Shown here: in pieces, positions 1 through 64,000 of the stretch | Layout of the letters: each line of letters begins with the position of its first letter | Position numbering within the stretch: the first letter of the stretch is position 1 | Assembly: GCF_000004075.3 (NCBI RefSeq) | Contig: NC_026658.2 | Location: 15,736,075 to 15,800,074 of the forward strand | Length of the DNA stretch: 64,000 nucleotides | Source: Cucumis sativus | Lineage: Eukaryota > Streptophyta > Magnoliopsida > Cucurbitales > Cucurbitaceae | Reading direction: 5' to 3' | Notes under the pieces: generated by a model | The model's database searches: none | Told to the model about the DNA's origin: nothing | The model's input: the letters and a program-made list of their open reading frames with translations, nothing else | Translations under genes and position numbers: made by a program

Positions 1-2402
1 GACTTCTATTTAACTATAATGACTTAAATAACCTAGTCTTAATCCTTAGTGTATTATGAACTCCTTTTCACGAGGGATTGTCCTTTGATTTGTACGAGTG
101 AGAGTGGTCAGATTACCAACTGGATATGCTTATCATTTTAGATACAAGACTGAGTATGGAGCTGGAAACATAATCACACAAGATGGAATTCACTTCTTCC
201 CAACTTTAAGTTAAGTAGATGAGTGTTCCTACAAAGGGTGTCTCCGAGATTTGAACAAAAGGTCTTACCCTCTCTATGTCATGAGAGGGGTTTCTGTTTA
301 TTGGTTGGACCATAAACAAGTTGTTCATTAGAGAAGCACTAGTATTTAAGGATTGTGACTTGGGGGTAAAACACTAATTTGATCCATCTGGTGTTACGAA
401 CACTCGTGAAAGACTAATTTACTGTTATTGGTCTATATCCATGAACACATAAATATATCTACAACGAGAAGAGTTCAGTTGTAAGTCTTTAGTCGAGTGT
501 ACACGCAGTTAACGGATATTGATTAATGTGGTTAATGAGTTTAAGTCATTCATCTCATCTCGTTGTAGCTTATGACATGTATGTCCATTAGGTCGTCTTC
601 CTAGCTCGTAAACAGTAATGAGATTTATTTATATTGGTTGTAATTTGAAATGTTCAAATTTACTTTGGGAATTAGTATAATGTATAGTGATACATTATAA
701 TATAAAGTTTATGTTTTAATAAAACTTTATTATATAAGTTTATTTTTGGATATTTTTCAAAATTAATTTAAGAGATATAAAATTTTTGAGTGAGTTCAAA
801 TATTAATTTAATGTGAATTGGATTCATATTAAAATTATTGGTTCGGTGAGAAATTTATATTTGAATATAATTCAAATATTAAGTTAAATATAAGATATTT
901 AATTTAGCTATTAATTAATTGGATAATTATTTAATAGTTTAGTTTTATTTTATTTAAATAATTTAATTTAATTTAAAATTATAAGATGTTGGAGAAATAT
1001 TTATTAAATATAGTTTAAATGAAATATAGTTTAATTAATTATTAACTGATTAATTAATTTAAATTTTCTATTAATCTAGTGTTTTTTAAAATTAATAGAA
1101 TCACATAATTCTTCCATACTCCTTCAATAAAAGATAGTTATAAATATGTAAAAAAAAAAAAAACAGTTTTTCTTAATGAAGAAAAAACTAATGTTTTGCT
1201 GTTTGCAAAAATAGTTTTCTCTCTAAAACTTTTCTTATCCTAATTGGTTTCCACAAATCAATTTCATCACAGAGGATAGAAAGATCTCCGACAGGTGGTG
1301 TCCTCAAATTTAAAAATTTAGTAGATTCAGAGACATCAAATTACGTAAGTTTTTCTCTCTTTAATTTATACTTTATTAAAGCATGCTTAATAAGAAAACT
1401 AGTTTCTTAATATTTTTTTTTTTGTCAATGTATTGATATTTTGGAATTTCCAAATTAAATTGAGAAATAGTTCTGTAAAATTTTCTACTACCTAAGACTT
1501 TTATACATTTCATATTGGTGCTTTGACAAAGGTTACTCTATGCATATAACAGGAGAGAATATTTTTCTAACTGATCTAAAGTCATGTAGTTTGGAACATG
1601 TTATTTATGGTGATTGTGCTAAAGAAAGAATAATTGACAAAGAAAAACTTCAATATCTTAGACTTCCTCCTTTTAATGATGTTATTTGATGTTATTCTTG
1701 TGGAAGGCTTAATAGTAAGTATCAAAATGTTAATTTCTCGAAAGGAAGATGTCTAGTGACTAATAGTCATAAGTCTCTCTTCATGCATTATAGATATACA
1801 ATCTTAGGGTAATTGTTACTTGTGGACTCCTAATGTTTTTAATTTTGGATGCAACATCCCAAAGTACAATGAAGTTATGTTTTTTCCTTAGAAATGTAAA
1901 ATTTTCTTATAGCAACTAAAGTGCTTTTATATAGGAAAGTCAGAGTGACTCAAGTTATTTTTTTAGAAACAAGGTGAATACTTGTCAAGATTCTCAAGTA
2001 TACCTCACAAAGCTTGTAATTGGTTGTGTTGAGATATTGTTTGAGTCTCATGTGATGTGCGATGACATTATTGATAATATTGCTCTTGTTGAATCTGTAG
2101 GTAAAATCATTATTGTCTCATTTGAAAATTTGGTGAATGTTAAATATCTTTATTTGGACAAGGATAGTAATAATGCTTCTATTAACATCAATTGTATCTC
2201 TGAGGTTAATAATAACGCTTTTATTATTGCTTCATCTAGGCATTTGAATAATTATTCTGAGAATGTGTTAAAGGATGATGACATTGTTTGTTCTGATGTG
2301 TCTTCTAGTGTAACTTCTGAAAATTGGCCTTATGATATTGGGGTGTTTGTGAAGTACTTGATTATTGATAATGTTCTAGTTGGTAAAAGTGTTGAGATAT
2401 GA
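1..2402. mobile_element. Fossil Ty1/Copia-type retroelement remnant
   Basis: Positions 1 to about 1500 resemble a long Copia-type terminal or leader region that I associate with cucurbit repeats (from memory). From about 1535 to 1850 the + strand gives pieces that match the GAG-pre-integrase segment of Copia polyproteins: a residue run like MHITGEN, then a stretch like VNFSKGRCLVT. Positions 1974-2402 form an open stretch with no ATG at its start and no family I recognise. It is probably more element interior. The element is clearly broken, with many breaks, is cut by the window edge, and looks old. No intact gene is claimed here. Confidence 0.6.
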
Positions 2403-3239
2403 TGGTCAAGATGATAGTGTATGTTAATATATTTTTGTGTTGAATGCTTGTGCCAATGCATCAATTGTGGAAAAAGATGATGTTGATTTTTTGTTATAGA
2501 AAAAAAACAGTTTTGGATTCAATGTTCTAAACGTAAAATGTATCGTAAAACATATATCATAAGTGTGAATTTTAAAATTACTCCACCACGTCTATCTAAC
2601 TCTCAACCAAAACTCTACTATATATTTATAAGTATAGCCTCATGGAAAAGTTCCAAATCGATCTTGTTATTATTATTTAATTTTTCAAAATAATGAATTT
2701 CATGAACGAATCTCTTAATTTTAAAGTATTCATCATTTAAAATAATAAATAGTATGATATATATATATGACATATATATATATGCATTCCATCATCACTT
2801 TTCCAATACCAAAGGGTATATTTCACACACTTCAATTAATTAGCCTACTAGCCCCAATGGTATTATTCAAACTACTAAATATTATAATATTTACATATAT
2901 TCTATGATAATATTTTTTATTTTCCCCCTTAGAAATTGAAAATTCAAATTGACAAGTACCTACAACCAATATTAAAATACCTAGTAATTCTCATATAATT
3001 TATTTTGATAATTTAATTTGAATTTTTGTATGAAGGTAGAATGTGTCGTAAATTTTTAGATACTATTTTAATTCTTAAAAAAAAATAAGTGTCACGCCAA
3101 TTTTTATTAGCAACGTTGATTGAAAAATTCGATAAAAGAATAATAACGAGATGAAATTTTGTAATGACAATTTCAAAAACGAAAAGTTGATGTGAATAAT
3201 TTTTTTTGATGTGAATAATTTTTTTTTAATGTGAATTGC

Positions 3240-3276
<37 letters not shown>
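3240..3276. repeat. (TAT)n microsatellite
   Basis: About twelve TAT/ATT units in an uninterrupted run. It is preceded at 3187-3236 by two and a half copies of a 20-bp unit of the form gatgtgaataattttttt. Confidence 0.95.
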
Positions 3277-3277
<1 letters not shown>

Positions 3278-5385
3278 AAGAATAAGCATACAATGTCATC
3301 ACTTTATAGCTATGCTTAATGTTTATAATTTAATTTTGAGACTTCCTTCTATGTTTACTTGTCTCTCTATCTAACATGAATTTAGTCAATGATCCACCAA
3401 CCATTGTTAACAACCACAATATCTTAAGTAACTTGAGCTTTTATATATAACTTTCAGTCTTTCACACATATCTTAAAACAAAAAAGAAAGAGAAAGAAAA
3501 AAGATTTACTTAGTCAACAATAGTCTATACAAAGAGATTTCAACTTAAAAATTGTTCGATTAATCATCAATAATTCCCCATATGAACTCTTGTATATAAT
3601 ATGATATAATGAGAGAAAATAGAAAGAAGCATATAGGCAGTCAAATCAAAAAGTCAAAACATGAACTCCATGGACTATTTGAACTTTTCATATTAGGGTT
3701 TTCATGGTCTAATTCTCCCTAAAGAATTCCCACCCAAAAAAAAAAGATTAAATGATGTTGATATTTTAAAAAATAATTAAATGATATTGATTGGTCATTG
3801 TTAATTAATTATATTTATATTCTCAAGATAATGACAAACTTTGGATGGGAAAATTCCCACAAATCATTTCCTTTACCTTTACCACCAATAATTTAAACAC
3901 TCTCTCTTCTTTGAATTGGAAGATCCTATATATATATTTGCTTTTTTTTTTTCTTTTTGTCTCTCTTCTTGGCAATTAATTATTAATTTAGGAAGAAACG
4001 TTCAAAAGAATCACAAATTCAAAGGTCTATTTTCTTTTGCGAAGTCTTTTGTTTCACTTTTCTTCGTTCATATATCTTCTTTGTTTTATATATATTTATA
4101 TGGTGTTTTAATGATTATTTTTTATTTTTTAAAAAAGAGATAGATTTGTTTACAGATATCAAGTATTAGTTTAGAAGAGTATTAATCAAAAAGATTATAT
4201 TGGAAGTTGTTCTCTACACATTGAATTCTATTGTTGAAAACCTATAGAGCAAAAGACTAAAGAAAACATGTGAATTGTAATAATTAATATGTTAACATGA
4301 GAAATGTAAGAGTAATTAATTTAACATTATAATTTTTATTCAAACTCTAGTGGGAATGTACAAGATGAAAAAGATGAAATTAATGACAAACTTAACTAAT
4401 AGTTTTTATGGTTGAATTTTCTTTAAGGATTTTTTAATGAGAAATTATTTCAATGAAGAAAATTAAAATTATTTCAATTAAGAAATGAGAGAACATTTAT
4501 ATGTAATTCTCTAATAGTTAAAATCACTTTTATAATTATTTTCAAAGATATAACTCTATTCAAAACCAATTTTGATAATATAAAATTGTATTTAAAATTA
4601 AATATTAAGTTTATTCTAAGTGATTGAAGGAGTGTTTCCAAACACGGTACATTATATGAAAATACCAAACTAAAAAGAAAAAGGAAAAAAAAAGTTGAGT
4701 TGCTTAGTAAAATGGGCCTTACAACAAAATTGATATAGTCGGCCCAATATAAAGTTTGAAGCCACCCTGGTTCTCAATTGGGCTGATCATGAACTTCGGC
4801 TGGGCCGCAACATGTTTTGGGTCGTAGCATGAATATTTTCAGATATATTGTTAGTTGGACGCAATATTACACAATTTTTTAAAAGTTTTGTGATAAACAG
4901 AAATTTTATAGATAAATCAAATGTGTTTTCAAGGTAGAATAAACGAGTAAATATACACAAACTAAACAAGGAATGATAAAATTATTAAGAATTGAGATGT
5001 AATCAACATTATTAAGAATCAGATAAGTAAGTGTAGAAAAAACATGAATAATCAAAGACGAAATTGAAATAAGATTGCTCCAATAACATTCATTACGTTT
5101 GTAGCAATAAATAAAGATTGATAATTTCCACGTGATTTTTTTGTAATGTAAATATGTGAGTTTAAAATTTGCATAGAAAAAAAATACATTTTTCATAGAA
5201 TATTGTTGAGAGAGTTGAAGTTTGGAACACCATTCATATTTGTGAAAATAAATTATTGATATTTGAAATACAAACTATTTCGTAAAAGTAATTGTAGCAA
5301 ACAAGATTTGAACTTAGAGTTAAAAAGTTGTGTAAAAAGCATGACCACTACAACAAAATTAGAGTTTTGACAAAAATAAGCTAAA

Positions 5386-5389
<4 letters not shown>

Positions 5390-5416
<27 letters not shown>
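5390..5416. repeat. (TA)n microsatellite
   Basis: An uninterrupted run of about 13 TA dinucleotides in intergenic DNA. Confidence 0.95.
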
Positions 5417-6119
5417 ACACTTCAAAATTAATATTAAAATATAAAAATTGATGATGTGGGGAGGTACGTGACCCTGACTCCTTTCTAAATCCGTCCCTAA
5501 ATCAAGTATAGGGAGTTTTTATTCTTTAGTGATTTTTTTGTCATAAAATATAAAAAGTTTGTATTTTTTATCATTATGGAAAAAAAACATTTTTGAAAAA
5601 GGGTTAAAGGAAATTATAATCACACTTTTAAAAATCCACCAAAAAGTAGGATGAAAAATTTACTAAATCTCTTGAATAAAAAAAGAAACGTATTAGAAAC
5701 ATTTTTTCAAATTTGAGTTCGTTTGGTATAATTTTTGTAATCAATCTTAGTAGAAAAAATTCATTCTTCCATTTTCTCTCTCTTTTTTTTTTGCCTTTAC
5801 GAACTAATTTAAGAAAAATATTGTAAAGGACACTAATACTTCATTTTTTTGTTTTTAGTTTGAGGAGTTAAGTTGGATTGAATATATTAAAATTTTACTA
5901 CACATAAAATTGAAGCCTATGATAGTTAGACACAAAATTCAAGATTTAAAATCTAATTGGCAACTTAATTAAGATAAAATCTCTAAATCACCTTTTAATT
6001 TTTCATTACATACTTTTTCTTGTAGTAAAAAAAACAAGACACAGTTACATTTTATTAAAACGTAGGGTTTAAAGGGAGAAATATATGTACATATTATAAC
6101 CTCTAATTCCATTAACGAT

Positions 6120-6353
6120 TTTGTATATATATTATATGATATTCTCCTATGATAATAACATTGTTCTATTCGAATCTTTTATCACATAAAATCTAGCTAA
6201 TACGTTGTCAGTAAACCATTTATATACTTTATTTTTGAAAGTATGTTGACGTGACATATAATAAATAAAATAACTAAAAATAATCTAAAAGCATAATAAG
6301 TTTTTTAAAGTACGTGTTGGGTTGACACGCGCTATAAGTTAAAAATATCAAAG
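6120..6353. repeat. Dispersed direct repeat, copy A
   Basis: The stretch from the TATATATTATATGATATTCT word to about 6353 recurs in the same orientation at 7379-7543. The best-conserved part is 6251-6352, which includes TTTTTTAAAGTACGT followed by TTGACACG. The copies differ at many positions, roughly one in five by eye. Probably part of an unnamed dispersed element. Confidence 0.6.
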
Positions 6354-6547
6354 ATAAATAACCGAATTAAATGTAAATTAAAATATCTTTTAATAACCAA
6401 ATTACATTTATTTAAAAGATAAATAAAATAAATGTGTTCCATACAACCTGGACATTATTGATTTTGAGCTATTTATCACTGTTGACTATGAACTCTTGTG
6501 TTGTCTTAGCTTCTCTTGATAAAGAAAGATAATTTTAGAATTTGAAT

Positions 6548-6714
6548 GTTTAATATATATATTATATTATATGTGAGTATGTATATATAAATAATGAGAA
6601 AAAATGAAGTGTGTGGGACCCACGTATAGAAACAATGAGAAAATAAAATAATGTGGGGCCTACCCTATTTTTTTATATATGTTTCAAATTTTATATTATT
6701 TTTAGAAAGGATCC
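6548..6714. mobile_element. Terminal fragment of the Mutator-like fold-back family
   Basis: This piece matches the outer part of the right arm of the complete element at 45869-47323: a TTTAATATATATATTATATTATATGTGAGT-like block, an AATGAGAAAAAATGAA block, a GGGACCCACGTAT-like block, and a terminal segment ending in GGATCC. About 90 bp present in the complete arm are missing and I found no opposite arm. It is therefore a solitary, internally deleted end. Confidence 0.6.
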
Positions 6715-7378
6715 CAATAAATGATTGATTTAATTTATTTTTAGGTAAACTTTTTTTTATTATTATTTAACTAATTCATAAAGCAGAGAGATCAAAGGAG
6801 GAGGAAAATACTATTATTTGTTGGGGCTTATGGCAGATTTTGAACACTAAACATCTATTTTTTTTAATATTGATCAGATCTTCAACACCCAACCTTGTTA
6901 AATATATACAATATTAAATTAAATATTTTTTTAACTACAATAAATCTCCGACTGCAATATTTAAATAACTAAATATTTCTTTTAATATTTCTTTTAAATT
7001 AATGTAATTTATTTATTAAAAAATATTTTAATTTATATTAAAATTTTTATTACATGTCATTATTAATAATTAAAAAAATACATAATATTTTTAATAATTA
7101 AAAAAGTACAATTATATATTTTCATACCATTATAAATTTTCAAAATAACTAAATTGGAGAAAGAAGACAATGCCTTGAGTTGAACCTCAGACAAAGGAGA
7201 GAGAAAGAGAAAGTAATGTCTTGGGTTTCAACACAAGATAAAGGAAAAAGAAAAAAAAATACTTTTTAAAATTATTAAAAACTATAATATTATAATAAAT
7301 ATTTTTCAAAGTACATTAAATCTCAAAATATTTTTTTCATTTAAAATATTTATATTAAACCTCCTATTAAAACCTCTA

Positions 7379-7543
7379 TATATATTATATATGATATTCT
7401 TCTTTAATAATACACCTTATTTTTAGGAGTGCACTCACGTAACATACAATAAATAAAATAATTAAAAATAATTGGGTGGTATAAGAAGTTTTTTAAAGTA
7501 CGTATTCTGTTGACACGTGTTATAAGTCCAAAATATCAATATA
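7379..7543. repeat. Dispersed direct repeat, copy B
   Basis: Second copy of the repeat at 6120-6353, same orientation, about 1.2 kb away. Its best-conserved segment is 7438-7539. Between the copies, 7150-7245 holds a further local duplication (two variants of an ACAATG...CTTGRGTT...ACAMRRR block). Confidence 0.6.
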
Positions 7544-7780
7544 TTCCAATTGAAATATCAAAGAATATGTTTTGGAATTTCAGAAGTGTTATAAAGAAAG
7601 AGATTGGGTTAGATGAGTTAAATTTAAAGGTTGATAGCAGTGTGTCTTGTGACCAATATATCTGCCACAAAATTAAATAAGTAAAAGTGACAAATTTTTA
7701 GGGTTTTAATGAAATACACGAGAACTCCATAATTTCTCCAGCTGTTTCAACTCCTTATTTTTCAACCAACTTCCCTTTTA

Positions 7781-7920
7781 ATGATCTTATCTCCTAAACC
7801 CTATTTTTCTCTTTCTCATTTACTTTTCAAATGATCTTATGGAACACCAAGATGATGATCGCCAATCCTATGTCCACCACCATATTGCTAGGAAACTCAA
7901 CTTCAATGCCCCTCTTTTGA
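7781..7920 (+). promoter_or_regulatory. Two overlapping upstream ORFs before the DUF688 start
   Basis: An ATG at 7781 opens a 17-codon ORF that stops at 7832-7834. That stop overlaps a second upstream ATG at 7831, which opens a 29-codon ORF ending at 7918-7920. The second ORF overlaps the main ATG at 7839 in another frame. Both upstream ATGs lie in the same 10-mer (ATGATCTTAT), 50 nt apart. If the transcript begins upstream of 7781 they could reduce translation of the main ORF. The transcription start is not visible. Confidence 0.45.
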
Positions 7921-9275
7921 CCACACGTCGCCCGGCCGCTAATGTCGATCTCGATCGCCTCAGTATCTCTGGGTCTGCAAGAATATCGTTGTCAACAACT
8001 AGTGATCGAGTTCCATTTTGTTGGGAGCAAGCTCCGGGCAAGCCTAAGGAGTATGTTGAGAGATGTCACGCTGCTGCTCATGGTGGTGACGCCATCACTC
8101 CTCGTCCTACGCTTCCGCCTGGATGGTGGCGACCACCCGTTCAAACAAGTAAAGCTTTATAAACTATTTTTCATTGGTAGATTATATAATTATTTTGATA
8201 TATGTCGTTATGTTATATAAATTTAGTTTAAATATATCATTTTTACTCGTTTTAAATTTCGTTTGTAGGATTTGAATTTAATTAATTTTAGTTTAATTTC
8301 ATTTAGTTTTAGAGTTTGAATTTGCATGAAATGTCTCCTACTAACTCAAAATTCATAAATTTTCTAATAATATTGATACATTTATTCACAACAACTTCAT
8401 CAACTCGTATTAGAATTTAGGATTTAGGGTTTAACCAATAAAAAAAATATATACTTGTGATACTCATGTTTAACCCGGATAAAATTAAAATTTTAGAAAA
8501 CTAAACCTAAATCAGTCAACATATATTGATAATATAAAACTATAACCCAAATTAAAATTATCCCCATATCATTAAAATCATTTTGGGATTAGTTTATACT
8601 TGCCTTTTCTATTTATATGTATTGTGATTTAAGATAGATTATTTTATAGGAATTCTATAACAATGTGTTATATTATGTGTTTTACTAATAAATAACATTG
8701 TGTCGAATCCAAGCTATATCTCAATTTTCTCCCTCTATCAATTTGCAGGAAGAAACTCTAGACATCTTCATTGCAACGATGGTCATAGATGTGATGACAA
8801 TGTAGATGTTGATGACGATAATGACGAAAATTCCAGCGGCAGTGGGTATGTCTTGTCTGATGTCATGGATGTCTTCTCATTATCAGAGGCCATTGACATA
8901 GTTGAGAAGGCCGAGAAAGCGCGTAAATTTTCCGATGAGTTGAACCTAAAGGAGTTAAAGCTATACGAAGAAGAAGAGGAAGAAGAAGAAGGGAAAAACA
9001 ACGGTAATTACAACTGCTCATCAAATTTCATGATCGAGCGGTTTCTACCCGACGCGACAGCATTGGCAGCATCGTCGATGTTGAACCGCCATGCTTTCTC
9101 ACCACAGAGGGTGGCGAAGCGGCCATTTTCTCCGCCGAAAGGTTGTGGGCTAGTCGTGTTGTTTCCATGGCGGATAAAGCACCACCATCAGCTGTGTGGG
9201 GTGAAGAGTCCGGTGAGGGACGGTGGTCGGAGCCTGGGATCAAAATCTTCAGCAAAACAAAAGAAACATCATTAG
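7839..9275 (+). CDS. DUF688-family protein
   Basis: Two exons, 7839-8148 and 8749-9275, give 278 residues. The intron is GT-AG in phase 1. Two motifs identify the plant DUF688 family. Near the N terminus (residues 57-70) is RVPFCWEQAPGKPK, followed by a proline-rich PRPTLPPGWWRPP run. Around residues 197-213 is FMIERFLPDATALAASS. Between them lies a long acidic stretch: an Asp run near residues 122-130, a VLSDVMDVFSLSEAIDIVEKAEK segment and a Glu run at 177-184. The C terminus is basic (ends KQKKHH). There is no signal peptide or membrane segment. The biochemical function of this family is not known to me. The start at 7839 has G at +4, but two ATGs lie just upstream in another frame. Family call is firm; exact start is less so. 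Confidence 0.85.
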
Positions 9276-11693
9276 ATATTTACTTTGATTTACTCCTTTT
9301 GACGACAAAAACACTAAATTAAATTGTCTCTTCCATATGTTGTATAAATTATACTAACGTAGTATACAAAAATGCATGCACAACATGATTTTAACGGTAG
9401 TTAATGTTGGAAGTTTTGCTGTGTTGTATGAATCTGATCATTTAAAAAAAAAAAAAAAAAGAAGTTGCCATGTGTGGCTGTTTTTTACTTAACATGACAG
9501 AGATATCAGATAGGTATGCAAGGGAGCCCCTAAGTATTTTTCTTTCTCATCCATCACCTTATATTTTTAGCATCTCGTCAAATTGTTTCATCACAATTTA
9601 TCATATTAATCTGAAAAAGATATTTTAATTCTTTATGATCATATGATTCAAAGCTGTGTTATATTGTTCAAGATGATAGAGTGAGGATTATTTCACCTAC
9701 CAAAAAATACTTTTAAGAGCAAAACATAGGCAAGAACGTCTTTGAAAAATAATATACGTTTGATTAAGTTTAGTATATAACCTTCATTCTTATTTTTTTA
9801 TTCACTTTAACTTGAAAGCTTAAGTGTATTTGGGGTTGCGCAAGTTGTAATGAATAATTGAGTAGTAATTTTGGGAGTGTTAAGAAAACTGAGGATATAT
9901 AGAGTTATTAATTCAAACCCCATTTTGGTAGAGTAACACAATATTTACAATCCTATCCTACTACCAATTTATAATGTTTAATGGGTCTTCTTTTATTTGA
10001 CATTATTAGAAACACTTTGGGTGTGGGGTGTATAGAAAACTAACAAACATGTGTACTATATAAGCACTTTTGATAAAATATAATTCAAACACATAAAGTG
10101 TTTTTATTTTAAACAATTTTATGAAAATTGTTTAAATGAAAATGATATTTTAAAAACCAATTTTTTCTAGTCAATCTAAATATATGAGCCTACAATGCAT
10201 AATGTCGTGCTTTACAAAAACCTTTTGAGTTATCTACAATATCTTGCTTTCCATCTACTCGACTTGATTTTGTTTTTTCAGTTAATCAAGTTAGTCAATT
10301 TATGCAATGATCCACCCTCGTGCATTTCACTTTGAAAAGTGTATGTATATTATGATAGCTTTAAGGCACCTCCCATCTTGGTTTTTCATTTCAAACCCAA
10401 TCAAGGCTTGTTGTCTTTTTTGGCTCCTATCTAATCTCTCTTCATCCATATCTGTAGAAAAGAAAAATTAGTGTCTCTATCCTTTATTGAAAATATCTTA
10501 ACTAATATAATCTACTAAAGTGTTTTGAGACACGATAATATTGTTTTTCTTGTGCACAAACTAATTTTATAACGTACATTATCTCTATTGTGCTTTAACT
10601 AAAACTACTTCTAAAGCCTAGTGATTATGTCAACTGTTTTGTGGCCTCCATGTTTTTTCTTCAAGAGTGGTCTATTTTATTATTACGTGACAGTATTCCT
10701 ACCATTTTCTCTACCTAATAAGGTTATATGGTTACACGCTCCTACACACACACATATATATATATTAAAATATAATATAATTTTGATCATTAACAAGATG
10801 ATACATAAAGAAATTTATGTTCAATTCCTCTATATGAAGGATTAAAGTTGTTGATTTGTTTACCAATATGTGACTCTCTCCACACAATCTTTTCGATTTT
10901 ATGGTGACAAAGTCTGTCATGGCTTCTCTCCCATTATAAATGATTCTCTTTTTAAATATTTTGTAATTTTTCTTTAAATGATCATATTAGCCAACCTATA
11001 AATAAGCATATGCAATCGATGTTCTTTGAACATATTGAAAATTGTAAAGTACGTTTAGGTAAGACTATTGAGTTTCATGAAAACTTTGTTTTATACCAAT
11101 TTAATACTTGTTTTGTTTTTCAAAATTAGTTATTTTATGAAGAAAAAAATTCGAATGTAATTTATTTTTAAGTTAGTCATCATTCTTACAAAATTAAGGA
11201 GTTTTCTTTAAGAAATTAAATCTCATGGGTAACAATATAGTTTTTAGTTTTTAATTATGGTATTTTTTTTAATTTCTTACAATGATTTTCATAAATAACA
11301 AAAACATTAAAATTTTAACGTGGATATAGTGTTTATAAACTTAATTGTGAAGAAAAATTGAAAAATAACGTTCCTTTTCAAATTATTGACAAAAATGGAA
11401 TTCATTCGAAAAAATAAACAAAAATAGGGTTGATTAGAAATTAAGCAAAATAATTTCAATTTTATTATTGAGAATTTGATTAGAAATTCAAAATTGGTAA
11501 GAAAATAATGAAATTGTGACTAAAATAATTATGATATAAACTAAACAATACTTTGGTTTGTAAATTTAAAACAATGTTTTAGAAGGAATGTTTATTTTTA
11601 CAGAAATAATTTTCTTTTCAAGTATATGATAAAAATAAATAAATCGAAAATAAAATTTAAAAACTTGTAAAAAAAATAATATAAAAAAAGTAA
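9276..11693. other. Intergenic DNA after the DUF688 gene
   Basis: AT-rich with no supported gene. It contains an A-run near 9442-9460, possibly in or after the 3' untranslated region. A hydrophobic open frame at 10621-10845 has no recognisable family and looks like chance. Confidence 0.55.
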
Positions 11694-11775
11694 CGTCAAC
11701 AGCAGGATTCGAACCTGCGCAGGCAAAGCCCAACAGATTTCGAGTCTGTCTCCTTAACCACTCGGACATATTGAC
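11694..11775 (-). tRNA. tRNA-Ser (anticodon CGA), copy 1
   Basis: Read on the minus strand this is an 82-nt class II tRNA. The acceptor stem GTCAATA pairs with TGTTGAC, including one T-G wobble. The D arm has the AGTGGTTAAGG box-A region, the anticodon loop CTCGAAA carries CGA (reads UCG), there is a long serine-type variable arm, and the T arm contains GGTTCGAATCC. The discriminator base is G, as expected for tRNA-Ser. A run of seven T on the transcribed strand (11683-11689) follows as the Pol III terminator. No intron. It differs from copy 2 only at acceptor-stem pair 4-69, which is A-T here and G-C there. Confidence 0.95.
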
Positions 11776-13840
11776 TGTTTGAATATAAGATCAAATGTAA
11801 TTAATATTAAGTAAAATAATATTGAATCAATTATTTAATTAGCTGCAGAAAATGTGTTTTTTTTTTTTATTTCAAAAGAATGAGAAATAAAGCAAATGAA
11901 ATCTTGTAAAATACAATATACCCTCCATTACGAGTTCTATTAATTTGAACTTTTCATATAAACATCAATTAATTTCTCCTAAACCATTTTAGGTTTATAA
12001 TTAAGATTTTTTAAATTATTCATTTAAATTATAATCATTCATTTTGTTTATTCGACCTTTGAAAAAGTTTATACATGTAAAAGAATTGATGGATTAACGA
12101 TTTTCAAATATAATCCTAATAAAAATACCATATAGGTACATTAGTGAAAATCATACTTCCATATAATAAAAGAATTCGTACAAGCTTCACCAGCCATACA
12201 GTAGGTTGCTATATTTTCAAACCTAAAATAATTGTGAAAGTTCAACTCACACCCATTGTCGAAGACATCAAACAAATAGCGTCGATGATGTTTTTCACTT
12301 CTATTAGATCCTTTGAGCAACCAATTAGAATATTGATAATTTTCAAAGCATTCGACTCAACAATAACTAGAAAACACATTTCTCAATAAAATGTGATTGA
12401 AAACATGTTTGAAACATTTTCAAATAGTTCTTATCGTAAGCGCATCATGGCCTAATTGGGATTTAGTTATGAGAAATTGTATCAGATGACAAAAACATTT
12501 AGAAAAAATGACAGTTCATGATACATTTTTTTGTATATTGCAAATATGGTAAATATGACAAGTAATTAGTGATATCGTACAACTATTAAACGACTACCAG
12601 ATGGTTGTTAGAGGGTTATTAGAGGATTATCGACTTTTAAATTTACTACTTTTGCAATTTATAAAATGTAGTGACATATGTCCTATTATTATAATATTTT
12701 TTACAATTTTTGCGAGCGCATCTTGAGTTATTGCATACCAATACAAAATTTGGAAATTTTGGAGAGTCACGAACCATTAAACTAACCCCTCCTTCTACCA
12801 ATGTTCTCAAATCATGGTGCATAAGCGTTTATCTTCACATTTGATATTGATATTTAGGGTTTTTTCGGAAATATAAAAATCGACGAACTATTTACACTCT
12901 ATAAACTAAACCACTTAAAGATCACTTTTATTACACTCAATTTTTTTATCGAGTTTAAATATTTTATCAAATATTATATTTTTTACGAGATAAATTTTAT
13001 ATAAATGTAATTATTAATTTGGAATTTAGATTGGTAAAATTAGTTTGCTATGTATGGGGTGTTTTAAGTTTTTCAAGAATTATGTTAAGTTCTAAAATTT
13101 TAAAATTAATTTTCTTAATAGTCTTAAAAGTTTTGTTTGTCCTCTGCATAACAAACTTAATGTGGTATGTGATTTGACCTTTTTATTAATTTATAAAATA
13201 TTTTGAGAAATCTCTCGGACGTGATTTTACACAAATATTTTAAAATTTCATTTATTTTCTTAATTAAAATTTTAGGTTGACCATTTTATCTTTCACATCA
13301 ATTATAAATAATATTTATTTTTAAAAATATATATAATATAATACCATAATTACATGTTATCACATTTATTATCTATTTAATGTAATAAATAATTTAAATT
13401 TTTATTTTTGCGATTTTAATATGATATAAAGTTGCGTCTAATATGGTATTAGTATATTAAATAATTTCTATAAAATAAATAAATTTATTTTTATTGAATT
13501 TCATTCAACATTCATTTCACACATTTCTACGCTTTTTCAATTTAATTGTCTTATCTTTTTAATCTATCTCTTTGTCCTATTTTTCTTATTTCGCTCACAA
13601 AATAAGGAGATGAATGAAATTAAAAAAGAAATTAACCAACTTTATTTTAGAATCACGTATTTTTACAAATTTTTATAATATAATAATACTAAATAAAAGA
13701 ATTTGGGTGTAGGATGTAAAAGTTAGAGTTGTTACCACTTTGCAATAACAACGAGATATTATTGAAATTTGTATATTTTGCATTGTTCTATTATTACGTT
13801 ACCGTTCATGCTTACTTAAAAAGAAAATCAAAATAAAAAA
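11776..13840. other. Spacer between the two tRNA-Ser genes
   Basis: About 2 kb of AT-rich DNA with no gene that I can support. It is not an obvious duplicate of the flanks, so the tRNA duplication unit seems short or its edges have eroded. Confidence 0.5.
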
Positions 13841-13922
13841 CGTCGACAGCAGGATTCGAACCTGCGCAGGCAAAGCCCAACAGATTTCGAGTCTGTCTCC
13901 TTAACCACTCGGACATATCGAC
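13841..13922 (-). tRNA. tRNA-Ser (anticodon CGA), copy 2
   Basis: 82-nt tRNA-Ser on the minus strand, same structure as copy 1: anticodon CGA, serine-type variable arm, T-loop GGTTCGAATCC, discriminator G. The acceptor stem is GTCGATA with TGTCGAC, the more usual sequence for this isoacceptor. Six T on the transcribed strand (13835-13840) follow directly as terminator. It lies 221 nt upstream of the SPC24 start codon and is transcribed away from it, so Pol III and Pol II promoters sit back to back in this gap. Confidence 0.96.
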
Positions 13923-14142
13923 GAATTTGTTTATCAAATAGAAAGAAGCTTTCAAATCAATATTGTAAATTAATAAACATTGATTTTGGCGCCTAAACAA
14001 AATCGATTTCTCTCGTTTCGGAGCCCTAGGAAGGAAGAACAGATATCGGCCCGAAGCATAAGTCCCCACCGACCACTGGAAATTCCCCTTTTTCTTCTTC
14101 ACAGCCACCTCTCCTTGTTCATATCTTCTTCAATTAAGCAAA

Positions 14143-15957
14143 ATGGGAGATTTCGCCACAAATTCCAACATTGAGGAGCTCGCATCTTTTGCCGACGATT
14201 TGGTAGCAATCTTAAAGGACCCAACTGACGTTCGTAACTTGAATCAATGTCTTGAACATTTCAAGACTCTTCAATCTTCTTGTGACGATGATTTCACTAG
14301 TGTTCAAAGCTCACTTGAAGGTATGTTGACTTCCCTTCTCTAATATGGGTTTTATTCATAATCATTTGGAGGTTTGTAATTTCGGGTCTTTTGGGGGAGA
14401 GCGAATTCATATAATTTATTTAACTAGTTACTAAACGAAGCAGATTATGAGAAGAAAATTAAAGCATGCCGGGAGAAAACAGAAGAGGCCAAAGCGAACA
14501 CTGTTGCAGATGATGAAATGGAGATTCTAGAAAAGGAACTCGAAGAGGAGATTGGGAAAGGGCATTTGCTTATGGAGGAGATAAGATAAGTGTACGATTA
14601 ACTTTAATTTTGCATTTTACTTCACGTGATTGTTTGTTCCTAATGTATTTGAGTATGTATACGATGCGCCTGGTTTTTTTCAACACATTGGTGACCAATG
14701 AGATTAATGAACTTGAATGCCGAAGGGTTTCTGTTCAAGAAAGGAAGCAAGCGATGAAGAAACTTGAGCAACAAGAACTTTGGGCTCAGTGAGTATACAT
14801 TTTCTGTTTTGAAGTTGCTTTGTCATCTGTAATTGTTAAATGTTAATTCGGTAGCAATTATCTAAATCCTGTGAATTTTGAATCTATTTCAAAATTTTGT
14901 TGTTTTTAGTATTATCTGATAAACACAGTCTTTTATGTATTGTTAGTTAGAACTTGGAAGTACAAAAGCTGTAATGTATATAAGTTATAGGTTATTGGCA
15001 CCTTTGTTTCTCCTATCGATTGCTTATGGTTAGAAAGGTTAACTAGGTAGACATTCCTCTGAAGATGGCTGCTTAGTTTTTGAACTAATGAACGTTTTGT
15101 AGGCTAATAGTTGATCCATGATATAGATAATGGCAACCTCTTTGAATGGAGTCTCTGTCCTATGTTGAAAATAGGAATCTTTTTTAAGGTATTTGAAGTT
15201 TGTAAAAGATGAGAGCGAGAAGAAACAAAGGTAACGATGATTAGTAAGCAACACTACCAAGTACAAAAAGTTGTCAAATTCATTATTTACTAAAGAGGTG
15301 AACTAGAATTACATCGAGCGTTAGGAATACAAACAAAGTCTCACATTGACTAGAAAAGAGAGAAATCTACAGTTCCATTGATATGAGGTTTTTTTTTTGG
15401 ATAAAACCAAAAGCAAAGCTGCAAAGGCTTATGCCAAAGGTAGACGATAATACACTATTGCTGAGAGATGCGGCAGATCCATTGCCCTTCATGTCTGGAA
15501 CTGTAGTACATTCCAGAACTGAATTTATGGTAGTTGAAACTATCGTATTTGTTTTAACTGTGAACTTATGAACTGGGTGGCTGTCAAAGATCCACTCAAG
15601 TTTCAGTAATATTGGTAGGCATTAATTTGACATTTCTTATCCTCTAAATTGATGTATATTTTCTATTTTTCTTGCAGGAGGAAGCTTTCAATGTATGCTT
15701 CAGTTACTGATATTATACCAAACATGGAAGATCAGTCTAAAATTTCTGGCCGTATCCTTCGTTTGAGTTTATATTCTTTTCTGTTATATTTTTCTTTTTC
15801 CTTTTGCACTTAGCCAATTACTTTACCTTAACATGAATTGACTACAGATATTGTGGACAGAAATAAACGAGTTGTCCAAAAGTTTGAATTCGACCCAGCT
15901 AAGATATCTTCTTTTGACACATGCAATGGCCTTTGGAATATGATTAATTCCCCATAG
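14143..15957 (+). CDS. SPC24: Kinetochore protein SPC24 homologue
   Basis: Five exons: 14143-14320, 14444-14585, 14687-14788, 15678-15751 and 15848-15957, giving 201 residues, normal for plant SPC24 (MUN in Arabidopsis). SPC24 is a subunit of the NDC80 complex, which links centromeres to spindle microtubules. The N-terminal half is a charged coiled coil (DYEKKIKACREKTEEAKAN, then LEKELEEEIGK). The C-terminal globular part carries KLSMYASVTDIIPNMEDQSK and VVQKFEFDPAKISSFDTC, both characteristic of the plant family. Introns 1 and 3 are GT-AG. Intron 2 (14586-14686) can be placed only as ATAAGT...CAC, because the nearby GT donor lies after an in-frame stop. Intron 4 (15752-15847) starts GTATCCTT and has CCTTAAC close to its 3' end, the U12-type signature. 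Family call firm; intron 2 is inferred from frame and homology. Confidence 0.85.
15752..15847 (+). other. U12-type intron in SPC24
   Basis: The donor reads GTATCCTTC, matching the minor-spliceosome consensus GTATCCTTT in eight of nine bases. TTACCTTAAC at 15823-15832 fits the U12 branch site, with the branch adenosine about 16 nt before the terminal AG. The 96-nt intron is in phase 1 and restores the reading frame exactly (codon CAT of SGHIVDRN). Confidence 0.85.
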
Positions 15958-16955
15958 TACAGATATCTATTACATTGTGATTTGTGAATTAGAAGCTTAT
16001 TATTGCTTGGTCCTTTTAGTCACTTCATGGTATTACAATAGAACGCTTATTTTGTTGTGTATGTATGTTTGAAGGACTACTTTATAAGGTCCTCTTGTAT
16101 GTGATAACTTGTTGTGAATCAAATCTCCTTGGTCCTTAATGATTATTGAAGAAAAGAATGTCCGTCTATGTTAAGGCCCCAAGCCATGAAAATGGTGAAT
16201 GATGTTACTCATTTTCATGGATATTTGATGCTTGGAAGCAACTAACTTTGTATATATTCCACTGATCTCATGGAAGTTTAAATTCTACGATCTTTTGTAA
16301 TTTGATTATATTAGTCGTTGAAAATGATTTTTTTACTTCCTTTATAGTTGAGGTTGAGGCTAATGTTTTAGCTCATGTGTTAGTTTGTTACTTTTCTGTT
16401 ATTAACTTTAATCTTTCTCATTGTATATCTATACTTCCTTGGAGATGAGTTAAGTTTTGGTATTATTTCCTCCACTTTACATCTGTTAATAGCTATGGAT
16501 CGTACAATGAAAATATTATGAACATGGGATGTTTATGTCAATTCTGATGTAATTCAGAGACAATATTCTATGATAATATTACTTATGTTAGAACACGCAG
16601 CAAATAGTTACAAGCCACCCGAAAGCAAGAAGGACAAGAGCTAGCCACCATCTTTCACAGATGATATTGGATTCAAGCACCATAAGCTTCATAAAATAGA
16701 GTTCATAATATCAGGTTTTACTCTTCCCCTCAATCTTTTTTTGGTTGACGGAGAGATATTGACAATTGTAGAATTATCTACTGTCTGAGCAAAGGACAAT
16801 CAGCACATGAACTTAAATAGTTATCATAATTCTGAAACTGAAATAGTTATATTCTATAATTATCTTCTAGTATTGTTATTTCAAATGACAAACTTCTCCA
16901 TTGACTGCAGTATCTAATTTTCTGGCTGGTTTGATCTTGAGATCTCTCCCTGTGT
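15958..16955. other. Tail-to-tail gap between SPC24 and the GILT gene
   Basis: This stretch must hold the two 3' untranslated regions, SPC24 from the left and GILT from the right. I see no further coding exon. Confidence 0.5.
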
Positions 16956-19900
16956 TTATAATGTTGAGTTTCTCGTTGTAGTTGCATAACAGACTTGACT
17001 TCCTCCGCTGGCATTATCCAGGTATTGGCGGTTTTTGAGGTTTATAGACTTGCAAGCTTCTGGTACAGCACTGCCTTTATACGCTTTGCAAATGTAGGCC
17101 ATGAAGTTTTGGTAGTCCTGATTCAGACAAAAGAAAACAGATTGATTTCAAAGAATTACAAAGCAAAGAACAAGGAAAAAACTAGCTTGAATCGAAGCTG
17201 ACCAACCTCCTGGAGAGGGTGATTATCGACAATGACCCATGGAACAAATCGGTGAGGCGGATTGAGGCGAGTAGTTTCAGAAGCATAGTATTGTTCAAGC
17301 TGCATTTCATTGACTTACTCAGGATTCAATCAAGAAAGAAACAGAAATAGAAGCTGTTAAGTAAGCAATGCTACCATTTTTCCATGCCCATTTCTGTAGC
17401 AATCTATTGGTATGGCACTCAACTGTGCAATATCAAAACACTTTGTCCATTCATTGTGTCTGTTTTGCACTGTCAATCCCTCAACACAATGGATGAATCT
17501 GAAATGTTCTTCCTTCACATGCCAAAACGCATAAGTTTAGTAGATTTAACATTTATATCGTGCCCATTTCTATAGCAATTTATACAATGAGTGACCAGTG
17601 CAGTTTACCTGTCTATGTCTAGATAAATTTCAATTTCAAACTCTACTGCATTTCAGTGTTAAGAAAACTCTTATAATATTTTATTATTGGTTGGTGATTA
17701 CCATGGATTAGACACATTTCCGCCCATCCTATTATTTATTGGTAATTAACTATATTTGTAATTGAAGTGATAATAGTAAAAGAGTTAGTACTGTATCAGG
17801 GTAAACTGAAATGGTGCAAGCTTCAATGGTATTCAACATGCATTCATCTGGTCCATGCTGCACACGAACAATAACATAGTTAGTTAGTAACTACTTACTT
17901 AGTATGTATTTGAGATTTCAACAATTGATAAATTAAAATTGCATTAGGAAAGAATAATAAAAGAAAACTGAGTTAAGCAAGAGACAAGAGCATTAATAAT
18001 CATAATTGTAAATGGGGTACGGCACTGTCAATAGCAACATGACTAAATGAGTATTAAATGACCCATATACTCTTTTTTGAACAAATAATTTTGACCAACA
18101 TTAATTAGTAATGGGGTTAGTAGCTTTTGAATTATTAGTTTTCAGAAAGTAAGTAGATCCTCTTCCCCAGGGATCCCATATGAGGCCTTAAAACAGCTGC
18201 TGACTTCAACCACCGTCCATGTACTACCATCCATACTGGACAATCTGTCCATCCTGCCTCCTTTACGTTTTTGACCCTCCATCTTCATCTCGGGAGCTCT
18301 TTCAGTCGCATCTTTCGATCCTTTTTCCCACTACTTATACCAGTTCAAATACAAGATACTATCAGTTGCTGAAGTCTTAACTTAATTATTTTAGTTGGTA
18401 ATACATTTTATTTGATTTTCAATCCAAATTTTGTTTTATATTTTTAAATTGAAATATATGCCTCATATATAATTTAGATTCTCTTTAAAAAAATGTTTCT
18501 GAATTCTGTGATTCAACGGTCCAGATTCTAAAAGCAACATATTTTTTTTTTTAATTTTAATTTTGTTATCTATATATATATAATAATAATAATAATCCCC
18601 CGGTCTCTCTTTTCTTCCACTTTATTCCATACCCTAATTTCATATTTAATAAAAGAAAATGAACTTTGGAAACTGTGGTTTAACAAGTTTAGGAAATTTA
18701 AGTTTTGGGGCGAATAGATTTTAACATTTCAATAGATTAACAAACATATTTTAAAATTTAAAGGTTTGTTACGTGGAAAATCGGAAGTTAATTTAACCTT
18801 AAACATGGTTTACAACCTCGTTGACTTCATCTAAGCACATTGCTTTGATTAAACTAATGAATTATACTATGGAGATGTTAGGAGCAAGAAAGAATGAGTT
18901 ATTATAATTTGATTAAAATAGTTTTTATTTAATGTATAGATTATTTTAGTTTGAGTTATAATATTATGTGTTTGGTGTATGAATTATTTTAATTTTATAA
19001 AAAAATATTAAATATTATAACAAAGAACCAACAAAAAAAAATGATGAAATGTAAAATATTAAAAACTATAACAAATAGTAAATAAGGTAGAGAAATGAGA
19101 GTTTTGAAATAGGGTTTAGTGTAACTAATTGAAAACTTTAAAATAATATTTAATGTAACAAAAGAGAGTTATTATAGATGGCCTTCCAAGTAATTATAAT
19201 AACTGAGAGACACGAACCTAACTTAACTAAGATAAATAGTAATTTAAAAGTTAACAAACAAGTCTAACCGATTTAGCATTCTTACAATTCAGACTCATTT
19301 TAGTTTTGAGTTGTTTTTTAAAAAAATTAAGATAGTAAGTACTACTTCTATCTATAGGTTTGTTTGTTGTGTTAATCACTTAAAAATGAAACTACGTTTT
19401 GAGTGGAAATCTTTGGAAGAATTTTGTTTGTACGGGTGACCTTTTCATGGGTAATGATCTTCAAAGCTTACTAGAGATAGTTGTCCTAAAGCAATAGTTA
19501 TAAAAATCCAATATTACACTGGAATGTAAGTAAAATGTTTATACGTATACGAGGATAGATCATTAATCATAATGTTGTTGAAAAGAAAGGGATCATCAAT
19601 ACAAAAATCACCTATTTGGATAAAATGGTTTTGGAATTATGAAAATTATGTTTATTTTTTTTCAAAACGTTCTATTTAAGGTTTTCATATTTCAATTTAA
19701 AACAAAAAACAAAAGTCTACTTTTTCATCCCAAAAACCAAATATTTAGGGAACCAAAACCTAGAAACAAACTTATTTAGAAAAGAAAAAAAAAATGTGAA
19801 AGAAAAATTAGAGAAGGTTTACTTGGCAAAAGAAGGAGCCGTCGGGCTGGATCCAGGCGTTGCCCCAAGGGATCATCCGGAGATTGACGGCGGAGATTAA

Positions 19901-20080
19901 TCCATTTTGAAAAAGCTTCACCAAATGATAAACCACGAAGTTGGCACAGAATGGGCACAGAGCTTCGTAATAAACTGACACTGTTACTTTTTCGGACGCC
20001 GACGGAGGCAGTGACAAGAAGAGAAGCAGAGCACATAGAGCCGTGGCGACGGCGGACCACCCACCGACAAGGTGACCCAT
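16956..20080 (-). CDS. GILT-type thiol reductase
   Basis: Five exons, in order of translation: 20080-19823, 17857-17792, 17512-17375, 17299-17207 and 17117-16956, giving 238 residues; all introns GT-AG and phase 0. It matches the gamma-interferon-inducible lysosomal thiol reductase family. An N-terminal signal peptide (ALCALLLFLSLPPSAS) is followed by YYEALCPFC with the CXXC active site (residues 42-45). The GILT signature CQHGPDECMLNTIEAC starts at residue 85 and spans the exon 1-2 junction. Later conserved parts are NEWTKCFDIAQ, RFVPWVIVDN and DYQNFMAYICKAYKG. The product should enter the secretory pathway and reduce disulfides in vacuolar or apoplastic compartments (inferred from the family). 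Intron 1 is long (1965 nt) and carries a small inverted-repeat element. The frame stays open to 20095 but has no ATG there, so the start is set at 20080. Confidence 0.88.
18897..19204. mobile_element. MITE-like element inside GILT intron 1
   Basis: A 308-bp AT-rich block bounded by a perfect 13-bp inverted repeat, AGTTATTATAATT at 18897-18909 and its complement at 19192-19204. Internal words such as TTTGAGTTATAATA recur at about 50279-50470, suggesting a family. I could not find a convincing target-site duplication, so the boundaries and class are uncertain. Confidence 0.4.
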
Positions 20081-20137
20081 TATGGCTTGATCCAATTGCG
20101 GATCATGCCGGACCCCAAAGAGAGGAAGTGATGCCTC

Positions 20138-20145
20138 CTTTTATA
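20138..20145 (-). promoter_or_regulatory. TATA box of the GILT gene
   Basis: On the minus strand the sequence reads TATAAAAG, 58 nt before the ATG at 20080. That would place the transcription start near 20110 and give a short 5' leader. Confidence 0.6.
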
Positions 20146-20160
20146 AAGCCTGACCCATAG

Positions 20161-22230
20161 CTTTCAATTCACTTCACTTATGGCTTTCTCGTTTCTTTTT
20201 TTTTTTTTTTTATTTTGCTTTACTTTGCTTTTTTCTTTTGTATTTCCCTAACCGCTCTTGCTTTGCTTTGCTTTGCTTTGCTCTACTTCTCCTTTTATCC
20301 AAATTTGGATGAGACTTATGATTGTTTTGATTATCAACACTACTTTTTAAATTGGTTAAATGTTGGATTAACAAAATAAATAGACTGCTAAAATTCATTT
20401 ATCTTTCAAAGTCTTTAAGTTAAAGGGTGAATGTGGGTTTAATTGAATTTTTAGTTTCTTTTATTTTTCTTTTTCACCATCGTGAAACAAAAACCAAAGG
20501 TTAACTACAAATTTGGAAGGACTATTAGGATTGTATTTGTATACCATTTAGGTTGTAATATTAAAATATTTGTCTTTCATAAGTCATTGTCATTAACTCA
20601 ATCAATTTAATACATTGCAATGCTTATCACTTGTGATGCCTACCTAGAGCTTAGAAAGTTGGCTTTCAATTTACCACATGAATTAATTTACATTTAGAGA
20701 CAAAATAGAGCACCTTACATACTTTAATTATCATTTCTACCACATGATCCTAAATTATTGTAATCAACATCTCACGTGTGAATTAATTTAAAGGAATTAA
20801 CAATAAATAATTATTAGACACAACATTAAAGGTCTACACATGAAGATATGCTACTGATTCACATCATTCTTCTTTTTAAAGATGAAATTAATATTTGAAA
20901 GTTTGAATTGTTTAATGGGAAGATCAAGAAGTTTGAGAATTTTATAATTTTTGCATAATGCATGAAAGAAATAAAATTTTATAGTCTATATGCTTATATA
21001 TTACACTACCAAAATTTACACGAATTGAATAGAATAACATAATACCATAAAATGCATATCATTATAACATTATATATATGAAGATTTTTAGTCCAACAAC
21101 CTCATGTTGTTTTCTTAAGGTAAATTTACCGACTCCAACATGATCAATAGAATTGTCTCCAAAGAAAGAACAATTTACATTTTTTTATGGTGCAACATCT
21201 TTTCAACACGATCCAAAATATATATTTTGTGAAAATAAACTAAACTTGAAAAAGTTTATAGAAGGAATAAATGTTTTACATGAAAAAAGTGCTTAGTTTG
21301 AAAAAGAGACAAAGGTAAAGACTAATTTGTGACTATTCGATCCATCTTCTTAAGGTTGAAATTAAATATATTTAAAGGTTTTAGTGATTAAGTATTGGAC
21401 AACTCATATCTGATTTTCTTAATTCCAATGGATAGAGTTTTCATATCATATAAACTAATTCATAATCATTCAAATAGTCGTATCTCTTCTTCGATTATTT
21501 TTAATCTAACGCAACTCATCCAAATGAAAAGAAATTGTCCTATACCGACACAAAAGTAGTTTGAAAAAAAATTGAAGAGGAAGAAAATGGTAATAAATCA
21601 AATCTGTAGCTATATTAAATCTAAAGTGAGTTAGGAAGGGAAGTAAGATTGTGAATCTAAAATTTGTTTAAAGAACTTTCTATCTTTATTCCCTTCATTA
21701 CCCACCAAGATTTTGTACATCATAAAATCCCATTGGATACCCTCTTTTTCTTCTTTTGCAAATAAAATCCCAATGGATACTTGGCTTCAAAATAAGGTTT
21801 AATTCAACCTAACTTATTTTCATACAGGAGACATTTTTATATTAAAGTGATATTGAAAGAAAACTCTCCTTCATACACAATTTTTTTACTATAAATAATT
21901 AGTAGTCTAATGTCACCAAAAATTCTTTTACAAAAGTGTTAGTTAAGTTCTTGTGGCACTCAATTAAGTCTATATCATCGAAAATCTACTATTACTAGAT
22001 TAATGTGATGTTACAATTATAATTGTTTGTATTGTCAATATTTTTAATGGTATGATTATGCATTATTAAAATTAATTTTTATTTTTGCAGTGATTAAAAA
22101 AAAAAAACATAACGAATTATAATATTTAAAAATGAATTAATAGACATAAGTAAAAAATTATGGCATTTTGAAGAGAAACGTAGAGGTAAGAAAGAAGAAA
22201 ATGAGGAAGAATAAGGGCATAAATGATGGG
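20161..22230. other. Intergenic DNA between the GILT gene and the repeat-protein gene
   Basis: AT-rich with no supported gene. It begins with the T-rich upstream flank of the GILT gene and a CTTTG pentanucleotide repeat. Confidence 0.55.
20257..20282. repeat. (CTTTG)n microsatellite
   Basis: Four to five tandem CTTTG units, with looser copies upstream at 20216-20232, about 180 bp upstream of the GILT start codon. Confidence 0.85.
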
Positions 22231-22280
22231 GTTTGACGGCCCAAATATAAGAGGCCCAAATAGGAAATGGGTCACTAATT
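22231..22280. promoter_or_regulatory. Site II-like GGCCCA cluster upstream of the repeat-protein gene
   Basis: Two GGCCCAAATA words about 15 bp apart, followed by a TGGGTC word, lie about 300 bp upstream of the ATG at 22564. GGCCCA (Site II) elements bind TCP factors in plant promoters of growth and translation genes. Role here is inferred. Confidence 0.35.
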
Positions 22281-22563
22281 AAAAACAGAAGTCGAGGTGG
22301 CACAGAAATCCAAAATCCTGCCGACCTTTGAATATAAATATGTGAGAAATAATCAACGTGTCGAATGCTGATTCGTCTAGTAAATCCCCGATCCGACAAC
22401 ATTTAAAAAAATACGTGTAACCTGAAAAGAGCTTCCTTTTTTCTAATCGTCACTAGGAATCAGACGCTCGTCCATTCCTCTGCTTATACATACAGCACAA
22501 GAAACTCCTATTAATTCCAATTCCAATTCCAAACCCTAAATTGAAAGACTAGATCTCACAACA

Positions 22564-23403
22564 ATGGAAGAAGATGGCGTTGCGGATGAGCATTCTCACA
22601 ACTTCATCCAACAACGAGGACAAGAGCAAGAACACCAAAAGTCAAGTGGGTTTTTGAAGAATTTCATTTCCAACATGGCGTCCTCAGAGGGAACTGACGA
22701 GAAGAAAACGGATCATGAATATCAAGAAAATGGAGAAAAGTCAAGCGGGTTTCTGAAGAATTTCATGTCGAACATGGTCTCTGCAGAGGAAAATGAAGGG
22801 AAAACAGACCAAGAAAAGGAGGAAGAAGAAGAAGGAAAGACAAATGGGTTTCTGAAGAATTTCATCTCAAATATTGTTTCTGGAGAGGAAACTGAAGAAA
22901 AAGCGGAGGAGGAAGAAGAAGAAGGAAAGGAAAATGGGTTTCTGAAGACTTTCATGTCGAACAAAGTAAATGAAGGGGAGAGAGAAGAGAAAACAGAGGT
23001 AGAAGAAGAAAAGGGAGGGGGTTTTTTGAGGAATTTCATTTCAAACATGGTGTCTTCAGAAGGAAATGAAGATGATGATGGTAAGATGGCAAGCAATGAC
23101 ATGGTTTCTCAAAAAACAGGTGAAGAAGAAAGAGACAAAAGCAGCGGTTATAAGTCGGTTGAAGAAAAGGGCGGCGACAACGGCAGTGGCGGTGGAGGTG
23201 GAGGTGGAGGCATTATAGACAACATTGTCTCACATTTACCTGCTTCACTTCAAGGTGAGTATTATCATAAAACAAGAAAATTTTGAATTAATTTAATTTG
23301 AGAGATAAAACAGGGTAATGAGATTGAAATTGTTGAAACAGGTGATGCAGTGACAACATCAGATGAAGCAGCAATTCTGATCCACTCAATTATCCACGAA
23401 TGA
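22564..23403 (+). CDS. Uncharacterised acidic protein with five GFLKNFxSN repeats
   Basis: Two exons, 22564-23254 and 23342-23403, encode 250 residues. The intron is 87 nt, GT-AG, phase 1. The protein has five copies of a hydrophobic core of the form GFLKNFISNMVS, with the first F at residues 30, 63, 96, 126 and 154. Linkers are rich in Glu and Lys, with repeat spacings of 33, 33, 30 and 28. A glycine run (residues 209-216) leads into a divergent sixth copy, IIDNIVSHLPASL, and the short tail ends DEAAILIHSIIHE. Each core could form an amphipathic helix on an acidic, probably disordered chain. I recall plant proteins ending in similar IIDNIVSHLP segments, but know no function for them. No signal peptide or membrane segment. 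A Site II-like cluster lies upstream. Confidence 0.8.
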
Positions 23404-26400
23404 AAGTTTCTTGGGTTTTGATTTTGTTTTGTGTTCATAGGTTTTGTTTTGTTTTTTTTTCTATGTAAATTTAAGTTTGATGTGTTTTTGATTGATTGGG
23501 ACGTGTACTCTTTATTTTTTGTAAAACAGAGTACATAAGAAACAATGGGTTGTAGGGGTAAGAGAAAGAAGATGCAGAAAATCAGGAAATTTGACTATGA
23601 AAATGTAGTTTAATCTTTATTTATTAACAATGGATTTGGTGTTTTGTTGGATGGAACGCTTCTATAGAAAGAAAGGGATTTAAAATATCAGTTGAAAGTT
23701 CTATTAGTTATGTAAACTAAATTTTAGAGAATAAATTCCAACTTTCTAATGAATAAGACTAAAGTTGTAGAATTTATGGTGCGAGTGGAAGCATTCTTGA
23801 CGACTTGATAGTCTATAAAACAAATCAAGTTATTAAATACATAAGGTCTTATATTGAGTTTTCTTTCTTTTATGAGAGTAAATTGTAGATGTGGTTAAAG
23901 AAGAACAAATGTGATTTGCTCCTATAATCTGAGAATAACGATGTTGATATTATAGAGTGGTGAAAGTAGTTGTGGCAAGATGGATTTCCCAAGAACCCTT
24001 TTTATCTTCTTGTTTGGGGTGGGGATATCTTTGGCCTTTGGGTTTATTTTTATTTGGTAATTAAATTCTTAAATAAGAAACTCTGTTCTTATATTTTTCT
24101 TCAAATTTTTATTTTGATTTCATGTTTCTTTGCTTTTCAACATTTACAAAACTCACTTTCCATTTTTTGGGTTAATGTTTTCGACCCGTTTTAAAGAATT
24201 GAATTAATTATCACTTACCTCTATTAAAATTAATTTTTTTAAAAAAATATCAAAAATAGAATATTCGACAAAATAACCAAATATTTTTATAATGTTTAAT
24301 TAATTTTATAGTGGTAGTGGTTTTTGTTCTAGGTAAATATTTTGTCAATTTTTTTTTATTTTAAATTAATTAACAACATGTTAGGGGTCCATGTTAGGGT
24401 CAATTAATGTGAAAAGGGTAAAAATAATATAATATTGAAATTTAGTGATTAAATGAAAGCTAAATTCAAAACTAAATATAGTATATAACATTTGAAAATG
24501 TAAGAATTGAAATAGAGTTATAACAATATTTGTCAATAAGTACTTAACTAAAAAAACAAATATACTATTTAAAAATCTAAGAATTAAAATGAAAGTTAAA
24601 ACTAAAAATTTAAACTCAAATAATAATTTCTCTCCAAAGGGGTCTAGTAGTTGTGAATTATAGGATGTTGTCAAACGGGTTTAGATGAAAAAATAGTATA
24701 CATTTGATCTAAATCTATTAAAATTATAAAATTCTACAGTAGAATATATCAGCTATGCTACTTAGTTTGGCGCTTTACATCAGAGTAATCTAGTTCATTC
24801 AAACATGCATCGATATCTAAGATATTAATTTCGACAATTTGATCTACCGTTGTTGAATTGAATTGAAGAAAATATGAAGGTGTTAAAGACAAGATCTTGT
24901 AAAATAAGAGTTCAATAAAACACTTATCGTAAATCTTAAATTCTATACGTCGTTTTGATAATTCAATAGAAAATTAAGATTTAAAAGACTCATTGAAAAA
25001 ACATATATAGAAACAATAGTAAATATAACTCTTTGTATGTCTTAAATATAAAGATAAATACTAACACATCAATTAAAGTTATTGAAAGACAAGTATAATG
25101 GGTGCTCTTTTAAGAAATAAAAGAGATGAAATTATTCTTTACAAATGACAACACTCTCCGATCTATCCACCAACGAATTTAGTGCAAGTCTAAACCCCTC
25201 TAAACTGTATATTTGTTATAATATAAGTGTGTCCACATATGTATACGTGTATCTATATGTCTCAGTCTTTTTATATATTTTTTCAAATTACTTTTATTAA
25301 AGTATAAAGCTTGCCGACAACAAAACTTTTAGATCTACCACAGGTATGTCATCGATTTGGATGTGATGGAAGCTCGAGTAGAAAGGAAGTACCAAGAATG
25401 TGGGGGGTTTTCTCACTTGAACTTGGAAACAAAGTTAGCTCGAATTTTCTATCAAGTGAATTATGGAAGAAATGGAGATTTTAGAAGTAGGGATGGTTAC
25501 AAAGGAAATAATTGATCCATCTTATCTCTTTATAATCCCTTCATTATGGATCTTACAAAAGTTAGCATATAACAATAAAATAGATTGTAAATAGAGTTGA
25601 AAAGATTTTAAATAGAAAAAATATGATAAAATACACCTCAATATCTTCAATTAATGGGATCGATTAAATCTAATCCACACAAGAAATGGTGACAACAATA
25701 ATTCACATCAAATTAAGAAAAAAATTGTTACGGACAAGGTCACTAATCCATTCTTCATTTTGCCCTACAAAGGTGGGGATTTGATGGAACTTGATGAGAT
25801 GTTTGATGTAGGGGAGAGGATCTTAGCCTATGTCTAAGTTACTATGATTCATACACCATCTCATGGTTGGACCCTATTGTTATACTCAAAAGGGCTTAAT
25901 GTCACATGTGGGTTGAAAATATATTCAATTGTTCCTTTTCTTTTTCCTTCTCCCACTCTTATTGTGAAAATTACCAAAATCATTTTGTCCTTCCTTCCTT
26001 TTGTTTGCTTCTTCTAGCTCTCGAGTTGTGACTTTTTGTTATTTAAATCCTTCTTGCTCTCTATCTTCGATCAAAGATGGAAGTTAAACCATGAATCGAG
26101 GTGAGGTCAATAAAGGAGAGGAAGAAACGTGATCCACGTAGATTGAATCGATACTTTTATAGCAAACTTGATCGTGAGAATATCATATTTCATTTGATTT
26201 CAAACAATTGGTCAAATTTCATTCGTAACTTAAAAAATAGATCATCCACGTGAAAATAATCTTCTATAACTAGAGTAATCTAGACTATGTTGATGATTTG
26301 TACTTGTTTTCACTTCATTCGTTTTATCTAAAGTTAATTCAAAATAACTTAAATAAAACCTCTCACACTCATTTAAAATTCTACTATTAACTCTTATTAT

Positions 26401-28022
26401 TTGAAAGAAACTATTGATCTAACCTTTGCATTTAAATAAATTTTGTACATGTGTAAATTATGTATGGTTGGTTTTTAAATGAAATTCTATCACAAGCTTT
26501 GAATTAATATTTTTATATTTGTACATGTGTAAATGATGTATTGTTGGTTTTTAAATGAAATTCTATCACAAGCTTTGAATTAATTTATTTATAAAAATCT
26601 AGAGTTTTAATTACTACAACTATTAGATTGATATTTTGAAAAACGTAACCCTAAAGTTCACGTATTAAATTGATTTTGTTTTCTTTTTTCTTTTTACAAA
26701 ATAATGATAATGACATAATATTCACAATTAATTAATTCACTATGGATGCTTGTTTTAGGAAATTGGTTGTAAAAAATTGTTTATTTAATCAATTCTACAA
26801 GAAGAAATAAAGTAGTTGATGATGAATAATTTTAATTAAATAATTAATTATAGTTATTGAAAAATAATATTTTTACCCCTTTTCCCCTTCACCCGAACAT
26901 ACAAAATAATATATAATTGTAATTACATATATATATTACTTCGAATCAAATGGCATTGATGGGTTGTCTAAGGTTTTGCTCAGTCCATTATATTAAAGTG
27001 TTAACATAGACTATTGAATTAGTATAAACTCCAAGTTGTCACAAAGTTGGTCCTCAAAGTGGGGTTCCCATTGGCTTTCCATGGAAATTGAGGTTGACTT
27101 TGAGTTCAATAAATCTTAAAGTCATATTCAAATATTCAAATCATCAAGTTCCATTTGATCCAAGTCCCATCACAAAGAGAATGTGAAATATGGATAAAAC
27201 CAAGGAGTAGCAGTTGGTGAAATGTCAAAGCAAAGGCAGTTAGGGGCTGCACATGATCAATTCCTACCATACTACCACTAACATAGTTAACATTAATCTT
27301 ACCTAACATATCACTCATTCTTATCTCCTCAACAGTTCCACTTTAATCTCCTTTTCGACACCGTTAACTAAAAAGAAAAAAAACAAATTTATGTATGGTC
27401 AAACCATCTAAAACTAAAACTAAAACTAAAGTCGAAGAATAAACGTATCCATCAAATAGAAATGATTTATACGATACGATTGGTGTAGAGACAAAAAGAA
27501 CCCTTTTGATAAAAGAGTTGAAGTATCAAAAAGAGAATGTGAAAAGGACAGGATATATATATTTATACGTAGAGAGAACACAAATAGAAGAGATGATAGA
27601 AAAGCCAACAAACCGTTTTGACCATGGCCCCAATTCTCCATCTTCCACAGTGTATTTAATGGAAGAGAATCTAGGTGTAAAGGATAGATGAGGAAAGCAA
27701 AATCCAAACACTTTACTCAATATTTAATAATTTTGATTACGATGTTTCATTTTCATCTTCAAATCCCTCAAACGCTCCTTTTCCTTTTCTTTCCATCTAA
27801 ACTTGAACCAAATTTAACTACTTCCACTGTATTTGGTCCTCACCTCCATGGTTTTTTGTGCCTAATCCTTCTTGGTTTTTACTGTTTTTCCATCCACATT
27901 GAATTCAACTCTAATTCACTGATTTTGGTGATTTGATGGGATCGCTTGTAAAGGTACTACGAATAATACTCCAAAAGTCCGTTTGTTTCCCCTTTATTTA
28001 TTAACTCAGGTTTTGATCCTTG
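23404..28022. other. Intergenic DNA, 4.6 kb
   Basis: Mostly AT-rich, with no supported gene. Less AT-rich patches at about 25320-25510 and 25740-25960 may be old repeat fragments but gave no recognisable protein. Open frames around 27136-27318 and 27426-27936 are short, overlap on both strands and match nothing I know. The last few hundred bases are the upstream region of the next gene. Confidence 0.5.
26445..26584. repeat. Tandem duplication, 76-bp period
   Basis: Two copies (26445-26508 and 26521-26584) start with GTACATGTGTAAAT and end with CACAAGCTTTGAATTAAT. They differ at only a few positions, so the duplication looks fairly recent. Confidence 0.85.
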
Positions 28023-28069
28023 AGAGAGAGAGAGAGAGTGAGAGAGAGAGAGAGATTGTACTATATAAA
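28023..28069 (+). promoter_or_regulatory. (GA)n tract and TATA box of the 93-residue protein gene
   Basis: An interrupted (GA)n run (28023-28055) lies directly before TATATAAA at 28062-28069. The TATA box is about 45 nt upstream of the ATG at 28112. GA tracts near the core promoter are common in plants and can bind BPC/GAGA-binding factors. Confidence 0.55.
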
Positions 28070-28111
28070 TCAAAGGTTGGTTTAAGAGAGTGGAGCCTGT
28101 AGGTGAAGAAG

Positions 28112-28507
28112 ATGAAGAGATGGCGATTATGGGGTTGTTTCAAACGCTCATTCCTCTTCCCCACTAAGCTGTTTTTCCTCAGACTAAACTCACACCTTCT
28201 CCATAAGCCTAAAGGTAACCTCTTTCTCTCTAACTTGTTTCTGAAATAGGTTGAAAAGGAAGGCAATTTCCGTTCTCTCTCGGGTTTGTTTCTTCCGTAT
28301 GCCCTGATGAAAGCTTGTTTAATGGCAGGCAATGGGAATGCGCTACTAAGCCTCTACAAGGATATAGAGTCTTGCGGAGAGTACAGAGATATCCAAGTAA
28401 TGTGGGATATGATTCAGTCCCACAATGTCCATGAAAACACAAGTAGAAGCTTAAGAAGGTTGAGTTTTTCTTCAACTTGGAGATCATTCTGTTTCCAGCC
28501 AACTTGA
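28112..28507 (+). CDS. Small uncharacterised plant protein, 93 residues
   Basis: Exons 28112-28214 and 28329-28507 join in phase 1 across a 114-nt GT-AG intron. Exon 1 encodes a basic, aromatic N terminus (MKRWRLWGCFKRSFLF). Exon 2 carries a conserved-looking core, ALLSLYKDIESCGEYRDIQV followed by MWDMI at residues 57-63, then a Ser/Arg-rich tail ending CFQPT. I recall small plant proteins with a similar SLYxDIxSCGEYxDIQVMW core, but know no function. The splice sites, a TATA box 43-50 nt upstream and the core motif support a real gene despite its size. The N terminus could be a weak organelle signal, but this is not clear. Confidence 0.65.
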
Positions 28508-29975
28508 TGAAAGCAGGTTCTTGATGAAAACAGAACCTGTTTTCATCTTCTCTGCACAAAACCACAGAATGTGCATATATAGACAATAATACGGAAAATA
28601 GTTGCTTTTGGAATGTGGAAGTTTTCACTCAAGATCACAAAGCTTGTCTTTGATTGATGTGTTTCCTATGTTTCACTTTCATCAGATGATGAGAAGAGCT
28701 TTGGATAGATACCTGTTTTTTGATTTCATGGACATTTGCAGCACAACCCTGCTGATGTTGTTCATAATCTGCCAGGAAAGTTTGGTAATTGTTTGGTTTT
28801 TACTCATCAGTTGAAGATGTTAACTGCGTGGGTTTTGGTCTGTTTTCTTGTTGTGTGGATGGTCTGATTTTTTGATAAAATTGGTCCTTGTTTTTAGCCA
28901 TTCATTTGCAGATACCACATTGGACAAGAATGTAAAGCCAAAAGCTTATTTTGGGAGGAAACTATTAGCTATTATACTTATTATATTACAGAATCAAATT
29001 TAATGATTTATATCATATATGTGTGCATGCACCTACTTTTAAATTATCTACCTTTGATTTCATCTCACTCTTTGGTTGTGTTGCAATAAATATCAGTTAC
29101 GTGGACTTTGGAGATAATTACAAAGGTCGCAGTCAAAAAGAGCATGGCTCAATTGGCGTACGCAAATATACAAATGTCACCTTGTGTTTATAGTTGAAGT
29201 TAGTTCAATAATGGCCAACTAGAACATAACTACACTAATTAAGACATCACAACTGTCCAAAAGATGGTCTGAGTTTCACCTTGCCGATAGCTTGTAAATC
29301 TATGACTCATTTCTCTTGGATGTAAAGTAAGTTTTAAACAAGTGAAATCTGCTAAATTATAAGAATGCCAAGGAGCTAAGGAGGAGTAATAAAGAACGAC
29401 TTCTGGAAACACTCAAATGGAGAAGCTGTATTTTCCATTTTGTCTTGGTTAGATTCTTTGTGAATGGAATTTAGTTTGAAACATCCCTCCAAACTTTAGA
29501 CGGGGTTTATGGGCTTTATTGGCTCCTAAATCCTTATCTTTCTGGTCCTCATATCCTAATTTTCATCAATGAGAAAGAAATATATTGTGTAGGAGAAATA
29601 ATAGGAGAAATAAATCAAGAACTGTCAATTGTCTTTGGGAGGGAAAGAGAGATCCGACTTTAACAGTTAAGTAAGGAATTCAAATTACTAGAAGATGCTG
29701 CTTGAATTTGACTGGAGAATAATAGATAAAGATGAGAAAAACAGCGGATCAGCCAATTTGCCATTACGAACAACTGATCAGCGATCACAATACTTGTTGC
29801 CATCATATGCTTAATTGTGGTTTTTTCAATTTAAGATGAAGTAGCATGATCGAATTTTCTATGGATAACCTACGTTTGGGGACTCAAATGAGATTTGACC
29901 CAACATTTGAAAATCGAAGTTTTCTGTTCTTTTGCTTATGCCACCCCTAATTAGAGGAGTAAGATTATTAGTAAA
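28508..29975. other. Intergenic DNA after the 93-residue protein gene
   Basis: Includes the likely 3' untranslated region of the preceding gene. No other coding exon or RNA gene that I can support. Confidence 0.5.
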
Positions 29976-30240
29976 TGTTAACATGGTTACTAGACTGAGT
30001 ATATTAGTAATTAGTTAGTAAGTTTGTTAGAGATTTAGAAGGTGTGGGTTGAGAAGGAGGGGTGAAGAATTTTGTTAAGGATTTCCTGATTGGGGAATTT
30101 GGGAGAGGATTTTAAGGCTCTTGAATATGCTGAGGTATATTGTAGTTTATTCCTGATATTGCAATATAATTCTATTCTTTAATATTCTTTGTTTGTGCTT
30201 GTTTGTTCTTTGAATGTTATTGTTAGGAGGTATCCTAACA
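29976..30240. mobile_element. Possible solo LTR, Copia-type, fossil
   Basis: A 265-bp block starts TGTTAACATGG and ends GGTATCCTAACA, so it has TG...CA ends with a short inverted TGTTA/TAACA. The interior (TTAGTTAGTAAGTTTGTTAGAG, then a T-rich tail) resembles Copia LTRs of dicots. No matching 5-bp target duplication was found and no internal region is next to it, so it would be an old solo LTR. Tentative. Confidence 0.4.
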
Positions 30241-31486
30241 TCATCACAACTTACCAAAGAACCATAGAAGCACGCACTGGGAGCAAAAATCTTGCTCCCT
30301 TTCTCGATTCCTACTCCCACATTCCTCCTTAATTAGCTTCTTCAATTGTAAGATTTCTTCCCCTTCCTCGAGTCTTTCTCACTCCTGTATTCACACACTC
30401 CTTCGCAAAAAGAAAAAGAGAAATTCAAACTGAGCCAGATGAAGATTTCACGGAATCGGAGGGAGAAAAACCATCAATCGTGGAATTGGAGACAACCCCA
30501 GAAAAGAGGAGGATTTTAAAAAGAAAAAATAGTTGTAGATTGGATTTTAAAAAGGGAAAAAAAGAGTAGCAGATTGAAAAAGGATTGGTAAAAACTGAAG
30601 GAGGAGCATGAGCAAAAATTGAAAGAGAGAGAATCGAGGAGTGAATCCCATCATATGTGCATATTTGGTTAATTTTAATAATTTCACCCATGGATAACCT
30701 AAGAAAAAATAACAAAAACAAAGATTTTTAAAAGTCGGGTAAATTCTAATTTGAGCGTCCAAAAGCAGCTCATTGGCGCCTATTTAGCTTCCATAACATT
30801 GATTAGAACTTGACAAAATAATACAAGAATTACGTCAGAAGTAGACAATATCTTTCTATGAAGTTTCATGTCCTAACACTTCTCGAGAATCTTCTAAACG
30901 TAAATAACTTTCTAGTAAAGAAAAGATATCTGAACTTTAGTGTCTTAAACAGTGACCGAGTTTTAAAAGTTCTACCAGGGAAAGGTCCAGATGCTGCAGA
31001 AGCAGACAGACAAAGTAAGCTTTTGGATCATAAAGTTGTAAAATGCTGACTTAAAACCTACAGTTCATTCCCAATTGAAAAAGTCTAATACCGGGCTATC
31101 ATAAGAATCTCCAGAAAGACATTTGATTCTCTGCAGATAAAGGATAAGAATAACACTCTGTTGAACACCCAAGTTCATACCTAAAACCATGTCTCATTCA
31201 TCTTTTTTTGATATAAACACAGAATCATTCTCAATTGATTGAATGAAGATGAATCAACATGAATACTATCACTATCTTTGTAGATATTTTACAGAATTAA
31301 CAAAAAAGAAATGCCTATGATAGCTCCTCTAAACGATGCTCTGTAATAAAAAAAAATGCAGAGAGAAAAGATACATCACCTCATAAAAAGCTATGGAGCA
31401 AGACGACAATCTCATTCCATTCAAACAAAACTCCACTGATTCGAACATCTCTTAACACCAATTTCAATCTCGGCATCCTTCACACC
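30241..31486. other. Intergenic DNA upstream of the mitoferrin-like gene
   Basis: No supported gene. A purine-rich stretch (30410-30610) gives only low-complexity frames. An open frame at 30858-31049 is short and unassigned. The last 200 bp should hold the promoter and 5' leader of the carrier gene. Confidence 0.45.
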
Positions 31487-33174
31487 ATGGCCACAAGCGT
31501 ATCACACTCTCCCGATTTCCGCCCTGAAGTTTCCGTTACGCCGCCGACCCACGACGGCCTTTACTTCTGGCAGTTCATGATCGCCGGCTCAATCGCGGGG
31601 TCGGTCGAGCACATGGCGATGTATCCAGTGGACACTCTCAAGACCCGAATACAGGCCTTAGGTGGTGGATCGTCAACAGTCCGACAAGCCCTCGGCTCGA
31701 TTCTGAAAGTGGAAGGCCCGGCTGGGCTTTACCGTGGAATCGGAGCAATGGGTTTAGGCGCAGGACCTGCACACGCCGTCTACTTCTCAGTATACGAGTT
31801 TGCGAAAGAGGGGTTTTCAATGGGGAATAAGAACAACCCATTAGCGCACGCCATTGCTGGAGTTTGTGCGACGGTGACGAGCGACGCCGTGCTAACGCCG
31901 ATGGATGTAGTGAAACAAAGGCTGCAGTTGAAGAGTAGTCCTTATAAAGGAGTGAGGGACTGTGTGAAGAGGATTTTGGTTGAGGAAGGGATTGGGGCGT
32001 TGTATGCTTCCTATCGGACGACGGTTGTGATGAATGCGCCATATACGGCGGTGTATTTTGCGACTTATGAAGCTGCTAAAAGGGGATTGAAGGAGGTGTC
32101 ACCGGGAAGTGATGAAGATGAGAGGCTGATTGTTCATGCTACGGCCGGTGCGGCAGCTGGGTCTCTTGCTGCAGCTCTTACAACGCCATTAGACGTTGTG
32201 AAAACTCGGCTGCAGTGTCAGGTAATATCACTCCTTCTTTCGCTCGTTTCTTAATTTTCTTTTTTGGCTAAAGGACTTTGTCGATCATATGAGTAAAAAA
32301 TATCAAATTTATACCATATTAACATTTCTGAGGGGTTCTTCTATTTTGGATTGTTATCTAAGTACATCTTCGCAATATTTCTAAGTTCTTCTATTTTGGA
32401 TTGTGATCTAAGTACATCTTGACAATATTGGATTAAATGTACAACTTGTGAGATTTGATTACCTCGATATACTTCAACTTACACTCACCTCGATTAACCT
32501 CACGAGATAATCTGATAACCCGGCTAATCCTACAACATTTGAATACCCACTTGATCCTACAATATTTTGGTGTCGAACAAATTTGTAAGAAATTAATTCT
32601 TAGATAAATGATTAACATAATATGAACTTGTATTTATTTAGTTATTGAAACTTGGTGTCTTTTCTTGCCACTAAACCAACCCATGATGGTTCCAATGGAC
32701 ACGTTATCAATTGAAGCTACAACTTTTCACACCATTCTATCAAATGAGGATAACCCAATCTAGAAGTGCACACTTACTTAACGAGCATACACACTCCTAA
32801 CATTAACTACATTTTATTTTAAAGTACCTAGATAACCACCATAACTTAAATAAACTCATTTAGTTAACTTATTTCTTCAAAATCAATTTTTATTAGAGAA
32901 AATAATCTCTTGTACAAGCAGCCCTAACTGGAAACTTAGATGTGATTCTCTTCTGCTTTGACTGTACAAACAGGGAGTATGTGGTTGCGACAAATTTTCA
33001 AGCAGTTCAATTGGGTACGTACTTGGGTGTGTGGTGAAGAAGGATGGCTACAATGGGCTGATGAAAGGATGGATTCCAAGGATGATGTTCCATGCCCCTG
33101 CTGCTGCAATTTGCTGGTCCACTTACGAGGCTTCAAAATCCTTCTTTCAACATCTCCACAATCACAACAATTAG
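31487..33174 (+). CDS. Mitoferrin-like mitochondrial iron carrier
   Basis: Two exons, 31487-32221 and 32974-33174, encode 311 residues across a 752-nt GT-AG intron in phase 0. It is a mitochondrial carrier family protein with three repeats, each marked by a PX(D/E)XX(K/R)X(K/R)-type signature: PVDTLKTR (residues 47-54), PMDVVKQR (138-145) and PLDVVKTR (234-241). The segments GLYRGIGAMGLGAGPAHAVYF and VVMNAPYTAVYFATYE match the mitoferrin branch (MIT1/MIT2 in Arabidopsis, Mrs3/4 in yeast), which imports iron across the inner membrane. The last exon ends in the usual third-repeat helix (PRMMFHAPAAAICWSTYEASKS). Arabidopsis MIT proteins are slightly longer, around 330 residues by memory. The gene runs tail-to-tail into the DUF538 gene, with 343 nt between stops. 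Confidence 0.9.
32335..32429. repeat. 50-bp-period tandem repeat in the mitoferrin-like intron
   Basis: Two 45-bp copies (32335-32379 and 32385-32429) starting GTTCTTCTATTTTGGATTGT, with three mismatches. Confidence 0.85.
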
Positions 33175-33282
33175 AAACAACACTTGTTTACTCACTGCCA
33201 ATACTTTCACAACAGTAGTAGTAAACAAAAAGCTCATTACTTACAATTATATATTGTATTCCGATATCAAATCATGTTATCC

Positions 33283-33288
33283 AATAAA
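33283..33288 (+). terminator. Polyadenylation signal of the mitoferrin-like gene
   Basis: A canonical AATAAA lies 109 nt after the stop codon, in the gap shared with the convergent DUF538 gene. Confidence 0.5.
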
Positions 33289-33517
33289 ATAAATTTACAG
33301 TTACGAGTTAAGGATACAGAATGCAAATCTGTCGAGTCCTCTTATAGATCATTCTACTAGAAACAGCACTCCATATGCTCTGCTGGACATTAAAATAGCA
33401 CGTAACTGTGATATACGGTTGGGAAAGATCATAATAACACATTCAAGAACAAGAATCTAATGGTGATTTAAGCTTTATAAGTATATAAAGACCCAACCAA
33501 AAAAGAATCCCCATATT

Positions 33518-35633
33518 TTAGAACTTTTCGACATTTACACCATCTCTAAGGACTTCATACGCTTCTCTTTTCCTGGTTTTCTTCATTCCAGCAGTGAAGT
33601 TGAGCTTTGGTCCATCGGAAGTAATACAAGTTACTTTTACCCATATCATCACCTTTGTTTTCATTCCTTCTATATCTGCTAGCTTTCCCTTTTCCAGATA
33701 TCCAGTCACAGTGTTGTTAAATCGCAAGACTGATGAGTCTTTATACCCAACTTCACAGATTTCTGGGATGAAGACGGTAAGCTTTCCTGTCTCCTCATTG
33801 AACTCATAGTTGGTTGCGTCACGAGGGAAAATTCCCACTGCCAAATCATAATCCTTCAGCAGGTCTGGCAAAGGTTTTTGCATTTTTCCTACGAAAGACC
33901 AAGGAAGATGAATCAAAATAATGTACTATTTTTTGCAATAGAGAAACTAAAATGATGTCTCGTGGCCAGTACATGGTAATGGCATGACGCCATTGTACTA
34001 AAAATCCACCAGTTTATAGCTCCATTGCTACACTAATAACACGTAGCCGGTAGCCCTGAGCAAGAAAGTACCATATGACCACTATTCCAGAATCGCTATA
34101 GCGACCGCACACAAAATTATCTAATTCGTAAATTTTCGCATAACTTTAGTGGACTTTGCTATGACTATGACATGTACTGCCGTTCGAGTCCAGAAAATAA
34201 CATTGCAATCACCAAAAGATCATATTAGGCCCCGTATACTTTAAAGAACCAAACATTCAATAGTAAAAAAATCGACACTATTATCAAAAAGGGAAAAAAA
34301 GAAAACTAACTGTAACAACATGTGACAACATTATTAAAAGCATAAACAGAACCAAATAAAAAAAGAAATAACTAACCTTTTATTTTATTAACCAACCAGC
34401 TAGTTCCTCCTTGAATACTCGTTGACAATGACTGATAATAGAATAAAAAGAGAAGGAAGATATATAAGCTTAATACGAATTAATAAATAATAAAGCAAAA
34501 GGTATTGGGTGCACAGGAAAATAAACAATTCAACCTGAACAAATTTTATATTAAAATAAAGCCAGAGGAAACTCTTTTTCTTGAATGAAAGAACTGGCTT
34601 GAACCCATGATGAAGTAACCGCTAACCATATAGTACATACTATGTATGGAACTACAACCAAGAACTCTGGTTTTAAATGTGCATAGGAATTCCAAGCCAT
34701 ATAATATTACAACCAAAAGAAGCGGAGGCTTATGCTTCTTCCTGGATGTTTTCGAGCTAACTTGTAAGACAGAATTGCCATTCTAATAAATGGTGCTTTT
34801 AAGCTAACTTGTAATCCATGATATACTAACCAAATAGTACATACTATGTATGAAACTAGATCGCTATAAAACTGCGTAAGAACAACCAAATAGTTCTCAC
34901 TAAACGGAATCCATCTGCAACAATAAGCCAATAACACTATCATTTGGAAAGTCAATACTTCAACCAAAAACTCCGATATTCAAGGGGACTTACGCTTCTT
35001 CCTAGCTAAAAATGAGATCACCAACTCACCATCACAATGAATTTCCACTTTCCAAATAACTAGTAAGACACAGTTATCCTTCCAATAAATGGGGTTCTTA
35101 AGCTAACCTAGACGCTTAATGACGCATAGCAGATGTCCGAGCAGAATTGAGAAAGTTGGCGCGCTCGCTCAGCCAGCCAAGATGGAAATCCGACTAAGTA
35201 GACTCGTCAACACGAAAATCCAGTTAGAAAGTGTCAAAACTATTGAGTTCAATTTCTCAACCTTAGATTATTGAACTAAATTTCTTCTCCAAAATCCAAA
35301 CCAGAAAAAAAATAGCACAACAAATCATCGTAAAATTAAAGCTCTAGATGTTAATTAAGGGAAGGAAATGAATATAAAAAAGCTGGAGAATTCAGCGTCG
35401 ACATCATAAAAGCCCTAATTGTAATATTTAGAAGAAAAAAAACGAAACAACGAATTAAAACAACGAAGGAAAACGCAAACGAAATGATACAGCAATTAAT
35501 AAAGGAAAAGAAAAGGGGGGAAAGGAGGAGAGAGAAGTGGGATTACATTAATGTCATCGCCGATGGAGCCGATCTCCTTACTGGCCTTCTGATTGAACCA
35601 ATAAGAACCAACTTTGTTCATAATCTGATCCAT
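33518..35633 (-). CDS. DUF538-family protein
   Basis: Three exons in order of translation: 35633-35547, 34431-34377 and 33888-33518, giving 170 residues. Introns are GT-AG; the first is phase 0 and 1115 nt, the second phase 1 and 488 nt. The product matches plant DUF538 proteins closely: MDQIMNKVGSYWFNQKASKE at the N terminus, a short middle exon (SLSTSIQGGTSWLVNKIK), then the DUF538 domain with KPLPDLLKDYDLAVGIFPRD, LTVFIPEICEVGYKDSS and the basic end AGMKKTRKREAYEVL. There is no signal peptide, unlike secreted DUF538 members. The family includes SVB, linked to trichome size and stress in Arabidopsis, but biochemical function is unsettled. A (GA)n tract lies about 75 bp upstream of the start. 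Intron 1 holds local duplications. Confidence 0.92.
34600..35112. repeat. Local duplications within DUF538 intron 1
   Basis: Blocks repeat with changes. A TAGTACATACTATGTATG block occurs at about 34632 and 34835. A CTTCTTCC...GCTAACTTGTAAGACA-type block and an AATAAATGG...TTAAGCTAAC block occur near 34735-34815 and again near 34990-35110. This looks like a duplicated segment of about 200-250 bp that has diverged. Confidence 0.6.
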
Positions 35634-38600
35634 TCCGAGGTTTGAAATCAACGGAACAACCAGTAGAAATCGATCGGAAGAATTGCAAGAGAGAAAAGAT
35701 GGGAATTAGAGAGAGAGAGAGAGAGATGAAGTTGCCTCGTCTCCCTCTCCACGCGTTCTTCTGTGCGACTTTTCTGAAAATCGAAATTTAGTTTAATTTT
35801 CAACATTATCTATTTTTATTTTCTATTTTTGACGAACTACATGTCGCTCAAATTAAATTGGATGATTAGGAACGAATTACGACGTGTCGTACATGCACTA
35901 TTGTGCCCTAAAAAATGAGTAAATGACAAAACTCCCCCACATTCATTGCTTTTCTTTCTCTCTTTTTGTTCTTTTTTCCATTCCAATTGTTGAAGTTCTA
36001 AAATCTTTCAACTCAAAACATTCTCCTTCAATTTAATCGAAATAATTAGTACTTTTCTCAAAAAGAAAATAAAAATAAATTCAAACACTATTCTTTCAAC
36101 TTTAAAAAAGTGTTGCAATCATGAGCATCTCATCTTCAAAAATTCCTCAACTTTCAAACGTTGCATTAGCATCTCTAGCTTCCAAAAACGTACAAACATG
36201 TTCTTCTTATTATTTTTTTCTATTTATCTTTAAGCTATTTTCTTAGTTATCCAACATATCTCAAAGTTTCAAAATAATTTTTTTTTTAAAAAAAGGAAAG
36301 AAATCCTATTGTAGCTCAAATTTTTTTAACACGCGGCTCTTTTGTTATTAAACTTAAATGATGTTTTGTTTTGATACAAAACTTTCGATATAAGGAAAAA
36401 AGTCTTTTGAGCTCCAGAGAAAAACTCATTTTAGCCTCATACAACTTACCAATTAAAATGTATTCGATTATTAAGACGTATAAGTTTAGAAGTAGAAAAG
36501 AATTACGATGCTCATTCTTGATCTTAAAATTCTAGAAATATTTTGATAGTTAGAATATATTGGAAGACCAAGTCCATCTATACGTTCTTAAATTTAAAAT
36601 TATTTTACATGGTCAACAAAGTCTCTTGTTGATTCCATTACTTTTAAAAAAATCTTATTATTCTACGTCAAGCTGTGTAAAAGAAGATCAGAAAAGAAAA
36701 GAAACCGGAGAAAAGTGTGTGTGTGTGTGAAAGTTGAGAGAATTAATATTTTTAGAGTAGGGTATAAGGGTTGTAAAATTAGAAGAAATGGTTACAAATT
36801 TAGAAATTTGGTAGAGAAAAAAGTGGTTTTGTTTTAATTGATATTCTCCACGTCCTCTGCATGTAGTCTTAGTGTGTGTATTGAAGCATATGCAGATTAG
36901 ATTTGAAAGCGGCAAATTGGATATATGAATTCAATGCTATTTTTATTTTATTTTAAGTACAAATGCAATTTTAATTAAAAACTAAAGTATGTAATGTAAA
37001 GTTTAAATTAATATCATCGTCATGTTCCTCTACAATTTCTCACTGCCCTTTCCACCACAAAAAGGGTCATTGCCCATTGGTGACTACCAAGAAAGAATCA
37101 AGCTTTCATATGGATGCTTCCAAATCTCATCCTTCTATCTTGAGATTTTAATAAAAATATTAATGTTGATAGATGTTTTTAAACACGTATATTTATATTT
37201 ATTTTTTCTAAATGGGTTCATAATTAATATTGTTTGGTTTTCTCACAATTTTAAGAAGATTAAGAGGAATAATGGAAGAAAACAAATTGATGCTATTCAT
37301 ATCTCATTGCAAATATTTAGAGGAAATGATATTTTGTGGTATTTATCGTAACGAAGAAGTTCCTCTCTTTAATTACAAATATCAGTATAACAAATAAACA
37401 AAATAATTATATAATTTATTCGTAAATGTAAAATACAATGTTATAATCTTGAAATTGTTTCATTTATATTAGATAATCACACATTTATGATTATTTTTGT
37501 TTGTTAATTATGTTTTTAGGTTTGATGAACTTTTAATTTTGACTAAATAATGAAAATTTTATTATTATTTTCTCGTGTCATTGTCTAACTTTAAAAAGAC
37601 ATGAAAATACCAATAAAAATGTGGATATGTTGATATAAAATTTAATACCATACTTATTATAAACGATTATTTCATTATTGTCCTATTTATTTAAAAAGAT
37701 GAATTCCTCACTTTTCAAATTTAATTTCATGACATGATAAAATAATTTATTTGAGTTCAAACCACTTAAATTATTCACAAATATTTTTTTACATTATTTT
37801 ATATATATATATATTTTAAGTTCTTTTAGGTCCCATTAATTTCATAGTTTTGAATTTTTTGAAATGACTTATTTTCTAAATTAAATATTTGAAATATATT
37901 CCTAGTGAAACACTTAGTTTGTCTCAACTAAATAAGTAACTCCATAACTCATTTTCTAAATATATATTGTTACATTTTCTTAGTCGGAGAGTTTCTATGC
38001 GTTGAAGATTAATTATACAAGTCTTCCATTTTTCTTCTAAAGTCTATTTGTTTTGCATATGTTTTCAAGAAATTTCATACAACCATTAAATAATTTTGTT
38101 TGTTTTACCTGTTTTCAATTTTAAATTGACTTAGAAATTATTATCCATGGAACGTTAAATCTCACCTATCGTGAATTTTTAATACCTTCTAAACTTGTGA
38201 AATTTCTATACTTGAAAAACGAATATATATTTAAATTATAGATAATATATAATATTTATATCTATAAAACAATATATGTGATGTGATTAAACGGGTAGAA
38301 GATGAGTTGAATATTTATTTATTTTCGTTTAAAGTTTATGAGTTTATTTCTTAATGATTAAGGTTTGGTAGAGAGTTGTGGGGTTCTAAATAAAGGTACC
38401 TATGATTCATTGACCATTGATGTTGAAGTCTTATAATGAACCAAAAAAAAACTTCACATTCATTGGTTGATATTTTCTTTTCACTCTCTTACTAAAGCAT
38501 ATAAATATTATAATATAATACCAATAATTTCCAAATATAAAACTATTTTAGACGTTGATATTTCTTTTTATTTTATCAAGGTGTGAAATGTATGTATTCA

Positions 38601-41382
38601 TAATCAAGTAATTTAACCATGAGGTCTTTTCTCTCTCTCTCTTTAATAATAAACCTCCGAATATTGAATTATATTCCATGTAATTACGTTTGCTATTTTG
38701 TATTTATATATATGTTTGTTAAAGAATCATTTTAAATAACAAACGTTCACAAATATTTATAAAATATCACAATTTATTTATAATCATAAATAAACGATAA
38801 AGTAAATTTTGTTACACTTTGTAGATATTTTGATTAATTTTGTTATATCAAAATATTAATAATAAATTAGAACTTTATTCAACTTACCCTCAATTTTGTA
38901 TCTAATAAATATTAAAAAAATTTAATAAATTTTTAATTTTAATTTTTTTTGCTCTCTCAAAAAATAGATATACATTTAAATATTTATAAATATGTCAAAA
39001 TGATAATATTTATAAGTGATAGACTCCTATAGACATCTATCGATGTGTCACTGATAGACAATAACATTTTGTCCTATCGTTGAAAATATATATTTATAGT
39101 AGTTTTACTGTTTAAACAAATACTTGTAAATTTAAAATTCAGATAAATATATATTCCAAGTTGAATTTGTTAGTAGAATAAAGAGCATAGTTTTTGTTTG
39201 GTAACACATATTAAGTGTGAATAATCTATGCTTGGTTTTAGTACCAACAATTTAAAAGTTTAAGAATAAAAATGTTGTAATTTAGCCTAAAATAAGTAAG
39301 GGAGAAAGTAGAGAAGTTTTAGAAGGTTGAATGGTGTCACATCATTGGATCATGGGCATAAAAAAAATGGTCCCTAGAGTCTTGCAACTCAAGAAGAGTG
39401 GGGGCATGACCCTATAACCACTAGCATATGTATTATTTATATAACTCACATGGCTTTCAAAGTTTGGTTTCAAATTTTGGCTCCCACCTAAAACTTACAT
39501 ATTTCCCAACATTCAAAAACTTCATCTTTTTACTTTATACATTCTTCTTCTTATTATTATTATTTGACTCTTATGTAAATAATCTCCACGTAAAGAACCA
39601 AAAATATAGATAAATATCAACAAAAATATCAAATGAGATATAGATGTCAATAAATTATTCTAGAAAGATAACCAATAAAACATATTTAGATGAATAAATA
39701 AATAATTTTCACTTTACCAAATAATTATGATAAAATTTGTGCTAGTGGAATTTAATACCCTAACTATAACCAACACAAACAAACGCACACATACACCAAA
39801 ATCCTAGGCTAGCTAATATTAATGCAACCATACATGTGCATTTAAGTTTCATATAAGAAAAGAAGTTATATCTATATTTGGTTTATATATATATATATAT
39901 ATATAATTTACACGGCGGGGATAATCAATAAATAGACTTTGAATTTGAGCTAACTTATCTTATCATATAGTAATGGTTGAAGTAAATGCAACTAAATTAA
40001 TACAAGTTTATAATTTAAAGTATAAGATTATTATTAGTTTAGAAATTTAATTGGATAAATACCAAAAAAGATGTACCAGTAATGGGAGGAGACAGCATAT
40101 CTAACCACTTGAGGTACGATAAAATCTTATATTATAATGAAAGTGACAAATTATTATTTTATGAATCTAAGATGGGATAATTTCTCCAAATAGGCATAGT
40201 ATTTTTAATAATGAGATAATAAACACTTTTATAAGGCTTTATTTTTTTGTTTGTGTTGAAAATTAAATAATAATTAGAAAAATTGTTGATCTTATCCTGG
40301 GATTATTACGATCTATTCAGCAACTTGATTGCCTAATTGGCAGTCTGATTAACAGTTGTCAAGCCTCTTGCGCTCTTTTTTTATTCCCTAAATTACTATT
40401 TTGTCCTCTCTCTCTCTCTCTCTTACCAAGTAGGCAACAACTGCTTTGAGCTCAACTCAAAACTCAAAATTATCAAAGTTACCTATCTTTTTATCTTTTA
40501 AATATAATTAGTTATAATAATTATGTGCTTCTTTGAATTAATAAATAATATAGTTTTCATTTGAGTGTGATTTCACAAGTACATACCTTGTTGTGGTTCG
40601 TGTTAGAAAAGTAGTATGTATAATAAAATTTGTGTAATTAGTATATGATCACTTTCTTCAATAATTTTTATTTTTATTATTTTATTTTTATTTGTTGTAG
40701 TAAATTATTTTTTTAAAAAGACATGTTAACGTGCAACATCTATTTTCACATTGGAACGGAAATAAAGTAGTAAGATTCAAATGTAACCAAATTAACTTTT
40801 TTTAAAAAAATTATAATGCAATAAAAGTATTTATATGATAACTATTTGTTACAATTGATTTATCAATTCATATGATTTACAATATTATCATGACTAGTCT
40901 ATAACTACACTTATTCTTATTTAAACAAATGGTTAAATGATTCAAATTTGATAGATTATTTTAGGGAATCTATAAAATAGAAAATTGAACTATGTGTTGA
41001 ATGAAGAGATTAACTTTTCTATTTTGTATCAACAGTTGTTTTATAATTTATCCGAAACATAGCGAAAAAGATATTTATTTATTAAAAAAAGTGAAAACTT
41101 ATTGAGATATTAGATATATAAAAAAGTAAAGTTTGTTTGAACAAAAACAATAAAAAGAAGAAGTTTTTTATTGATTGAATTAAAAAATATAATAATCATA
41201 AAACGACAAAGAAAATTCAAACAAAGAAAATAAGGGTATTTATGTCATTTCGTCCATCCAAGTTGGCCTCCGCCCTTCCATGAAGTTTGCATAAACTGCT
41301 TCCGGTTTCTCTTCACCGAATAATCAAATTGCAAAGGGAAAAATAAAGTGAAAAGCTGCCATCGCCGCGGCTCCGATTTCAG
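35634..41382. other. Intergenic DNA, 5.7 kb
   Basis: It starts with the DUF538 upstream region, including a (GA)n tract at 35707-35726. The rest is AT-rich with simple repeats: (GT)n at 36715-36729, (AT)n at 39883-39905, (CT)n at 40405-40423. The open frame at 37022-37351 begins with a proline/glycine segment but matches nothing I know. No gene is supported. Confidence 0.55.
38960..39120. mobile_element. Short inverted-repeat element of the TCTATCACTGATAGAC type
   Basis: Contains GTGATAGACTCCTATAGACA then TCTATCGATGTGTCACTGATAGACA, imperfect self-complementary words I associate with small AT-rich MITE-like repeats in cucurbit DNA. Edges are approximate; no target duplication identified. Confidence 0.4.
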
Positions 41383-41383
41383 C

Positions 41384-41391
41384 TATATAAA
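41384..41391 (+). promoter_or_regulatory. TATA box of the PYL gene
   Basis: TATATAAA lies about 50 nt before the ATG at 41438, implying a transcription start near 41415 and a short 5' leader. Confidence 0.6.
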
Positions 41392-41437
41392 TCAGGCAGC
41401 AAAGGAGAAGAAAAGAGAAACCCCACTTACACGGAAA

Positions 41438-42055
41438 ATGCCTCCTAATCCCCCTAAATCATCCGCCGCCTCCCATCGCATAACCCACTCCTCCACCGTG
41501 CCGGAGTTTTTCAAGCGCCAGATTCAAACACGCGCTACCGCTGTTCCTGACGCGGTGGCGCGTTACCACAACCACGCTGTTTCCATGAACCAGTGCTGCT
41601 CCGCCGTCGTTCAAGAGATCGATGCCCCGGTCTCCACCGTGTGGTCCGTCGTCCGCCGCTTCGACAACCCGCAAGCGTACAAGCACTTCGTCAAGAGCTG
41701 TGACGTCATCGTCGGTGACGGCAACGTTGGAAGCCTCCGTGAAGTTCGCGTCATTTCCGGCCTCCCGGCAGCCAACAGCACCGAGCGGCTGGAGATTCTC
41801 GACGACGAACGTCATATTATTAGCTTCAGTGTCGTCGGCGGCGAACACCGACTCGCTAACTACCGGTCCGTTACCACTCTCCACCCAACCGGCGACGGCA
41901 CCATCGTAGTGGAATCGTACGTCGTCGACATTCCTCCGGGAAACACCGAGGAGGACACGTGTGTGTTCGTCGACACCATCGTCCGATGCAACCTTCAGTC
42001 ACTGACTCAGATCGCTGAGAACCTGAATCGCCGGAGCCGAGCAGCGCCGCCGTGA
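41438..42055 (+). CDS. Abscisic-acid receptor, PYL4/5/6 type
   Basis: An intronless ORF of 205 residues. It is a START-like (Bet v 1 fold) PYR/PYL/RCAR receptor, which binds abscisic acid in cytosol and nucleus and then inhibits clade A PP2C phosphatases, releasing SnRK2 kinases. Key elements are present: [15 protein letters not shown] with the ABA-carboxylate lysine (K82), the gate loop SGLPA at 107-111, the latch HRL at 137-139 within GGEHRL, and [16 protein letters not shown] leading into the C-terminal helix. The serine/proline-rich N-terminal extension and the lack of introns fit the monomeric PYL4-6 group. The frame is open upstream to 41348 but has no ATG before 41438. A TATA box lies 47-54 nt upstream. 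Its high GC and third-position C/G use contrast sharply with the AT-rich surroundings, common for these genes. Confidence 0.95.
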
Positions 42056-45000
42056 GGTTTTTTTAATCGTTGGTTTTTTTCTTCTTCTTCTTTTTTTTTT
42101 TTTTGGATAGCTGTTAGAACCTGTGAAGTCGTTTTGTTTGACGATAATTTTAAAAATAATGTTGAGTTTTATATTGTATTATCAAGTAATTACATGTATT
42201 ATGAATCCATTTTTTTTCCTCCTTTTTAATTGATAATTTGATTTTTTTAAAAACAATGTTAGAAAAATGCTATTCATTTTAATATATTGTTTTTTTTTTA
42301 TCACAAACTTCTAATGATTAACCTTTAAATATATAGTAATACGTCAGACGTCTTTATACTCTATAGATTCATGTTCTAACGAGACTCATTTTATTACTAC
42401 TCCTAAATCAATTAAGGATATATGGAGAGAAGAGAATATTTGAAATCGAGTGGAACATGACTCGAAAAGAATACCTTTTTCAAATTAAATTCAACAAAAG
42501 ATCGAGTAAATGTAGAATTTTTTTATCGATGTGAAAAGAATGGTGTCAATGGAGTTGTTGACTCAACTTAGATTTGATGAACAAAATGCATTTTAGTACG
42601 AAGTTGCCAAGTAAATTAATGCTAGATTTAAAATCAAACTCCCTATATATGTGTTAATTTGATTAGAACGGATATAGTAAAATGTAGTAACTTGCCATTA
42701 TTTACCAATGGTTAGTCATGGCTTACATTTTTAATTGGATTTAATGTTAGATTTATATTTATATCTAAATGATTGCATATTTAGAATAAAAAAAATTACT
42801 ATCTCACTCAATAATTCAACCACATCAAATATCATATGTATAATTATAAACTTAAGCCATTGTTATGGAAGTTTCACCGCCATATTAATATCTACCTCTA
42901 CCTCAACATTGAGTTACCTAGAACAAATTTTATTAGATATGTGAAACAATAAATCTAAATATAATACAAAGTCTTAAAATAATAAAATAATATGTTACAT
43001 ATAATTCATAAAACGAAGATACTAAAGTTATTTAGGAGGATATAAAAATATTCATCATTTGATAGACATGTATAAAATTAGTTAAGATTTTTCTTCAATC
43101 TTCATCACTCTCGAATATCCACAACCTCAACAAATCTACATAGTTTATTATACTTCCTTTAAGTTAAAATAAAAACCATTACTTTTTGGAAGCAACAAAC
43201 CTAAAAAAACAGAAAAAAAAAAAAAATATAAGAAGAAAATCTTTATAAGATTAGGTCCCAATACGTACCTTTGTATGAATCGATGTGACAATGCATTCCT
43301 ACTTAAAAACAAATAAAGATTGCAAATTTTTTTGTTTTATAAAATTAAAATGTGACAAAAAATTAGTTAAATCAATATATCATCATTATTTAAGATAATT
43401 AACAACTCCATTACCATAAATTAGCATAATTTAATTACCAAACGTTGTCTTAGTCTCATTTTTTTTGTTTGCTGATCATAAATGACCAAATGAATATAGT
43501 GTAAGAAATGCAATTTAATAATGAAATAATAAAGTAAAGTTGTTTAATGGGTGGAGGGGAAAAATTAGCTAGGATAATGTGTTAGGTTTAGTACAACCTA
43601 GAAAAGAAAATATTTTTGGTACAAAATAGAATGAAGAAAGTTGTTGAAATTAGAATTATACACAAAGAAAAAGGAATTAGTAAATTAAAAGAAGAAGAAG
43701 AAGGAGAAGAAGGAGAAGAAAGAAAGAGAATTTGAATAGGTTATGTCAACTTGCAACTTGGGAGAGGGTTTAGATTAAAAAAGAATGGGTTTTGCAAGTT
43801 GCAAAAAATTTCTTTATAAAGAATTGTTGATGTGTTTTGAATAAGACTGCCCCTTGTGCAAGTTGGTATGCAAGTTGGTGTGCAAGTTGGGAGGGGGGGG
43901 CAGCTTTTAATGATCCCTCATGTTTTTTCTTTTCTTTTCTTTCTCCCACTTTTTACTTTTTTTAAATTCATTCTATCAATTTATTTAAATTTGGTCCTTC
44001 TAAGTTCTAATATATCTAATTCATTTTTATAAACAAATATCATTCTATTTTGTCAACTATATATAATTTAGTGTAATAAAGAAGCAATGGTTCTACATAC
44101 ATAAATATATTGTTTATTCATTGTCAATGGTAATGATAATGATAATGATTATGTTATAATAACCTTTCAAATTTTCAAGATTTAATTTTATTTTAAAAAA
44201 GTTATTGAAAATTTGATTAAAATTTTGATATAGTTGTTGTATTTAAAAATATCTTTTAAAAAAATTAGATGAGAAAAAAGTATGAAGTTTGAAAATTAAT
44301 TTGATTTATTCTCTATACACAATTAAAAGCATTTATTATTGGGGGTTAAAAGGAAATGTGAATTTTGAAAACGAATTTATGGAAAGAAAATTCAGTTTAG
44401 CATTTTTCTTTTTGCCTTTTTCAAATAGCTTAATTGATGGTTAACCTCTCTCTCTCTCTCTCTCTCTACATATTTCATGGGGTTTTTCTTATTTAACTTT
44501 TAGACTTTGACCAAAACAACAAACTTAATTTCTCTCCTTTATTCAATCAAATACAAAGATTCTTTTTTTTTTTTAAATGAAGAATTTTATATTAAAATAA
44601 ATGGGTTTTTTCAAATAATAAAAAATACAAACTATTTATGACAAACAAAAATTAGTTAATGACAAAATTTCATTACACTTATTTTAAAAATAATTTGTGT
44701 GTTTTCTATTTTTGACAATTTCCTTTAAAAAGAAAAAGTTTTTAATATTTTTTGTTTAAGTATTATGAAATATTGATGGTTGACTAAATATATGGATTAG
44801 TGTACTTTAAGAAAAGTTAATATGTTTTTAAATATAGCAAAACGAATCAAAATATTTTTAAATATAGAAAAAAGTGATGGTGTATTTTAATAATAAAATT
44901 TAATTGTATTTTCATATTTCATAGATTCGATATGATAATATCGATATATGAAGTGAACTAATATTTCCATTACATCATAGAAAAATTAATATAACAAAAA

Positions 45001-45860
45001 AAAACCTCATAGTGTCATAATAGAAATAATATACATGTTCACTTATACGAAAAAACAATATATTTATTTAATAATTTATGTTTATCCTTGTAGTTTTTTC
45101 TCTTCCAAAATATCCATAAGAAAATATATTTTATTGATATTTTCATCAAAATTTGTGTAAAATTAAAACTTTAATAGTTTTATCAACATCAATATTTCAA
45201 ACTTTGTTGTACATTAACAATAGATATTAGTGAATATTGGTTGACTACTATCATATATCAATACTAATAAATTTATTATATTTATAAATATTTTTAATAT
45301 TATGGTTAAAGAAGGTGAGTATTAAAACTATATTTATTTGTGAATAATTAAAGACATACATAGTATTAAAAAAGAAGAAGAAGAGTATACATATATCAAA
45401 ATTATATTTGACACATTCTAAATGGAGGAAGGAAGGAAGGTCCCAATGACAAACCCTTAACCCAAATCCCAAATACAAATTTCCATAAATTATATTTGAA
45501 TAATTGTGTATTCCTTCCTAATGCAAGTTTCTAATTAATTTATAGTTCAATAATTAAAAAAGAAGAAGAGAAATTCAAAAGCTTGGAAGATGAATCTAGA
45601 CAAAGTACTTTGAATACATCTGATTCAATAAATCTCAAAATACTATTTTAGATAATAAACCCATTAAAATTAGTTTTTTTTAGTATAGTGGGTTTTGTTT
45701 ATATATAAATAAAGAGAAGAAAATGACAAATTCATATTTTCTATTGTTGAAATTGTTTCCAATATTAAAATCTTAAACTAGTAATAATAGAACAAAATTA
45801 AAATTTAAAGTTGAGTGAATCCTCTAACTTTATAAGTATTTAGGTTATTTGGAAAATTCT
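42056..45860. other. Intergenic DNA after the PYL gene
   Basis: AT-rich with no supported gene. It includes a GAA/GGA tract near 43691-43720, the GCAAGTTG cluster described separately, and a (CT)n tract at 44446-44467. Confidence 0.55.
43746..43900. repeat. Cluster of GCAAGTTG repeats with hairpin and G-run
   Basis: TGCAAGTTGG occurs three times in tandem with a 11-12 bp period (43856-43893) and ends in a G-rich run (43889-43900). Upstream, TTGCAACTTG at 43751-43760 is perfectly complementary to CAAGTTGCAA at 43795-43804, a possible 10-bp hairpin stem. Confidence 0.8.
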
Positions 45861-45868
45861 ATTCACTA
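45861..45868. repeat. Left target-site duplication of the fold-back element
   Basis: ATTCACTA here matches ATTCACTA at 47324-47331. The ninth base differs (C versus G). Confidence 0.7.
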
Positions 45869-47323
45869 CCGATCTTTTTTAAAAATAATGTAAAATTTGA
45901 AACATATATAAAAAATAGGAGGGGTGCAAAACTATTTTTAAAGATAGGTGATTTGAGGTGAAGTCGTGTACTTTCCATGCGGTGGACCCTATATATTCTA
46001 TTTTTTTTTCTAATTTTTTATTTATACTACCCTGGGGCTTACATTTTTTTATTTTTTCATTATTTATATACGTGGGTCCTATACATTTTACTTTTTCTCG
46101 TTATTTATATATACATACTCACATATAATATAATATATATATTAAACCTTCAAATTCTAAAAATATCTTTTTTATTAAATTAATTTATATTTTATTTTTC
46201 TTTATATATATTTAAATATCACAATTTCCATCTTCAATTTTTCTTATTAAATTTATTTTTCTACTTTAATTTAATTTTTTCTTAATCAAAATTACACATA
46301 TCTTTTTTTCCAATTTTTAATTGTTTTAAAAAAACTCACATACTTTATTAAAAATATATTAAACAATTGGAAATAGAAATAATAATAATTATTTTTATAT
46401 ATATATTAAATATCTCAATCTTCAATTTTCTTATTAATTCATCTTTTCTAATTTAATTTAATTATTTCTTAACCAAAATTATATATATATTTTTCTAATT
46501 TTCTGTTTAAAAAACACATATTAAAGAAATATGTTATTAAAAAATACATTAAACAAATAAAAATAATAATATTAATTAAAAGGAGTTGAAGCTTACCCTA
46601 CAAATAATAATAACAACAAATTTGTAATTGAAAATTATCCGTTAAGTTTTTAAATTTAATTTGTAATCGAACTAAATCTTGTTTTTTTCCTTTTTGTCAT
46701 AAACATGAATTTTTTTTATTCAATTACCAACGTGCGTTAGTGGCTTCAAGTGTTATTATTATTTTTTTTTTAGTAATTTTAGCTTCTCTCAATTATTATT
46801 ATTATTATTACTATTTTAATTTGTTTAATATATTTTTAATAACATGTTTCTTTAATACATGAGATTTTTCTAAAAAAATTGAAAATTGAAAAAAAAAATA
46901 TATGTATAATTTTGATTAAGAAAGAATTAAATTAAATTAGAAAAATGAATTTAATAAGAAAAATTGAAGATGGAAGATTGTGACATTTAAATATATATAA
47001 AAAAATAAAAAATTAATTAATTTAATAAAAAAATATTTTTAAAATTTGAAGGTTTAATATATATATTATATTATATGTGAGTATGTATATATATAAATAA
47101 TGAGAAAAAATGAAATGTGTGGAACCCACGTATATAAATAATGAAAAAATAAAAAAATGTAGGGCCTAGTGTAGTATAAATATAAAAATAAGGAAAAATA
47201 GAATATGTGGAGTCTACGGCATAAAAGTCGTGTACCTCAAATCACCTATTTTTAAAATTAGTTTTGCACCCACCCTATTTTTTATATATGTTTCAAATTT
47301 TACAACATTATTAAAAAAGATCC
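45869..47323. mobile_element. Non-autonomous Mutator-like fold-back element
   Basis: An AT-rich element of about 1455 bp with very long terminal inverted repeats. The left arm runs from 45869 to about 46390; the right arm from about 46790 to 47323 reads as its reverse complement over about 500 bp with scattered mismatches. The outer ends are CGATCTTTTTTAA and (complemented) GGATCTTTTTTAA. Shared blocks include a TGTAAAATTTGAAACATATA block and one near TACGTGGG. The left half also contains a tandem duplication of about 190 bp of arm sequence. It is flanked by an 8-bp direct repeat ATTCACTA. Long arms plus an 8-9 bp target duplication fit the Mutator superfamily; an 8-bp duplication also occurs with hAT. 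No transposase ORF. A partial relative lies at 6548-6714. Confidence 0.75.
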
Positions 47324-47331
47324 ATTCACTA
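47324..47331. repeat. Right target-site duplication of the fold-back element
   Basis: ATTCACTA, the partner of 45861-45868. Confidence 0.7.
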
Positions 47332-50300
47332 GCAAATGCATACTTTACATTTTAAGAATTAAGTGTGTGTATATAGTGTAGTTTTTACTTAATTTGTAAA
47401 TTTTTCTTTAATTTTCATTAAAAACGTTTTACAATAATTGTCACAATTTTTTAAATACAAAAATTAATTACAATTAAGTTAAATCAGTTACAAACTTTAC
47501 ACACTCTAAACTTCCACATTATAAATAAAAGATAAATATTACTCAATATATATAAACTCGATTGTTTTTAAAAAGGTAAAATCTATTTTAAGTTTTAAAC
47601 ATAGGAAGTAAATATTAAGTTGGTTTTTTCTTTCTTTTTTATTTTTGAAAAATAATTGCAATAAGAAACTACAAAGACTCCAACAAACAAGCATCCATCT
47701 CACAAGCAAAGGAAAACCAACCAAAAGCTAAACAATCTCTACTACCATCTCTAGCTAGAGAGAGAAGATATATGAGAGAACTAACAAAAATAACTCTGTA
47801 GATCATCATCCTGTGGATCAGGCGATGAACTTCACACCATTTTGTAGAGCACATGCACCAAACAAAGAAGTTAGCTTTGATATATGAGACAAACAAGAAA
47901 GTGCTTTACATAAATCAACCACCACCCATTAATAACACTAATCAACTCAGCACTATTTAGTAATAAATTAAAAAAAAGAGACTAACATCAAACATAAAAA
48001 TATTGTTAGATAAACTATTAATCAAAGCAAGAGTTTTCTAGATTTTTGATATCTCAAGAAGACTTAGTCACATTGAGCAAGAATAAGACGAGACCTATAG
48101 CAGAGTGACGAACCACCTAGCTAATTCCATGGGTCTTAAAAGGATCGACCTAGAAAGCATTAGTGTTGATCTTCCAACACTCGACCAAAGGGGAGATAAC
48201 AAACCATGACTCGATTGACTCACCAATCTACAAAATGGGGAGCGCCACAGTAGCCAAACGAACAAAACTCCTCAATATGCAAAGCGATAATCCTGACCAA
48301 AGAGGCACCATTTTTGACATGTGGCCGCTAGAATAGTTCACCATATTATGATAGCTCCACACATCCTGTAAAAGGATGGTCGTGGTCAACTCCCGATCCG
48401 ATCCACAAAGCTGATTGAGAAATCCATCCCAGCAATCCTTGACCAATTAAAAAAAAAAAAGAAAAACGATGTAAAACAAGGAAAAAAGGAAGCCAAATAC
48501 CTATTGTAAACTTGCAACCAGCAGATATAACAGGAGAAGGTGACTCTAAACATTTTGTGTAAAACAAACAAAGGAGATAAATATTAATTTGTACTTAGCA
48601 GACAGGATGTCCTTTGATAGTTTTCAAAACGTAGTTCGTTCTTAAGTTCACACATATCAATTCCACAAAGACTCTTTAAGTCCAAGAGAGTATGAACTAA
48701 GTAGATTAAATTCCATAAATCAAATCAAAATTCCAGAACCCCCAGGTGATCATTTCAACTTTGTTCAAGTACCTTTTTTTTTCTTTGAAATAACTTACCT
48801 CTTCTTTTGATTTTCAATTATATGTTGAGAGATTTTAAACAGTTAAAAATATGTAGCTCATAAATATTTGGACTTCTTATATTTTGTTCAACAGCCAGTT
48901 GGCTTCTATATTGGACATTTTTCTAATATTTACCTATATATATTTATAAGTTTGATCAGGAAAAAAAAGAAAAAGATTTTTTTTTTCAAACATAGAAAAG
49001 GATTTTGTAATAAGAAGAAAATTGATAAAATAAAAAAGTAAGATTAATTCTTTGCCTTAAAGAAACTTCAAAAGCATTTCACACAAACTTTGCTATTAGT
49101 TTGAATAAATCAAAAACAGAAATAGAATAAAACATATATCCCCAAATTAGGCAGACTGTACCAATCATTCATCTTCTTCTCCATTTGGATATTTAATTAT
49201 AATTCCAACATTCTACCTTCTAATCTTAATTCACTCTTTAATTTCCATGACTTTACTTTCTCTTCTTCAATATTTTACAACAACATAATTTTGGGGTGGT
49301 GATTATTTTTTTCTATTGAATTTAAATGAAATCGAGGGAATATAGTTAAACTCAAACAAATGATATAAATAAATTTACTCATAAATTAATTGATCTAGTA
49401 CATTTCAAAAAATTATATATAAAATGAAAAAGCATAGAAAAAGAAGGAAGTAAAGTTTTAATCTATTTTTAATCAACAAACTTAACCAGGTACTTATCAT
49501 TTTTTACCATTACTCATCCTTCAATAATATTACATTGTGTTACAAGTTTTGTTATCTTATGTTACAAGCTTGTCCTTAAATTGATGTCTCCGTCGCCTTT
49601 CCAAAAATAGGAAAGTCATACCTATATAGTTTAGCAATTCTCTTTGATTGAATCGTAATACCTTAAAATGTTTATAATAATTAAGTACATTAACTCTTAA
49701 GGTGATATTACATATACCCTATGTATCATAAACATAATGAAAAAGTATAGATATACACCCACTTCATTTAAGTTAAATATAATGGTGGTAAGCTAACACA
49801 TTTAGTGATGTGTTTAGTTAAACTAAAAAAGTTAATATATGAACTTATTCAAAGTCTTAAACATACCAATCAAATGGACACAAATTTGATTAAAGTTCAA
49901 TGTTGATGCCAAAATAGAGATGGGAGAACTTATGCCTAACCTTCATGTGACACTAGTGTGAATTCGTTTGACAGGAAGATGAACGTGACTCGTAAAAAAG
50001 AGTGCGTAAATCGATGTGGTGTTTATCACACACAATTCAATGCTTATGTTAGGAGAGTGAAAGAATATGAAAGCTAGAAGTTTAAGAGTAAAATTCAAGT
50101 TACCCTCATACAAGGTTATAGTAATGTATTTAATTGAAAAGAAGGTTAAGTTAATCAAATCTTATCTTAGACTTGGGGTGTGCCTGTGCAAAAATTGGAG
50201 TCAAGACCAAAGCTAAGAGAATGTTGAGCCAAAGGCTCGAACCCAACTCAAGCTCAATGTCCAATTATTTGTGTTAGTGAGTTATAATAGTTAGTTGTTG

Positions 50301-51181
50301 AAGTATAAACTATTAGTTTAGTTTGAGTTATAATAATTTGTGTTTTGTTTAAATAAAAAAAAAAAGTAAATAATGCAGTAAAAGAGAAAATATGAAGTAG
50401 AGAACTGTACAAATTTTAACAAATAATAAATGGAGCAACAATTAAAAATTTTGAAATAATATTTACTATATTTAATTTTAAATTATAAATAGTTGTACAT
50501 ATAATTGTTATGGTTTGTGTTTGAGTATAGAAATTACTCCATCAACTTCTACCCAAAACCCAATTTGTTTGAAAAAACATGTATTCAAAACTTTACAAAT
50601 AAAGAAAGTCAAGGAACACCATTTTCTTCTTTACACTCAGAGAATATAACATCAAATGAGGTAGAGGTGGCTTTTAACAGCTAATCTATTTTTGTTTCTG
50701 TGTTTTTTAAGCAAGAGTTATGATGTTTGTACTTATTTAATCTATTTCTTTTAATCAATGACATATAATATAATATGAAGTTAGTGGACCAAACTTACAA
50801 ATTAAACATCAATAACAAACATTAATGATAAGTTATAACAAAGGTTTCCTACTCCTATATACTTTCACACAGAAAATTAGTTATACATTTATCTATTATA
50901 CTAAACATAACCAAAAAAGATTTAAAATAGATAGGTACCCAACCCAATTGTGAAGTGAAAGATTATCCATATCCATCTAATTATTGCTTTCACAATACAG
51001 AAATATAATTCTACTCCAAGATTCCTATCTGGAAAGCAAATTCCTTTGATACCCATTTCTCACCCACCACAAAACTCAAACTCATTATGAATCTTCAAAA
51101 CCCAATAATCTCACAAAATCCCATCCCTGAAAACAGAGCTCCAAAACACACACCACCTCTCTCACTCTCTGTTTTTTAAAA
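47332..51181. other. Intergenic DNA upstream of the first TBL gene
   Basis: No supported gene. A less AT-rich patch at about 48030-48570 yields short minus-strand frames that I cannot assign and may be an old repeat. A relative of the MITE-like element of GILT intron 1 lies near 50279-50470. The last few hundred bases should hold the promoter of the TBL gene. Confidence 0.5.
50279..50470. mobile_element. Second copy of the MITE-like family seen in GILT intron 1
   Basis: Shares GTATA...TTAGTTTGAGTTATAATA...TGTGTTT with 18936-18975, followed by a similar A-rich segment with AACAAATA and TTTTGAAATA words. Boundaries are approximate; about 190 bp. Confidence 0.4.
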
Positions 51182-53545
51182 ATGCCTTCTAATTCACAGA
51201 CAAAATTGCCAAGAAAATCTCTTTTAACCACAAGTCCAAATCCCACTTGGGCAATCCCAATAAGAACCACTTTCCGAGCTGCCCTCGCTATTCTGGGAGC
51301 TCTCCTTTTCCTCATCGCTGTTTATTTGGCACAAAACAGAGCACAAGTTTCGGAAAATTACAGAGCCAGCGGCGATGATGGAGGCGGCGGGGGATGCAAC
51401 TTGTTCAGTGGGAAGTGGGTTTTTGACAATGAGTCTTATCCGCTTTACAAGGAGAGTGAGTGTGTTTTCATGTCCGATCAGTTGGCGTGTGAGAAATTTG
51501 GGAGGAAGGATTTGGGGTACCGGAATTGGAGGTGGCAGCCGGAGGAATGTGAGCTTCCGAGGTTTAATGCGACGGCGCTGCTGGAGAGGCTGAGAAATAA
51601 GAGGATGGTATTTGTGGGAGACTCGTTGAATCGTGGGCAGTGGGTTTCAATGGTTTGTCTCGTCGGCTCTGTTATTCCGGCGCCGTTGCAGACCATGCAG
51701 AGCAATGGCTCCATGATGATCTTCAAGGCCACTGTGAGACTTCATTTCTTTCTTCTCTTTCTTTTAATGGGTTTTTTTTATTTATTTTTATTTTTATTCT
51801 TTTTGCTTATTTTGTTTTTGTTGCTATAAATTTGATTTAGAATTAGATGGATGGAAGTGTTGAGATGTCAATTTCACAAAAAAGAAAAAAAAAAATTCAT
51901 AAGAAAGTATCCAAATCCATAAAATGTCTGATGTGAATAGGTGTTCTTAAAAAAATTTAGAAACAATCTTTTTAAACTATAAAATTATTGAAAATAATTA
52001 TAATAATTTGATTGTAGCTGCATTATTTTTTCTTTTGAAAGATGAAGATATATTTTATTTTTGTGAAGGTGTCAAAATAAATATGGTTAAACATGATATG
52101 ACAATATTAGGAAAATTATAATAATATGAAACTTTTTCATTGTTTTTTTTTCCCCCTCTAAAAGGGTGAGTCTACTAAGGATATGTTTGCTATTTTATCC
52201 AAATTCACATTTTTGTTTCCAAATTTATAAATTAGAATGAATTCCATACCGAAAAAGTAAGACTATATTTACATTTTTTTGAAAAAAAAAAATGATAATG
52301 TATTTGGTTGTTGGTACTATAAAGTGAAATTAGGAAAATGATGTTAAGTGTTTAATTATTTTATTAGATATACTAACTAACCAATACAGAGTTTGTGAAA
52401 ATATTAATTTAGGGTTAAATCATGTATTTGGATTACCAACTAAAGACACAAAAAACACAAGAGATTCAACTAGTGGTAGGAGTAAACAATAAGTTTATTA
52501 GAATAATTTGAGTAATATTATAATAAGGTAACAAAGGAGAATGAAATATGATTTGTTTATGGAACAAAGGAATACAATGCGACGGTTGAGTTTTATTGGT
52601 CCCCTTTGCTGGTTGAGTCAAATTCGGACGATCCAGTCAACCATAGACTGCCAGATCGTATTGTGAGAGTAAAGGCCATTGAGAAACACGCAGCCCATTG
52701 GGGGGACGCCCATATCCTCATTTTCAACACTTATCTTTGGTGGAGAAGGCCCAGAATTAAAGCTCTGTAAGTGGCCCATGAGTTGCTTGCAGGTTGCATA
52801 ACAATTGATGGTTAGTTAGTTATGTTTAAAATATGATTTGGTTTCAGGTTTGGATCGTTCGAAGATGAAGAACAAAGTAGGTTAAAAGTAGTGAAGATGA
52901 GAAGAGGATATGAGATGGCTTTAAGGACGTGGTCAGATTGGTTGGAAGTTAATATAAATCCAAACAACACCCAATTGTTCTTCATCAGTATGTCTCCCAT
53001 TCATGATAGGTATATCTTCTCCCATCATATCTCTTATCCATTTCTAAACTTTCATTTCCTATTTCAAACTTGTTTTTAGAAATTCAGTCTTTAATATGTT
53101 ATAATTTGAAACCATTTAGGTTGGATTAAAACGTTATTTGGAAAAAATCTTAATACCCAAAATGTGTATATATACATGTAGGGGTGAAGAATGGGGTAAA
53201 GGCAAAGGTGAAAATTGTTATGGTGAAACAGAGCAAATCAGAAGAGTAGGGTACAAAGGAGAAGGGACAGATCCAAAGATGATGAAGATAGTGGAAAATG
53301 TACTAAATGACTTGAAAACAAGAGGATTAAATGTACAAATGATTAACATAACACAACTTTCAGAGTATAGAAAAGAAGGGCATCCATCAATTTATAGGAA
53401 GCAATGGGAAGCATTGAAGGAAGATCAAATTTCAAATCCAAGTTCTTATGCTGATTGTATCCATTGGTGCCTTCCTGGTGTGCCTGACGTTTGGAATCAG
53501 CTTCTTTATGCTTTTATTTTTCAATCCAATCACACACTCTACTAA
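51182..53545 (+). CDS. TRICHOME BIREFRINGENCE-LIKE protein (TBL), probable xylan O-acetyltransferase, copy A
   Basis: Four exons: 51182-51733, 52570-52766, 52848-53009 and 53182-53545, giving 424 residues; introns GT-AG. A type II Golgi membrane protein is predicted: short cytosolic N terminus, transmembrane helix at about 33-50 ([17 protein letters not shown]), then a PMR5N domain ([18 protein letters not shown] and later [10 protein letters not shown]). The catalytic PC-esterase part follows, with the GDS motif at 146-148 ([12 protein letters not shown]) and the DXXH motif DCIH at 395-398. Members move acetyl groups onto wall polysaccharides. The sequence looks closest to the TBL33/34/35 clade (xylan), but the clade call is from memory. 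Exon 1 equals the first three exons of the downstream TBL gene fused, and the tail after DVWN is longer than in that gene. First of a tandem pair. Confidence 0.9.
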
Positions 53546-53924
53546 TTAACCATAATTTTAATTACCCCTTTTTTCTTTCCAAATTTTGTACTTGTAACTA
53601 AACAAACCCTCCACAACCAATTGATGGGTTTCTAAGACAAGATTGATAGAGATTGAATGATAATAGCAACCTCACATTTTTCCATGCTTAATTTGGTTGA
53701 TGTACGTGTTTGGTCTATGTATTTAGGGTTTCATTAGTGAATAGGGGGGTTGGTGATGATCGGCAAGGTTCAATCATGAACCGGAAAATGTTGTTAAATA
53801 GTATTTGTTGTTTTAAATGTGATTATTATAGTTTTATATAGTCATTAACTCAAACAAAATACGTAGCTGAGGGGGAATAAAGTAATTCTTAAAAGACTTA
53901 TAATTGGAGTATATCACACCTTCT
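53546..53924. other. 3' flank of TBL copy A
   Basis: Probable 3' untranslated region and short intergenic DNA; no other feature seen. Confidence 0.5.
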
Positions 53925-54660
53925 GATATAAACCAAGATGTCCTTGTGTTGCCTCCAGGACCAATCACTCGTTCTAGAACCAAGAAAGTACCATTAACAT
54001 TGAATTCTCACGTTCAAAAGGTAGTGCACTCAAGTGAAGATTCAAGCAACAACAATTTATCATAAGATGTATAATTAGAGTTAGTTGACGCTACAGGATG
54101 AAACCAATTAACCTTTGACATCTCATGATTTCAAGACTGCTATACAATGCTTTGATTTGGATTAGATGACTGATTTCATCAAAAGGAGGGGATTAGATGA
54201 CTGATTTCATCAAAGGGAGGGGATGATACGAACCGACCAAACATCTAATTATTAATTAGATTTTATTTAGTAATTATGATGTAATTTTAATATTTTCTAG
54301 TTTTATCCTTTCTAATAACATTTAACTAGGGTTAATTTAGTCTTTTTTACAATGGGAGGCTATTTAAGTCTTGCTCTAGGTTGTTTCAAGTAAGTTTTTT
54401 ACGATTGAAGTTTACTTTTCTATCGATAGAAATTCTCTGGTAGCCTTATCATCACATTTTTTTTTACAATTCTTGATTAAGTTGCATGCCAAGAACATCC
54501 ACATAAGGGTTGTATGCCAATAACATTTAAGTAAGTTTAATCGAGGAGTGTTCGAATTTGGAATAAGAAAATAATACTCTTGATTTTCGATCAAAGGATA
54601 GCCAAATTTAATGTCTTCCACTCGGTTGTTGTCAAATTGATTTGGAGTTTAGAATATGAT
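53925..54660 (+). mobile_element. Fossil 3' tail of a Ty3/Gypsy element
   Basis: Around 53935-54065 the + strand resembles the end of Gypsy polyproteins (a PPGPITRSRTKK-like segment). A purine-rich tract at about 54181-54222 occurs twice within a 31-bp tandem repeat and looks like the polypurine tract before the 3' LTR. LTR-like sequence starts near TGATACGAACC at 54223 and fades out by about 54660. The rest of the element is missing. It is broken and old, sitting between the two TBL genes. Confidence 0.6.
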
Positions 54661-55368
54661 AATAGGAGTTCACGAATTTAGTTCCTAAATTTCAAATCCT
54701 TCACCTTTCATATCACATTCCCTTACTAAAACTTTTCCTCAAGTTAGATACCAATAATTTCTTACCATCTTAAACATGTTCAATAACAAATTAACCTCCA
54801 TAATTTTTTCTTCTTAATACCTCATACTAACTTTTTTCATACCTATGATAATTTGATATTCATTCCAACTTCTAGGCCAAAGAAAATTCTTTCATTTATT
54901 TGATTTTAAAAAACTTTACATTCCCATGGATTTGGTTGGAATAATAATAACGAACAAGGAAAGGAGATAATTTATCAGGTGCTATATAAACTCTCATAAA
55001 TTTAGCAAATAAATAGCAATGGAATGATGAAGAATTGACAAAATTAAGGATATAGAAAATGATTTGACTGCGACAATAACAGTTGAAGACCACGATTGAG
55101 AGTTCTTTCTTTCAATCCATTCCGCATAATCTTGCCGCTACAGTTGCTAAGAAAAGAATCCATTTTTTTCTTCAATTTTCACTCAACAGAACGAACACTT
55201 AAGTGGGGTCATTTTAGAAAGATCATGCTATGAGATCTTCCGGCTAGCTCTGAATAAGCTCAGATTTATATTTGTAACCTGCTGGGGGTCAATGGTTCCT
55301 TTTTGTTTGAGCTTTTTTGAAGTGGGTTTTAGTCAAAATCCTTTTTTGTTTTCCTCCTTTTCGAATTC
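54661..55368. other. Upstream region of TBL copy B
   Basis: AT-rich with no gene. The last 200-300 bp are the likely promoter and 5' leader. Confidence 0.5.
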
Positions 55369-58048
55369 ATGATGCAGCAGAGATGGAATCGAAGAAAAAC
55401 CCATTTACATTTACTAGGTTTACTCTTTGTTTTCTTCATAGTTTTGACAATCCTCCATAGCGAGCATAGCATTCAACAAATCCATGAAAACCCAGATCCT
55501 GAAGCTCACCGACAAGATGCTTCGCTTTCATTTGTGAAACCTAATGTTTTAATCAGTCGAAATGGAGCTCCTGGTATGTTTTCTTCTTCCTTCTACTAGG
55601 CTTTAGTTTACTTCAAATTTGTGTGATGAAGCTGTCTTTTTTTGTGGGTTGTAGAAATTTTGGATAGATTCAGTAAGTGTAATGGAACGAGAGAGTATAG
55701 TGGCCGGAAAATCTCGTGGTCTGGCCGGAAAACGGAATCAAGTCGTCGGAAAGTTAGGTCGGAGAGGTGTGATGTGTTTTCAGGAAAATGGGTTTTTGAT
55801 AACACTTCGTATCCACTTTACAATGAGTCAAAATGTCCTTACATGTCGGACCAGTTGGCTTGTCACAAGCATGGAAGAACTGATCTGAGGTATCAGTATT
55901 GGAGATGGCAACCCCATGACTGCAATTTGAAGAGGTGAAATTCTCCTTCCTTCTCTTGCGGTTTATCTCTTTAATTCTCTGATAAAATTTCATGGATTCT
56001 GTTTTTGGTACTATGAAGTTGAAGGCTGCAAAGGTATGGTTTCATTGTATAGATATAGAAATCTTGAGCTTGAAGCTCTCTTTTGGGAGATCAATAGTTT
56101 CATATTGGCATAAAAAGAAACAATTACCTGAAATGTGAAAACTGATAAGTCTTGTCTAATCCAAACAAAGCTCATTGATTTGATCTCCCAGCCCACACTT
56201 GTTGAACTCAGAAAACATTTCCGTGTGAAATATTGGGAACGGATCCTTCTCTGTTTCAACTGCAATGTGCTAAAGTTGAAAATAGCTTCTTCTATTGGTA
56301 GTCAAATTGATGGATCTCTTCTTAACTCTTTTTGTAGATGGAACATTGCTGAAATGTGGGAGAAGTTGAGAGGGAAAAGGTTGATGTTTGTTGGGGATTC
56401 GCTGAATCGGGGGCAATGGATTTCAATGGTTTGTTTGCTTCAATCTGTGATTCCAGCTGATAAGAAATCCATGTCGCCAAATGCCCCTCTTACCATTTTT
56501 CGAGCTGAGGTAAATAGTAACTTGTTTAGGTTAGTGTTCATCTTGTAGGAAATATTGTCATATAACTTGCAAAATCTCTTTAACATAACAAGGGGAAATC
56601 AAGATTGGCTCACGTGAGAAGAATCCTTTTCATTTGACTGCTGAATATTGTCTTAAGATATAATTTCTCTGTCATGTGATTTATGAATTGCAGGAGTACA
56701 ATGCCACCATAGAGTTTCTCTGGGCACCCCTTCTTGTGGAATCCAATTCAGATGACCCTGTGAATCACCGATTGGATGAGCGAATAATACGTCCGGATTC
56801 AGTACTTAAGCATTCGTCAGAATGGGAGCATGCTGATATATTAGTTTTCAATACCTATTTGTGGTGGAGACAAGGCCCAGTTAAGCTATTGTCAGTATAA
56901 CTTATATTCTATGTTTAGTTCAAGTTTCTGACTTGCCTTCAAACTCTAATATCATGCTGCTTATCGAGCTTAAACGTTTCCTTGTAGATGGAGTGCTGAA
57001 GAAAATGGAGCTTGTGAAGAACTAGATGGGCGTGAAGCTATGGAATTGGTTATGACGACATGGGCAGACTGGGTGGCTTCACGGGCCATTCCCCTGAAAA
57101 AACGGATCTTTTTCGTCACTATGTCCCCAACGCATCTGTGGTATGTTCCTAAAACCCTGCTAATGAACTTCCATTAATCATAACACTTAGTTATTACCAT
57201 ATTCTGCTGTTTAGTACGTACTGCAAATAGTTTTTATCGTCACCTTCTATCTCATCCTGAAATCTTGGGATTGCCCTTCTGTTATATAATCGACAATCAA
57301 AGATTAAGAAAAACGTAAATAGTAGATAATTGTGTGTTAGCTACATCCACAAGCAGAGAAAGACAATTTTTTATTAGAAAGAAAATATCAAAATACAGAT
57401 CAAAGGCACCAGCAGACTAGTAGAGTAAGAGAGTTTCTACAGCACCCTCCTCTAAACCTTATTAGCCAACATTCAACTTAGGTTTTGGGGGCATTGCCCT
57501 TGAACACCTGCTAGGTTGCATCACCCATGGACTCTGACTTGCTATTCAGGAGATTCCATGCTCAATCATTTAATTAAAGTACCAGATAACGTATTCAAGA
57601 TATTCCAACACTTTCTTATCTATTTACTTGCAAAAGCTTTGATTTGTAAGAAGTGTTATCATCATCTCATCATGAATATTGGGAAAGTAATGCACTGCTT
57701 GTTTCCATGAATCTAAGGAGCCGAGAGTGGGAACCAGGAAGTGAAGGGAACTGCTACAACGAGAAAACACCAATCGAATTGGAAAGCTATTGGGGAAGTG
57801 GGTCAGACCAGCCAACAATGAGCACTGTCAAGAAGGTCGTTGACAAGTTAAGCTTAGAGGTAACAGTTCTCAACATCACACAGCTTTCAGAGTATCGAAA
57901 AGATGGTCACCCATCCATCTATCGCAAGTTCTGGGAAGAGCTAAGCCCCCAACAACTATCAAACCCTGCAAGTTATTCAGATTGTATACATTGGTGTTTA
58001 CCAGGTGTGCCTGATGTTTGGAATGAACTTCTCTTCCATTTTTTGTGA
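55369..58048 (+). CDS. TRICHOME BIREFRINGENCE-LIKE protein (TBL), probable xylan O-acetyltransferase, copy B
   Basis: Six exons: 55369-55573, 55655-55934, 56338-56509, 56694-56890, 56988-57140 and 57718-58048, giving 445 residues; introns GT-AG. Layout matches copy A: N-terminal helix at about 13-30, PMR5N domain ([27 protein letters not shown]), GDS motif at 181-183 ([12 protein letters not shown]) and DXXH motif DCIH at 424-427, near the end ([10 protein letters not shown]). Segments [12 protein letters not shown] and [15 protein letters not shown] fit the TBL33/34/35 clade, expected to O-acetylate xylan in the Golgi. Its last three introns are at the same positions and phases as in copy A, and exon 4 is the same length (197 nt), so the two genes are clear paralogues. 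The two extra introns split what is a single exon in copy A. A second ATG follows directly after the first (55372). Intron 5 is long (577 nt). Confidence 0.92.
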
Positions 58049-59430
58049 AAATATTCTGGCTTATTTTATAGAATTGGTTTTATAATTGTAATTTGTTTTA
58101 TTGGAAAATCTCATGAAAAAGATTAGGTTTTCCTACTCTTTATAATATTATTCTTTTCTCCTATGCTTGGTATGTCATCACATCACACTAATTTGCAGTT
58201 TGTGGATCTCACAACTAAACAGCATATTGTTTATCACAACACTAAATTACTTGGAGTAGAGTCACTCATCTAGCTGCAATGCTTTGGTCGAATATCAGTT
58301 GCTATCCTTTGATCACTTGCACTACTCAAATATTTAACTGCACTGTAATTGAATTGTAAAACTATAATAGTTCTATACGACCTGATCTCGAGCAAAATAA
58401 TTGAGATCCACCTCTTTTTCGGATTCTATGACAAAAGAAAAATGGAAACTATACGAAAAATAGAATGCCTAACCTGATGTTGTAAGTGATTTTCTCTATC
58501 TTGCATTGTATGAATGCAGCAGATTGACATAAAATGCAGTCTCAAGTCCAAACAAAAGTAAAAATTTTGAATTATGGCTCAAAGTATAAATTTTTACTAA
58601 AAATATTTACTCAAACAAACTATTTATGTTCAAATATTTGAATATTTAAGCAAATAATTTCAGCTTTTATTTATTATAATTTTTTAGTCAAACAATAGAA
58701 AAATAAAATCTCTACCTCCAATGTTAGAGCAATTAGTGTGAGTTGTATATGAAGTAACTTTCAATTCTTTTAAATATTTATTATATTTTCATGTTCTCAT
58801 AATTATTCTCATTTAAATATGATATCAGTTTATTTATACCATCTTTTTAAATTCGAAGCGTTACAATTCATTTATAAATATATATGAATTTATTTGAAAC
58901 AACATTTGAATGTCATTGAGTATATAACCAATATATAAAAGATTGAAAAGTTGGAAGAAGAAATTTGAATTGAGAGTGAGAAAAAATGATTGAATTAAGA
59001 AGTCCTCAGGTTCAATTATTTTGGAGGGATGAACATCAAATTCTTTGTTCCTCCTTCAAAGCTCCGTGGAGGGGATTGACGGACGAATTCATAAACACCA
59101 AATAGTGACAATGAAGAAAAATGTGAACAAAATATGCTAAACCAAGAGATTATGTAGCTAAAATTGAGAGATTGGTAGAGAAATGTAATTTTAGGAATCT
59201 TTTGAAAATTGGGAATTCTTTAGGCATTTTCTTTTCACTTTGAAGAACTCTCAAGTAACTCGACCCTAACTTTTGTAACCTTAACAATGGATGTTTGTTA
59301 TCTTAGGATTAGAACCATCCAAAGAATATACGCAAACTCAATGAAAATAAACCAAACGGTTCGCTATCAATAAAGGGTAATTACAATGGATTACAATTTT
59401 AAGCATAATAATTAAGAGTATAACACTATC
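58049..59430. other. Intergenic DNA after TBL copy B
   Basis: 3' flank of the TBL gene, then AT-rich DNA with no supported gene. Confidence 0.5.
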
Positions 59431-59577
59431 TTTTTTTAAAAAAATATAAATATAGCAAAGTTTATCAGCGATATACTTTAGTTGTTACACTTTTATGGTC
59501 TATTAATAACCAATAGACTCATGTTGCTGATGGGTTTTGACAAACTTTGCCATATTTGAATTTTTTTTTAAAAAAAT
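59431..59577. mobile_element. Small fold-back (MITE-like) element
   Basis: The left arm TTTTTTTAAAAAAATA...AAATATAGCAAAGTTTATCA is matched by an inverted right arm whose complement reads AAATATGGCAAAGTTTGTCA. The centre GTCTATTAATAACCAATAGAC is itself partly self-complementary. The whole block of about 147 bp could fold into one hairpin. Target duplication not resolved in the AT-rich flanks. Confidence 0.55.
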
Positions 59578-60599
59578 GTTATTATATATATGTTAATACT
59601 TCGAATTTAATTGTTTTAGATGGTAGAGTACATGGGTTGTGTTGGGTTAGATTGGAAAATATTTTAGACTCAACCTAATTTTTCGAGCTGTAAATTTTTT
59701 CAACTCAACCCAATCATGTAATACTTGGGCTGGGTTGAGTTATTTGAGTCATTTATTAACATTTTTGTTCTGAAAACAAGAAAAATGTTAATACTATTGT
59801 GAAATAATAACAAAAAAGAAAAAACAACATAAATGAGAATAGATGAGTAGAGAAGACAATTGAACTCAATTGTGGTGTGTATTACAAAATAAACATCTAT
59901 TTATAGGCTATGTGATGGTATAAGTGTATTGTTGTTGCAATTCGTCTAGGAGTGATGTGTTGTTAAGCCTTAACCCCTAGACAAAATACCCAGACCGAAT
60001 GCGTAATGTGTTGGTATCTCGCCTAGACAAATCGCCTTCTCTAGTTAGCTCACGCACATAACGGTTAAATTGCCAAATGATCACTTTGCCTACTAATCTC
60101 ACCATCTGGTTAAAACACCTAGTGATCACCTCACTTGTTACCTGGTTAAAATGCCTAATGATGAAAACACTTGAAAAAATCGTCTGGTCAGAACACGTAC
60201 TACAAAACCGAAAAAGTTAGAAAATGGTTGAGTCGCAGAGCTTGCTGTCTTTAAGACGTTTCGCGACTCTACTCTTTTTGTGCAAACAGATTTGATCGCC
60301 CCGTCATCCCCAAGATTTTTTTTATAAAAAAAAAACCAGGTTCTTCATTTAGTTTTATATTGAAACTAATCAAAATTCTCAACACTCAAATAGAAACTCT
60401 AATGCTCGATATACTAACAGAGAATTTTGGGAGAGGACGAAATCGTTGTTTTGTCTTTGTCCGTATATTTTAGAAGAGAATAATGAGATAAATATATAGT
60501 AAGTCGGAAGAGACTCCAATGGTCATAATATTAATAACAAAAGAAAAACTGATTGATAAATACCATTTATTTTGAAACACGATTTCGGTTTTGAAAAGT
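59578..60599. other. Repeat-like intergenic DNA of unknown class
   Basis: A less AT-rich patch at about 59920-60310 stands out, with recurring CTGGTTAAAA...CCTA.TGAT motifs (near 60110 and 60140) and CCTAGACAAA twice. It is probably repeat DNA, perhaps part of or next to the Copia element that follows. No coding exon seen. Confidence 0.4.
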
Positions 60600-63500
60600 T
60601 TAATTTACCAAAAATGTTTATAATAAGAAAACGGTTTAGCAAAAATATATTATTATTTTATTCCTCTCCACGCCCGTCTGGCGGTGCGTGGAGATATCAA
60701 CAAACCTACATTTACCTATCTCCTCATCTCTTCCAAAACTTGGGTGCCCTTGGAGCCTAAACCCATGAATAAATATGTGAGTTTATATAGGAGACTTCCA
60801 CGTTGCTCTCCAAGTAACGTGGGGATGCATGTTTAGAATAAAATAATAATTAATATTTCTTTGCTCAAAATTTTTATTACATGTACAATATAGAATTCAA
60901 TAGGTTGGATGTTACAACTTACAATTGAATGGTAGTTATATAACAATTAGTAACCTATATGTTATGGATATCTACATTCATAATATATAATTATATTTTA
61001 TAATACTCCCCTTAGATATCGATTTTATATAAAATAAATGACTCGTTAAAACCTTACTAGGAGAAAATCTGATGGGAAAAAAATTCTATTGAAGAAAAAA
61101 TAGTGCATTATTTTGTATATTTAATAACTACTCCATTCAAAACCTTGCTAAGAAAACCTAATGGAGAAAAAAAAAAAAAGACAAGGAAAAATAGTATAAT
61201 ATTTCTACTCCCCCTTATGAATACATCATTTGAGTTGTCGCATTCCAATGTTGTACACTAGCTTTCCAAATGTTGATGTGGGTAATGTCTTGTGAATAAG
61301 CCTGCCAAATTGTCTTCTGAAGAAATTTGTTGAACACTGATGTCACAATTTTCTTCAAGGTCATGTGTATAGAAAAATTTTAGTGAAATATTCTTTGTCC
61401 TATCTCCTTTTATATATCTTCCTTTCATTTGTGTTATACACGTGGTATTTCCTTCAAATAATATAGTTTGCTAAGTTTTTACTCAAAGACAAACCACATG
61501 TTTCTCGAATATGATGAGTCATTAACCTCAAATCATGCACATTCTCTACTAGCTTTATGAGTTGTAAGAATTTTTATATGATTCTCGATGAATTGATCAT
61601 GATGGTTTCCTTTACAGATTGCTAAGATATAACATTTCCTCCACATGTAAATAAATAACCTGTTTGAGATTTTGCTTTATGTGAGTCAAATAAATATCCA
61701 GAATTTGCATAACCAACTAGATTGAAGTTTGATTTGTTTAAATAAAACAAACTCATATCGATTGTTGCTCGAAGGTAACAATGTACATGCTTAACTTCAT
61801 TCTACATTAGTGCACATATTGTACTAAGGTATGGTACGTCAGGACCAACTAATTTTTCATTATTTTTTTTAGGGTGAAATATATCATTTTTCACATTTAG
61901 TGATTGAACCACCATTGAAATGTTCAATAGATGTGTTTTATCCATATAAAATCTTTTTGAAATCTTTATGTATATATTGATTGATGAATAAAAAATTCAT
62001 AGCCTAAATGCTCGATTTGTAAGTTAAGGCAAAATTTTGTTTTGTCAAGATCTTTCATATCAAATTCTTTCTTCAGATATTCCGTTGCCTTTGAAAGCTC
62101 TACAAGAGTTCCAATTATATTAAAATCATCAACATATACGGCTACAATTATAAATTCTGACGTGATTTCTTAATAAAAACCCATGGATACATTAGATTAT
62201 TTTGATAATATTCTTTTAATAAATATTCAATTTGACGACTGTAGCACATTCATCATGATTGTTTCAATCCATATAATAATCTTTGTAATTTGAATGAATA
62301 TAATTTTCTAGAGTTTAAATTATATGATTCAAGTACCTTAAATCTTTTAGGAATTTTCATATAGATTTCATTTTCTAAAGATCTATACAATTATGTTGTA
62401 ACTACATCTATAAAATGTATATATCAAGCTTTTCACATACAATCATGGTAATTAAATATCTTAATGTAATAGCATCCACCATGGGAGGATATGTTCCCTC
62501 GTAGTAATTGTTTGGTATGTGAGAAAATTCCTATTCAACAAGTCATGCTTTATATCTAATGACGTCATTATTTTTCATTTATTTTACACAAAAATACTCA
62601 TTTAAATCCCATATGTTTTACACCTTCAGGTGTATGAACTACAGGTCTAAAAACTTTACATTTTGAAAGTAAGTTCAATTGTGCTTGGATAACTTCTTTT
62701 CACATGGGTCAATCCTTTCTATTACAACATTTGTCAACAGAATTAGGTTCAGAATCCTCATTTTCATGAATAATATTATGTGCAACATTATACACAAAAA
62801 TATTGTCCACAACTACATCAGTTCTATTCCATATTTTTCTTGTCATAGTATAATTTATCAACATCTCATTGTTATCTTCATGTACTTGAGTCTCTTCAAC
62901 AATTTTACTATTAGTCGTGTTCAGAACTTCTTCTTTAATGTTCCTATTGTCAATTCAGTTATTTCAACTATTGATCACTTTTCTTTTTCGAGGATTTTTA
63001 TCTTTTGAACCGATTGGTCTACCATGTTTTTGGCGCAACGCTGATTCATTAATTGTAGCAACTTGTTGTGTCAGGATTTCAATTCTAGATGGAGCATTTG
63101 TAGCTGAAATATATAACTTGGTTTTTTTCTTAGTATCTGTAAATGCATATGGCATTTGGCATTTAGTTTGCTACACTTGTAAATAAATTATCTTTTGAAC
63201 TTCTAGTTCACATTGCTTTGTATGAGGATCTAAATGAGACAATAACGATGCATTTCATGAAATTTCATTTTCCAACTTCTTAATTCCTCTCTCTAATGTT
63301 GGAAAAATTGTCTCACTAAAATGACAATCAACAAATCATGCAGTAAATACATCACCAGTCACGAGTTCAAGGTATCTAATAATTAATGGAGATTCAAATC
63401 CGACATATATTTCTAACCTTTTTTTAGGTCCCATTTTAGTACATTGTGGTGGAAAAATTGGAACATATTCTGCACAACAAAAAATTCGAAAATGAGAAAT

Positions 63501-64000
63501 ATTTGGCTCTAGGCTATAAGCTAATTGTATCGAAGAGTACTTATGATAAGATGTTGGTCTTATACGTATAATTAATACTACATGCAGAATAACATGACCT
63601 CATACAAATAATGGAAGTTTTGCTCTCATAAGTAATGGTCTAGCAATCAATTATAAATGCTTGACAAATGATTATGCCAAACCAATTTGGTTTTTAACAT
63701 GGAGCTAAAAGATATTCAATATTTATCCCAATTAACATGCAATAATTATTAAATGATTGAGATTAAACTCTCTAACATTATCAAGTCGAATATTTTTTAT
63801 TGTATAATCAGAAAATTACGCTCTTAATTTGATTATTTGAGCAAGTAATCTTGCAAATGCAAGGTTTCGACTTAATAAACACACATGTGACTCATCTACT
63901 TGATGTGTCAATTAAAACTATCAAGTATCTAAATGGTCGACTTGGTAGATTAATGGGTCCACATATGTTAATATGAACTCGTTCAGAAAATGTAAGTGAC
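60600..64000 (-). mobile_element. Fossil Ty1/Copia retrotransposon, cut by the window edge
   Basis: Read on the minus strand, the order from the right edge leftwards is integrase core (near 63700-64000, FSERVHINICGPI-like), then integrase tail and reverse transcriptase (about 61500-62700), then RNase H with the usual pol end (about 61230-61500). A polypurine-like tract lies at about 61001-61012, then LTR-like sequence to about 60600. The left edge is approximate. The element has many breaks and looks old; gag and the other LTR would lie beyond the window. Confidence 0.8.
60665..60694. repeat. GC-rich hairpin in the Copia LTR region
   Basis: TCTCCACGC at 60665-60673 pairs perfectly with GCGTGGAGA at 60686-60694, around a 12-nt loop. 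It is unusually GC-rich for this AT-rich region. Confidence 0.8.

Follow-up and report, generated by a model that had tools for sequence, protein, structure and literature searches.

The question raised by this cucumber locus is how the second intron of a small gene can be removed when no in-frame join of the flanking exons has GT-AG ends. The gene occupies 14143-15957 of the window, the whole stretch of 64,000 nucleotides that was analysed, and its five exons, once spliced, form one uninterrupted reading frame, 201 codons long and closed by a stop codon (Table 1). An earlier note on this DNA had read the second intron of the gene, which it called SPC24, as a U2-type AT-AC intron. Judged by sequence, that reading accounts for the preserved frame, for a donor that matches U1 and for the tract of pyrimidines, and intron 2 is probably a real AT-AC intron.

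The identity of the gene was assessed with the Pfam family Spc24 (PF08286), to which the spliced protein aligns over residues 102-196, covering 23-108 of the 109 profile positions, at 24.7 bits and an E value of 2.9e-05, the runner-up family reaching E 0.016. Because this score narrowly misses the curated cut-off of 25.3 bits, the gene is most likely SPC24 and not certainly so. Searched exon by exon against the whole genome (226,625,048 bases in 88 contigs), PF08286 gave no match; it is the spliced protein alone that matches. Among solved structures no relative of SPC24 was recognised by sequence (12 matches, best E 0.25). A protein search found one copy in the genome, its five matches being the gene's own five exons, and the DNA of the exon 2-3 junction region also has one match. 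Loss of SPC24 is reported to be embryo-lethal in Arabidopsis (PMC12595034), and with a single genome copy a full-length product is thus expected from this locus. Searches for orthologues in two collections, neither of them of plants, are uninformative on conservation: four stretches in the viral contig collection fitted a pattern and 108 were obtained from the genome contig collection, with no relative in either. Two tRNA-Ser genes with anticodon CGA lie on the minus strand at 11694-11775 and 13840-13923, the second some 220 bases ahead of the start codon of SPC24. A plantacyanin gene fragment agrees with cucumber basic protein at 61 of 65 aligned residues, in line with a cucumber source.

Table 1. 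Features of the candidate SPC24 gene, in window coordinates.
Feature	Positions	Strand	Details and basis
Exon 1, coding part	14143-14320	+	starts MGDFATNSNIEELASF; gene model, protein match
Intron 1, GT-AG, 123 nt	14321-14443	+	GTATGTTGAC...CGAAGCAG
Exon 2	14444-14585	+	ends ...GAGATAAG
Intron 2, AT-AC, 101 nt, phase 2	14586-14686	+	gene model, U1 pairing, random control
5' splice site of intron 2, ATAAGTGT	14586-14593	+	with preceding AAG, pairs with 11 nt of U1 by 8 Watson-Crick contacts and 1 wobble
Nearby GT, behind TAA 14587-14589	14590-14591	+	3/11 U1 pairs and 3 wobbles
Putative U2-like branch site, best match, CTAAT (YTRAY 5/5)	14640-14644	+	branch A 14643, 43 nt from intron end; motif scan
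AG missed in the earlier note	14652-14653	+	acceptor of nine in-frame rival joins; join listing
T-rich tract and AC acceptor, GGTTTTTTTCAACAC	14672-14686	+	sequence
Exon 3 (LVTNEINELE...)	14687-14788	+	gene model
Intron 3, GT-AG, 889 nt	14789-15677	+	GTGAGTATAC...TTTTTCTTGCAG
Exon 4	15678-15751	+	gene model
Intron 4, GT-AG, U12-type by sequence, 96 nt	15752-15847	+	donor GTATCCTTCG, branch site TACCTTAAC
Exon 5 including stop codon TAG	15848-15957	+	gene model

At the 3' end of exon 2, a terminal AAG is followed by ATAAGTGTAC, in which ATAAGT occupies 14586-14591; at the other end of the intron, TTTTTTTCAACAC terminates at 14686, directly before exon 3. Joining 14585 to 14687 keeps the frame in phase 2 and opens the 201-codon frame over the five exons. 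At this frame-restoring junction the first dinucleotide of the intron is AT and the last is AC, each end being one base away from a canonical site. The earlier note had placed ATAAGT at 14586 and a CAC ending at 14686, had described the exon 2-3 join as in phase, and had put the nearby GT behind an in-frame TAA; all of this was confirmed, with the TAA located at 14587-14589. Its statement that no suitable AG acceptor precedes exon 3 went too far, for an in-phase AG at 14652-14653 permits joins, albeit poorer ones.

Candidate joins were listed for donors at 14540-14599, exon 3 starts at 14600-14719 and eleven end combinations. Forty-two of the 1976 in-frame joins with any ends have one of these combinations: 12 AT-AA, 10 AT-AC, 8 GA-AG, 5 GG-AG, 4 AT-AG, 2 GC-AG and 1 CT-AC, with no GT-AG join among the 42. 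Nine more AT-AC joins besides 14586/14686 hold the frame, which counts against a unique choice. Since 42 in-frame joins exist, frame alone cannot single out 14585/14687; it is the donor that does so, and ATAAGT...CAC at 14586-14686 is the best of the 42.

The donor context AAG/ATAAGTGT is complementary to U1, with G at +5 and 8 of 11 positions paired. When +1 is ignored, the site makes 8 of 10 pairs, the top value among 1803 positions in the gene. By the same count over 11 bases, the intron 1 donor makes 7 Watson-Crick pairs and that of intron 3 makes 7 with two wobbles. Over both strands of the whole window, AT sites at the 8/10 level number 26 in 127,978 positions. AGATAAGT alone is not rare in the window (4 found, 3.75 expected), so the unlikely part is the place of the site at a boundary that the frame requires. 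In a random control of 20000 sequences, drawn from a first-order Markov model of 14581-14689, 3682 contained an AT-AC join, of whatever quality, that held the frame and had the same length. When a minimum of 8 U1 pairs and of 8/12 pyrimidines was required, such a join arose in 2 of 20000 (3 of 20000 when one residue more or less was allowed), and an equally good GT-AG join in 4 of 20000; the control is partly circular, because "same length" is the length of the join that the earlier note had itself chosen.

The U1 genes of the same genome were searched for a variant that could pair with A at +1. With 41 of 2632 first-look candidates scored and five weaker matches left out, no U1 with a changed base facing +1 was found, all 15 genes over the cut-off keeping C. 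As none of these 15 could pair with it, the A at +1 is presumably tolerated as a mismatch. Five of the U1 genes (L016, L017, L019, L020 and L021, from base 1501) show one or two differences from ATACTTACCTG in their first 11 bases, for example ATACTTACCCG and GTACATACCTG, and may be U1 variants or decaying copies.

Further comparison of the joins was made at the protein level. Nine join variants were built and six of them scored with Pfam Spc24, a weak gauge of the earlier note's statement that the AT-AC join neither gains nor loses a residue against the family. The AT-AC join at 14586/14686 obtained 24.7 bits, followed by 23.4, 23.3, 23.2, 23.2 and 22.4, a lead of 1.3-2.3 bits in a total that is still under the curated cut-off. 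The stretches on either side of the junction differ in phase by 48 degrees, and the 3.5-residue (heptad) periodicity is 0.71 for the AT-AC join, 0.68 for the -3 join and 0.64 for the +1 join; this measure speaks against the GC-AG, GA-AG and -1 joins and does not separate the AT-AC join from the -3 and +1 joins. Taken together, the Pfam score, the periodicity and the donor favour the AT-AC join, mostly through the donor. A search of the genome allowing 3 mismatches found no stretch with the spliced exon 2-3 junction, the unspliced control being found once, so there is no processed copy to act as a witness for splicing.

The AG at 14652-14653 offers another way to close the intron. Nine in-frame joins lead to it (2 GC-AG, 1 AT-AG, 3 GA-AG and 3 GG-AG), with net changes of -2 to +11 residues. 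A GC-AG or AT-AG intron ending there would turn 14654-14686 into coding sequence and lengthen the protein by 3 to 11 residues, with in-frame donors GC 14562 (+3), GC 14568 (+5) and AT 14586 (+11); the three GA-AG and three GG-AG joins are in frame as well. However, the two GC donors make 4/11 and 2/11 U1 pairs, with two wobbles each, and the +3, +5 and +11 proteins have periodicities of 0.30, 0.19 and 0.55 against 0.71 for AT-AC and Pfam scores of 23.4, 23.2 and 22.4 bits against 24.7. This AG moreover ends just 10 nt beyond the best branch A at 14643, and its use would make the T-rich tract coding. An intron of this kind is very unlikely.

The gene could also be broken or regulated, with SPC24 truncated at TAA 14587-14589 either by splicing from GT 14590 to AG 14653 or AG 14702 or by retention of the intron. 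The TAA is indeed in frame, and the GT 14590-AG 14702 join regains the exon 3 frame apart from the stop. Against this, the donor TAA/GTGTACGA forms 3 of 11 U1 pairs with three wobbles, the remaining exons are all intact, and the gene is the sole copy found in the genome, while its loss is lethal in Arabidopsis (PMC12595034). Truncation as the explanation of the locus has a very small chance of being right; a minor isoform truncated at this TAA may exist. That each intron end is exactly one base off canonical would also fit an ordinary GT-AG intron masked by errors, whether of assembly or of sequencing, at 14586 and 14686 alike. Such an account needs two independent errors at two critical bases and is exceedingly improbable; for the cucumber v3.0 assembly, if that is the one analysed here, substitution errors are estimated at less than 0.00024 per base (PMC6582320).

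If the ends are AT and AC, the intron might belong to either spliceosome. An intron of the U12-type AT-AC class would have a ATATCCTT donor and a TTCCTTAAC-type branch site near its 3' end, and intron 2 has no such combination. Its donor matches the U12 consensus RTATCCTT at 4 of 8 letters, fewer than the ordinary intron 1 donor (5 of 8), and makes 2 U11 pairs against 5 for intron 4; it is thus no U12-type donor. The U12 branch motif is matched at 6/9 in intron 2 (42, 43, 49 and 57 nt from the end), at 7/9 in introns 1 and 3 and at 8/9 in intron 4, a count that hardly discriminates, as it fails to tell introns 1-3 apart. A degenerate U12-type AT-AC intron served by the minor spliceosome would suit the AT-AC ends, the U12-like intron 4 in the same gene, the U11 gene and U12 gene that the genome holds over the cut-off, and these 6/9 motifs, but the motifs lie far from the intron end, whereas intron 4 has its 8/9 site at 16 nt; together with the donor, this makes a U12-type intron 2 highly improbable. 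Ahead of the final AC, 9 of 13 bases are pyrimidines. Because the donor is not U12-like, U2-type is the best reading of intron 2, which would very probably be removed by the major spliceosome as a U2-type AT-AC intron.

In the proposed mechanism, U1 would pair with AAG/AUAAGUGU while tolerating the A at +1 opposite C, and U2 would take a branch site near CUAAU at 14640-14644. At the second step, the first-position A and the last-position C would make a non-Watson-Crick contact, as the two G's do in GT-AG introns. The AC after the T-rich tract may be chosen over AG 14652-14653 because, in this proposal, the A-C contact replaces G-G. The sequence, the frame, the donor's pairing with U1 genes of the same genome and its unlikeness to a U12 donor are observed directly; from these we infer the splicing of intron 2, its branch point and the A-C contact. 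It is established that the major spliceosome can splice AT-AC introns (PMC2831892, PMC6726248, PMC8283771). An intron's two terminal bases come into contact after the first splicing step and before the second, and replacement of G-G by A-C was shown in yeast and is seen in human introns (PMC8283771); in yeast, which is without a minor spliceosome, AT-AC ranks second only to GT-AG in efficiency (PMC6726248). The compensating exchange of first and last bases that the earlier note had described for yeast is in print (PMC8283771, PMC6726248).

Intron 4 looks like a classic U12-type GT-AG intron. Its donor carries all 8 U12 donor letters, and its branch site matches at 8 of 9, the branch A lying 16 nt before the end of the intron. 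A U12-type branch site lies 10-20 nt from the AG. Within the window RTATCCTT alone is no rarer than chance (6 found, 7.05 expected), so the class assignment draws jointly on the GTATCCTT donor, the CCTTAAC-type branch site and the spacing, at a boundary that the frame requires. Two rare intron classes, in introns 2 and 4, would then stand together in one small gene. In mammals, SPC24 is known as a gene with a minor intron (PMC6865273, PMC8034651) and is one of six such genes dated to after the last common eukaryotic ancestor (PMC6865273). An intron position common to plants and animals, if true, would bear on the dating of the SPC24 minor intron.

How such an intron arose can be framed by the proposal of Lin et al., in which the U2-type AT-AC introns of sodium channel genes derive from U12-type AT-AC introns through changes at donor positions +4 to +6, after which they are trapped (PMC2831892), a rare route. 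It is rather unlikely, on present evidence, that intron 2 began as an ancient U12-type AT-AC intron and was turned directly into a U2-type AT-AC intron by changes at +4 to +6 of the donor. An alternative origin is a GT-AG intron with paired changes, as both ends are a single base away from canonical. The U12-type neighbour leans slightly towards conversion, an after-the-fact argument from one gene. If conversion were true, a plant gene in which a converted intron stands beside a surviving U12-type intron would exemplify the Lin et al. route independently, and intermediates should appear in related plants.

Related plants could reveal the origin of such an AT-AC intron. The contact that an intron's first base makes with its last is put to a small natural test by U2-type AT-AC introns, and a single SPC24 transcript could serve to compare the dependence of two rare introns on the major and minor spliceosomes. 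In addition, gene finders that accept GT-AG introns only would misread SPC24, which is essential in Arabidopsis.

Among known systems, U2-type AT-AC introns are rare in plants: in Arabidopsis, as in rice, they make up 0.01% of U2-type introns, and the share is 0.05% for maize and 0 for soybean (IAOD Table 2, PMC7367187). The authors of IAOD caution that many of the unusual U2-type ends result from annotations placed wrongly (PMC7367187). SPC24 intron 2 is of the same class as these plant introns, judging from its sequence, and is a likely addition to the known U2-type AT-AC introns; no literature report of an AT-AC intron in SPC24 was found in a search that left supplementary splice-site tables aside, and the intron may already stand in such a table. 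With U12-type AT-AC introns it shares the terminal dinucleotides and differs in its donor, ATAAGTGT and not ATATCCTT, and in that no U12 branch site of good quality lies close to its 3' end. Human SCN4A intron 21, a U2-type AT-AC intron of a voltage-gated sodium channel gene, has the same AT-AC ends and G at donor +5 (PMC2831892), and its need for the major spliceosome was established by experiment, as cited in PMC2831892, whereas that of SPC24 intron 2 would follow from its sequence features. The two otherwise belong to a different gene, kingdom and intron. Voltage-gated sodium channel genes also carry a U12-type intron, and SPC24 resembles them in having an apparent U12-type intron beside a U2-type AT-AC intron.
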